Shown here piece by piece: positions 1 through 36,313 of a stretch of DNA of 36,313 nt (the first letter of the stretch is position 1; the number at the start of each line of letters is the position of its first letter). The position numbers and the translations under genes are program-made. The DNA is from an uncultured Lactobacillus sp. (GTDB taxonomy: Bacteria; Bacillota; Bacilli; Lactobacillales; Lactobacillaceae): positions 1 to 36,313 of the forward strand of contig CAMKZU010000016.1 of assembly GCA_946477855.1 (NCBI GenBank), written 5' to 3'. The notes under the pieces are model-generated. The model saw only the letters and a program-made list of their open reading frames with translations. It searched no databases and had not been told where the DNA came from.

Positions 1-331
1 TTGGTCCCATCAAACCGGCACGCATGTCATTAATAGTTTGACCATCAATATTTTCGCCATTTGCACGAGCTTCTTCAAGACTGGCAGTAGCACCGATGAT
101 AACCGAACCTAGCATCGGGTTGGTGTTGAAGAATGCTGTATATGCCTTAATATTATTAGTCTGTGTTTCATTATCATTAGGATATAATTCCTTGATAATT
201 GGCAACATCGAACATAAATAGCCAAACGTCTGCATGTGCTCTTGTGAGAAGCAGGTTAATGCACCCCAAAACCAGATATTAAAAGACTTATTCAGGGTCT
301 TATGGCTAATTCTCTTTTTTTCTGCATCCAT
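1..331 (-). CDS. PTS mannose/fructose-family EIID component, partial (C-terminal part beyond window)
   Basis: Reading the minus strand from an ATG at 331 gives about 110 residues (MDAEKKRISHKTLNKSFNIW at the N-terminus) open to the window edge. The features typical of EIID are visible: an early aromatic segment with WFWGALTCFSQEHMQ, then the FFNTNPMLGSVIIGATASLE block and RAGLMGP near the edge. EIID is the second membrane subunit of mannose-family PTS permeases and works with EIIC to move the sugar while EIIB phosphorylates it. The start lies two bases beyond the EIIC stop. Its Shine-Dalgarno (GAGGAGG, minus strand of 341-348) is inside the last EIIC codons, so the two genes are probably translationally coupled. 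The family call is firm; the substrate (fructose or short fructans) is inferred from the nearby fructanase. Confidence 0.9.
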   Translation of the reverse strand, partial: MDAEKKRISHKTLNKSFNIWFWGALTCFSQEHMQTFGYLCSMLPIIKELYPNDNETQTNNIKAYTAFFNTNPMLGSVIIGATASLEEARANGENIDGQTINDMRAGLMGP

Positions 332-333
332 TT

Positions 334-1200
334 TTAGATGTCCTCCTCTTCTTCATCGTCACCAACGGCATTTTCATTTGATGAGGCGTAACTAGTACTT
401 GAATTTCCTGAGCCCTTAGCCATTTCAATTTCATACATAATTACAGCAAACAATAATGAAATAACTGTCACAGCAACAAGGTTTAAGTGTAATGAAGCTG
501 CTAAAGTGAAACCAACTAAAAATGGAATGAAATCAGTCGCTTTATTAATAATTTGACGAAGCAAGATAGCAATACCAACACATGGTAGCATCGCACCAAC
601 AGTAAACAGGGTCTTCATTGGGATGCCGTTCATTGGTAAGGCTGTTCTCAAAGCAGTTACGGCTTCTGCACCATAATGCGTCATCAAAAGTGTCGGCAGG
701 AATGAGAATACTAAGTGAGATAACCAAGGCCAGCCAAAATCAACTCCGTAGAGGCGATTTAACTTACCGTTTTCAATATCTTTCCAGCCAAATGCTTGCC
801 AAATCAAGTTCATGAATGCTACTGCGTAAAATAGAACCGAGCCAACTGTACCTACCAGTGTGGCAAGAGATTTTGCCATATTTGCAGCTGCTGAACCCAT
901 TGGGTTAAGTCCACGTGATGAAATAGCAACCATAGCCAGAGGAATACCAATATATGAAATTGCCCGCACATCAGCAGCAACCGTACCTCCGGGTGTAACT
1001 AAGGCAATGTAAACCAACTGGGTAGCAACTCCACAGGCAATTCCTAGCGGCAAGTTGCCTAAAACGATACCACAGACCAATCCACCAACTAGTGGTCGTC
1101 CAATAGTATAATTACCGACTGCTTGACCAGCCATACAGGAGTTAGAACATAAACACGCAAATACTCCCAAAATGGCGGCTTGTAACCAACTTATAGTCAT
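334..1200 (-). CDS. PTS mannose/fructose-family EIIC component
   Basis: A 288-residue very hydrophobic protein, the normal size for sorbose/mannose-type EIIC. Recognisable family segments are GGLVCGIVLGNLPLGIACG near residues 38-56, then VALVTPGG-like and IPLAMVAISSRGLNPMG stretches. EIIC forms the main sugar path through the membrane. The gene is third in the A-B-C-D operon, 59 bases after EIIB, with a good ribosome site (GAAGGAG before ATG 1200). The C-terminus is oddly acidic (GDDEEEEDI). The codons for that tail also make the Shine-Dalgarno of EIID, which may explain it. Sugar specificity cannot be read from EIIC; fructose or fructo-oligosaccharide is inferred from the locus. Confidence 0.92.
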   Translation of the reverse strand: MTISWLQAAILGVFACLCSNSCMAGQAVGNYTIGRPLVGGLVCGIVLGNLPLGIACGVATQLVYIALVTPGGTVAADVRAISYIGIPLAMVAISSRGLNPMGSAAANMAKSLATLVGTVGSVLFYAVAFMNLIWQAFGWKDIENGKLNRLYGVDFGWPWLSHLVFSFLPTLLMTHYGAEAVTALRTALPMNGIPMKTLFTVGAMLPCVGIAILLRQIINKATDFIPFLVGFTLAASLHLNLVAVTVISLLFAVIMYEIEMAKGSGNSSTSYASSNENAVGDDEEEEDI

Positions 1201-1259
1201 TTTTTCTCCTTCTTCTTATAAAATTATTAAGGTTAGATACTCGTTTGAGTAAATGTATC

Positions 1260-1763
1260 TCAATAACCGAATTTGCCTTTGAATTTATCCCAGTAGCCTA
1301 ATTGTTTATCTGGTAATAAAGCAAAGTGAACCTTATATCCTTTTTGGCTAATTGCCTCAAAAGCATCACCTTCTTCTTGTGTAAAAGATTGATTACTGCC
1401 TAATTTGATTGCTCCCGGACGGTCATTACCTGGACCCACAATTAATTCTTTTTGGTCACTTGGGACAAAATCAAGATCGACCAAAATGTGCTTCATATCT
1501 TGTGGATTCTTGGTAATCAAAAAGTACCGGGTTTTAGAATTCAATACTTTATCCTTAACATCATTAAAATGAGCCATTGTCCATATAAAAGTTTTCTTAC
1601 CCTGATCTTCACCCGCAGATTTATATGCGGATTTTAAGATAGGATTGGTAGCTGCCTTGTCATTTACAGCTATAATCCCGTCACAAGGACGTTCTTTTGC
1701 CCAACGGGTAGTAATTAAACCATGAATTATCCGGTCATCGACTCTAATCAATGAAACAGTCAT
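1260..1763 (-). CDS. PTS mannose/fructose-family EIIB component
   Basis: A 167-residue cytoplasmic protein matching the sorbose-type EIIB domain in length. The phosphorylated histidine lies in the hallmark RVDDRIIHG motif (His14). EIIB takes phosphate from EIIA and gives it to the sugar arriving through EIIC/EIID. The start ATG has AGGAGG five bases upstream. The gene is second in the operon, 17 bases after EIIA. The residue before the conserved glycine and the ITTRW segment that follows are normal for the family, so it should be active. It is a free-standing EIIB rather than an EIIAB fusion. Confidence 0.92.
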   Translation of the reverse strand: MTVSLIRVDDRIIHGLITTRWAKERPCDGIIAVNDKAATNPILKSAYKSAGEDQGKKTFIWTMAHFNDVKDKVLNSKTRYFLITKNPQDMKHILVDLDFVPSDQKELIVGPGNDRPGAIKLGSNQSFTQEEGDAFEAISQKGYKVHFALLPDKQLGYWDKFKGKFGY

Positions 1764-1780
1764 TGTTTTTCCTCCTAGAT

Positions 1781-2221
1781 TTAAATGTCATCTTCGTTAT
1801 CAACTGAATTTTGTGGAATTTCATATTGCTTTATTGCTTTTTCACCTTCACTTAAAGCTGACTTAACCAATTCTTCTTTAGGCATAGTGTCCAAGGAGAT
1901 TAGCGCGGTAAGTGCCATTGAAAAGTTCATTCCACCGATTACTACAGAATTTGCTAGATACCCCTTTTCAGAGAAGACATTTAAAAAGGTAGTTAACGGA
2001 CTGCCGCCAATGATATCGGCAATGACAACAAATTCATCTTCTTTTTTAAACTCTTCTTTTTGCAAAAAGGCGGTAACTTTCTTAGTAAAGTCTTCTGCAG
2101 AATCACCATTATGAAGACATAATGCAAAACAACGCTTAATAGCATCCCCAGCAAACATTTCCAATGAAGTTTTTACCCCTTCAGCAAACTGTCCGTGAGA
2201 AACCAAAATTAAATATTTCAA
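1781..2221 (-). CDS. PTS mannose/fructose-family EIIA component (TTG start)
   Basis: An open frame runs back to an ATG at 2263, but I place the start at TTG 2221, giving 146 residues beginning MKYLILVSHGQFAEG. This fits the family N-terminus exactly and has GAGAGG nine bases upstream; the ATG at 2263 has no ribosome site and would add 14 residues foreign to EIIA. The phosphorylated histidine is His9 in the SHG motif, and the VVIADIIGGSPLTTFLN segment is the conserved EIIA core. EIIA receives phosphate from HPr. This is the first gene of the minus-strand PTS operon and diverges from the sensory operon at 2421. The C-terminus is acidic (DNEDDI). Confidence 0.9.
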   Translation of the reverse strand: MKYLILVSHGQFAEGVKTSLEMFAGDAIKRCFALCLHNGDSAEDFTKKVTAFLQKEEFKKEDEFVVIADIIGGSPLTTFLNVFSEKGYLANSVVIGGMNFSMALTALISLDTMPKEELVKSALSEGEKAIKQYEIPQNSVDNEDDI

Positions 2222-2256
2222 TACTTCATTCCTCTCTTCGTTAGTATAAGTTAAAA

Positions 2257-2296
2257 TTAGCACAATCTTTGTCTGTGCTAATAGTGCTAAATGTCA
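2257..2296 (-). promoter_or_regulatory. Dyad TTAGCACA/TGTGCTAA and TAAATGTCA box upstream of the PTS operon
   Basis: An exact 8-base inverted repeat (TTAGCACA 2257-2264, TGTGCTAA 2274-2281) lies 36 bases upstream of the EIIA TTG. It is followed by a second GTGCTAA copy (2284-2290) and the word TAAATGTCA (2288-2296), which also occurs at 9198-9206 before the fructanase. No strong -35/-10 pair reads towards EIIA, which fits an activator-dependent promoter. The dyad followed by TTTT could also act as a leader hairpin. The role is inferred. Confidence 0.4.
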
Positions 2297-2308
2297 TAAA
2301 ATCGGATA

Positions 2309-2320
2309 TGACAATTGTCA
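2309..2320. promoter_or_regulatory. Perfect palindrome TGACAATTGTCA
   Basis: A 12-base perfect palindrome in the divergent region between the PTS and sensor operons. It contains the TGTCA core also seen in the TAAATGTCA boxes, so it is a candidate operator for the adjacent response regulator. No footprint evidence is available from sequence alone. Confidence 0.35.
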
Positions 2321-2322
2321 CA

Positions 2323-2340
2323 TTTTAAAAGCGCTTTCCT
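2323..2340. promoter_or_regulatory. Putative CcpA site (cre) in the PTS/sensor divergent region
   Basis: The segment contains the perfect palindrome AAAGCGCTTT (2328-2337), which fits the low-GC Gram-positive cre pattern. The 16 bases TTTTAAAAGCGCTTTC recur identically before the fructanase (9131-9146). This suggests shared carbon catabolite control. Confidence 0.6.
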
Positions 2341-2420
2341 AAAATATGGTTGAAGGAAATTATTTTTTCGGCAATAATTACTATATAAGTGATATTCTGA
2401 ATAGTGAATGAGATGATGGC

Positions 2421-3434
2421 ATGAATTTAACTAAACTAAAAAAGCAGCACAACCCACATTCCCACCGCAAAACAAGTATCCTGCTTGCAAGCGAGTTGGT
2501 TCTTGCTGCTTTTTTTATTTTACTAGTGTATGTAACGTTTATCGTATATCCCAGTCAGGACGAGCAGGTCAAAATCGGTTCAACTTATATGACAATGAAT
2601 AATAGTTTTTACCCCGTCTTAAACGAGCAAATTGCTAATTATGTCGAAGACCATCACGACCGCTTATATAATAGGGATCCAGCACTAATTGTGAATAAAC
2701 AAGTTGAAGAACTCCATACCTTTATCCGGCAAAGAATGAATGCCATCATTATTAATCCGGTTGACGGCAACAGTAGAAAAATTCAAAATGCGCTGCGTTT
2801 AGCTAAGAAAAAAGGAATTAAAATTATTGTTGTTGACTCACAGATGAAATCGGATAAGTATGCTGATTGTACGATTCTATCCGACAATTATCGGGCGGGG
2901 CAATTATGTGCGCGACACCTGTTAAAGCATAAAAAAACTGCGCGTATTTTGCTTTTGGAACACTATTCTGCTTATTCCGCAAATAATCGGATACAGGGCT
3001 TTACTGATACTATCAGAAAATCACCGAGAGCCGATCGTTTTCATATCGTGGGCAAAATTAATACCTACGGACAATCCGAAATAGCTTTACCATTAGTAGA
3101 AAAGGCGCTTAAAAAAGGCCCCAAATTTGATACCATCATGGCATTGAATGACCAAGCAGCTGTTGGTGCCCTAGCTGCAATTGATGAAGTGAAGTTGAAA
3201 CGACAAATAGATGTTTATAGCGTGGATGGATCTGAAAACATGAAAAAACTTTTAGGCGTTAACCAAAATGCCATTGCCACAGCAGCTCAAACTCCTTTAA
3301 ATATGGGTAAGACAGCTGTCAGAATAGCATACAGGTTAATTGCCGGCAAAAAAGTGCCACGAACAATTATCTTACCGGTTTATTTAATTACTGATAAAAA
3401 TATCAATCGTTATAACGTCTTAGGGTGGCAATAA
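2421..3434 (+). CDS. Membrane-anchored periplasmic-binding-protein-like sugar receptor
   Basis: A 337-residue protein with one N-terminal membrane segment (about residues 20-44) and no lipobox cysteine. The rest is an extracellular type I sugar-binding fold of the ribose/LacI type. Visible family segments are the NAIIINPVDG block, the IKIIVVDSQ block, the GYRAGQ-like DNYRAGQLCARHLL helix, and IMALNDQAAVGALAAI near the C-terminus. It is the first gene of a four-gene operon; its TAA overlaps the kinase ATG by one base. No ABC permease or ATPase accompanies it, so it probably presents sugar to the kinase rather than feeding a transporter. The XylFII-LytS pair of clostridia is a known case of such a receptor touching a kinase. 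The ligand is not determined; a fructan breakdown product is inferred from the locus. Confidence 0.8.
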   Translation: MNLTKLKKQHNPHSHRKTSILLASELVLAAFFILLVYVTFIVYPSQDEQVKIGSTYMTMNNSFYPVLNEQIANYVEDHHDRLYNRDPALIVNKQVEELHTFIRQRMNAIIINPVDGNSRKIQNALRLAKKKGIKIIVVDSQMKSDKYADCTILSDNYRAGQLCARHLLKHKKTARILLLEHYSAYSANNRIQGFTDTIRKSPRADRFHIVGKINTYGQSEIALPLVEKALKKGPKFDTIMALNDQAAVGALAAIDEVKLKRQIDVYSVDGSENMKKLLGVNQNAIATAAQTPLNMGKTAVRIAYRLIAGKKVPRTIILPVYLITDKNINRYNVLGWQ

Positions 3435-4762
3435 TGCCTAAATTCAAAGTTTTAATTTCTTTACGCAGAACAATGTTATGGCTCAATTTTTTTGCCATCT
3501 TATTTAACGCCACATTATTTATTTATGCCACAGATTATGTCATTAAAACATCGCAATCCTACCAATTTTTGGAATCATTACACCATATTCCTGATTCGCC
3601 CCGAGCAATTTTTGGAGAAAGCATCATCAGTTTTTCAATTTTGGCAGTTGTAATGTCTTTTCACCACCACTATTCAGCTTTTAAACAGGACACAGAGTTA
3701 AACAACACCATAATCTTCGTAGAATTCATTTTAGCCATTTTTGTTTTTCTATCTCTACGACTGACATACAATGGTATTTTTTTGCTGATTTTTGTTGATT
3801 TTATTATTAGTAATCGCAACCAATATGATTTTCGCGACTATCTTGTATGGATGATGGTAGTAGTCTTTTTGCTATTTTTATTAGTGATTACAGATTATTC
3901 AATTCTGAGCCACTTCATGACTCTACCCGATTTGACCATTTACTTAAACTTCTTACCCTCTAACATTGGACCCAAATTGTTAGTCTGGAAAAATTTTATT
4001 ACCATCTTGAACTTGACGCTCTTTATCTTAATTTTAATTTATTTTGCTATTTACCAGTTAAACCAAGAAAATGACATCCAAAACAAGTTAGCTTTAGCTT
4101 CTAAAGCTAACTACGAGTTAAAAAACTATGCTGCTTTATCAGAATATATTGCTAAAGACCGTGAAAGAAAACGCATTGCCCGCGATATTCACGATTCAGT
4201 GGGTCACGCACTAACTGGGATCGCAGCAGGTATTGACGCTACCTTAGTATTAATTGATGTTGATAAGGATGCCACCAAAAAACAGCTGGTAAAAATTCAA
4301 ACAGCAGTCAAAGAGGGAATTAAGGATGTCCGTAAAGCTCTTAACCGTATTCGCCCCGGAGCGCTAAATAATTATACTTTACAAGAATCTCTGAAAAAGA
4401 TGCTAAAGGAATATGCTGATATTTCTCGCATTAAAATTGATTTTTCTTACCATTGGGGGTCGGCAGATTTTGAAAAAACAACCGAAGATGTGGTTTTTCG
4501 AATAATTGAAGAAGCAATTACTAATTCGCTCAGACACGGTCACGCAAATCAAGTTTCTATTGCCTGCACTAAACCAGATCAAAAGACATACCAAATGGTA
4601 ATTAAGGACAACGGCACGGGAGCCCAAAAAATTGTCCCCGGCTATGGGATTACGCAAATGAAAGAACGGGTAGCTATAATAAATGGAAAAATTAGTTTTG
4701 ACGGCCAAAACGGTTTTACAATAGTAGTTGATATTCCAGCAGAGGGTGATATGTATGATTAA
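3434..4762 (+). CDS. Sensor histidine kinase (NarX/LiaS-type HisKA_3)
   Basis: The start is ATG 3434, preceded by AGGGTGG at 3422-3428 and overlapping the previous stop; this gives 442 residues. The N-terminal ~205 residues contain several hydrophobic membrane segments with little extracellular loop. A short coiled linker and a HisKA_3 dimerisation domain follow, with the phospho-accepting His253 in RERKRIARDIHDSVGHAL. The HATPase domain shows an N-box (EEAITNSLRHG) and a G-box (DNGTGAQ then GYGITQMKERV). It lacks a large sensor domain of its own. This agrees with sensing through the anchored binding proteins encoded on each side (2421 and 5428). It should phosphorylate the response regulator that overlaps its 3' end. 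Confidence 0.92.
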   Translation: MPKFKVLISLRRTMLWLNFFAILFNATLFIYATDYVIKTSQSYQFLESLHHIPDSPRAIFGESIISFSILAVVMSFHHHYSAFKQDTELNNTIIFVEFILAIFVFLSLRLTYNGIFLLIFVDFIISNRNQYDFRDYLVWMMVVVFLLFLLVITDYSILSHFMTLPDLTIYLNFLPSNIGPKLLVWKNFITILNLTLFILILIYFAIYQLNQENDIQNKLALASKANYELKNYAALSEYIAKDRERKRIARDIHDSVGHALTGIAAGIDATLVLIDVDKDATKKQLVKIQTAVKEGIKDVRKALNRIRPGALNNYTLQESLKKMLKEYADISRIKIDFSYHWGSADFEKTTEDVVFRIIEEAITNSLRHGHANQVSIACTKPDQKTYQMVIKDNGTGAQKIVPGYGITQMKERVAIINGKISFDGQNGFTIVVDIPAEGDMYD

Positions 4763-5444
4763 AATAATGATAGCTGACGATCAACAATTAATAAGAGACT
4801 CGTTAAAAATAATTCTTGATGCCAATCCCGACTTTACCGTTACGGATACCGTTGCGAATGGTCAAGAAGTATTGGCGAGTATTAAAAAGAAGAAACCAGA
4901 CATTATCCTAATGGATGTGCGGATGCCGGTCATGGATGGTACTGTTTGCACAAAATATGTCAAAGAAAAATATCCTAGTATTAAGGTAATAATCTTAACT
5001 ACTTTTGATGACGATGATTTTATTTTCAGCGCATTAAAATATGGTGCTTCAGGTTATTTGTTAAAAGGCGCTTCAACCAAGGAGCTATATCAAGCGATTA
5101 AAACTGTGTATCACGGCGGAGCAATGATCAATCCTGATATTGCCGAAAAAGTCTTTCGGCTTTTTTCCAAAATGGCGCAGGCCAACTATGCTATTCAAGT
5201 AAACGATAAAGATACTAAGAATTTTTCCCAACACGAATGGCGGGTAATCCAGCAAGTAGGATTAGGCTTATCCAACAAAGAAATTGCAGCTAAACTCTTT
5301 TTATCAGAAGGAACCGTCCGCAATTACATTTCAAAAATTCTGGATAAGCTGCAGTTGCGCGACCGCACACAACTAGCAATTTGGGCTGTGCAAACTGGAG
5401 TCACTAGCGAAAATATTAAGGACGACAATGAAACGCAAAAATAA
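4755..5444 (+). CDS. LuxR/NarL-family response regulator
   Basis: The ATG at 4755 follows GAGGGTGAT and begins MIKIMIADDQQ, the normal receiver start; the longer frame from 4728 adds nine unlikely residues. The 229-residue protein has a receiver domain with acidic pocket Asp8/Asp9 and phospho-acceptor Asp54 (ILMDVRMPVMDG). A C-terminal GerE/LuxR helix-turn-helix follows (GLSNKEIAAKLFLSEGTVRN). The gene overlaps the kinase by eight bases and the next gene by 17, so the four genes are tightly coupled. Likely targets are the divergent PTS promoter and the fructanase promoter, which share the TAAATGTCA word. That target assignment is inference. Confidence 0.93.
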   Translation: MIKIMIADDQQLIRDSLKIILDANPDFTVTDTVANGQEVLASIKKKKPDIILMDVRMPVMDGTVCTKYVKEKYPSIKVIILTTFDDDDFIFSALKYGASGYLLKGASTKELYQAIKTVYHGGAMINPDIAEKVFRLFSKMAQANYAIQVNDKDTKNFSQHEWRVIQQVGLGLSNKEIAAKLFLSEGTVRNYISKILDKLQLRDRTQLAIWAVQTGVTSENIKDDNETQK

Positions 5445-6726
5445 AATTATCATAATACTGGTTACACTTATCCTAGTCATCAGTGGCGCTTTTTATTGGC
5501 AGTACCGTGTGAAAGAAAACGAAAAGACGCTAACAATCGGTCTTTATACCAGTAGTAGCTGGAACGTACCCAACGGACACCAATATAAAGTAATTGATTA
5601 TGCTATCCGCAAATTTAAGCAGGAACACCCTAACATCAAAATAAAGTATGAAAGTGGTATTCAACAAGATGATTACCGTAATTGGTTAAGTGAAAAAATC
5701 ATTGAAAATAAAACCCCAGACCTGATAATTGTGCCTAACCGCGATTTTAATGCCCTGGCTAGTGAAGGCGCATTTAAAAATCTATCCTCTTTCATGTGGC
5801 AAGATAACATCAAAAACTCAACTTTTTATGCCAGTACGCTTAAAGCAGGGCAATATGGCGGTCAGCAGCTGGCCTTGCCTTATGAAGCTAATCCCACACT
5901 AATGGTCATGAACAAAACGCTACTGCAGAAATTCAAAATCAAGACGCCGAGTTATGACTGGACTCCGCAGCAATTTTATAAACTGTGCCACCAGGTTACC
6001 TATTCCAATACCAAGAAAAAATACTATGGTGTAACGATGAATTACAATTGGCAAGACGCCCAATTTGCGTACGGTGCTCAAATATTTAATAAAAATGACG
6101 GCAACGTTGAATTGACCTCAGATCGTTCCAGACGTGCTTTTGCTCTGATAGAAAATATTGTGAACGACCAGTCGACTTTTAACGTCACCTCCCAGTTATT
6201 TGACAAAGGGCGTGTAGCCTTCATGCCGTTGGGGCTGGCCCAATACCGGACTTACACTTCTTATCCTTTCCATATCACTCGCAATAACAAATTTTTATGG
6301 AAGTGTACCAAAATGCCCGGTATGGAAGGAATTAAAGCGACTCCAATTGAGACCACCATGTTTGCAATCTCAAGTAAAGCCAAAAACACCAAGGGAGCTT
6401 GGGAATTCATGAAGTTACTATGCACTAATAAAAAAGTCCAAAGAGAAGTCATGAAGACCAATATGGGCTGCTCGGTTTTACCAGCAGTCGTAAAAAGCAC
6501 ACAAGCACAAAAAATCTTGGATGAAAAGGTAATCAATTTTCATAACCTTACTATTAAAAAGCTTGATTTGATTATGAAAGACGGTGCGGTTTTACCTAAA
6601 TTCAAGGATTACAACGATAATCTGGAAAAGTTAGATTACAAAATACAAAATGCCCTCAAAGCCGGCAATTTAGAAACCCAACTATTCAATATCCAATTAC
6701 AGGTTAATCAGAGTGAAACAAATTAA
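5428..6726 (+). CDS. Membrane-anchored extracellular solute-binding protein (family 1 type)
   Basis: A 432-residue protein with an N-terminal uncleaved-looking membrane helix (about residues 5-24) and no lipobox cysteine, followed by a family 1 carbohydrate-binding fold. Typical features are FKQEHPNIKIKYESG, TPDLIIVPNRDF, LPYEANPTLMVMNK and the GAWEFMKLLCTNKKVQREV block near the C-terminus. It overlaps the response regulator gene by 17 bases and ends the operon, with a strong terminator just after. No permease genes are nearby, so a sensory or sugar-capturing role beside the kinase is more likely than import. It belongs to a different binding-protein class from the receptor at 2421, so the kinase may read two ligands or two states. 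The function is inferred from context. Confidence 0.82.
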   Translation: MKRKNKIIIILVTLILVISGAFYWQYRVKENEKTLTIGLYTSSSWNVPNGHQYKVIDYAIRKFKQEHPNIKIKYESGIQQDDYRNWLSEKIIENKTPDLIIVPNRDFNALASEGAFKNLSSFMWQDNIKNSTFYASTLKAGQYGGQQLALPYEANPTLMVMNKTLLQKFKIKTPSYDWTPQQFYKLCHQVTYSNTKKKYYGVTMNYNWQDAQFAYGAQIFNKNDGNVELTSDRSRRAFALIENIVNDQSTFNVTSQLFDKGRVAFMPLGLAQYRTYTSYPFHITRNNKFLWKCTKMPGMEGIKATPIETTMFAISSKAKNTKGAWEFMKLLCTNKKVQREVMKTNMGCSVLPAVVKSTQAQKILDEKVINFHNLTIKKLDLIMKDGAVLPKFKDYNDNLEKLDYKIQNALKAGNLETQLFNIQLQVNQSETN

Positions 6727-6731
6727 ATAGC

Positions 6732-6766
6732 AAAAATGCACTTTCAGATTGTGAAAGTGCATTTTT
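6732..6766. terminator. Bidirectional terminator between sensor operon and fructanase
   Basis: Exact 14-base stem (6732-6745 with 6753-6766), 7-base loop, A-tract on the left and T-tract on the right. It serves both convergent genes. Confidence 0.9.
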
Positions 6767-6781
6767 ATCTATTTAGAGTAG

Positions 6782-9103
6782 TTAAAAATTAGCTCGTTTG
6801 ACATACATGTTCTTGCCAATGATATAAAAGGCTTTATGCTTGAGTTTCACGCTGCCACCAAAAGTTACCAATTTTTTACCTTTCTTGAAGTAGTAACGTT
6901 TAATTCTTTGTCCTTTTTGATTGTAGACAAAAGCATTGTGGCGTAGTTGCCGTTTCCTGCCGGTCACATTAGTTGCCAGAATATACTTATCATCTGCCAA
7001 AATATAGTATTTCTTGCCTTTGATTTCTTTTACACCATACGTAGAAATCGTTGCCCCGGCATTTATTTTAAGAAAAGATTTTTTGCCATTGCTGTGATAA
7101 ACCCAAGAATTATGCATCACAACCCTTTTTTGTGCCTGTTTTTTCTTTGCTGAATTATCAGTTTCTTTATTTGTATCAGGCTTATTAATTACAGGGTTAT
7201 TTACAGTAGGAGTTTCAGTGTTAATTACGTTATTTCCGCTACTATTACTTCCACTAGGCTCACTTGCTGCAGCTTTTTCTTCAAACCCGATCAGGTCTTT
7301 GCCTACTTGACCATAGTTTATTTCGTATTGATTCTTCTTACTTTCATCTTGGGCATCTATTTGCACATCTTGCACATTGTTAACGCAAAAGCGGGCTACA
7401 GTTGCCGCTTGACCATTCTCAAAGAAAATTTCAATGGCATTTTTATCAGTATAAACTGTGATTGTAAATTCAGCTGACCCTTTCAAGCCGGAGTCATTGA
7501 TATAGCCCATGCCGCTTTCATAACCATTTTTATAATAACTAGCTGCGTTTCCTGATAATTCACTGCTTACGCCGTCAAGACGGTACTTGCCAGTTGCAGG
7601 ATCAAAAATTAGAATGTTGTTGTCCTGGCCCTGATTAAGCACTAGTCTCACAGCCCCTTGATATGCACTTTGGTCTTTAGTTGAAAAGTGCAACACATAC
7701 TTACTATTTGCTGGTTGCTTTTTTAAATTTAACAAACTGTAGTAGTCATCAGCAATCGGCTTTTGGCTGGCAACTTTTCCTACACTCTTTTGAACATTCT
7801 TTTCCTCTAGTCCAGTAGTTAATGGCACACTAGTGATTGTCAGATCGTCATTTAAACTTATTTTTCTGGCTAAGGAATACGTTCCTATCCGCGTTGAATT
7901 TGGTAAAAAGCCTTCTTGATTCGCCTTAATCCCTGAATTGGTATAGTTCCAGTTGCCAATCCAACCCATTGAGATGAGTGAATCGTCCGCTTTTTCCAAG
8001 TCGTAATTGCCATTGAAGTTGGCACCATAATAATCAGTACCCTGGTCTAATCTTTTCGCTTCCGTTTCGGGAGTAAACATTCCCTTGTCGTCCAAGTGCC
8101 CGACCATATAATAAGTGCCAGTTGTCTGTTTAGCTTGTGGCGCTTTGGCACCGAAGAAAAGCACTTGTTTTGTTTCTCCGCCTGCCGTTTTCATGCTCCT
8201 TAAAGCAGGGCATTCGACAGGTGCTTCAAACGGTAGTCCTTTGAAAAAAGTACTGCTGGCAATTTTGCTGTCAGCCTGATTACCATTTGCGTTAGACCAG
8301 TTAAGACCATCATCAGACTGATAAACGCCAATATTATCGCCTTCAGCTACGTACATAATGAGTTTATTGTGCCAATAAAAAACAGCAGGGTCTCTTTCAT
8401 CTGACCTATTAATTGAAGTCCACGACCAATAATGATCTAATATGATTTTTTTATCGTTTAAAGGATGAGCAAAGGTTTTGCCGTTATCATCAGACCAAGC
8501 AGCCCAGATATTCTGCTGGTTATCCTTATTGCTTAAGCCTGAAAAGAATGCGACTTGAGCACCTTTGGGAACGCCCGTAATATTGCCTGCGTTAACAATG
8601 ATTGAGCCTGTCCAAGCACTACTCCAGGCATCACCTATATCACCTTTTAAATCCTTGATGGCGATAGTTGGCTGAGAAAAATGAATAAAGTCCTTTGTGG
8701 TTACGCGCTGCCAATTTTGCTGGGCACCAGAATCACCATTGACTACTTTTGCTGTATGTAAATAATAAATAACCCACTCTTTATTTGCATCATCATAAAC
8801 TATTGTTTGCAAGTCGTTAGACCAACCCTCATCCGTATCCAGATGATAGGAGCTCTCCCGCTCCGGTGATGTGTCGCTGGGGTTGAGATATGTATAACCA
8901 CCATCCGTGTAACCATTAGAAACATACTTGCCATTTAACAAGGGATCTTGACCTTTCTGCTCAAAATCTTTTTGCTGTATCAGTACTGCTGGAACATCAA
9001 TTTGAGCTGCTTTGGCATTGGTTGTACTTAAAGCTTCTAGACTTAAGCCCAAAAGTGTTGCCACAGTGATTTGAGTAATAAAACGATATTTACTGCACTT
9101 CAT
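6782..9103 (-). CDS. Secreted GH32 fructanase (levanase/inulinase type) with C-terminal SLAP anchor
   Basis: A 773-residue protein starting at ATG 9103, with AGGAG seven bases upstream. Order of parts: signal peptide (about 1-32); GH32 five-bladed catalytic domain; beta-sandwich; a Ser/Thr/Pro/Asn linker (about 610-655); and a C-terminal SLAP region with the usual two HxxxVY-type repeats (HNSWVYHSNGKK, HNAFVYNQKGQR). Catalytic signatures are present. Asp97 lies in WSND (a variant of the WMNDPNG motif, the likely nucleophile), Asp238 in RDP, and Glu297 in ECP (acid/base). It should release fructose or short oligomers from levan, inulin or fructo-oligosaccharides while held on the S-layer or cell wall. 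There is no LPXTG motif. The linkage preference cannot be told. The promoter carries a cre and a probable response-regulator box. Confidence 0.9.
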   Translation of the reverse strand: MKCSKYRFITQITVATLLGLSLEALSTTNAKAAQIDVPAVLIQQKDFEQKGQDPLLNGKYVSNGYTDGGYTYLNPSDTSPERESSYHLDTDEGWSNDLQTIVYDDANKEWVIYYLHTAKVVNGDSGAQQNWQRVTTKDFIHFSQPTIAIKDLKGDIGDAWSSAWTGSIIVNAGNITGVPKGAQVAFFSGLSNKDNQQNIWAAWSDDNGKTFAHPLNDKKIILDHYWSWTSINRSDERDPAVFYWHNKLIMYVAEGDNIGVYQSDDGLNWSNANGNQADSKIASSTFFKGLPFEAPVECPALRSMKTAGGETKQVLFFGAKAPQAKQTTGTYYMVGHLDDKGMFTPETEAKRLDQGTDYYGANFNGNYDLEKADDSLISMGWIGNWNYTNSGIKANQEGFLPNSTRIGTYSLARKISLNDDLTITSVPLTTGLEEKNVQKSVGKVASQKPIADDYYSLLNLKKQPANSKYVLHFSTKDQSAYQGAVRLVLNQGQDNNILIFDPATGKYRLDGVSSELSGNAASYYKNGYESGMGYINDSGLKGSAEFTITVYTDKNAIEIFFENGQAATVARFCVNNVQDVQIDAQDESKKNQYEINYGQVGKDLIGFEEKAAASEPSGSNSSGNNVINTETPTVNNPVINKPDTNKETDNSAKKKQAQKRVVMHNSWVYHSNGKKSFLKINAGATISTYGVKEIKGKKYYILADDKYILATNVTGRKRQLRHNAFVYNQKGQRIKRYYFKKGKKLVTFGGSVKLKHKAFYIIGKNMYVKRANF

Positions 9104-9130
9104 AGTTATCTCCTAAAAATTAAATTACAT

Positions 9131-9146
9131 TTTTAAAAGCGCTTTC
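9131..9146. promoter_or_regulatory. Putative CcpA site (cre) of the fructanase gene
   Basis: The perfect palindrome AAAGCGCTTT (9136-9145) sits in a 16-base segment identical to 2323-2338. It lies just downstream of the -10 element on the transcribed side, the position where CcpA would block RNA polymerase. Confidence 0.65.
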
Positions 9147-9163
9147 TAAGTCATGACAAGGTC

Positions 9164-9191
9164 ATTATAACGGTAAAATAACAAGACTCAA
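9164..9191 (-). promoter_or_regulatory. Fructanase promoter
   Basis: On the minus strand, TTGAGT (9186-9191) is spaced 16 bases from a consensus TATAAT (9164-9169). The word TAAATGTCA (9198-9206) lies seven bases upstream of the -35, a usual place for a LuxR-family activator to contact polymerase. Confidence 0.65.
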
Positions 9192-9197
9192 AGATGA

Positions 9198-9206
9198 TAA
9201 ATGTCA
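9198..9206. promoter_or_regulatory. TAAATGTCA box, candidate response-regulator site
   Basis: Identical 9-base word to 2288-2296 upstream of the PTS operon. It is placed directly upstream of the fructanase -35. A role as operator for the regulator encoded at 4755-5444 is inferred. Confidence 0.4.
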
Positions 9207-9239
9207 CTTTTTCATGATTATTAATTACTCTTTGCCCTT

Positions 9240-9275
9240 AAAAAGGTATCCAGCTTTTAAACTAGATACCTTTTT
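9240..9275. terminator. Terminator after the small gene at 9298
   Basis: 11-base exact stem (AAAAAGGTATC 9240-9250 with 9265-9275), 14-base loop, flanked by A and T tracts. It reads in both directions and insulates the fructanase promoter. Confidence 0.85.
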
Positions 9276-9297
9276 AGTTGAGATATTGCAGCAATTG

Positions 9298-9615
9298 TTA
9301 AACATCCCTTTCTTTTTTGGCATGTGGAATATTATCATTATTCAGAATTTCGATAATATGCTGCACTATTGAATATACCTGCTTATCATCATTGCTATCT
9401 ATCACCAGATAACTAATCTTGAAGTATGATTCCAAGTTAGATGTATCATTTTCTGCAAGAGCTTTTTTGATCAAGAATTTAAAAATAGCCTTCATATTTC
9501 GCGTTTTCTTGCGCTTTTCCTGTTTTTTATCATAAACCGGCAAGAATAACGCCACACAAACGGCAGCGATCTCAGCTGCTGCTGTTACCCACTCAGATAA
9601 TGGTCCTATACTCAT
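9298..9615 (-). CDS. Small single-pass membrane protein of unknown function
   Basis: I do not recognise this gene. The open frame reaches back to 9669, but GGGAGG lies just before two close ATGs (9621, 9615). The second has the better spacing (eight bases), giving 105 residues starting MSIGPLSEWV. The N-terminus has one membrane helix (WVTAAAEIAAVCVALFLPVY), then a strongly basic KKQEKRKKTRN stretch, so the rest is probably cytoplasmic. The C-terminal part is a charged helical region. It is a single-gene unit ending in the terminator at 9240-9275, and it diverges from the gene at 9822. Confidence 0.6.
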   Translation of the reverse strand: MSIGPLSEWVTAAAEIAAVCVALFLPVYDKKQEKRKKTRNMKAIFKFLIKKALAENDTSNLESYFKISYLVIDSNDDKQVYSIVQHIIEILNNDNIPHAKKERDV

Positions 9616-9821
9616 AGTCATTTTCCTCCCGGCTATTATTATATCTTTAACAAGTAGGCGGCGAAGCACTTTTTAACAGCCATTTTTATTCTAGATAGCA
9701 AATAAGTTAAAAGTGGCTATTACTTTATATTGTATATATTTATACAAAAAAGCTGTGCATTTTAAGCCTATATGCGATATGATTATATTAAATAATTATT
9801 TAGTATATGGGGGTATAAAAT

Positions 9822-10406
9822 ATGCAATATAAAAGACCTTTTTATAAAAAATGGTGGTTTTGGCTTGTTATTGCAGTAATCACTGTTTTTACTAATTTCG
9901 GTTCTGGCAATAACAATGAAACGCAAAGTACACACCATTCCACTGAAGCTCGCTCAGCAAAAGTAGAAAAAAGCCGTAAGCAAAAGGCAACAGCTGAAAA
10001 AAGAAAAGAAGAAAAAGCGCGAAAATTAGCCGCTGAAAGAAAAAAAGCCCAAGCCAAAAAGCTAGCAGCTAAAAAAGCAAAATTAAGGAAAAAGCAGTTA
10101 GCGCAAAAGCGGCGGGAAAAGCGCGCCAGACAACTAGCCCAAAAAAGAAGACGCGCGCAAAAACGGCAATTGGCTTTACAGCAAAAGCAAAAAAAGCAGT
10201 TACTTGCGCAAAAAAAGGCACAAGCAAAGCAGGCTGCCGCTAATGACCGCAATAGTCGGACAGTTTACGTAGCTCCCACCTCTGGCAGACGCTACCATTT
10301 TGATCCTAATTGCCGCGGATTGCGACCGGCAAATGGCAACATTACGCAAATGCCTTTAAAAGAAGCTATTAGCGAAGGTTACACCTTATGTAAATGGGAA
10401 GATTAA
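9822..10406 (+). CDS. Membrane-anchored Lys/Arg/Ala coiled-coil protein with C-terminal Cys/His motif
   Basis: A 194-residue protein with three parts: a short N-terminal membrane helix (WWFWLVIAVITVFTNFG); a long, highly basic KA/KR/Q-rich helical stretch (about residues 47-142); and a compact C-terminal module. The module reads YVAPTSGRRYHFDPNCRGL, then a helix with LKEAISEGYTLCKW. The H-x(4)-CRGL-x(n)-GYTLC pattern resembles small metal-binding modules found at the ends of many Firmicutes surface or nuclease proteins; that is a resemblance only. The start ATG follows GGGGG with ten bases between. An inverted repeat TTGTATA/TATACAA (9730-9747) lies upstream. It is probably co-transcribed with the gene at 10422, 15 bases on. 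Confidence 0.7.
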   Translation: MQYKRPFYKKWWFWLVIAVITVFTNFGSGNNNETQSTHHSTEARSAKVEKSRKQKATAEKRKEEKARKLAAERKKAQAKKLAAKKAKLRKKQLAQKRREKRARQLAQKRRRAQKRQLALQQKQKKQLLAQKKAQAKQAAANDRNSRTVYVAPTSGRRYHFDPNCRGLRPANGNITQMPLKEAISEGYTLCKWED

Positions 10407-10421
10407 GGAGAAGAATAAATA

Positions 10422-11000
10422 ATGGTCAAAATCGGTTTTAGAAAACCCAGTTTAAGAAAGTCTATCTCTGCCAGAACAAAAGGCAGAGCGACGAGAGCTA
10501 TTAAAAAAGCCATTATTCCCAACTATGGCAAGCGCGGCATGGGTTGGGCCCATCCTAAAAGAAAAACATATAATACAATTTATAATAAGACTACTTTTGA
10601 TACTCGCAAATTATTTATTAACATTAGTTCCAGTAAAAATAAGTCAACTTTCGGCACTATTAATAAGCAACATAAAATGAATTATCAAAATGAGGCAAAC
10701 ATGAATAGTAATAAAAATAATCTTCAGTCAACAGCTGGTAAACCAAAAGCACAAATTAGATATTTTAAAATTAAAAACCAAAAAGATATCAAAACTAACC
10801 GCCAGTTATACTATCTAAAAATTGTCCGTTCCTGCTTCTTATGGCTGGGAACAGTACTTGCAGTATTTGGACAACTAAAAATAGGGATTTATCCTTTAAT
10901 TATTTGGGCTATACTAAAAATTCCTACACTGTCATTTGGAGAGCCAATTAATCCCAAAGACGTTAAAAATAATGTTTCTGAACTCAATAAAAAGCCCTAG
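10422..11000 (+). CDS. Uncharacterised protein with basic N-terminal motif and C-terminal membrane segments
   Basis: A 192-residue protein. The N-terminus is a very basic, glycine-bearing motif (KPSLRKSISARTKGRATRAI followed by NYGKRGMGWAHPKR and YNTIYNKTTFDTRK). I recall a similar motif at the start of various uncharacterised or phage-related Firmicutes proteins, but cannot name a domain. A low-complexity Asn/Lys middle follows, then two hydrophobic segments (about 136-172) and a polar tail. AAGGAG sits 11 bases before the ATG, inside the end of the previous gene, so the two are likely one operon. The terminator at 11045-11093 follows. No function is assigned. Confidence 0.65.
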   Translation: MVKIGFRKPSLRKSISARTKGRATRAIKKAIIPNYGKRGMGWAHPKRKTYNTIYNKTTFDTRKLFINISSSKNKSTFGTINKQHKMNYQNEANMNSNKNNLQSTAGKPKAQIRYFKIKNQKDIKTNRQLYYLKIVRSCFLWLGTVLAVFGQLKIGIYPLIIWAILKIPTLSFGEPINPKDVKNNVSELNKKP

Positions 11001-11044
11001 AAAAATATTTTAATAAGGAAGAAATAGCAAGTTGGTTATACCTT

Positions 11045-11093
11045 AAAAGGCTGCTAAATTAGCGTTTTATTAACGCAATTTAGCAGCCTTTTT
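11045..11093. terminator. Strong bidirectional terminator between 10422 gene and second PTS operon
   Basis: A 21-22 bp stem (11045-11066 with 11072-11093) with a single bulged base, five-base loop, A-tract and T-tract. It ends both convergent units. Confidence 0.92.
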
Positions 11094-11131
11094 AATTATA
11101 TTAAAGCTTTAGACTAAAGAATCGACTTGTA

Positions 11132-11980
11132 TTATAAAATCTTGAAATAAGTTAAGCCAACTACTACCACCATCATTGCAATAATTAACATTGCCGCATG
11201 TTTACCATTCGTCTTCTTTAAGATGTAGTAAACCAAAACAGTTACCAGTAGACTTAACAGACCTGGCATAATCTTATCAAACATTGTTTGCAAGCTAATG
11301 ACATTGCCACCAACCTTGTTAGAAACATTAGAATGAACCACAATTTTTAATGGTGTTTTGACTTTGATAACTGTTGAAATCAAAGCGCCAACAACCATTA
11401 GTCCTACTACATTAGCCATTGTGGAAATACGCTGGATAACATCGTTTTGTTCATTATTATTTAAAAAATCAATGCCCTTCTTATAACCAAATGATACGGC
11501 ATAGTATCTTGCCCCCATGTTAATTACGTTATAGAGAATAAACATTAAAATCGGGCCAAAGATACTGCCACCAAAAGCAATTGAAGCACCAATACTACCA
11601 ACGATTGGCAGCCAGGTAAATTTGATCAGACTATCGCCTAAACCAGCTAAAGGCCCCATCAATCCGGTTTTTAACGGGTTAATACCATCTTTTTCATCGG
11701 GAGTCGTTGTCTCCTCCATCGCAGCTGATAATCCTAAAATCACGGCATCGAAGTTAACGTGGGAATTATAGAAAACCAAATGCCGCTTCATAGCTTCTGA
11801 TAAGTCTTTTTTATCAGGATAGATTTTTGCCAGAGCCGGTGCGATTGCCCGCATAAATCCTACACCTTGCAGCGTTTCATAATTTAAGGTAATGCGCATA
11901 GTATTGAGTCGCATAAACATGCGCCAAATATCTCTATTGTTCAATTTGTGTTCAGGCGCAGTTAACTTTTCTTCACTCAT
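11132..11980 (-). CDS. PTS mannose-family EIID component (second system)
   Basis: A 282-residue EIID. Family features are the LNYETLQGVGFMRAIAPALAKIYP start region, HLVFYNSHVNFDAVILGLSAAMEE, then LKTGLMGPLAGLGDSLI and a C-terminal membrane helix (MLIIAMMVVVVGLTYF). It is the last gene of the phosphatase-EIIA-EIIB-EIIC-EIID operon and overlaps EIIC by four bases (ATGA). The segment that usually reads FFNTNP is YNSHVNF here, differing from the first PTS in this window, so the two systems probably carry different sugars. The substrate is not determinable. Confidence 0.93.
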   Translation of the reverse strand: MSEEKLTAPEHKLNNRDIWRMFMRLNTMRITLNYETLQGVGFMRAIAPALAKIYPDKKDLSEAMKRHLVFYNSHVNFDAVILGLSAAMEETTTPDEKDGINPLKTGLMGPLAGLGDSLIKFTWLPIVGSIGASIAFGGSIFGPILMFILYNVINMGARYYAVSFGYKKGIDFLNNNEQNDVIQRISTMANVVGLMVVGALISTVIKVKTPLKIVVHSNVSNKVGGNVISLQTMFDKIMPGLLSLLVTVLVYYILKKTNGKHAAMLIIAMMVVVVGLTYFKIL

Positions 11981-12798
11981 AGGTCATAGTCCTCCTCATC
12001 GTCTTCTTCATCGCTGCTTGAATTATTTAATTGCGTGCTTGGTGAAACTTGAGCTTTAGCACTAGGCTCACGAGTTGCTCGTTCGTATAAGAAAGCAAAC
12101 ACCAAAGCGATCAACGTAATTGGTAAGATATCTAATTTTAAATAGGAAGATAAGACGAAACCTAAAATAATAAACATCCACAATTCGCCTTTTTTAAGCA
12201 TTGTCATCATTAATAATGCAATACCCACTGAAGGAATGATGGAACCTGCCGTGCTTAAGCCATTAATAATAAATTTTGGCAGGTCATTTATTGCTTGTTG
12301 AATTGCTCCTGCACCAAATTGCAGGGCCAAAAAAGTAGGGAATGCACAAGCAAAACCGTATAAAAATGCAGGTGGCCATGTTAGCCAAAATGTACCTTTA
12401 ACATCAGCATTATCAGCTAGCCGTTTGGCCCAGCCGTTAAGAGAACAGTTAATTGTTTCGATTAAAACAAGTAGTTGTTGCGCCAAAATTGAAGTTGGAA
12501 CAGCCAGTGTAATGGCAGTTGCCACCATTGTTGAAATATTGCCACTGGTGTTACCCATTATTGCAAGAGAAGTACTAATCATCGTACCGGTAATGATGTC
12601 TGGAGCCATATAGGCACCAACATCACCAATACCCATCCACATAACTTCAAGTGTTGCGCCAATAATAAGTCCAGCTTGCAAATTGCCTAAAATAATACCA
12701 ACAATTGGTGCAATTAACAAAGGCCGCCTGAACATCTTTGTACTGACATTATCAATTCCTAAGAGAAAGGCCAAAACCGTTAAGATAAAGACTTTCAT
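11977..12798 (-). CDS. PTS mannose-family EIIC component (second system)
   Basis: A 273-residue membrane protein with the EIIC pattern: LLGIDNVSTKMFRRPLLIAP, IVGIILGNLQAGLIIGATLE, MWMGIGDVGAYMAPD, then several further helices. It overlaps EIIB by four bases and EIID by four. The C-terminus is a long acidic tail (SSSDEEDDEEDYDL). As in the first PTS, the tail codons supply the GAGGAGG Shine-Dalgarno (minus strand 11991-11997) for the next gene. The sugar is unknown. Confidence 0.93.
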   Translation of the reverse strand: MKVFILTVLAFLLGIDNVSTKMFRRPLLIAPIVGIILGNLQAGLIIGATLEVMWMGIGDVGAYMAPDIITGTMISTSLAIMGNTSGNISTMVATAITLAVPTSILAQQLLVLIETINCSLNGWAKRLADNADVKGTFWLTWPPAFLYGFACAFPTFLALQFGAGAIQQAINDLPKFIINGLSTAGSIIPSVGIALLMMTMLKKGELWMFIILGFVLSSYLKLDILPITLIALVFAFLYERATREPSAKAQVSPSTQLNNSSSDEEDDEEDYDL

Positions 12799-13271
12799 TT
12801 TTGTAAAACCTCACTTAATTTAACGGCTCCATCTGTTGGAACCATTTGAATCTCTATATCTACTCCTAAATCCAGCAATTTCTCCAGTGATTTCTTTTCC
12901 TCATCAGTTAAGAAAACAGCTTTGGTATATTGTTTACGTTCATCATTGCCGCGAATGCCACCAATATTTAATTTTGGTATCTGATAACCACTGTCAACAA
13001 TCTTTTCCACCGTAAATGGAGAGGCAAATAAAAGCATGGTTCTTCTTGTAACTGGGTTGTGAGGGACAATTTTTAAAAATTTCTCAGTTGAAAAAATATG
13101 TAATTTAACATTGCGCGGAACACTCATTTTTAGGACATTCGATTGAATTTTATCCTTGGCAACCTTATCATCAACAATTATCACTTGCTCAATCTGCTTA
13201 ACATTAAGCCAAGTCGTTACCACTTGTCCGTGAATTAAACGATCATCAATTCTACAAAATTCCACTGCCAT
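12795..13271 (-). CDS. PTS mannose-family EIIB component (second system)
   Basis: A 158-residue EIIB with the phosphorylated His14 in CRIDDRLIHGQVVTTW, the hallmark of the family. The INIGGIRG-like NIGGIRGNDERKQYTKAVFL segment is typical of the sugar-facing side. It starts inside the EIIA gene (20-base overlap). Its ribosome site GAGGAG lies in the EIIA tail codons, so translation is probably coupled. It gives phosphate to the sugar carried by EIIC/EIID. Confidence 0.93.
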   Translation of the reverse strand: MAVEFCRIDDRLIHGQVVTTWLNVKQIEQVIIVDDKVAKDKIQSNVLKMSVPRNVKLHIFSTEKFLKIVPHNPVTRRTMLLFASPFTVEKIVDSGYQIPKLNIGGIRGNDERKQYTKAVFLTDEEKKSLEKLLDLGVDIEIQMVPTDGAVKLSEVLQK

Positions 13272-13701
13272 CTTCGTCTTGCTCCTCTTCTTTAAATCTT
13301 TCTGAAATATTCTGAAAGCCCATGTTATAGGACTTCTCTAGTGATTCTGCTAGTTCAGCCAAACTGCGATTGCGATTGGTGAATAAATCTAGCAACATTG
13401 GCAAGTTCAACCCGCTTAACACCAAGATGTTGTCTTTTTCTAAGCAAAAGGTGCCACTGACATTTGACGGGGTGCCACCTAAAATGTCGCATATAATGAT
13501 GGTGCCATTACTGGTGTCAAGTTCATCATACATTTGATTCATTTTTTCTTTTGCCTGATCCAAGTTCAGGTCTTCAGTCACAGCCAAATAAGCACAATTA
13601 TCTTGCTTACCTACAATCATTTCTGCGCTACGCAGTGCTTCTTTTGCCATGTAACCATGACTAGCTAAAATCACTGCAACTGCGGAATTTTTATCTGCCA
13701 T
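13252..13701 (-). CDS. PTS mannose-family EIIA component (second system)
   Basis: A 149-residue EIIA. The active histidine is His15 in ILASHGYMA, and the core IIICDILGGTPSNVSG is present. It accepts phosphate from HPr and passes it to EIIB. It overlaps the phosphatase gene by 11 bases and EIIB by 20. The acidic end (KEEEQDEDGSGIL) reaches well beyond the usual domain boundary and appears to exist partly because the codons hold the EIIB ribosome site. Confidence 0.92.
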   Translation of the reverse strand: MADKNSAVAVILASHGYMAKEALRSAEMIVGKQDNCAYLAVTEDLNLDQAKEKMNQMYDELDTSNGTIIICDILGGTPSNVSGTFCLEKDNILVLSGLNLPMLLDLFTNRNRSLAELAESLEKSYNMGFQNISERFKEEEQDEDGSGIL

Positions 13702-14782
13702 TTTCGTTCCCCTTTTCCAAATAAAAATCTCTGGCTTTGTTAATTTCTGCCATAGTTAATTTAAAATGTTGCTGAAAGTAATTTTCAGGAGTACCAAAAA
13801 GCTCGTATATTTTATTGATTGCCGCTTTAATGTAACTTTCGCGCGTATCAATCATAGCCATTAAATAATCAAGATATGATTTTTTCTGAACCAGTTTATG
13901 ATACAAGTCATACTTTAACTGGTTTCTTTCTTTGCGAATAATCTTAGTCAGCATGTAATCGCGCACGATATCTTCTTCTTTGATGTTCAACAGCAGCAAT
14001 ATCAGCATTGAGCCAAAACCGGTTCTGTCTTTGCCACCACGGCAATGATGGAGCAATGGCAAAGCTTCTCTGCGCACAACAGCTTTTAGCATTCTGCCGT
14101 ATGACTTTTGCGCAATTGGAGAGGTTACCAAGTCTTCATAACTTTCAATGACGTTTTCGCCCCGATCGTTAATATACTTTTCTGGGACTTCTCCATTTTC
14201 TAAAGACTGAACCAATTTTTCATTTTCACCCTTTAAATCAACTACATTTGCGGCGGCTTCAGAAAAACTTGACTGTGGATCACAATTGAAAATTTCTAAA
14301 ACTGTGGGTAAATATTTATTGGGATGAAACTGTCTTTCATGTGGTGAACGATAATCAACAATTGTCTGCAAGTTATAATTTGTTAATATTTGTTGATCGC
14401 TGTCATTAAGCTTTGATAACTGATCTCCCCGAAACAAGACGCCCCATTTTAAAAAGCGTCCATCTTTAGCCGCATATCCGCCCATATCCCGAATATTAAT
14501 TGCATTCTCAAGGGGAATAACACGTTCAGCAAAGATATTGGTTGCAAAGCCAGGCTCTGCACTCTTGATGATGTAGTATTTTGGCAGGTCTTTACGCGCG
14601 ATTTTGATTGTAAAATCACCGGTAGAACTTTCTGCTACAACATTTTGAATATGTTTAACTTCTGGCACATCACCCATTAAGAGTTGATAAGGACCATTGT
14701 TTTCATTTTGTAATTTAATAGTCAGTTGCTTGCCATCACGCTTCATATAAATATTTGGTAGAATGTATGGTTGCTTTTTCAT
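13691..14782 (-). CDS. Tyrosine/dual-specificity phosphatase-like protein leading the second PTS operon
   Basis: A 363-residue protein of the Y_phosphatase3 type. The catalytic P-loop HCRGGKDRTG is intact (Cys247, Arg253), and the family opener NIRDMGGYAAKDGR lies at about 97-110. Residues 1-85 form a separate beta-rich region, which I read as an N-terminal sandwich domain. There is no signal peptide, so it should act in the cytoplasm. It is the first gene of the operon and overlaps EIIA. Family members remove phosphate from phosphotyrosine, phosphoinositides or small molecules. The position here suggests it acts on an imported sugar phosphate or on a PTS component, but this is inference. Expression is probably controlled by the divergent RpiR regulator through the boxes at 14822 and 14851. 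Confidence 0.88.
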   Translation of the reverse strand: MKKQPYILPNIYMKRDGKQLTIKLQNENNGPYQLLMGDVPEVKHIQNVVAESSTGDFTIKIARKDLPKYYIIKSAEPGFATNIFAERVIPLENAINIRDMGGYAAKDGRFLKWGVLFRGDQLSKLNDSDQQILTNYNLQTIVDYRSPHERQFHPNKYLPTVLEIFNCDPQSSFSEAAANVVDLKGENEKLVQSLENGEVPEKYINDRGENVIESYEDLVTSPIAQKSYGRMLKAVVRREALPLLHHCRGGKDRTGFGSMLILLLLNIKEEDIVRDYMLTKIIRKERNQLKYDLYHKLVQKKSYLDYLMAMIDTRESYIKAAINKIYELFGTPENYFQQHFKLTMAEINKARDFYLEKGNENGR

Positions 14783-14809
14783 TAGCTCTTGATACCCCTT
14801 TCATTACTG

Positions 14810-14838
14810 ATAATACTACAAGAAAATAATTTTCGCAA
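14810..14838 (-). promoter_or_regulatory. Promoter of the phosphatase-PTS operon
   Basis: On the minus strand, TTGCGA (14833-14838) and TATTAT (14810-14815) are 17 bases apart. The palindrome at 14822-14834 fills the spacer, so a bound regulator would cover the promoter. Confidence 0.7.
14822..14834. promoter_or_regulatory. RpiR operator candidate 1 (GAAAATAATTTTC)
   Basis: A 13-base palindrome between the -35 and -10 of the phosphatase-PTS promoter. It is nearly identical to the box at 14851-14863. RpiR-family operators often have GAAA...TTTC arms. Assignment to the adjacent regulator is inferred. Confidence 0.6.
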
Positions 14839-14850
14839 TTTTATTTTAAA

Positions 14851-14863
14851 GAAAATTATTTTC
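14851..14863. promoter_or_regulatory. RpiR operator candidate 2 (GAAAATTATTTTC)
   Basis: Second 13-base palindrome, 29 bases from the first (start to start, close to three helical turns). It overlaps a weak -35 (TTTTCA 14859-14864) that pairs at 17 bases with TACAAT (14882-14887), reading towards the regulator gene. It may allow autoregulation. Confidence 0.55.
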
Positions 14864-14948
14864 ATTTTTGACAAAAAAGAGTACAATGAAAAAAGGCAAA
14901 CCTATCCACTTACAATAAATTTTAAGGCTTTGTCAGGAGGAAATTATT

Positions 14949-15749
14949 TTGAATCCACTTATAGCAATTCAAAAAAACTATTTAAATTTTTCTAAGAACG
15001 AAAAAGTTATTGCCAATTACATTTTGCAAAACAGTCCAGAAATAAATAATATGAAAATTACAGAATTGGCTAACCGTACTTCGACTTCCATTTCTACTAT
15101 TACCAGGTTTGTCAAAAAAATCGGCTGCAAAAGTTACTCTGATATGAAGGTTAACATTGGTCATCATTTAATTAATACTGTTCCTAAACAAAAAGATGAC
15201 ATTTTGAGTGAAGTTTTTACTTTTTATCAAACAGTTATTAAAAATACTCAACAAATGATCGATCAAAGTTTAATCAAGCAATTTATTTCGTTGTTAAAAA
15301 AGCAGGAACATATTATTGTAATTGGTTCCAGCAGTTCTGGTGTTTCTGCTGCTACACTGGGTTTACGACTAATGCGCATGGGATTTGATGCCCAGAGTTT
15401 CAGCGATCCTAATTGGATGGAAATGCGTGCCAGTATTGCCAAAAGCAATGACCTCTTTTTAGCGGTATCAAATAGTGGTACAACCGACTGTATTGTTAAA
15501 ACATTGACATCAGCACAAAAGCATCACGCCAAAATTGTTTCGATTACCAGTTATCTCGAAAATCCGGTTGCTCAACTTAGTGACTTGATTTTTCACGTCT
15601 ATAATCCGCGGTTTGCTAATAATGAGAAATTTATCAACTCGCAATTCTCGAATATGTATCTAATTGATATTTTGACCTCATGTTTGCAAGAAGAAACTGC
15701 TTTACAAGAATCAATGCTTACCACGAGAAAAGCTGTGGGTGATATTTAA
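14949..15749 (+). CDS. MurR/RpiR-family transcriptional regulator with SIS domain (TTG start)
   Basis: A 266-residue protein starting at TTG 14949, eight bases after AGGAGG. Residues 1-75 are the HTH_6 DNA-binding domain (ITELANRTSTSISTITRFVK motif). A SIS sugar-phosphate-binding domain follows from about residue 105, with VIGSSSSGVSAATLGLRLMR and LAVSNSGTTDCIV loops that normally hold the phosphosugar. It is divergent from the phosphatase-PTS operon and almost certainly regulates it in response to a phosphorylated sugar. Whether it represses or activates is not clear. One operator lies between -35 and -10 of the target promoter, which favours repression. A terminator follows directly. Confidence 0.92.
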   Translation: MNPLIAIQKNYLNFSKNEKVIANYILQNSPEINNMKITELANRTSTSISTITRFVKKIGCKSYSDMKVNIGHHLINTVPKQKDDILSEVFTFYQTVIKNTQQMIDQSLIKQFISLLKKQEHIIVIGSSSSGVSAATLGLRLMRMGFDAQSFSDPNWMEMRASIAKSNDLFLAVSNSGTTDCIVKTLTSAQKHHAKIVSITSYLENPVAQLSDLIFHVYNPRFANNEKFINSQFSNMYLIDILTSCLQEETALQESMLTTRKAVGDI

Positions 15750-15754
15750 CCAGA

Positions 15755-15788
15755 AAAAAGGACGTAATCATAAAAATTACGTCCTTTT
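15755..15788. terminator. Bidirectional terminator between rpiR-type gene and efp
   Basis: 13-base exact stem (15756-15768 with 15776-15788), 7-base loop, A and T tracts. Confidence 0.9.
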
Positions 15789-15809
15789 ATTATTCAGTTA
15801 ATGACAGAA

Positions 15810-16379
15810 CTACTTGCCAGCATCTGCTCTTGACTTGTAGACACCTTCAGAGGTATTGATGACTAGTTCCTCTCCTTCTTTGATAAAGTCAGGAACTTGC
15901 ACAACCAAACCAGTTTCCATAGTAGCCGGTTTGCCAGAGCCAGTGACAGTTGCACCCTTAATCCCTGGTTCAGTATGAGTAACCTTCATGGTCACAGTTG
16001 CCGGCAACTCAACACCAAGCAATTTGTGGTCATTAGCAAATTCCAATTGCACTTCAATGTTAGGCATTAAGTAAAGCTTATCATCACCTAATTGATCGCT
16101 TGCTACTTCATATTGCTCATAAGTTTCTGTATCCATAAAGGTATAAATATCACCTTCATTATAGAGATATTGGGCATTCTTCTTAGTAATTTCTACTAAA
16201 TCAACCTTTTCGGTTGGACGCATAGTTTTATGAACAACAGCACCACTTTCCACATTACGCAAATCCATTTGCATAACAGTGTTGCCCTTTCCGGGTTTAT
16301 GGTGATTAGCTTTCAAAACCCGAATCAATTTGCCGTCTTGACTGAAAACCATACCTTTTTTTAAGTTAATTGCTTGCAT
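15810..16379 (-). CDS. efp: Translation elongation factor P
   Basis: A 189-residue protein of normal EF-P length with three beta domains. The N-terminal KOW-like domain carries the loop HHKPGKGNT, whose tip Lys31 is the residue that enters the peptidyl-transferase centre and is modified in many bacteria. The C-terminal OB domain has the family signature VTHTEPGIKGATVTGSGKPA. EF-P relieves ribosome stalling at proline runs. The ATG has AAAGGAG nine bases upstream. It is monocistronic between two terminator or promoter regions. A weak promoter (TTGGTA, 15-base spacer, TATACT) reads into it at 16493-16519. Confidence 0.97.
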   Translation of the reverse strand: MQAINLKKGMVFSQDGKLIRVLKANHHKPGKGNTVMQMDLRNVESGAVVHKTMRPTEKVDLVEITKKNAQYLYNEGDIYTFMDTETYEQYEVASDQLGDDKLYLMPNIEVQLEFANDHKLLGVELPATVTMKVTHTEPGIKGATVTGSGKPATMETGLVVQVPDFIKEGEELVINTSEGVYKSRADAGK

Positions 16380-16492
16380 TATTTTTTACTCCTTTAAATC
16401 TATTTATAAACTAATTGATATTCAGAGGAAACCACGCTGGAGGCAAAGCAAATTTTTTTATTAATAGTAAATAAATCTCATTCATAATGATT

Positions 16493-16519
16493 AGTATAGC
16501 AAAATTTAGTCTTTACCAA
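16493..16519 (-). promoter_or_regulatory. Probable efp promoter
   Basis: On the minus strand, TTGGTA (16514-16519) and TATACT (16493-16498) are separated by a short 15-base spacer, so it is only moderately convincing. The rest of the 270-base gap 16380-16649 shows no gene. Confidence 0.4.
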
Positions 16520-16649
16520 CACCTTAAAATCAAGCATTTTTATTTTTAAAAAAGTTTACGTTCTAGCTAGTAAAAAAGCAACTTACCACATTGATGCTGA
16601 CTCTTTGTCTAACACTTGAGCACAAATAGACTTTGCTGCCGTTAAGCTG

Positions 16650-17564
16650 TTATATTTGCTTTAAATATATTTGGTCAATTACGTGTCCCGCCGTTTTATG
16701 CAAAATTAAGCTTGCCCGTTGTTTAGTAGGGGCGATATATTCTCGTAAATTAACTAAATTTACCATTTGCCAAGTTTCTTGCGCAAACTGCAAAGCTGCA
16801 TCCCTTGGACCATTTGCCATTTCATAATAAAAATTATGCGGATTATCTTTGTTTAATTCCAGTAACCTGACAAAACGTTGCATAAACCATTTTTCAATCA
16901 GATCCTCAGGTGCATCAATATAAATAGAAAAGTCAAAAAAATCACTTGTCACTATTTGACCATTAGTGGGTAATTGCAACGTATTAATACCCTCAATTAT
17001 CAAAATGTCAGGTTGGCGCACATGTCCGTATTTCCCTGGTACTATATCGCTCAGTTCCTGTGAATAAAGCGGGTAGACAATATCTTTTTTCCCACTTAAT
17101 GCGTCCTGCAAAAAATTGGTAAGCAAGTTCATGTTGTAGCTTTCAGGAAAACCTTTGCGCTCAAGCAAATTCCGCCTTTTTAATTCTTGATTTGAATAAA
17201 TAAAACCATCCGTGGTCATCAAATGGACCTTTAAGTTAGGATAAGTACGGCTTAATAAGACCTTTAACAGTCTGGCAGTAGTAGATTTACCCACCGCTAC
17301 TGAACCGGAGATACCAATAATAAAGGGAGCAGCAGCTACTTTTTGGTGCAAAAATTCACCTTGCTTTTGTTGTAAAGACAATTTTTCCTGGTAAATTAAA
17401 AAAAGGTATTTAACCAAACTGCTATAAATTTCTTGTACATCAGTTAAGTTAATAATATCCCCCACCGATTTAATCTGTGTTAACTCCGTATCAGTGATTT
17501 TGACTGGTGCAGCAGTAGAAAAAGACTGCCATTGTTCCCTGTTAAACTGTAAATAGTTCTTCAT
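16650..17564 (-). CDS. coaA: Type I pantothenate kinase
   Basis: A 304-residue protein matching bacterial CoaA in length. The P-loop GISGSVAVGKSTTARLL lies at about 84-100. The pantothenate-site segment MTTDGFIYSNQ and the RRNLLERKGFPESYN block follow, as in the family. It phosphorylates pantothenate, the first step of coenzyme A synthesis, using ATP in the cytoplasm. AAGGAAG lies six bases before the ATG. It appears to be transcribed alone; I found no clear hairpin terminator in 16560-16649. It is divergent from the SGNH hydrolase gene at 17655. Confidence 0.96.
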   Translation of the reverse strand: MKNYLQFNREQWQSFSTAAPVKITDTELTQIKSVGDIINLTDVQEIYSSLVKYLFLIYQEKLSLQQKQGEFLHQKVAAAPFIIGISGSVAVGKSTTARLLKVLLSRTYPNLKVHLMTTDGFIYSNQELKRRNLLERKGFPESYNMNLLTNFLQDALSGKKDIVYPLYSQELSDIVPGKYGHVRQPDILIIEGINTLQLPTNGQIVTSDFFDFSIYIDAPEDLIEKWFMQRFVRLLELNKDNPHNFYYEMANGPRDAALQFAQETWQMVNLVNLREYIAPTKQRASLILHKTAGHVIDQIYLKQI

Positions 17565-17654
17565 CTTAATCTTCCTTAAGTTTTTGTTTTAATATATAAA
17601 GTAAATTAATACCACTCATTAAGTTAATTTGCTAGCTAAAAGAAAGGTGCTTTT

Positions 17655-18227
17655 ATGAAAAAAATAGTTCTCTTTGGTGACTCTTTATTTAACGGCTATC
17701 GTGCTGGGCGTGATACCAATGTCATAACCAGCGGCGTGCAGAAAAAACTTGGGGATAATGCGCAGATTATCAATTTATCTTTAAGTGGTGCAACAACTAC
17801 TGTGGGAATACAGAGATTAAATTTAATCCCTGAGGAGGCAGATGTAGTAGTGCTTGAATATGGCACAAATGACATGTCAAATAGTTGGGGCATCAGCAGC
17901 AGTAATTATGCTGCCAACCTTAATCACATGGTTCAAAATATTGGCGCTTCCCGCATGATTATTACAGGTCCGTCTTATCAAAACCCTAATAACAAGGATA
18001 TCATGCAATATTACACTCTAAAGGACATGGAAACTTATAATCAAATTGCTGCAGATTGTGCCTCTAAAAATAATATTCCTTTTATTAATTTGATTGCGCA
18101 TTTCAGCCAATTGGCAAATCTATCTTCATATTATCAAGAAGATGGGCAGCACTTTACCCCTTTAGGTAACGAAATTTTAATTAATCTTGTAGCCGCAGCA
18201 ATTAAACAAAAACTTGCACAATTATAG
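17655..18227 (+). CDS. SGNH/GDSL-family hydrolase
   Basis: A 190-residue intracellular protein with all four SGNH blocks: GDS at 8-10 (nucleophile Ser10), the glycine block LSLSGATT (about 41-48), GTND (Asn72), and DGQHF (Asp162/His165 completing the triad). Such enzymes cleave acyl or acetyl esters of varied substrates, so the substrate cannot be named. There is no signal peptide. GAAAGG lies seven bases before ATG. The last codons overlap the terminator hairpin at 18211-18235, which it shares with the convergent GNAT gene. Confidence 0.9.
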   Translation: MKKIVLFGDSLFNGYRAGRDTNVITSGVQKKLGDNAQIINLSLSGATTTVGIQRLNLIPEEADVVVLEYGTNDMSNSWGISSSNYAANLNHMVQNIGASRMIITGPSYQNPNNKDIMQYYTLKDMETYNQIAADCASKNNIPFINLIAHFSQLANLSSYYQEDGQHFTPLGNEILINLVAAAIKQKLAQL

Positions 18228-18240
18228 TGCAAGTTGTTTT
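18211..18240. terminator. Terminator overlapping the 3' end of the SGNH hydrolase gene
   Basis: Nine-base stem AACTTGCAC/GTGCAAGTT (18211-18219, 18227-18235) with a 7-base loop, then GTTTT. The stop codon lies at the loop/stem border. Confidence 0.75.
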
Positions 18241-18241
18241 G

Positions 18242-18691
18242 TTATAAATCTTTATACATCATGACATGCTTAATGTCGGCTTCTACAAAGGGTTCTCCTT
18301 TTGTTTTATAGCCTAAAAAGTCATAAAAGGGCTTGGCCTGCCATTGTGCATGGCAATAAAGCCGGTTAGCGCCTTGATTACGCAAATATTCTTCAACTTG
18401 CACCATCATTTTGGTGCCCAGCTTTTGCCCGCGGGCTGCTGCAGCAACCGCTACTCTGCCTATCATCCACTTGCCATTTTCTAGAAAAATACGACAAACA
18501 GCTAAAGCGGCAGTTTCTTCTTTGTTTAGCAAATAAACTTGAATAGCATCTAGATCCTGATCATCAAGTTCCGGTACCGTGATCTTCTGTTCAGTTACAA
18601 ACGTATCAATCCGTAAGCGGGCAACGCAGAACATCTCGCGTCCGGTCATTTGCGCAATTGGTTTGAAGGTAAATTTTTCAGTGTTAGTCAT
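18242..18691 (-). CDS. GNAT acetyltransferase, ElaA-like
   Basis: A 149-residue protein with the ElaA-type GNAT layout. The N-terminal MFCVARLRIDTFVTEQ segment matches the ElaA family R-x-VF-V-x-EQ region. The acetyl-CoA loop is IGRVAVAAAARGQKLGTKMM (R-G-x-K-L-G), and the C-terminal FYDFLGYKTKGEPFVE is typical. It would acetylate an unknown acceptor. It starts eight bases after helD and is likely co-transcribed with it; the ribosome site (AGGCGA) is weak. Confidence 0.9.
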   Translation of the reverse strand: MTNTEKFTFKPIAQMTGREMFCVARLRIDTFVTEQKITVPELDDQDLDAIQVYLLNKEETAALAVCRIFLENGKWMIGRVAVAAAARGQKLGTKMMVQVEEYLRNQGANRLYCHAQWQAKPFYDFLGYKTKGEPFVEADIKHVMMYKDL

Positions 18692-18699
18692 AGAATCGC

Positions 18700-20994
18700 C
18701 TATTTTTCTACATAACTTTCCCGGTCTACCTCGAGCAGCGGACTCTTTTCATTAGTGTAAATAATATCAAGCTTGTACATCGCACGGGAAGTTATTGTAT
18801 AAACTAATTGCGTTTCATCAACGCGATGATAATTATCTTTTGAAGCTGCCCACATGATAACAGCATCAAATTCAAGTCCTTTAGCTAAATATGACGGAAT
18901 AACCAGTGTGCCGTCGACTAACCGTTGATTGGCGCTGGCAATCAATGTGGCCTTCACCCCATCATCTTTCAGTTTTTGTGCAACAATCTTCGCACTAGCT
19001 AAATCTTTGGTAATAACAGCTGTTGTCATTTTACCTTCATTATTTTGAGCTAAAATTTTTTCCAGCACTGCTACAGCCGCTGCATTAGTGGAGCGTCCCC
19101 AAAGTGCCGGTTTGGGTCCTTGCCGGTTAAAAGACTCAATTTTTTCACCTTGCCGTAAAATTTGCTTGGTAAAATTAGTCAATTGCCCAGTCGACCGGTA
19201 GGACTTTGTCAACTGAACGACATCTGTTTTTTCAGGATCAAATAAACCGCTAATCTGCTTAAGCAAACTTCTACTTTCATCTTTAGTAAAAATAGCTTGG
19301 TTCAAGTCTCCCAACATTGTGAATTTGGCACGCGGGAAATTATATTTCAGATAACAAAGTTGAAACGGAGTGTAGTCCTGAATTTCATCAATAAACGCAT
19401 ACCGCATTTCATAATCAACATGACGCCCGGTAATTAGGTCATAGAGGTATAAATAGGCGGAAACATCGCTCATGTGAATGTAGTGCTTCATAAAGCTTTG
19501 TTTAACCTCTGCAACATGCTTTTCCCAATCCTCCACTGTAATTTGCCATTTAGCTAAATCAGTCATTTTAGGAACTGCACGGAGAAAATTCAGGTACTGC
19601 GCCCTCATGTTGATAAAATTATTGCGTCTAATTTGTTGGAAGACCTTATCTAGTGCTTTCACAACGATTTTACGACTAAGGAACTTTTCTTCTTTTTCTT
19701 CAGATTCAAATTCTTGGTCAGGATGATCATAAAGAGCATTCAACTGTTCTTGGCTCAAGTTTTGGATAGCGTCAGACACCCAAGCCTTCTTAGTTTCACC
19801 ATTAATCTTGCGGTTAAGAGACTTAATTAATTCCTCTCTTGTAGCATCAATTCTGTTGCTTAAGTTGTAATTATCGTTAAAGGAATAATAGAGTTCACTA
19901 ATTTTTTCTTTGGTAAAAAATGGTCGTTTTTTATTACGGAAATAAATATTTTTGAAAATTAAACCGCGCTTATTAAGGTGTTTAGCATAATGGTGCAGTA
20001 AATTGAAAAAATTGGTAGAGTCTTTAAACTGACTAATGGCGGAATCAGCAGCGCTGTCTTCAAATTGATCAAATAAGTTTTCCACGGTCATTCCCGGCAG
20101 CCTTCTAGCCACAAACTGCCAATAAGTCATTTGCACCATGTTTTGCTCGCCCATTTCAGGCAAAACGTTTTTAATATAATCGTTAAATAACTGGTTGGGG
20201 CTAAACATAATCACGTCACTGCTGGTTAAGTTGCCACGGTAGCGGTAAAGCAAGTAGGCAATACGCTGCAATATAGCAGAGGTTTTACCTGAGCCGGCAG
20301 CACCTTGTACAAAGAGCAAATCAGCACTGGTATTTCTGATGATTTTATTTTGCTCGCGTTGAATTGTCGTGACAATCGACTTCATCTGTGTGCTGGATTT
20401 TTCGCCTAACACTTCCAGCAGCATTTGGTCACCAATGGATTCATTAGTATCAAACATATTAGTGATTTTGCCGTCTTCAATCATGAACTGCCGCTTTTTG
20501 GTCATGTCAACGGTAATCTCACCTTCTGGCGACATATAGGAAACTTTGCCAATCTTACCATCATAGTATATCGACGAAATTGGTGCCCGCCAGTCGTAAA
20601 TCAGAAAATGATTATTTTTATCAGCAAAGGAACCCAGACCAATATAAATAGTCTCCGGCTTTTCACCATTTTCTTTAAAATCAACTCTGGCAAAATACGG
20701 TTTTTGCTCTAGTTTTTGCACTGTACTCAGTTGTTTGGCTGCATGTTGCCAGGCATTTTGCCGTTCATCAAGTAGTTGTTGTTGCTGATGAATAGACAGT
20801 GCAGTTTCCATTGAGGTTGAATAACCATCATAATCCAATTTTACGTCATCAAAAAAGTGTGAATTAAGATCTTGGGCCTCGCCTTCAGCGGATCTAATTG
20901 ACGAAGACAGCTCGGCTTTCTTTGCTCTGATCATTTTCAAAATCTGGTCGAGATGTTTTTGTTCGAATTCTTTATCATTCATCGCTTTTGTCAT
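18700..20994 (-). CDS. helD: HelD-type superfamily 1 helicase-like RNA polymerase recycling factor
   Basis: A 764-residue protein in the normal range for Firmicutes HelD. A charged N-terminal coiled-coil arm (about 1-95) would enter the RNA polymerase secondary channel. The ATPase follows with Walker A GAAGSGKT (231-238), FIDEIQDYTPFQL as the DExx-type motif, and LTKSYRSTGQL plus VYTITSRAMYKLDI as later SF1 motifs. HelD uses ATP to free stalled RNA polymerase from DNA. The start has AGGTGA five bases upstream; an alternative ATG is four codons in. The downstream GNAT gene is eight bases on. Confidence 0.93.
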   Translation of the reverse strand: MTKAMNDKEFEQKHLDQILKMIRAKKAELSSSIRSAEGEAQDLNSHFFDDVKLDYDGYSTSMETALSIHQQQQLLDERQNAWQHAAKQLSTVQKLEQKPYFARVDFKENGEKPETIYIGLGSFADKNNHFLIYDWRAPISSIYYDGKIGKVSYMSPEGEITVDMTKKRQFMIEDGKITNMFDTNESIGDQMLLEVLGEKSSTQMKSIVTTIQREQNKIIRNTSADLLFVQGAAGSGKTSAILQRIAYLLYRYRGNLTSSDVIMFSPNQLFNDYIKNVLPEMGEQNMVQMTYWQFVARRLPGMTVENLFDQFEDSAADSAISQFKDSTNFFNLLHHYAKHLNKRGLIFKNIYFRNKKRPFFTKEKISELYYSFNDNYNLSNRIDATREELIKSLNRKINGETKKAWVSDAIQNLSQEQLNALYDHPDQEFESEEKEEKFLSRKIVVKALDKVFQQIRRNNFINMRAQYLNFLRAVPKMTDLAKWQITVEDWEKHVAEVKQSFMKHYIHMSDVSAYLYLYDLITGRHVDYEMRYAFIDEIQDYTPFQLCYLKYNFPRAKFTMLGDLNQAIFTKDESRSLLKQISGLFDPEKTDVVQLTKSYRSTGQLTNFTKQILRQGEKIESFNRQGPKPALWGRSTNAAAVAVLEKILAQNNEGKMTTAVITKDLASAKIVAQKLKDDGVKATLIASANQRLVDGTLVIPSYLAKGLEFDAVIMWAASKDNYHRVDETQLVYTITSRAMYKLDIIYTNEKSPLLEVDRESYVEK

Positions 20995-21167
20995 AAACTC
21001 ACCTATTTTTTCAAAACTTGCATACTATTTTACCATGAAATCGGTTTATATTAAAACCTATTAACTATTTTTACAAAAAGGAAAAAATTTATGAAAGTTG
21101 AGCAATTAATAACTATAATTTTAAGTAATAAAGTTGGTAAAATATGATACTTTTACTATTTTTCTTA

Positions 21168-21173
21168 TATAAT
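21168..21173 (+). promoter_or_regulatory. -10 element of the metalloprotease gene
   Basis: A consensus TATAAT immediately overlaps an in-frame ATG at 21172, so that ATG cannot be the translation start. The -35 (TGATAC, 21145-21150) is weak. Confidence 0.55.
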
Positions 21174-21198
21174 GAAAGGTAACGGAGTTGATCAAGGC

Positions 21199-21846
21199 AT
21201 GAAAAATATGCGCCATTTCTTAGCTAAACTGGCTTGTGCATTAATAGTTGTTTTAACAATTGGAAGTAATTTACCAGCAATTACAGATAATTCATCATCT
21301 GTGTGGTCTTCTCAGGTCATTTATGCCAAAAAAGCTAAGAAGAAAGCCAAGAAAAGTAAAAAAACCAAGAAGAAAAAAGCAGCTGCTGTCGCCACATCTT
21401 GGCGGTGGAAAAAACCTAAGGCATCAGTCTATATTGATCTTGAAGACAACCAGGAACTTATTTCTGCTACAAACGATGCGATTGAGGCATGGAACAAAAC
21501 CGATGCCTTTACTTTTACCAAGGCAAGCAGTAGGAAAAAAGCCAATATTGTTGTTGAACAAGTTTATAGTCCCAACACCAACTATGCTGGTTACACCACT
21601 TTTCATTACTACGTGAAGACTGGAATTATGTATTCTGCCGTTACCAGATTAAACATTTATTATTTACAGAACTTTTCACCGTATAATTATACCTACGAAC
21701 GTATTCTCAATACTGTAGAACATGAACTAGGGCACGCAATTGGACTTAAGCATAATAACGGTGTGTCTGTGATGTACCCAACGGGTTCACTTTACCCTAT
21801 TGAGCCTATCGATATTGATCGAGTAGAGAAACTATATCACGAATAA
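21199..21846 (+). CDS. Secreted matrixin-like zinc metalloprotease
   Basis: The start at ATG 21199 (GGAG 11 bases upstream) gives 215 residues. An in-frame ATG at 21172 overlaps the -10 element and is rejected. A signal peptide covers about residues 1-43. A remarkable run of lysines and alanines follows (about 44-63), and then a small metzincin domain. The zinc-binding motif HELGHAIGLKH (175-185: His175, Glu176, His179, His185) is complete, and the Met-turn SVMYP lies at 190-194. It is expected to act outside the cell. The basic stretch could bind teichoic acid or other wall polymers, or be a short propeptide. Similar small proteases exist in lactobacilli, but substrates are unknown. It is followed 24 bases later by a phosphatase gene. 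Confidence 0.88.
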   Translation: MKNMRHFLAKLACALIVVLTIGSNLPAITDNSSSVWSSQVIYAKKAKKKAKKSKKTKKKKAAAVATSWRWKKPKASVYIDLEDNQELISATNDAIEAWNKTDAFTFTKASSRKKANIVVEQVYSPNTNYAGYTTFHYYVKTGIMYSAVTRLNIYYLQNFSPYNYTYERILNTVEHELGHAIGLKHNNGVSVMYPTGSLYPIEPIDIDRVEKLYHE

Positions 21847-21870
21847 ATTTTTAGAAGTGCGGAGGAGAAA

Positions 21871-22515
21871 ATGAAAAGAATATATATTGTCCGTCATGGT
21901 CAAACTTACATTAACCGTTACCACAAAATGCAGGGTTGGTGTGACACACCCTTGACAGACAAAGGTATAGCCGGCGCTGATCAAGCTGGTGAAATTTTAA
22001 AAGATATTCCTTTTGATATTGCTTTATCAAGTGATGTAAAAAGAGCTAGTGATACCTGCGACATCATTGTTAAGCACAATGTTAATCATGATGAAATTCA
22101 GCATATTGCGACGCCTTTTTTCCGTGAACACTTTTACGGCTACTTTGAAGGCATGGATATTGACGCTGCTTGGCAAATGATTGGCGGTCCTCACGGCTAC
22201 CAGAACCACAGTGACTTATTTAAAAATGAACCAATTGACACCATTAAGAACTGGATTAAAGATGCAGACCCATTTCATGACGCGGAAAACGCGCAAGAAT
22301 ATTGGCAAAGACTTGATAAAGGCTTTAAATTAATTAGCCAATTAGATGGTGCCGAAAACATTTTACTTGTAACTCATGGTTTTACTATCCGCAGTATTGC
22401 AGATCGTTATGGTGATTTTGCTATTACTGAAGATCCACGCAATGCTTCTGTAACAGTTATGAATATGACTGAGCAAAAAATGAAAGTTGTTTCATACAAC
22501 AACACAAAAATATGA
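21871..22515 (+). CDS. Histidine phosphatase (phosphoglycerate-mutase-like) family protein
   Basis: A 214-residue protein. The catalytic RHGQT motif (Arg8, His9) is at the N-terminus, followed by MQGWCDTPLTDKG, typical of the branch containing cofactor-dependent mutases and broad phosphatases. The second histidine lies in LLVTHGFTI. It hydrolyses a phosphomonoester; a specific substrate cannot be assigned. GGAGG lies seven bases upstream of ATG. The gene sits in a three-gene run between the protease and the methyltransferase. Confidence 0.9.
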   Translation: MKRIYIVRHGQTYINRYHKMQGWCDTPLTDKGIAGADQAGEILKDIPFDIALSSDVKRASDTCDIIVKHNVNHDEIQHIATPFFREHFYGYFEGMDIDAAWQMIGGPHGYQNHSDLFKNEPIDTIKNWIKDADPFHDAENAQEYWQRLDKGFKLISQLDGAENILLVTHGFTIRSIADRYGDFAITEDPRNASVTVMNMTEQKMKVVSYNNTKI

Positions 22516-22543
22516 TATTTTCCTGCAACTAGGAGGAGAACTT

Positions 22544-23401
22544 ATGCAGTCTCAGGATGACTACTCTGCAATTACGGATAATTGGAACAATTGGAACGAC
22601 CGGGCTGATGTTCATGCCCATGGCGGTTATGGCAATCTGTCTGAATTTGCCCAAAACCCCAAAGCTATCACTGCTACAGTGAAACATGACTTAGCAGTAT
22701 TAAAACCCTTTTTATCTGCCAATTCTGTTAAAAATAAGCGCCTACTGCATTTGCAGTGTCACATTGGTGACGATACACTCAGCTGGGTCCGTCTGGGAGC
22801 TAAAGACGTTTATGGGTTGGATTTTTCACCTACGGCTTTGACATATGCACGTAATCTAGCTAAACAAGCTAAAACATCAATTACTTATGTCGAAGGCGAT
22901 GCTCGTTTTGCGGCTGCAGCCATGCCTGAAAAATTAGCTCAATTTGACTTAATTGTCACTAGTGCTGGTACTATTACATGGCTTCCTGACCTTAAATCAT
23001 GGGCAAACTCTATTGCGCAACTGTTAGCGGTCGGTGGCACTTTTATGATTAGGGACAGTCATCCAATATTATTTGCTTTAGACAACGCGGGATTGGAAAT
23101 TATTCAAGATTATTTTAGCGGCACTGAAGTTACCTATCAGTCAGATGCTTCGTATACGCCTAATTCTGCTGGTAAAATAAAGCACCAGACTAATCATAAT
23201 TGGGCTCATGATTTTGCTGAAATTATTAATTCATTGATTGCTGCGGGCCTAACCATTAAACAAGTTGGTGAGGAAAAAGTTACTGATTGGAAAGCTTTGC
23301 CATCATTAATCTATAGTAAAGAAGATGAGGGCTGGGTTCTTCCCCCTGATTCACCACAATTTCCGCTTGAGTTTTCAGTAGTTGCGCAAAAATTATCATA
23401 A
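22544..23401 (+). CDS. Class I SAM-dependent methyltransferase
   Basis: The frame extends back to 22487 inside the previous gene. A perfect AGGAGGAG (22531-22538) points to the ATG at 22544, giving 285 residues. The SAM-binding motif I LHLQCHIGDDTLSW (beta-strand plus loop), the acidic motif II VYGLDFSP, and the motif IV region FDLIVTSAGTITWLPDL are visible. The target is unknown. It ends 18 bases before a perfect-palindrome terminator. Confidence 0.9.
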   Translation: MQSQDDYSAITDNWNNWNDRADVHAHGGYGNLSEFAQNPKAITATVKHDLAVLKPFLSANSVKNKRLLHLQCHIGDDTLSWVRLGAKDVYGLDFSPTALTYARNLAKQAKTSITYVEGDARFAAAAMPEKLAQFDLIVTSAGTITWLPDLKSWANSIAQLLAVGGTFMIRDSHPILFALDNAGLEIIQDYFSGTEVTYQSDASYTPNSAGKIKHQTNHNWAHDFAEIINSLIAAGLTIKQVGEEKVTDWKALPSLIYSKEDEGWVLPPDSPQFPLEFSVVAQKLS

Positions 23402-23419
23402 ACCCGCTTAAATTCACTA

Positions 23420-23457
23420 AAAAGGCTAACTTTTATAATTATAAAAGTTAGCCTTTT
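23420..23457. terminator. Bidirectional terminator, 38-base perfect palindrome
   Basis: Positions 23420-23457 form an uninterrupted perfect palindrome with A4 and T4 ends. It separates the methyltransferase from livF, which ends 70 bases further on. Confidence 0.9.
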
Positions 23458-23526
23458 AATGTAGTTTAGTTTATTTTTGACCTAAGATTGTATTTAAAAT
23501 TTTTTTACTTAAAAAGATGCTATCAG

Positions 23527-24237
23527 TTAACCACCAAAATAGACCTTCTGGACTTCCGGATTAGCTAATAGTTCTTTACCAGTGCCGCTTAATTGCACTA
23601 CTCCAGTTGCAAGCACATACCCGCGATCAGCAATTGATAATGCTTGTTTAGCATTTTGCTCAATCAATAAAATAGTCGTGCCCTTTTCATTCAATTCTTT
23701 AATGATTTTAAAAATTTCCTGGATATATAAAGGCGAAAGCCCCATTGAGGGTTCATCTAATAACAGCAATTTTGGTTTTGCCATTAAGGCACGACCCATT
23801 GCCAGCATTTGCTGCTCACCACCAGACAGTGTGGCGGCATCTTGGTGACGCCTTTTTTGCAAAATAGGGAATCGTTTGAAGATTTCCTGATAAGTCTTTG
23901 CAGTTTCTTCATGATTTTTTTGGAGAAAGGCTCCCATTTGCAGATTTTCCATTACTGTCATCCCTGCAAAAATATGTCTGCCTTCTGCAACTTGTGAAAT
24001 GCCGGCGCTGACGATTTGCGGGGCACTTTTATGTTCAATTTCTTTACCAAGATATAAAATCTGACCGCTCTTAGGCTTGAGCAATCCTGAAATTGTCTTG
24101 ACAATAGTTGATTTGCCGGCACCATTAGCTCCGATTAAAGTTACTATTTCACCTTGATTAATTTCAAAACTGACGTTTTTAACTGCTTGAATGACACCAT
24201 AGTTAACAGACAAATCTCGTACTTCTAACATAGCCAT
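23527..24237 (-). CDS. livF: Branched-chain amino acid ABC transporter ATPase LivF
   Basis: A 236-residue ABC ATPase. Walker A GANGAGKST, signature LSGGEQQML and Walker B LLLLDEPSMGLSP are complete. The pattern with VAEGRHIFAGMTVMENLQMGA is the LivF hallmark. With LivG it powers uptake of leucine, isoleucine and valine. Its ATG follows the livG stop directly. It is the last gene of the livJHMGF operon. Confidence 0.95.
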   Translation of the reverse strand: MAMLEVRDLSVNYGVIQAVKNVSFEINQGEIVTLIGANGAGKSTIVKTISGLLKPKSGQILYLGKEIEHKSAPQIVSAGISQVAEGRHIFAGMTVMENLQMGAFLQKNHEETAKTYQEIFKRFPILQKRRHQDAATLSGGEQQMLAMGRALMAKPKLLLLDEPSMGLSPLYIQEIFKIIKELNEKGTTILLIEQNAKQALSIADRGYVLATGVVQLSGTGKELLANPEVQKVYFGG

Positions 24238-25020
24238 CTAGTCTTCACCCTCTCCTAGATATGCTTCAATCACTTTAGGATTTGCTTTGACTTCTTCTGG
24301 ACTGCCAGTAGCAAGCATTTCTCCTTGATCTAGAACATAAATTCGTTCTGCTAAATTCATTACTAAAGACATGTCATGTTCTATTAGTAGAACGGTAATT
24401 TGAAATTCTTTTTGAATGTATTTGATAAGATTGGTTAAGTCAGCTGTTTCCTCGGGATTCATACCGGCAGCGGGTTCATCTAAGAAAAGAATTTGCGGTT
24501 GTGTAGCTAAAGCACGGACAATTTCTAACCGTCTTTGTGTACCATAGGGCAAGTTTTTGGCAAGAGTATTTTCGTTTTCAGTTAAATCAAAAATTTGCAG
24601 TAGTTTTTTTGCCGCTTCTTTCATGTCTTTCTCAGTTTTATAATAACGGGGCAAACGAAAGACAGTAGTTAAAAAGCCTTCTTGGTACTCATTGGTCATT
24701 GCAGTTAAAACGTTATCCATGACAGACAAGTTTTTAAATAACCGAATATTCTGAAAAGTTCTGGATAAGCCCAAGTCAGCAATTTGAACAGCACTTTTAT
24801 GGGTTAAGTCATAATTTTGATTATTAACTTGTAAATTGATTTTGCCGCTTGTTACCTGCACCATACCAGTTAACAAATTAAATAAAGTGGTCTTGCCCGC
24901 ACCATTAGGTCCAATCAAGGCAACTAGTTCATGCTTATCTAAATGAAGTGAAACGTCATTAACTGCAGTCAATCCGCCAAATTTGCGCACTACATGTTCA
25001 ACCTGTAATAAGTGTGCCAT
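24238..25020 (-). CDS. livG: Branched-chain amino acid ABC transporter ATPase LivG
   Basis: A 260-residue ABC ATPase with Walker A GPNGAGKTT, the degenerate signature LPYGTQRRLEI usual in LivG, and Walker B ILFLDEPAAGMNP. The LSRTFQNIRLFKNLSVMDNV segment is typical of the family. AAAGGGG precedes the ATG, and the gene begins three bases after the end of livM. Confidence 0.96.
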   Translation of the reverse strand: MAHLLQVEHVVRKFGGLTAVNDVSLHLDKHELVALIGPNGAGKTTLFNLLTGMVQVTSGKINLQVNNQNYDLTHKSAVQIADLGLSRTFQNIRLFKNLSVMDNVLTAMTNEYQEGFLTTVFRLPRYYKTEKDMKEAAKKLLQIFDLTENENTLAKNLPYGTQRRLEIVRALATQPQILFLDEPAAGMNPEETADLTNLIKYIQKEFQITVLLIEHDMSLVMNLAERIYVLDQGEMLATGSPEEVKANPKVIEAYLGEGED

Positions 25021-25023
25021 ATA

Positions 25024-25980
25024 CTAGCCCCTTTCCTTTTTGCCAAAATGGCGGGTTAAGTTTTTAAGTGAAAATTCCCAATTACCTAAAAGCCCAGATG
25101 GTTTGAAAATCATAATTAATATGAGGGCAATAGCATAGATAACCATTCTCAAAGAACCAAAGTTTTGTAAAACAGTATCTAAAACTCCCAGCACAGTTGC
25201 TGCTACAAATGTGCCTGTCATACTACCAACACCACCTAAAACAACTATAACTAAGATAGAAATTGATTCCATGATACCAAAGTTTGATGGTGAAATTGTT
25301 TGTAAATAAGAGGCATGTAAACTGCCGGCGATAGCAGCAGTAGCTGCGCCCAATACAAAAGCAGCTAATTTCCATTTAGTAGTATTAATGCCCATTGCTT
25401 CAGCGGCTATCTCATCTTCACGCACAGCCTTAATTGCACGCCCATTTTTGGAACGAATAAAATTCATCAAAATGATTGTAGTCACACAAACTAAGATATA
25501 AACGGTAGGCCAGGAACATAACTGGGGAATATTAAACATGCCGGCAGAGCCGCCCGTAATTTTCAAATTATTAATTACGTTGCGAATAATTTCAGCAGCC
25601 CCTAACGTGGCAATTGCCAGATAGTCGCCTTTCAAGCGAATAAATGTGGCTGTTCCAATCACACCCGCAATAATGACGGCTAAAAGCACACCTACTAGCA
25701 GTGAAAGCAAAAAACCAACTTCATTACTCATGTGTTGCGTAATGATTGCAGTAGCGTACGCACCAATTGCCATAAAACCGGCATGACCCAGTGAAAACTG
25801 ACCGCTAAAGCCGATAATCAGGTTCAAACCTGTTGCCAAAATAATATTAATGCCAATCGTAACCAGCATGTTTTCAATAAAATCATCAATTACGCCAACT
25901 ATGATTAAGGCGTTGATTAAGTAAAAGCCGGCTACCATAATTACGAGCCACGATAAAATGTATTTCCAATTAACCTTCAT
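25024..25980 (-). CDS. livM: Branched-chain amino acid ABC transporter permease LivM
   Basis: A 318-residue permease with about eight membrane helices. The family segments GLNLIIGFSGQFSLGHAGFM, LRLKGDYLAIATLG-like IRLKGDYLAIATLGAAEIIR and AIKAVREDEIAAEAMGIN (the ATPase-coupling loop) are all present. It pairs with LivH. The start ATG has AGGTGG upstream, and it is spaced eight bases from livH. Confidence 0.95.
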   Translation of the reverse strand: MKVNWKYILSWLVIMVAGFYLINALIIVGVIDDFIENMLVTIGINIILATGLNLIIGFSGQFSLGHAGFMAIGAYATAIITQHMSNEVGFLLSLLVGVLLAVIIAGVIGTATFIRLKGDYLAIATLGAAEIIRNVINNLKITGGSAGMFNIPQLCSWPTVYILVCVTTIILMNFIRSKNGRAIKAVREDEIAAEAMGINTTKWKLAAFVLGAATAAIAGSLHASYLQTISPSNFGIMESISILVIVVLGGVGSMTGTFVAATVLGVLDTVLQNFGSLRMVIYAIALILIMIFKPSGLLGNWEFSLKNLTRHFGKKERG

Positions 25981-25988
25981 TTTGCCAC

Positions 25989-26867
25989 CTATACCTTTTC
26001 CTTGGCATTTTTGCCGAAAATACCTGCTGGTAAAAAGAGCAAAATGACTATTAACACAAGATAAACTACTGCATCTTTATATGCGGACAAACCGATAGAT
26101 TGGAAGAAGGTTTCTAAAATACCGATTAAGAAGCCACCAAGTGAGGCACCGGGTACCGAACCAATTCCTCCTAAAACGGCTGCCACAAAGGCTTTAATGC
26201 CGGGAGTCATCCCCATTAAAGGATCAATTTGATTATAGTACATGCCAATCAGCACTCCTGCCGCACCAGCTAAAGCTGAACCCAAGGCAAAAGTAAAAGA
26301 AATCGTGTGATTAACATTAACCCCAACTAATTCGGCAGCAGCAGGATCAACAGATACAGCCCGCATTGCACGTCCCATCTTAGTTTTTTTAATAATCAGT
26401 TGCAGTGAAACCATTAGTATCAAAGCAGTTACTAAAATTAAAATTTGAATATTGGAAATTTGAACGCCGCCAAAAACATAGTTGACTTGTTCAATTACCT
26501 GCGGAAAACTACGTGCGTTTGAACCCACAAAGTAAGACATGCCATTTTCAAGTAAAAATGAAACTCCGATAGCTGTTATTAAGACAGCAATTCGCGGTGA
26601 TTTACGCAATGGTCTATAAGCAAAATACTCGATCACTACACCCGAAACCGCACCAACAATCATTGCTGAAAGTAATGCCGTGATGAAGTTAAAATGCCAA
26701 GCATTAATTACATAGTAGGCAAAGAATGCCCCCAGCATGTAGATATCGCCATGAGCAAAGTTAATTAAATTAATAATGCCGTAAACCATGCTATAGCCTA
26801 ATGCCAGCAAGGCATATATTGAGCCCAGTGACAAGGCATTAATGATTTGCTGTAATACTGTTTGCAA
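25989..26867 (-). CDS. livH: Branched-chain amino acid ABC transporter permease LivH (TTG start)
   Basis: A 292-residue permease beginning at TTG 26867, with AAAGGGG nine bases upstream. Typical LivH features are INALSLGSIYALLALGYSMV, GIINLINFAHGDIYMLGAF, the coupling loop GRAMRAVSVDPAAAELVGVN and AFVAAVLGGIGSVPGASLGG. It forms the membrane channel with LivM. No nearer ATG would keep the conserved N-terminus, which supports the TTG. Confidence 0.94.
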   Translation of the reverse strand: MQTVLQQIINALSLGSIYALLALGYSMVYGIINLINFAHGDIYMLGAFFAYYVINAWHFNFITALLSAMIVGAVSGVVIEYFAYRPLRKSPRIAVLITAIGVSFLLENGMSYFVGSNARSFPQVIEQVNYVFGGVQISNIQILILVTALILMVSLQLIIKKTKMGRAMRAVSVDPAAAELVGVNVNHTISFTFALGSALAGAAGVLIGMYYNQIDPLMGMTPGIKAFVAAVLGGIGSVPGASLGGFLIGILETFFQSIGLSAYKDAVVYLVLIVILLFLPAGIFGKNAKEKV

Positions 26868-26895
26868 ATTTAAGCGCCCCTTTTAAATTTTGGAT

Positions 26896-28092
26896 CTATT
26901 CAACACTAAATGAATTACTTACTTTGCCATTAGTCATTTCTTCAATTGCAATTGGCATTTCTGGGTCATGAGTTTTATTAACTGTAATCTTACCGGTAAC
27001 CCCATCAAAATCTTTAATCTTAGCTAAGCCAGCAGCAACTTTAGTTGAATCATCTGATTTTTGTTGTTCAATGGCAGTCTTTACCATATAGACCGCATCA
27101 TAAGCTAAAGCTGAAAATGTTGGAGCCGGTGCATGATAACGAGCTTTAAAGGCATTCATAAACTTGACAGCTGTTGGATTTTTAGCAGCTACACGAGTGG
27201 AAAATGGCGTGGTGTAGTAAACCTTGGTAGCATTCTTAGCACCAGCAATTTGGGCAAGTTTAGGATCAGCCATACCGTCACTACCCACAATTGGCACTTT
27301 AATACCCATTTGCCGTGCCTGCTTAACAATCAGACCAACCTCTGTGTAATAGCCCGGAACATAAATAGCGTCAATCTTCTTTGCCTTAAATGAAGTTAAA
27401 ACGGCGTTAAAGTCCTTGTCACCTTCTGAATATGTTTGGCTATCAACTACTTTACCTTTATATGTATTCTTAAAGGCTTTTGCTAAACCAGTACCGTAAT
27501 CACTTGAATTATCAGCGTAAACGGCTACACGCTTTGCTTTCAGATTATTAGTGACAAACTTAGCGGCACTTTCTCCTTGGAAATTGTTTTGGAAACAAGC
27601 TCTAAAAACGTATGGTTGAACCTTGCCGTTTTTCTGTTTAGTGTAATCAGGATCAGTTGCAGAAGGACTCACGCTAGGAACTGCTGCTTTAGTAATGTTA
27701 GGAATTTCAGCTGTTCCCGCATTAGTAGTGGCCGGCCCAACAATTGCTGCCACCTTATCTTTATTTACCAGTTGTGCTGCTACCGAAGCAGAAGTAGCAA
27801 TCGCTGTTTTGTTATCGCGAATAATCAGCTTAATTTTCTTTTTATGACCGTTAACATCAATGCCGCCAGCCTTGTTAATTTCAGCTGCTGCTAGCTGAAT
27901 TCCCTGTTTCTGAGCATTTCCGTAACCTGCAGCCGTGCCAGATAATTCCATATTGACACCAATTTTGACAGTGTCTTTATCTTGATGAGTACCGCTACTG
28001 TTACTATTCTTGGCAACTGAACAGCCTGCCATCATAAAGGCGGCTGTTCCTACCGTTAGGATACCCATCATTTTTTTTGTAAACTTGTTCAT
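26896..28092 (-). CDS. livJ: Branched-chain amino acid-binding lipoprotein LivJ
   Basis: A lipoprotein of 398 residues from the second of two adjacent ATGs (28092; six bases from AAGGAG; 28095 is also possible). The signal peptide ends in the lipobox MAGC (Cys24). The mature part is a type I periplasmic-binding fold: VKIGVNMELSGTAAGYG, the IVGPATTNAG block, YADNSSDYGTGLAKAF and PIVGSDGMADPKL. It delivers branched-chain amino acids to LivHMGF. It is the first structural gene, 145 bases after the leader peptide stop; the attenuator terminator lies in between. Confidence 0.95.
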   Translation of the reverse strand: MNKFTKKMMGILTVGTAAFMMAGCSVAKNSNSSGTHQDKDTVKIGVNMELSGTAAGYGNAQKQGIQLAAAEINKAGGIDVNGHKKKIKLIIRDNKTAIATSASVAAQLVNKDKVAAIVGPATTNAGTAEIPNITKAAVPSVSPSATDPDYTKQKNGKVQPYVFRACFQNNFQGESAAKFVTNNLKAKRVAVYADNSSDYGTGLAKAFKNTYKGKVVDSQTYSEGDKDFNAVLTSFKAKKIDAIYVPGYYTEVGLIVKQARQMGIKVPIVGSDGMADPKLAQIAGAKNATKVYYTTPFSTRVAAKNPTAVKFMNAFKARYHAPAPTFSALAYDAVYMVKTAIEQQKSDDSTKVAAGLAKIKDFDGVTGKITVNKTHDPEMPIAIEEMTNGKVSNSFSVE

Positions 28093-28121
28093 CATTTTCT
28101 CCTTCTCTAACTAGCCTGGTA

Positions 28122-28152
28122 ACAAAAACCTCATTCAACTTAATGAATGAGG
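28122..28152 (-). terminator. Attenuator terminator of the liv operon
   Basis: On the minus strand, a nine-base stem (arms 28144-28152 and 28129-28137), six-base loop and TTTTTGTT lie before livJ and after the leader peptide. It is mutually exclusive with the antiterminator pairing 28139-28148 with 28179-28188. Confidence 0.85.
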
Positions 28153-28237
28153 CCCAAGATAGTTATTTGTTAAGCCCTATTCATTAAGACGCAAACAAGG
28201 GCTCAACATGTTAATTACTAAAAGTAATTCTTTCACG

Positions 28238-28327
28238 CTAAGTCCTACGCGACAACAACAAGGCAATCAAATTTTGAGAAATGCTGTTTCTAATGTTGAT
28301 TCGTTTACTTAAAAATTGATATTTCAT
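28238..28327 (-). CDS. liv leader peptide (29 aa, leucine cluster)
   Basis: ATG 28327 follows GGGGAGG by eight bases. The 29-codon frame begins MKYQFLSKRINIRNSISQN and continues with L-I-A-L-L-L-S-R-R-T and a TAG. Four of the five Leu codons at the end are TTG, three of them in a row, with an Ile and Ala between. This is the expected form of a control peptide whose translation senses charged leucyl-tRNA. It has no other likely function and lies between the liv promoter and the attenuator hairpins. Confidence 0.82.
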   Translation of the reverse strand: MKYQFLSKRINIRNSISQNLIALLLSRRT

Positions 28328-28364
28328 TAAAATTGCCTCCCCAAAATTTAATTTAATACTTAGG

Positions 28365-28393
28365 ATTATAAGTAAAGGTATGTGGCATGTCAA
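28365..28393 (-). promoter_or_regulatory. liv operon promoter
   Basis: Full consensus on the minus strand: TTGACA (28388-28393), 17-base spacer, TATAAT (28365-28370). A strong promoter suits control by attenuation downstream. Confidence 0.92.
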
Positions 28394-28509
28394 GTACAAT
28401 TAGTAATTATTTTGAACAAATTTCTAAGTTTTTTTTATTAATCCTGCTGGTAATAGGATTAGCAGCTGGCAAAATACTATTTGCACTTGCTCACAAATTA
28501 AACATGTGA
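28387..28509 (+). CDS. Possible small hydrophobic protein (40 aa)
   Basis: An open frame with ATG 28387 and AAAGG eight bases upstream encodes 40 residues. A polar start (MSSTISNYFEQISKF) is followed by one membrane helix (FLLILLVIGLAAGKILFALA) and a short basic end. It runs divergent from liv, and its start overlaps the liv -35. I see no good promoter for it. It might be a real small membrane protein, possibly expressed with the gene at 28558, or a chance frame. Without conservation data I give it low confidence. Confidence 0.3.
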   Translation: MSSTISNYFEQISKFFLLILLVIGLAAGKILFALAHKLNM

Positions 28510-28557
28510 TCTTATGAACTTTATGGTAAAATAAAGTTGTTGAGAAGGAGGCATAAT

Positions 28558-28872
28558 ATGTTTGCTACAGTTTTTTACTGGATTATAATTGCTGCTACCG
28601 GTCTTTGGGGAATATGGTCAGCAGCCTGGTCGATGATATATGTTGCTAAACATGAAAACGGCAACTTATGGATTTTTGCAATAATTAATGTTTTGATTTT
28701 AGCTTTATTAGGTCTGGCTGATTTGATCTATAGCACTGAAGGCAATCAGTGGTATTGGTTTTCTTCCACTAGGGCAGACATTAGCCTTTTAGTATATATG
28801 CTTTTTGCCTACTGCGCTTTGGTAGTTTTGCAAGTATTGTTTGGCATTACACGTAAGCCTAAAAAAGCTTAA
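28558..28872 (+). CDS. Small integral membrane protein of unknown function
   Basis: AAGGAGG (28545-28551) sets the start at ATG 28558, giving 104 residues; the frame upstream to 28537 is not used. About three membrane helices are visible (FATVFYWIIIAATGLWGIWS, LWIFAIINVLILALLGLADL, and a third near the C-terminus), ending in a basic KPKKA tail. I do not recognise the family. It stands alone between the liv operon and the electron-transfer locus, and the terminator at 28923 follows. Confidence 0.75.
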   Translation: MFATVFYWIIIAATGLWGIWSAAWSMIYVAKHENGNLWIFAIINVLILALLGLADLIYSTEGNQWYWFSSTRADISLLVYMLFAYCALVVLQVLFGITRKPKKA

Positions 28873-28922
28873 GGTTAAGACTAACAATAATCTTTAGTAC
28901 CTGAAAAAGTTTTTACTAATAT

Positions 28923-28956
28923 AAAAGGAGGTTGAATAATCAACCTCCTTTTTTGC
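28923..28956. terminator. Bidirectional terminator between 28558 gene and dmkB
   Basis: 13-base exact stem (28923-28935 with 28940-28952), 4-base loop, and a T8-rich tail. It closes the minus-strand ndh2-eetA-eetB-dmkB operon and the plus-strand small gene. Confidence 0.92.
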
Positions 28957-28959
28957 TAT

Positions 28960-29919
28960 TTAATAATTTCTAGTAAGCATTTTTTGAACTATCTCAACAA
29001 CCTCATCATATCCAGAATAATTGCTAAATTTATCTTTAAGCAGTGCTAACGCACAACTCGTAAAGTCATTTGCCAGCTTCTGGGCGTGCCTAATGCCGCC
29101 TAATTCATTGACTAAATATTCTATTTGGGCTAACTCACTAGAACTTATATTTCTACCTTTCTTAACCAGCTTATTTAATTTACCAGTGTTATCTTTTTTT
29201 AAAGCAAAAATTAGTGGCCCGGTATAAACACCGTTAACTACATCAGATAAAACCGGCTTTTTTAATTCGGCAGTTGACGCAGTGTAATCTAAAATATCAT
29301 CCCGTAATTGAAACGCTTGTCCAAATAGCACACCTACTTGCTGAGCACTTCTGGCCAGTCTTTTGTTAAGACCACCTTCAAGCGCCCCAATATAGCAAGA
29401 ATAGCCAAACAAGCTTGCCGTTTTGCCCCGAATTTGTTCAAGATATTCTTTTTCAGTAATCGAAGTATTGTACTCATTACCAAATTGAGTAGTCTCACCA
29501 GCAAGAATTTTTTGCATAGTTGAGCCATTAACGCGCAGATTAGTTATTTTTGAAGTATTCTCACTGAGCAATTGTAATGAAAGTGCAAATAAATAGTCTC
29601 CAGCATAGAGCGCAATGGTCTTGCCATATTTTGCCTGCACTGACTGACTGCCCCTTCTGACACTGGAATTGTCTATAATATCATCATGAATTAAGGTAGC
29701 GTTATGAAGAATTTCAACTGACCCGGCAATATTAATTAGTCTTTCCTTTTTTGGCTCATCACCCATATTGCCAAAAAGTAAGACAAAACTGGGACGCAAT
29801 TGTTTGCCGGGCTTGGAAAATGTGTACCTGATTGCTTCTCCCAGTTTACCTTTGGGAGTCCTGATATTTTTTTGAATGCTGCTTTGGACTTTTCTTAATT
29901 CTTTTTCTAGCCTTGACAT
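28960..29919 (-). CDS. dmkB: Polyprenyl diphosphate synthase, DmkB-like (demethylmenaquinone side chain)
   Basis: A 319-residue trans-prenyltransferase with both aspartate-rich motifs: HDDIID (Asp79, Asp80, Asp83) and RDDILD (Asp207, Asp208, Asp211). The GKQLRPS segment at 38-44 binds the isoprenoid substrate. It makes the long polyprenyl diphosphate that DmkA attaches to a naphthoate ring to give demethylmenaquinone for extracellular electron transfer. It is the last gene in the minus-strand operon, immediately after eetB. The dmkB name rests on the FLEET context; a heptaprenyl synthase of general quinone metabolism would look the same. Confidence 0.85.
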   Translation of the reverse strand: MSRLEKELRKVQSSIQKNIRTPKGKLGEAIRYTFSKPGKQLRPSFVLLFGNMGDEPKKERLINIAGSVEILHNATLIHDDIIDNSSVRRGSQSVQAKYGKTIALYAGDYLFALSLQLLSENTSKITNLRVNGSTMQKILAGETTQFGNEYNTSITEKEYLEQIRGKTASLFGYSCYIGALEGGLNKRLARSAQQVGVLFGQAFQLRDDILDYTASTAELKKPVLSDVVNGVYTGPLIFALKKDNTGKLNKLVKKGRNISSSELAQIEYLVNELGGIRHAQKLANDFTSCALALLKDKFSNYSGYDEVVEIVQKMLTRNY

Positions 29920-29920
29920 G

Positions 29921-30466
29921 TTAAATACCTTTATTAATTATCCCTTTAATAAAACTCAATGCATCAACGTAATGCATTAAAAAACTACTGACAAGACCAA
30001 CTATTGTTCCAGAAAGAATTCCGAATACTGTCAATAATGGCAAATATAATAAAACATATTTACTTTGCGCTAGCAGCACGGCAATCAATAATTGACCAAA
30101 ATTATGACAGACGCCGCCAAGGATTGATACTCCTATTATGCTCAAAAATCTGGGAACCAATGGTAAGAACATTTTCATTAAAAACAGACTTAAAAATGAA
30201 CCTGCAGCAGCAAAGAAAAAGGTACTGGTGCCCCCTGTCATCAAAGCGGCTAATACTAAGCGCAAAAACGTCAATAAAATACAATCTTTAAAAGGCAAAA
30301 TCATTAATGCCATCATCGTAATAATGTTGGTTAAGCCAAGCCTAGCACCAGGTGCAAAGAAAAAGGGTGCAGGAAACATTTGCTCAACCACGCTAAGAAT
30401 AATTCCTTGTGAGCATAAAATTCCTGTAAACACATACGTGCGTAAATAACTATTTGTTTCAGTCAT
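29921..30466 (-). CDS. eetB: EetB-like membrane protein (Gx-transporter / heptaprenyl synthase component I family)
   Basis: A 181-residue protein with about five membrane helices and the family segment FFAPGARLGLTNIITMMAL (the GxRLGLxN motif). The C-terminal GVCHNFGQLLIAVLLA is also typical. In the Listeria FLEET locus the equivalent, EetB, passes electrons across the membrane with EetA. This family was once named heptaprenyl diphosphate synthase component I, partly because it neighbours polyprenyl synthases, as here. It starts 11 bases after eetA and ends just before dmkB. The family assignment is strong; the electron-transfer role is drawn from context. Confidence 0.85.
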   Translation of the reverse strand: MTETNSYLRTYVFTGILCSQGIILSVVEQMFPAPFFFAPGARLGLTNIITMMALMILPFKDCILLTFLRLVLAALMTGGTSTFFFAAAGSFLSLFLMKMFLPLVPRFLSIIGVSILGGVCHNFGQLLIAVLLAQSKYVLLYLPLLTVFGILSGTIVGLVSSFLMHYVDALSFIKGIINKGI

Positions 30467-30477
30467 AATATCTAAAT

Positions 30478-30855
30478 CTATTTATCATCATCAATTTGAT
30501 TTTCGTTTTTTAACTCAACTAAAAATTTGTGTGGCAAACAAACAATTGTATCTCCGCTTTTACTTTTCCAGCCTTCTTTAACACATACTTGGTCCTTGCA
30601 GTTAGCATCAATTGCGCGAATTTTGTGGTTTTTCACCTGTACAATATTAATTTTACCGTCTCTTTGATACTGCCATTTTTGGTCATGATCTAAAGAAAGC
30701 TTTTTAACTTGGCGATTATTAACTTTTACTATAGCGATTACCTGATTACCCTCTTTTTTAGAATTATGTACCATAAAAAAGGGCGTGAAACTAATAATTA
30801 ATAAAATTACTACAATTAAAAAGTCACCAGGTTTAAGCCTCTTTAAAATTTCCAT
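30478..30855 (-). CDS. eetA: EetA-like NusG-domain-II membrane-anchored protein
   Basis: A 125-residue protein with an N-terminal membrane helix (about 11-29) and an extracellular NusG domain II. The domain carries the usual cysteine pattern DANCKDQVCVKEGW with Cys86 and Cys91, then VCLPHK with Cys106. In Listeria, EetA acts with EetB between the quinone pool and the flavoprotein. It follows ndh2 after 74 bases that hold a terminator-like hairpin (30883-30916). The call rests on the domain and the neighbours. Confidence 0.86.
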   Translation of the reverse strand: MEILKRLKPGDFLIVVILLIISFTPFFMVHNSKKEGNQVIAIVKVNNRQVKKLSLDHDQKWQYQRDGKINIVQVKNHKIRAIDANCKDQVCVKEGWKSKSGDTIVCLPHKFLVELKNENQIDDDK

Positions 30856-30882
30856 GTCTTACCTCACTAACAATTAAAACTA

Positions 30883-30916
30883 AAAAAGTCTTATAGATAA
30901 AACCATAGGACTTTTT
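30883..30916 (-). terminator. Internal terminator/attenuator between ndh2 and eetA
   Basis: A 12-base stem (30883-30894 with 30905-30916, one G-T pair) with T-rich tail, reading from ndh2 towards eetA. It is nested in a second inverted repeat ACTAACAAT/ATTGTTAGT (30866-30874, 30926-30934) that overlaps the ndh2 stop. It probably lowers transcription of eetA-eetB-dmkB relative to ndh2. Confidence 0.7.
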
Positions 30917-30929
30917 AGAATTACCATTG

Positions 30930-32825
30930 TTAGTTTTTTATTCCATTTTTATCAACGTGGTAAATCGGCTTCAAGACGCCATATCTAAGTTTAGTAAGTT
31001 TCTTTTGCAGCCACGGAACAAACCACATGTCAAGACCGAATGCTCTACCCGAGCCGTTCATTACAGCGATAGCAGCAAATACCATCCAGACATTGACCCA
31101 GTAGTTCATTCCTGATAAACAGAAAATAGCTACAAAGATTGCGCTCATGCCGCCAGCAAACCACGTGCATAAGCCTAATACTAACATAACTCCTAAAACA
31201 ATTTCCAAACACGTCATAGTCTTTTGTGCTACTAGTGCAGCTTCTTTATTAGGAATTAGAACTTTAGTTACTGCTTGCACCCAACTTGGCATTTTATCAA
31301 AAACTGCCATTGGGGAATGACCATAATCATAGTTGAGGGAAAATAGAGCAGGAGCAGCAGTGGTAGCGGCTTTACCACTTGCGGCAGTTGTAGCCGCTGC
31401 CTTCTGTGAAGCACCGCTGGTAGCAGCTTGAACTAACCAAGGAAACTGTAATTGCAGCTTATTAGTGAACCAAGAGCCGCTGCCCTGTACCTTGTACCAG
31501 CAGTCAACTAACCACATCAAGCCTAAATAAATTCTCAATGGTACTGCCCATAAAACATTGCCGTACCTATTAAGGTTGCCCCGCCATAAAGTAGGCCGTT
31601 TTATTCTGAACCATTCGTCCATTACATAGTGGAAAAGATAGTAACCGGAATAGATTTCCATAAAGTAAATCATGTCCACTACGTCTTTCATCAAGATAGC
31701 GAAAAAGCCACTCAGATGGAAAGTGTTAACTAAAGACGCAACACCCCAACTAGGTCCAAGTGAAACCATAAAGCCGGAATAAGTACCCTTAAATTTAACG
31801 GGTTCACCGCCGTTAATCTGGCTCAAAATATTTCTTAAAGCACATTTACCGGCGGATTCAGCCCCCTGAACTACTTGTGGTTCACCACGACCGCTGCCGT
31901 CAGCGTCATAAAGAGCCACATCACCTATGACATAAACATGGGGATCGGTTGGAATTTGTGAATACTCATTAACTAAAATTCTACCGCCTCTACCAGTTTC
32001 AAAACCAAAGTTTTTAGCTGTAGCAACAGCCTTAACACCAGCAGTCCAGATCAATGTCCTCGTTGGATACGTTGAACCGTCTTTCAGGTCAATATAATTT
32101 TCATGAACACCAACTACACCTGTATTGACTTTAATATCTACGCCCTGCTTTAAGAGATATTTCTCCGCCTTGGCAGCATCAGCGCGATCAAGCATATTCA
32201 TTACCGTTGGCGCCATTTCCATCATGGTTATCTTGATGTCGTCTTTTTGCAAATTATATTTTTTAGCTAAATCACCACGCCAGGAGTTTAATTCCCCAGC
32301 CATCTCAGTTCCGGTAAAGCCAGTACCAACAACGACGAAGTTGAGGTATTGTGCCCTTTTTTCAGGATCTCTTTCTTGAGAGCCTAAATGAACCATCATA
32401 TCAATGTGATCCCGCAGTTTTTCTGCATCATCAAGATTACCCAAAACAAAGCCGTTTTCTTTAACACCAGGAGTGTTAAAGTCATTAGGCTGCGAACCAA
32501 TAGCTAAAATGACGTAATCGTAGGGATAAGTGCCGTTATCGCCAATAACTTTTTTGGCAGATTGATCAATTTTAGTAATATTGTCAGTTACTACATCAAC
32601 GTTTTTTCTCCGTGAAAATAAACGCTGCAGATCATACTTAAGACTCTTAGCTTCTACTCGGTTAGCTGCTACTTCGTGTAAAGAAGTCATCATGGTCATA
32701 TAGGGATTTTTATCAATCAGCGTAATTTTAACATCATGCCGCTTTTTTAATTTTTTGGCAAGATGCTTGGTGGTATACAGACCGCCGTAACCGCCGCCAA
32801 TTACTACAATATTCGTTTCAGCCAC
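30930..32825 (-). CDS. ndh2: Type II NADH dehydrogenase with C-terminal membrane extension (FLEET Ndh2)
   Basis: I set the start at GTG 32825 (AAGGAG eight bases upstream), giving 631 residues; the upstream GTG at 32834 overlaps the ribosome site. Residues 1-400 form a type II NADH:quinone oxidoreductase. The FAD-binding GGGYGG is near 10-15, the NADH-binding GTGFTG is at 167-172, and the FAD C-motif is YVIGDVALYD. After the usual end comes a ~200-residue extension with several membrane helices, resembling DoxX-type proteins. This extended form is characteristic of the Ndh2 in extracellular electron transfer loci. An Ala/Thr/Ser-rich stretch (ATSGASQKAAATTAASGKAA, about 467-490) is an odd insertion between helices. 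The enzyme oxidises NADH and reduces demethylmenaquinone. Confidence 0.93.
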   Translation of the reverse strand: MAETNIVVIGGGYGGLYTTKHLAKKLKKRHDVKITLIDKNPYMTMMTSLHEVAANRVEAKSLKYDLQRLFSRRKNVDVVTDNITKIDQSAKKVIGDNGTYPYDYVILAIGSQPNDFNTPGVKENGFVLGNLDDAEKLRDHIDMMVHLGSQERDPEKRAQYLNFVVVGTGFTGTEMAGELNSWRGDLAKKYNLQKDDIKITMMEMAPTVMNMLDRADAAKAEKYLLKQGVDIKVNTGVVGVHENYIDLKDGSTYPTRTLIWTAGVKAVATAKNFGFETGRGGRILVNEYSQIPTDPHVYVIGDVALYDADGSGRGEPQVVQGAESAGKCALRNILSQINGGEPVKFKGTYSGFMVSLGPSWGVASLVNTFHLSGFFAILMKDVVDMIYFMEIYSGYYLFHYVMDEWFRIKRPTLWRGNLNRYGNVLWAVPLRIYLGLMWLVDCWYKVQGSGSWFTNKLQLQFPWLVQAATSGASQKAAATTAASGKAATTAAPALFSLNYDYGHSPMAVFDKMPSWVQAVTKVLIPNKEAALVAQKTMTCLEIVLGVMLVLGLCTWFAGGMSAIFVAIFCLSGMNYWVNVWMVFAAIAVMNGSGRAFGLDMWFVPWLQKKLTKLRYGVLKPIYHVDKNGIKN

Positions 32826-32864
32826 TTTTAACACTCCTTAATGCAAATGTACTAGTTGTCTTTT

Positions 32865-32893
32865 ATTATACTAGTATTTACAATTATGGTAAA
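32865..32893 (-). promoter_or_regulatory. ndh2 operon promoter
   Basis: Minus-strand TATAAT (32865-32870), 17-base spacer, TTTACC (32888-32893). The -10 is perfect and the -35 is moderate. A short palindrome ATACTAGTAT surrounds the upstream edge of the -10. Confidence 0.6.
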
Positions 32894-32982
32894 GTGGCTA
32901 CTTTCACAATCTTTCCTAATTTTGTTTTTGTTACGCGCTTTCTTTGTTGTTAAAATAACTTTTTTATTTTTAAATTTTGTAG

Positions 32983-33011
32983 TTGCACAAAGTAAAACTG
33001 TATTTTATAAT
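32983..33011 (+). promoter_or_regulatory. pplA operon promoter
   Basis: TTGCAC (32983-32988), 17-base spacer, TATAAT (33006-33011). A perfect palindrome TGTGTACACA (33025-33034) sits about 14 bases downstream of the -10, within the first transcribed bases, and may be an operator. Confidence 0.75.
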
Positions 33012-33072
33012 CTAAGTAAGTGAATGTGTACACAATATTATATGGTTTGATATTATCACTGAGGGAGATATT

Positions 33073-33990
33073 ATGAAAAATAATAAATTTATAACCAGCA
33101 CAGCTATTTTGGCACTTTCTACGCTTTTGCTTAGTGCTTGTTCAACTACGGCTAAGAAAAGTTCTTCAAGCGATTCTAAGCCAAAAGAAAGTAAGGTCGA
33201 AAAGAAGAAAACCCCTAAGCAGATTGCCGGTGGCAAATTGCAAGATGGGGTTTACAAATTAGTCGAAGACAATTATTTCAATGGCTATAAAGTAAAGGTT
33301 TCTATGACCGTTAAAGATGGCAAGGTTACAGACACCAGCTATGATAACGTAGACAAGAATGGTAAATCAAAGGCAAAAGACGCCAAATATGAAGCACAAA
33401 TGAAGAAGTATTCTCAAGCAAAAATCGGTCCTAAAGAATACATCCCTAAATTGCAAAAATCATTCGCCGCTAGTGGCGCTAATTCAAGCGCTATCCAAGT
33501 CGTTTCCGGTGCTACCAGTTCAAGCACCACTTTAAAGAACTATGTCAACCAGTTAACACAGGCAGCTCAAAAAGGTGATACTACTACCATTCACATCAAT
33601 AACAATCAAAAATTAAAAGACGGCACATATAAATTAGCAGAAAAGAACTACAGCCACGGTTACCGTCAAGTGTTAACCATGGTAGTTAAAAAAGGCAAAG
33701 TCAGTGATTTTAAATACGACCAAATTAACAAAAAAGGTGTTTCCAAGACCAAGAATGCTGCTTACGAAAAGCAAATGAAGAAAGTTAACAAAGTTGGACC
33801 GAAAGAATACATTCCAAAATTACAGGAAGAATTCTTAAAAGCTAAAGGAAACACCGAAAAAGTTCAAGCAGTTTCAGGAGCAACAGAGTCTTCTCATTCA
33901 TTTATCGCTTATGCTGATCAACTAATTAATGCCGCACAAAAGGGTGAAAGCGGAACTATCAAGGTTGACAATATTGTTTATCAAGAATAA
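33073..33990 (+). CDS. pplA: PplA-like flavinylated lipoprotein with two FMN-binding domains
   Basis: A 305-residue lipoprotein with signal peptide and lipobox LSAC (Cys23), a Ser/Lys-rich linker, then two tandem FMN_bind repeats of about 110 residues each. The repeats mirror each other: LQDGVYKLVEDNYFNGYK and LKDGTYKLAEKNYSHGYR open them, and both contain GPKEYIPKLQ. Each ends in the flavinylation motif SGAT (VVSGATSSS with Thr148; AVSGATESS with Thr271), where ApbE attaches FMN covalently to Thr. This is the terminal electron carrier that passes electrons to iron, quinones or flavins outside the cell. GAGGGAG lies seven bases before the ATG, and apbE follows after a possible attenuator. Confidence 0.93.
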   Translation: MKNNKFITSTAILALSTLLLSACSTTAKKSSSSDSKPKESKVEKKKTPKQIAGGKLQDGVYKLVEDNYFNGYKVKVSMTVKDGKVTDTSYDNVDKNGKSKAKDAKYEAQMKKYSQAKIGPKEYIPKLQKSFAASGANSSAIQVVSGATSSSTTLKNYVNQLTQAAQKGDTTTIHINNNQKLKDGTYKLAEKNYSHGYRQVLTMVVKKGKVSDFKYDQINKKGVSKTKNAAYEKQMKKVNKVGPKEYIPKLQEEFLKAKGNTEKVQAVSGATESSHSFIAYADQLINAAQKGESGTIKVDNIVYQE

Positions 33991-34010
33991 AAAGTTAATT
34001 AGTTAATTAC

Positions 34011-34040
34011 AAAAGGAGTGACATTTAGCCGCTCTTTTTT
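34011..34040 (+). terminator. Weak internal terminator/attenuator between pplA and apbE
   Basis: AAAAGGAGTG (34011-34020) can pair with CGCTCTTTTTT (34030-34040), with two G-T pairs, followed by a T-run. It should stop part of the transcription after pplA, so that the carrier is made in excess of the ApbE enzyme. Confidence 0.55.
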
Positions 34041-34059
34041 ATTAGGAGAAATAAATGAT

Positions 34060-35151
34060 ATGACCAAGCAACCAAACAAGTTTATGCTGGTAATTGCAGT
34101 ATTATTAGCATGTTTTAGCCTAACTTCTTGCTCAACTCAAAGTAAAACTAGTGCCCCGACAAAAACACCTGTTACCACTACTCCCACTTCAGATACCCAA
34201 TTTTTAATGGGAACAGTTTGCACCATCAAGATTTACAATAAACACCAGCAAAAAGCCCTGAAGGCCGGCTTTAACCGGATTAAGGAATTAGCAGCTCAAA
34301 CCACGGTTAACCAAAAAGGCAGTGAAATAGACAAAATCAACAGGTATGCCGGAATTAAACCGGTCAAAGTTACCCCTACTATTTACCGTATGTGTAAAGA
34401 CGCCTATCATTACAGCAAAATTTCTGCTGGTACATTCGACTTAACAATTGGACCAATTACCAGCTTATGGCGAATAGGTTTCCCCGATGCCCATAAACCA
34501 AAAGCAAGTACCATCAAAAAACGGCTACCATTAGTTAATTACCATAATGTGGTTTTTAACGATCAAAAACGCACCGTTTTCTTAAAGAAAAAGAAGATGA
34601 TGCTTGATTTAGGAGGAATGGCTAAAGGCTTTATTTCTGATGAAGTCATGAAAGTCTTGCAAAAAAAGGGCGTCACCAGTGCCATTATTGATCTGGGCGG
34701 CAATATCTACGTTTTAGGCAACTCCCCAACCAATAACAGTAATTGGACCGTGGGGATTCAAGACCCTAGTGCTGCTCGGGGTGACGCGATCGGCTCCTTA
34801 CCGGAAAAGAATGCTACTGCAGTAACATCAGGCATTTATGAACGTTATCTCAAAGTCGGAAACAAAATTTATAGTCACTTAATGGATCCCCAAACGGGTT
34901 ACCCTTGTCAAAACAACTTGTTAAGTGTCACAATTATTGCCAAGCGGTCAACCACAGGTGATGGACTGTCAACTGCAGTATTTAATCGCGGTTTGAAAAA
35001 GGGCTATGACTATGTAGAACATCTGTCTGGCGTAGAGGCAATTTTTATTACTAAAAAGAAAAAAGTCTACGTCACCTCGGGCTTAAAAGATAAATTCAAA
35101 CTGTTTACGGATAATGGTTATCAACTGGCAAAGTTAAAAACCAGCAATTAA
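34060..35151 (+). CDS. apbE: FAD:protein FMN transferase ApbE/FmnB lipoprotein
   Basis: Start at ATG 34060 (AGGAG at 34044-34048), giving 363 residues; the longer frame from 34018 runs through the hairpin and is rejected. The signal peptide ends in lipobox LTSC (Cys24), so the enzyme is held outside. ApbE features are FLMGTVCTIKIY, DLGGMAKGFISDEV, IIDLGGNIYVLG, HLMDPQTGYP and TGDGLSTAVF, the usual Mg2+-binding region. The enzyme transfers FMN from FAD to Thr of PplA. It is next to its substrate gene, and the FLEET name is fmnB. It needs extracellular FAD, but no flavin exporter is seen in the window. Confidence 0.95.
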   Translation: MTKQPNKFMLVIAVLLACFSLTSCSTQSKTSAPTKTPVTTTPTSDTQFLMGTVCTIKIYNKHQQKALKAGFNRIKELAAQTTVNQKGSEIDKINRYAGIKPVKVTPTIYRMCKDAYHYSKISAGTFDLTIGPITSLWRIGFPDAHKPKASTIKKRLPLVNYHNVVFNDQKRTVFLKKKKMMLDLGGMAKGFISDEVMKVLQKKGVTSAIIDLGGNIYVLGNSPTNNSNWTVGIQDPSAARGDAIGSLPEKNATAVTSGIYERYLKVGNKIYSHLMDPQTGYPCQNNLLSVTIIAKRSTTGDGLSTAVFNRGLKKGYDYVEHLSGVEAIFITKKKKVYVTSGLKDKFKLFTDNGYQLAKLKTSN

Positions 35152-35190
35152 TTTTGGAAAAATAAAGACAATATTTTGAAAGGAAAACTA

Positions 35191-36204
35191 ATGGAGGCTA
35201 AAAAGAAGTACAGTCATTTTACAGTAACCGACTTTTTTGAGTTGGTGCGGCTTAATACCAAGCTCAATAGTTTAATGCCTTATTTATTAGGAATTCTATT
35301 TGCTTACTTTTATTTTCATACTTTTAATTGGCAAAATTCTTTAATATACTTAGTTGCTCAAGGCGCGATAGCTTTATTTGTGACTGGTTTTAATAACGTT
35401 CAGGACTATCGTCTAGCTAAAAGCAAAGATTATCAACAAGAACATAATTTAATTGGCAAACGTAATTTATCACCGACAACTGCAATGACGGTTATGCTTA
35501 CTCTGCTTTTAATCGCAGCAGTCTTAGGAATTTGGCTAACTGTGCGAACCAATCTTTTTATTTTACTGATCGGCGCCCCCGGACTTTTTGTGGCTGTATT
35601 TTACACCTACGGCCCCGTTCCCTTTTCCCGAGTACCGCTAGGCGAAATTCTTGCTGGCTTATTCGAAGGACTGGGAATTATGTTCTTAGCCGTTTACATC
35701 AATTCACCAGTAACCCAATTAGCCTATTTGAATTTTGATTGGCCGCAATTTAGTGTCGGAGGCAACTTAGCCAATCTGTTATTAATTTTTTGGGTAGCTT
35801 TACCACAAGCTTTCTTTAACGCAGCAACGATGCTGGCGGACAATACCTGCGACTTAAAGCAGGACTTGGCTAATGGCCGTCACACCCTACCTTCATACAT
35901 TGGAGTTCAGAATTCCTTAAACTTGTTTAGTTTTTTAACCCTGGCTCCATTTGCAATAGTCGCTATCAGCGTCATATTTCGCCTTTTACCCATTTGGCAA
36001 CTATTAATTTTTGTAACTTTGCCGAAGCTCTATAAAAACGTGCAGGCATTCAGACAGAAGCAGACCAAGGATATGGCTTTCTGGGTTGATGAAGATAACA
36101 TCAAGCACAGAGTACCCACAACTTTTGATTTAGCACCGCAAAATTTATTTTGGTTTCAATCAATGCAAGTCTGCGGACTAATTTTAGGCATTATCTTTCA
36201 TTAA
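35191..36204 (+). CDS. dmkA: Prenyltransferase DmkA (UbiA/MenA family)
   Basis: AAAGGA six bases upstream sets ATG 35191 (337 residues); a TTG at 35176 lies on the ribosome site. The UbiA fold has eight to nine helices with two Asp-rich motifs. The first is FNNVQDYRLAKSKD (Asn69, Asp72, Asp80). The second is DNTCDLKQDLANGRHTLPS (Asp217, Asp221, Asp225). It attaches the polyprenyl chain to 1,4-dihydroxy-2-naphthoate, making demethylmenaquinone, and works with DmkB in the same locus. No naphthoate biosynthesis genes are visible here, so the ring may come from elsewhere in the genome or from outside the cell. It is the third gene of the pplA-apbE-dmkA operon. Confidence 0.9.
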   Translation: MEAKKKYSHFTVTDFFELVRLNTKLNSLMPYLLGILFAYFYFHTFNWQNSLIYLVAQGAIALFVTGFNNVQDYRLAKSKDYQQEHNLIGKRNLSPTTAMTVMLTLLLIAAVLGIWLTVRTNLFILLIGAPGLFVAVFYTYGPVPFSRVPLGEILAGLFEGLGIMFLAVYINSPVTQLAYLNFDWPQFSVGGNLANLLLIFWVALPQAFFNAATMLADNTCDLKQDLANGRHTLPSYIGVQNSLNLFSFLTLAPFAIVAISVIFRLLPIWQLLIFVTLPKLYKNVQAFRQKQTKDMAFWVDEDNIKHRVPTTFDLAPQNLFWFQSMQVCGLILGIIFH

Positions 36205-36232
36205 TTAAAGAAACTGAAAAAAGCACGCTCTT

Positions 36233-36313
36233 TTGAAGTTAACCCTCTAGATTGGACAAAAAATCCAACTGGAGGGTTTTACTATGGTTAAATTTACCGT
36301 CAAACAAAAATTA
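36233..36313 (+). mobile_element. Possible left end of an IS3-like insertion sequence
   Basis: After dmkA the sequence changes to a short gene with a hairpin-covered ribosome site. The encoded start (MVKFTVKQKL) resembles the opening of IS3-type OrfA transposases. The inverted repeat end is not certain, because the other end is outside the window. Only the first ten codons are visible, so this is a pattern-based guess. Confidence 0.4.
36284..36313 (+). CDS. Start of a possible transposase OrfA, partial
   Basis: ATG 36284 follows GGAGGG by seven bases and opens the frame MVKFTVKQKL to the window edge. The basic Phe/Lys start is common in IS3-family helix-turn-helix OrfA proteins, but ten residues are too few for a firm call. 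The ribosome site lies in the 3' arm of a 13-bp hairpin (36243-36276) that could suppress translation. Confidence 0.35.
   Translation, partial: MVKFTVKQKL

Follow-up and report, generated by a model that had tools for sequence, protein, structure and literature searches.

A conserved putative leucine attenuator ahead of the livJHMGF operon in Lactobacillaceae and its predicted three-rival wiring

Amino-acid genes of Firmicutes are commonly said to be under T-box control, and the livJHMGF locus of an uncultured Lactobacillus sp. (contig CAMKZU010000016.1, assembly GCA_946477855.1) raises the question of what kind of leader controls branched-chain amino acid uptake in this organism. The window, that is, the whole stretch of DNA that was analysed (36,313 nt), gave no match to the T-box model RF00230 at the gathering cut-off, and none lay over the leader at E values up to 10, in agreement with a sequence-only reading that had noted the lack of a T-box and proposed a leucine leader-peptide attenuator ahead of the operon. 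This core proposal is well supported by comparison with related sequences. Judged from sequence and folding models, the element is probably a ribosome-mediated transcription attenuator of livJHMGF, with charged leucyl-tRNA as the signal that it senses. It is located on the minus strand 5' of the operon, its whole layout running downward from position 28393, and the locus contains the following parts:

28365..28393, minus strand: sigma-70 type promoter, TTGACA-17-TATAAT, agreeing with the consensus at 12 of 12 positions
28336..28342, minus strand: Shine-Dalgarno sequence GGGGAGG of the leader open reading frame (ORF), seen in the sequence 8 nt 5' of the ATG
28238..28327, minus strand: leader ORF of 29 codons with an ATG start, MKYQFLSKRINIRNSISQNLIALLLSRRT followed by a stop, its C-terminal part kept in relatives
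26896..28095, minus strand: livJ, branched-chain amino acid binding protein (Peripla_BP_6, E 4.7e-57)
25989..26867, minus strand: livH, permease (BPD_transp_2)
25024..25980, minus strand: livM, permease (BPD_transp_2)
24238..25020, minus strand: livG, ATPase (ABC_tran and BCA_ABC_TP_C)
23527..24237, minus strand: livF, ATPase (ABC_tran)

The consensus promoter and the 29-codon frame with an L-I-A-L-L-L cluster (28327-28238), both pointed out in the sequence-only reading, are found on this strand as described; the frame ends QNLIALLLSRRT, and weaker promoter-like sites in the same stretch occur at chance level (3 versus 2.9 expected). Pfam identifies the operon as livJHMGF, with livJ starting 25 nt beyond the T tract of the leader. 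On the opposite strand, a 40-codon hydrophobic frame (28387-28509, plus strand) overlaps the promoter and is followed by a 111-codon frame (28537-28872, plus strand) without a Pfam match. No leuA was found in the organism's own genome, in a search that had no positive control and covered an assembly 67% complete. The RNA of the leader can be divided into the following segments:

28253..28264, minus strand: segment 0, GCC and the Leu codons TTG TTG TTG, the control codons, which can pair with D and were examined by codon and partner-swap tests in relatives
28234..28246, minus strand: segment A, AGGACUUAGCGUG, overlapping the last codons and stop of the ORF, which pairs with B
28213..28229, minus strand: small hairpin AAUUACU-UUU-AGUAAUU inside the A:B loop, seen in folds and unevenly conserved
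28198..28210, minus strand: segment B, CAUGUUGAGCCCU, which pairs with A or D
28179..28188, minus strand: segment C, CUUAAUGAAU, the 5' part of the antiterminator arm and an exact 10-base complement of part of E
28169..28178, minus strand: segment D, AGGGCUUAAC, which pairs with 0, with B or (together with C) with E
28139..28153, minus strand: segment E, GCCUCAUUCAUUAAG, the 5' arm of the terminator and partner of C-D
28129..28138, minus strand: segment F, UUGAAUGAGG, the 3' arm of the terminator
28121..28128, minus strand: T tract, UUUUUGUU, seen in the sequence

The leader contains the hairpin GUUGAGCCC/GGGCUUAAC, an exact 10-base antiterminator pairing of CUUAAUGAAU (28188-28179) with AUUCAUUAAG, and a 9-bp terminator stem, CCUCAUUCA/UGAAUGAGG, followed by UUUUUGUU. 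These elements match the protector hairpin (B:D), antiterminator (C with E) and nine-base terminator with T tract before livJ (E:F) that had been read from the sequence, although a pattern scanner called no terminator in this stretch, where stem and T tract are plain in sequence and folds. Two pairings were absent from that reading, namely A:B, in which the end of the ORF pairs with the 5' arm of the hairpin at 12 of 13 positions, and 0:D, in which GCCUUGUU in the Leu codons pairs with AAUAGGGC in C-D (duplex -10.5 kcal/mol). The 265-nt leader folds 4.9 standard deviations better than its dinucleotide shuffles, with none of 200 as good. By eye, a UAGGAC/GUCUUA pairing of A with the B:D loop was noticed as well. 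Two attributes of an attenuator are found here: comparison and folding make terminator and antiterminator mutually exclusive, and a short ORF of predicted translation with a run of control codons lies 5' of the operon. The classical attenuation that had been proposed stands as regards the mutually exclusive structures but not as a plain four-segment layout, since B also pairs with A and D also pairs with the Leu codons.

In the genus, livJ is present in 27 of 75 genomes, and 15 further loci come from named or MAG records of Lactobacillus, Levilactobacillus, Pediococcus stilesii and one remote MAG (L046, 26% identity), the nearest relative among these being L. helsingborgensis Bma5 (99%). Alignment A1 holds 22 distinct Lactobacillus leaders and alignment A2 holds 27, with other genera added; the remote L046, exact duplicates (33 reduced to 27) and five loci with another leader (L024-L028) were omitted from both. 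Within A1, the OFF pairs (B:D and E:F, hence the hairpin and terminator) are formed in 98.2% of cells, against at most 54.9% in slid versions, and the ON pairs (A:B and D:E) in 89.5%, against at most 49.5%. Covariation scores in A1 are 0.113 versus 0.094 in shuffles for ON pairs and 0.125 versus 0.089 for OFF pairs, none of 500 shuffles being as high in either case; the number of pairs changed on both sides is unexceptional, 51 and 40 of 500 shuffles having as many. Counting against the model, 19 of the 22 leaders share an A-C mismatch in A:B. RNAalifold by itself gives the hairpin and the terminator. It is scarcely conceivable that the locus merely combines a constitutive promoter and terminator with a chance ORF, an idea in favour of which stands the general frequency of short ORFs, and against which stand conservation across genera and the co-variation of mutually exclusive helices.

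The Leu codons and hairpins, whose loss in close relatives was to count against the sequence-only reading, are mostly kept, but L024-L028 have another leader and further exceptions occur. These five Lactobacillus genomes belong to a livJ clade of 52-53% identity and carry a different sequence 5' of livJ, for example MKCQMCQQMNNAMLFSAAVITLLQVM; the leader of L028 is without the Leu pair. Single-sequence folds of their GAGCUC arms suggest a similar wiring in unrelated sequence, and the likeness is possibly convergent.

A covariance model (R1) built from the A2 relatives, with matches counted at E values up to 0.01, detects the element in 24 of 75 genomes of the genus and in 98 of 397 Lactobacillaceae genomes from 17 of 40 genera, the matches in A2 genera being partly by construction. 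At this frequency the leader is not the unusual case in its group that it had been taken for. Among 113 R1 loci that were opened, 112 are followed by a frame of 100 codons or more, and the next gene is livJ-like in 93, leuA-like in 10, OppA-like in 6, leuB-like in 2 and unrelated in 1; one representative of each downstream-gene group was checked by Pfam, and the leuA and leuB calls derive from HMGL-like and Iso_dh matches. One locus (L167), PhzF-like by eye and without the leader, is taken as a false match. The opened family loci leave out 32 weaker R1 matches (E 3.5e-5 to 0.0095) and the second copies in G030 and G038, which are genus matches, while G077, a weaker unopened R1 match, came back through a second model, R2, as L183 and appears leuA-like by eye. 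In eight genomes (G019, G025, G028, G030, G031, G033, G038 and G065), two livJ genes lie about 5 kb apart, each with its own leader copy. Six Lactobacillus genomes have leader copies 5' of an OppA-like gene (L111-L116), of which L115 and L116 are in genomes without a livJ match; from these copies, the scaffold seems to move between operons.

In 107 of the 113 opened loci, an ATG frame contains two or more Leu codons in a row, which corresponds to 97 distinct predicted peptides; L068, L077, L112, L153, L154 and L167, which have no usable Leu-run leader, stand outside the spacing count. Across the 97 peptides, the distance from the end of the Leu run to A (the AGGAC segment) is 7 nt in 57, 6 in 33, 5 in 4 and 4 in 3, whereas the position of the stop codon varies between 6 nt upstream and 29 nt downstream of the start of A; leuA-type leaders stop directly after the run, and in many liv-type leaders the frame continues well beyond the start of A. 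The near-constant spacing together with the floating stop indicates that selection keeps the Leu-to-A distance and not the stop position, and since AGGAC falls in different reading frames in different genera, the constraint acts on the RNA. L068, L077 and L112 have an interrupted run, and that of L070, L073 and L117 comprises only two codons. In a distant set of 22 leaders (three of them from Lactobacillaceae), 18 have a spacing of 6-7 nt and 4 one of 2-5 nt, L185 being entered with an over-long frame and its alternative Ile-rich frame left aside. Comparison and computation establish the ORF, the Leu run, the fixed Leu-to-A spacing and the co-variation of pairings. The usual footprint of a ribosome reaches about 12-13 nt past the first base of the A site, so that a ribosome at the first Leu codon would leave A free and one a few codons further on would cover it.

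Codon choice in and before the run bears on pairing 0:D. In 86 leaders with residues after the run, the codon preceding it is GCC in 66 of 66 cases of Ala (28% of Ala codons in the following genes), GTC in 14 of 14 cases of Val (24%) and ACC in 3 of 3 cases of Thr (31%), and the 11 leaders without residues after the run show GCC in 9 of 9 and GTC in 2 of 2. When synonymous versions of a 15-nt stretch were drawn with weights from the next gene's codon usage, D not being aligned to 0, the native Leu-region codons paired with their own D better than the median draw in 35 of 37 representatives (82 of all 86) and ranked in the best quarter in 28 of 37 (64 of 86).

Partner-swap tests compare the energies of own pairs with those of permuted partners across clusters below 80% identity, using 2000 permutations; the statistics take clusters as independent, kinship between clusters not being in the model. 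With 43 clusters, permutations as good as the native pairing numbered 6 for A:B and 0 each for B:D, CD:E and E:F, and the remaining combinations were not supported (A:E 195, B:E 1041, 0:B 1708, A:F 1314). A pairing of segment 0 with A was rejected (1459 of 2000 as good), and 0:D, first tested with shorter segments in the same clusters, failed (396 of 2000). When the whole Leu-codon stretch was used together with a longer D arm, in 39 clusters, 0:D and a re-anchored A:B each gave 0 of 2000, against 634 to 980 for control pairs; because the longer segments were chosen after the folds had been seen, this success of 0:D is not blind. The own pair exceeds the row mean in 19 of 39 clusters for 0:D and 18 of 39 for A:B, and own A:B exceeds the cross mean in 26 of 43, so that the signal is carried by part of the clusters. 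Five pairings that compete with one another (0:D, A:B, B:D, D:E and E:F) find support when the partner-swap and synonymous-codon tests are taken together with the folding.

These data make it unlikely that the leader is a plain trp-like attenuator, in which only B:D, C/D:E and E:F would matter, the ribosome would disturb B:D, and A:B and 0:D would be incidental. It is true that B:D, D:E and E:F have the strongest support and that the published model of Listeria Rli60 has four segments (PMC5864092). However, B starts 42 nt beyond the Leu run of the own leader, out of reach of a stalled ribosome; A:B and 0:D pass the partner-swap and codon tests, the segments for 0:D having been chosen once the folds had been seen; and the Leu-to-A distance hardly varies, in contrast to the stop position. 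Very unlikely is a nascent-chain arrest peptide that would sense leucine or another ligand in the exit tunnel instead of tRNA charging. Residues before the Leu run do show some conservation while their codons vary (Q at -4 in 55 of 86 leaders, N or D at -3 in 53 of 86), but no other part is as constant as the Leu codons (present at the last two positions in 86 of 86, a figure that follows from how the runs were selected), distant relatives carry Ile or mixed Ile/Leu/Val runs, with 18 of 22 at 6-7 nt from A, and leuA-type leaders end directly after the run.

In the preferred three-rival reading, segment D would be held by one of three partners, the Leu-codon stretch (0), B or E. With no ribosome on the ORF, 0:D and A:B would form, E would be free and the terminator E:F would arise (OFF). 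When leucine is short, a ribosome would wait at the first Leu codon, covering 0 and leaving A free, since A starts 15-16 nt downstream of that codon for a run of three; A:B would then hold B, D would pair with E, and the terminator would be blocked (ON). When leucine is plentiful, the ribosome would run over A and release B, B would take D, and E:F would form (OFF). In such a scheme, covering A hands D to B, so that A/B would report the passage of the ribosome to D, which lies some 75 nt downstream of the Leu run. For translation, stalling, the direction of the response and termination efficiency, we infer this course from the sequence and models. Proteobacterial trp, leu, his and phe attenuators are ON only when the ribosome stalls at the control codons, and the ON logic proposed here is the same; unlike them, the present leader would have an extra A/B relay and an arm D that pairs with the control codons, far beyond the ORF.

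Ensemble folding was carried out, like the codon tests, on 86 of 94 aligned leaders; L150, L155 and L164, in which A was wrongly anchored, are among those set aside. Before F is made, the mean expected pairs over the 86 leaders are 8.7 for A:B and 5.0 for D:E without a ribosome, 7.6 and 9.3, respectively, with a ribosome at the first Leu codon, and 6.9 for B:D and 3.6 for D:E with a ribosome on A. Once F is made, E:F reaches 8.3 without a ribosome, 7.4 with one at the first Leu codon and 9.2 with one on A. Before F, freeing A raises D:E relative to the covered state at 73 of 86 loci and lowers it at 1; among 37 representatives D:E is higher in 28, lower in 0 and without a rise in 9. Covering A changes D:E little in L055, L070, L072, L073, L074, L097, L117, L161 and L163, and D:E is near zero in both A states in L108, L123, L129 and L168. 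Without a ribosome, 0:D averages 8.8 pairs and amounts to at least 4 in 65 of 86 leaders; L055, L072, L074, L147 and L169 are predicted to escape termination in this fold (E:F 1.1 or less).

The own leader at full length gives 13.8 expected pairs of D:E and 0.1 of E:F with a ribosome at the first Leu codon, and 9.6 of B:D and 8.9 of E:F with a ribosome on A, so that in these models it is a clean switch at full length. With no ribosome, it gives E:F 8.3, A:B 4.3 and only 2.8 expected 0:D pairs, and at the stage before F with A covered, D:E still amounts to 9.9 pairs. The full-length leaders of relatives at equilibrium mostly adopt B:D and E:F even with A free, from which it follows that their ON state must be kinetic, through trapping. 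An earlier idea that the lack of a ribosome leads to constitutive read-through (a parity opposite to trp) was dropped because the no-ribosome ensembles show D held by the Leu codons and because published rli60 mutants of the Shine-Dalgarno sequence and ATG are low.

A stretch of the leader at 28190-28201 (minus strand), CCCUUGUUUGCG, running from the end of B into the B-D loop, is strongly conserved beyond the need of the named pairings, and CCU..UUU.C within it is invariant in 27 aligned leaders. This loop, lying outside the named pairings, is what a leucine-binding riboswitch or a protein-bound leader with an incidental ORF would have in its favour. Such an arrangement is nonetheless highly improbable, given that no riboswitch or leader family lies over the leader in 15 relatives at E values up to 1 and that both the Leu run and its spacing are clearly constrained; chance-level Rfam overlaps in these 15 relatives (Spot_42, E 0.49; ctRNA, E 0.89) are far below cut-off.

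Among catalogued systems, the leu-phe leader RF01743 had been considered as a possible home for the element, a membership that finds no support: the cut-off of 70 bits is reached in 0 of 14 element-bearing genomes, the leader itself has no match at E values up to 10, and three weak matches in the 14 genomes (best E 0.009) are all away from the element. This class is a Lactococcus lactis leader named for Leu and Phe (PMC2864571). The likeness is that of a leader class from a lactic acid bacterium; the difference is that no match over the cut-off occurs here. The own genome contains 13 T-box matches at E values up to 0.001, 4 of them over the cut-off, and eight (L047-L054) precede, by eye, leuS, brnQ, valS, pheS, asnA, argS, serS and metQ. 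With T-boxes at leuS, brnQ and valS, branched-chain amino acids (BCAAs) seem to be sensed by two RNA mechanisms per cell; a T-box likewise reads tRNA charging, whereas the sensor here is predicted to be a translated ORF. Control by CodY was rejected, as no CodY was found in 75 genomes of the genus, with B. subtilis and L. lactis controls positive and the own assembly 67% complete.

By sequence comparison, the nearest relatives of the element appear to be rli60 and rli60-like ilvD leaders. Model R2 matches 30 of 395 genomes of the order at E values up to 0.001, 13 of the 30 outside the family, and 7 of 299 genomes of the class at the same threshold, namely the own genome and six in one genus, of which 27 of 81 genomes match at E values up to 0.05. 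This genus is probably Staphylococcus, judged from its ilvD leaders and rli60 matches; among 28 loci listed from it, L224 is without a leader and L225 without such motifs. Distant leaders carry Ile, Leu or Val runs and precede ilvD, Peripla_BP_6, PTS_EIIC_2, SBF, CstA, SBP_bac_3 and BPD_transp_1_N genes. In one genus of the order, related leaders rich in Leu, Ile and Val (L187, L188, L191 and L196) lie 5' of a PTS_EIIC_2-type gene, a call based on a Pfam check of L187.

The rli60 model RF02414 (cut-off 60 bits) has no match in 75 Lactobacillus genomes and none over the leader at E values up to 10. Three ilvD leaders reached through R2 and confirmed by Pfam as preceding ilvD (L198, L201 and L222) score 111.4, 95.7 and 66.4 bits against it and carry AGGAC, AAGUCCU and AAUGGGAC arms; in the ilvD leaders L198-L203 the motifs are present with a spacing of 4-7 nt, the Listeria sequence itself being outside the comparison. 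As these three Staphylococcus-like leaders pass the cut-off, the rli60 family is wider than its Listeria name and the class is tied to experimentally studied attenuators. The present leader resembles rli60 in its BCAA leader peptide and the attenuation of a BCAA operon; it differs in that the published rli60 model has four segments and concerns biosynthesis, not uptake. According to the Listeria study, Rli60 mutants of the Shine-Dalgarno sequence and ATG have lower ilvD transcription under low BCAA, and a terminator mutant shows high levels when the medium contains more BCAA (PMC5864092); the low SD and ATG mutants are as the no-ribosome state of the present model predicts.

A S. aureus study describes a leucine-rich attenuator peptide at ilvD, with a Leu/Ile leader, attenuation and no T-box, and mutants selected without Val, namely a Leu-to-stop change (+153), changes at +203 and +205, and a terminator deletion (PMC5794164). 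The antiterminator published there pairs GAAUGG with the poly-U tail, in contrast to D with the 5' terminator arm here. In the Staphylococcus-like leaders, the U of AAGUCC in B follows the Leu codons of the main run at a distance of 49-62 nt, and +203 and +205 plausibly hit segment B, a placement by spacing only, since in that study they lie 50 and 52 nt beyond the mutated Leu codon. In the open-access literature searched, no publication on a Lactobacillaceae liv leader was found.

On the evidence of sequence and models, the element appears to be a real, conserved leucine attenuator, known in kind, and what is new would be the class and its three-rival wiring. The joint reading is evenly balanced between holding and failing: an uncatalogued family-wide attenuator class in which arm D would have three rivals (0, the relay arm B and the terminator arm E), the gene being on only with a ribosome exactly on the control codons; the A/B relay would carry the passage signal far downstream, the scaffold would have come to serve liv, opp, leuA and leuB as well as, in relatives, ilvD and further transporters, Ile or Val replacing Leu while the spacing stays almost the same; rli60 and the staphylococcal ilvD leaders would share this wiring.

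According to a survey of cis-regulatory RNAs, the origin of amino-acid attenuators may lie in the gamma-proteobacteria, with very few transfers since (PMC3766115). The leader-peptide class described here goes without Rfam recognition in the scanned Lactobacillaceae loci and yet occurs in 98 of 397 genomes of the family, where one scaffold serves leucine uptake, peptide uptake and leucine synthesis. The switch seems to turn genes on only with a leucine-short ribosome parked on the leucine codons. If the wiring holds, it would constitute a testable ribosome-position gate, offer a reading of the mutants reported from Listeria and S. aureus, and could be put to use for sensing leucine in food bacteria.
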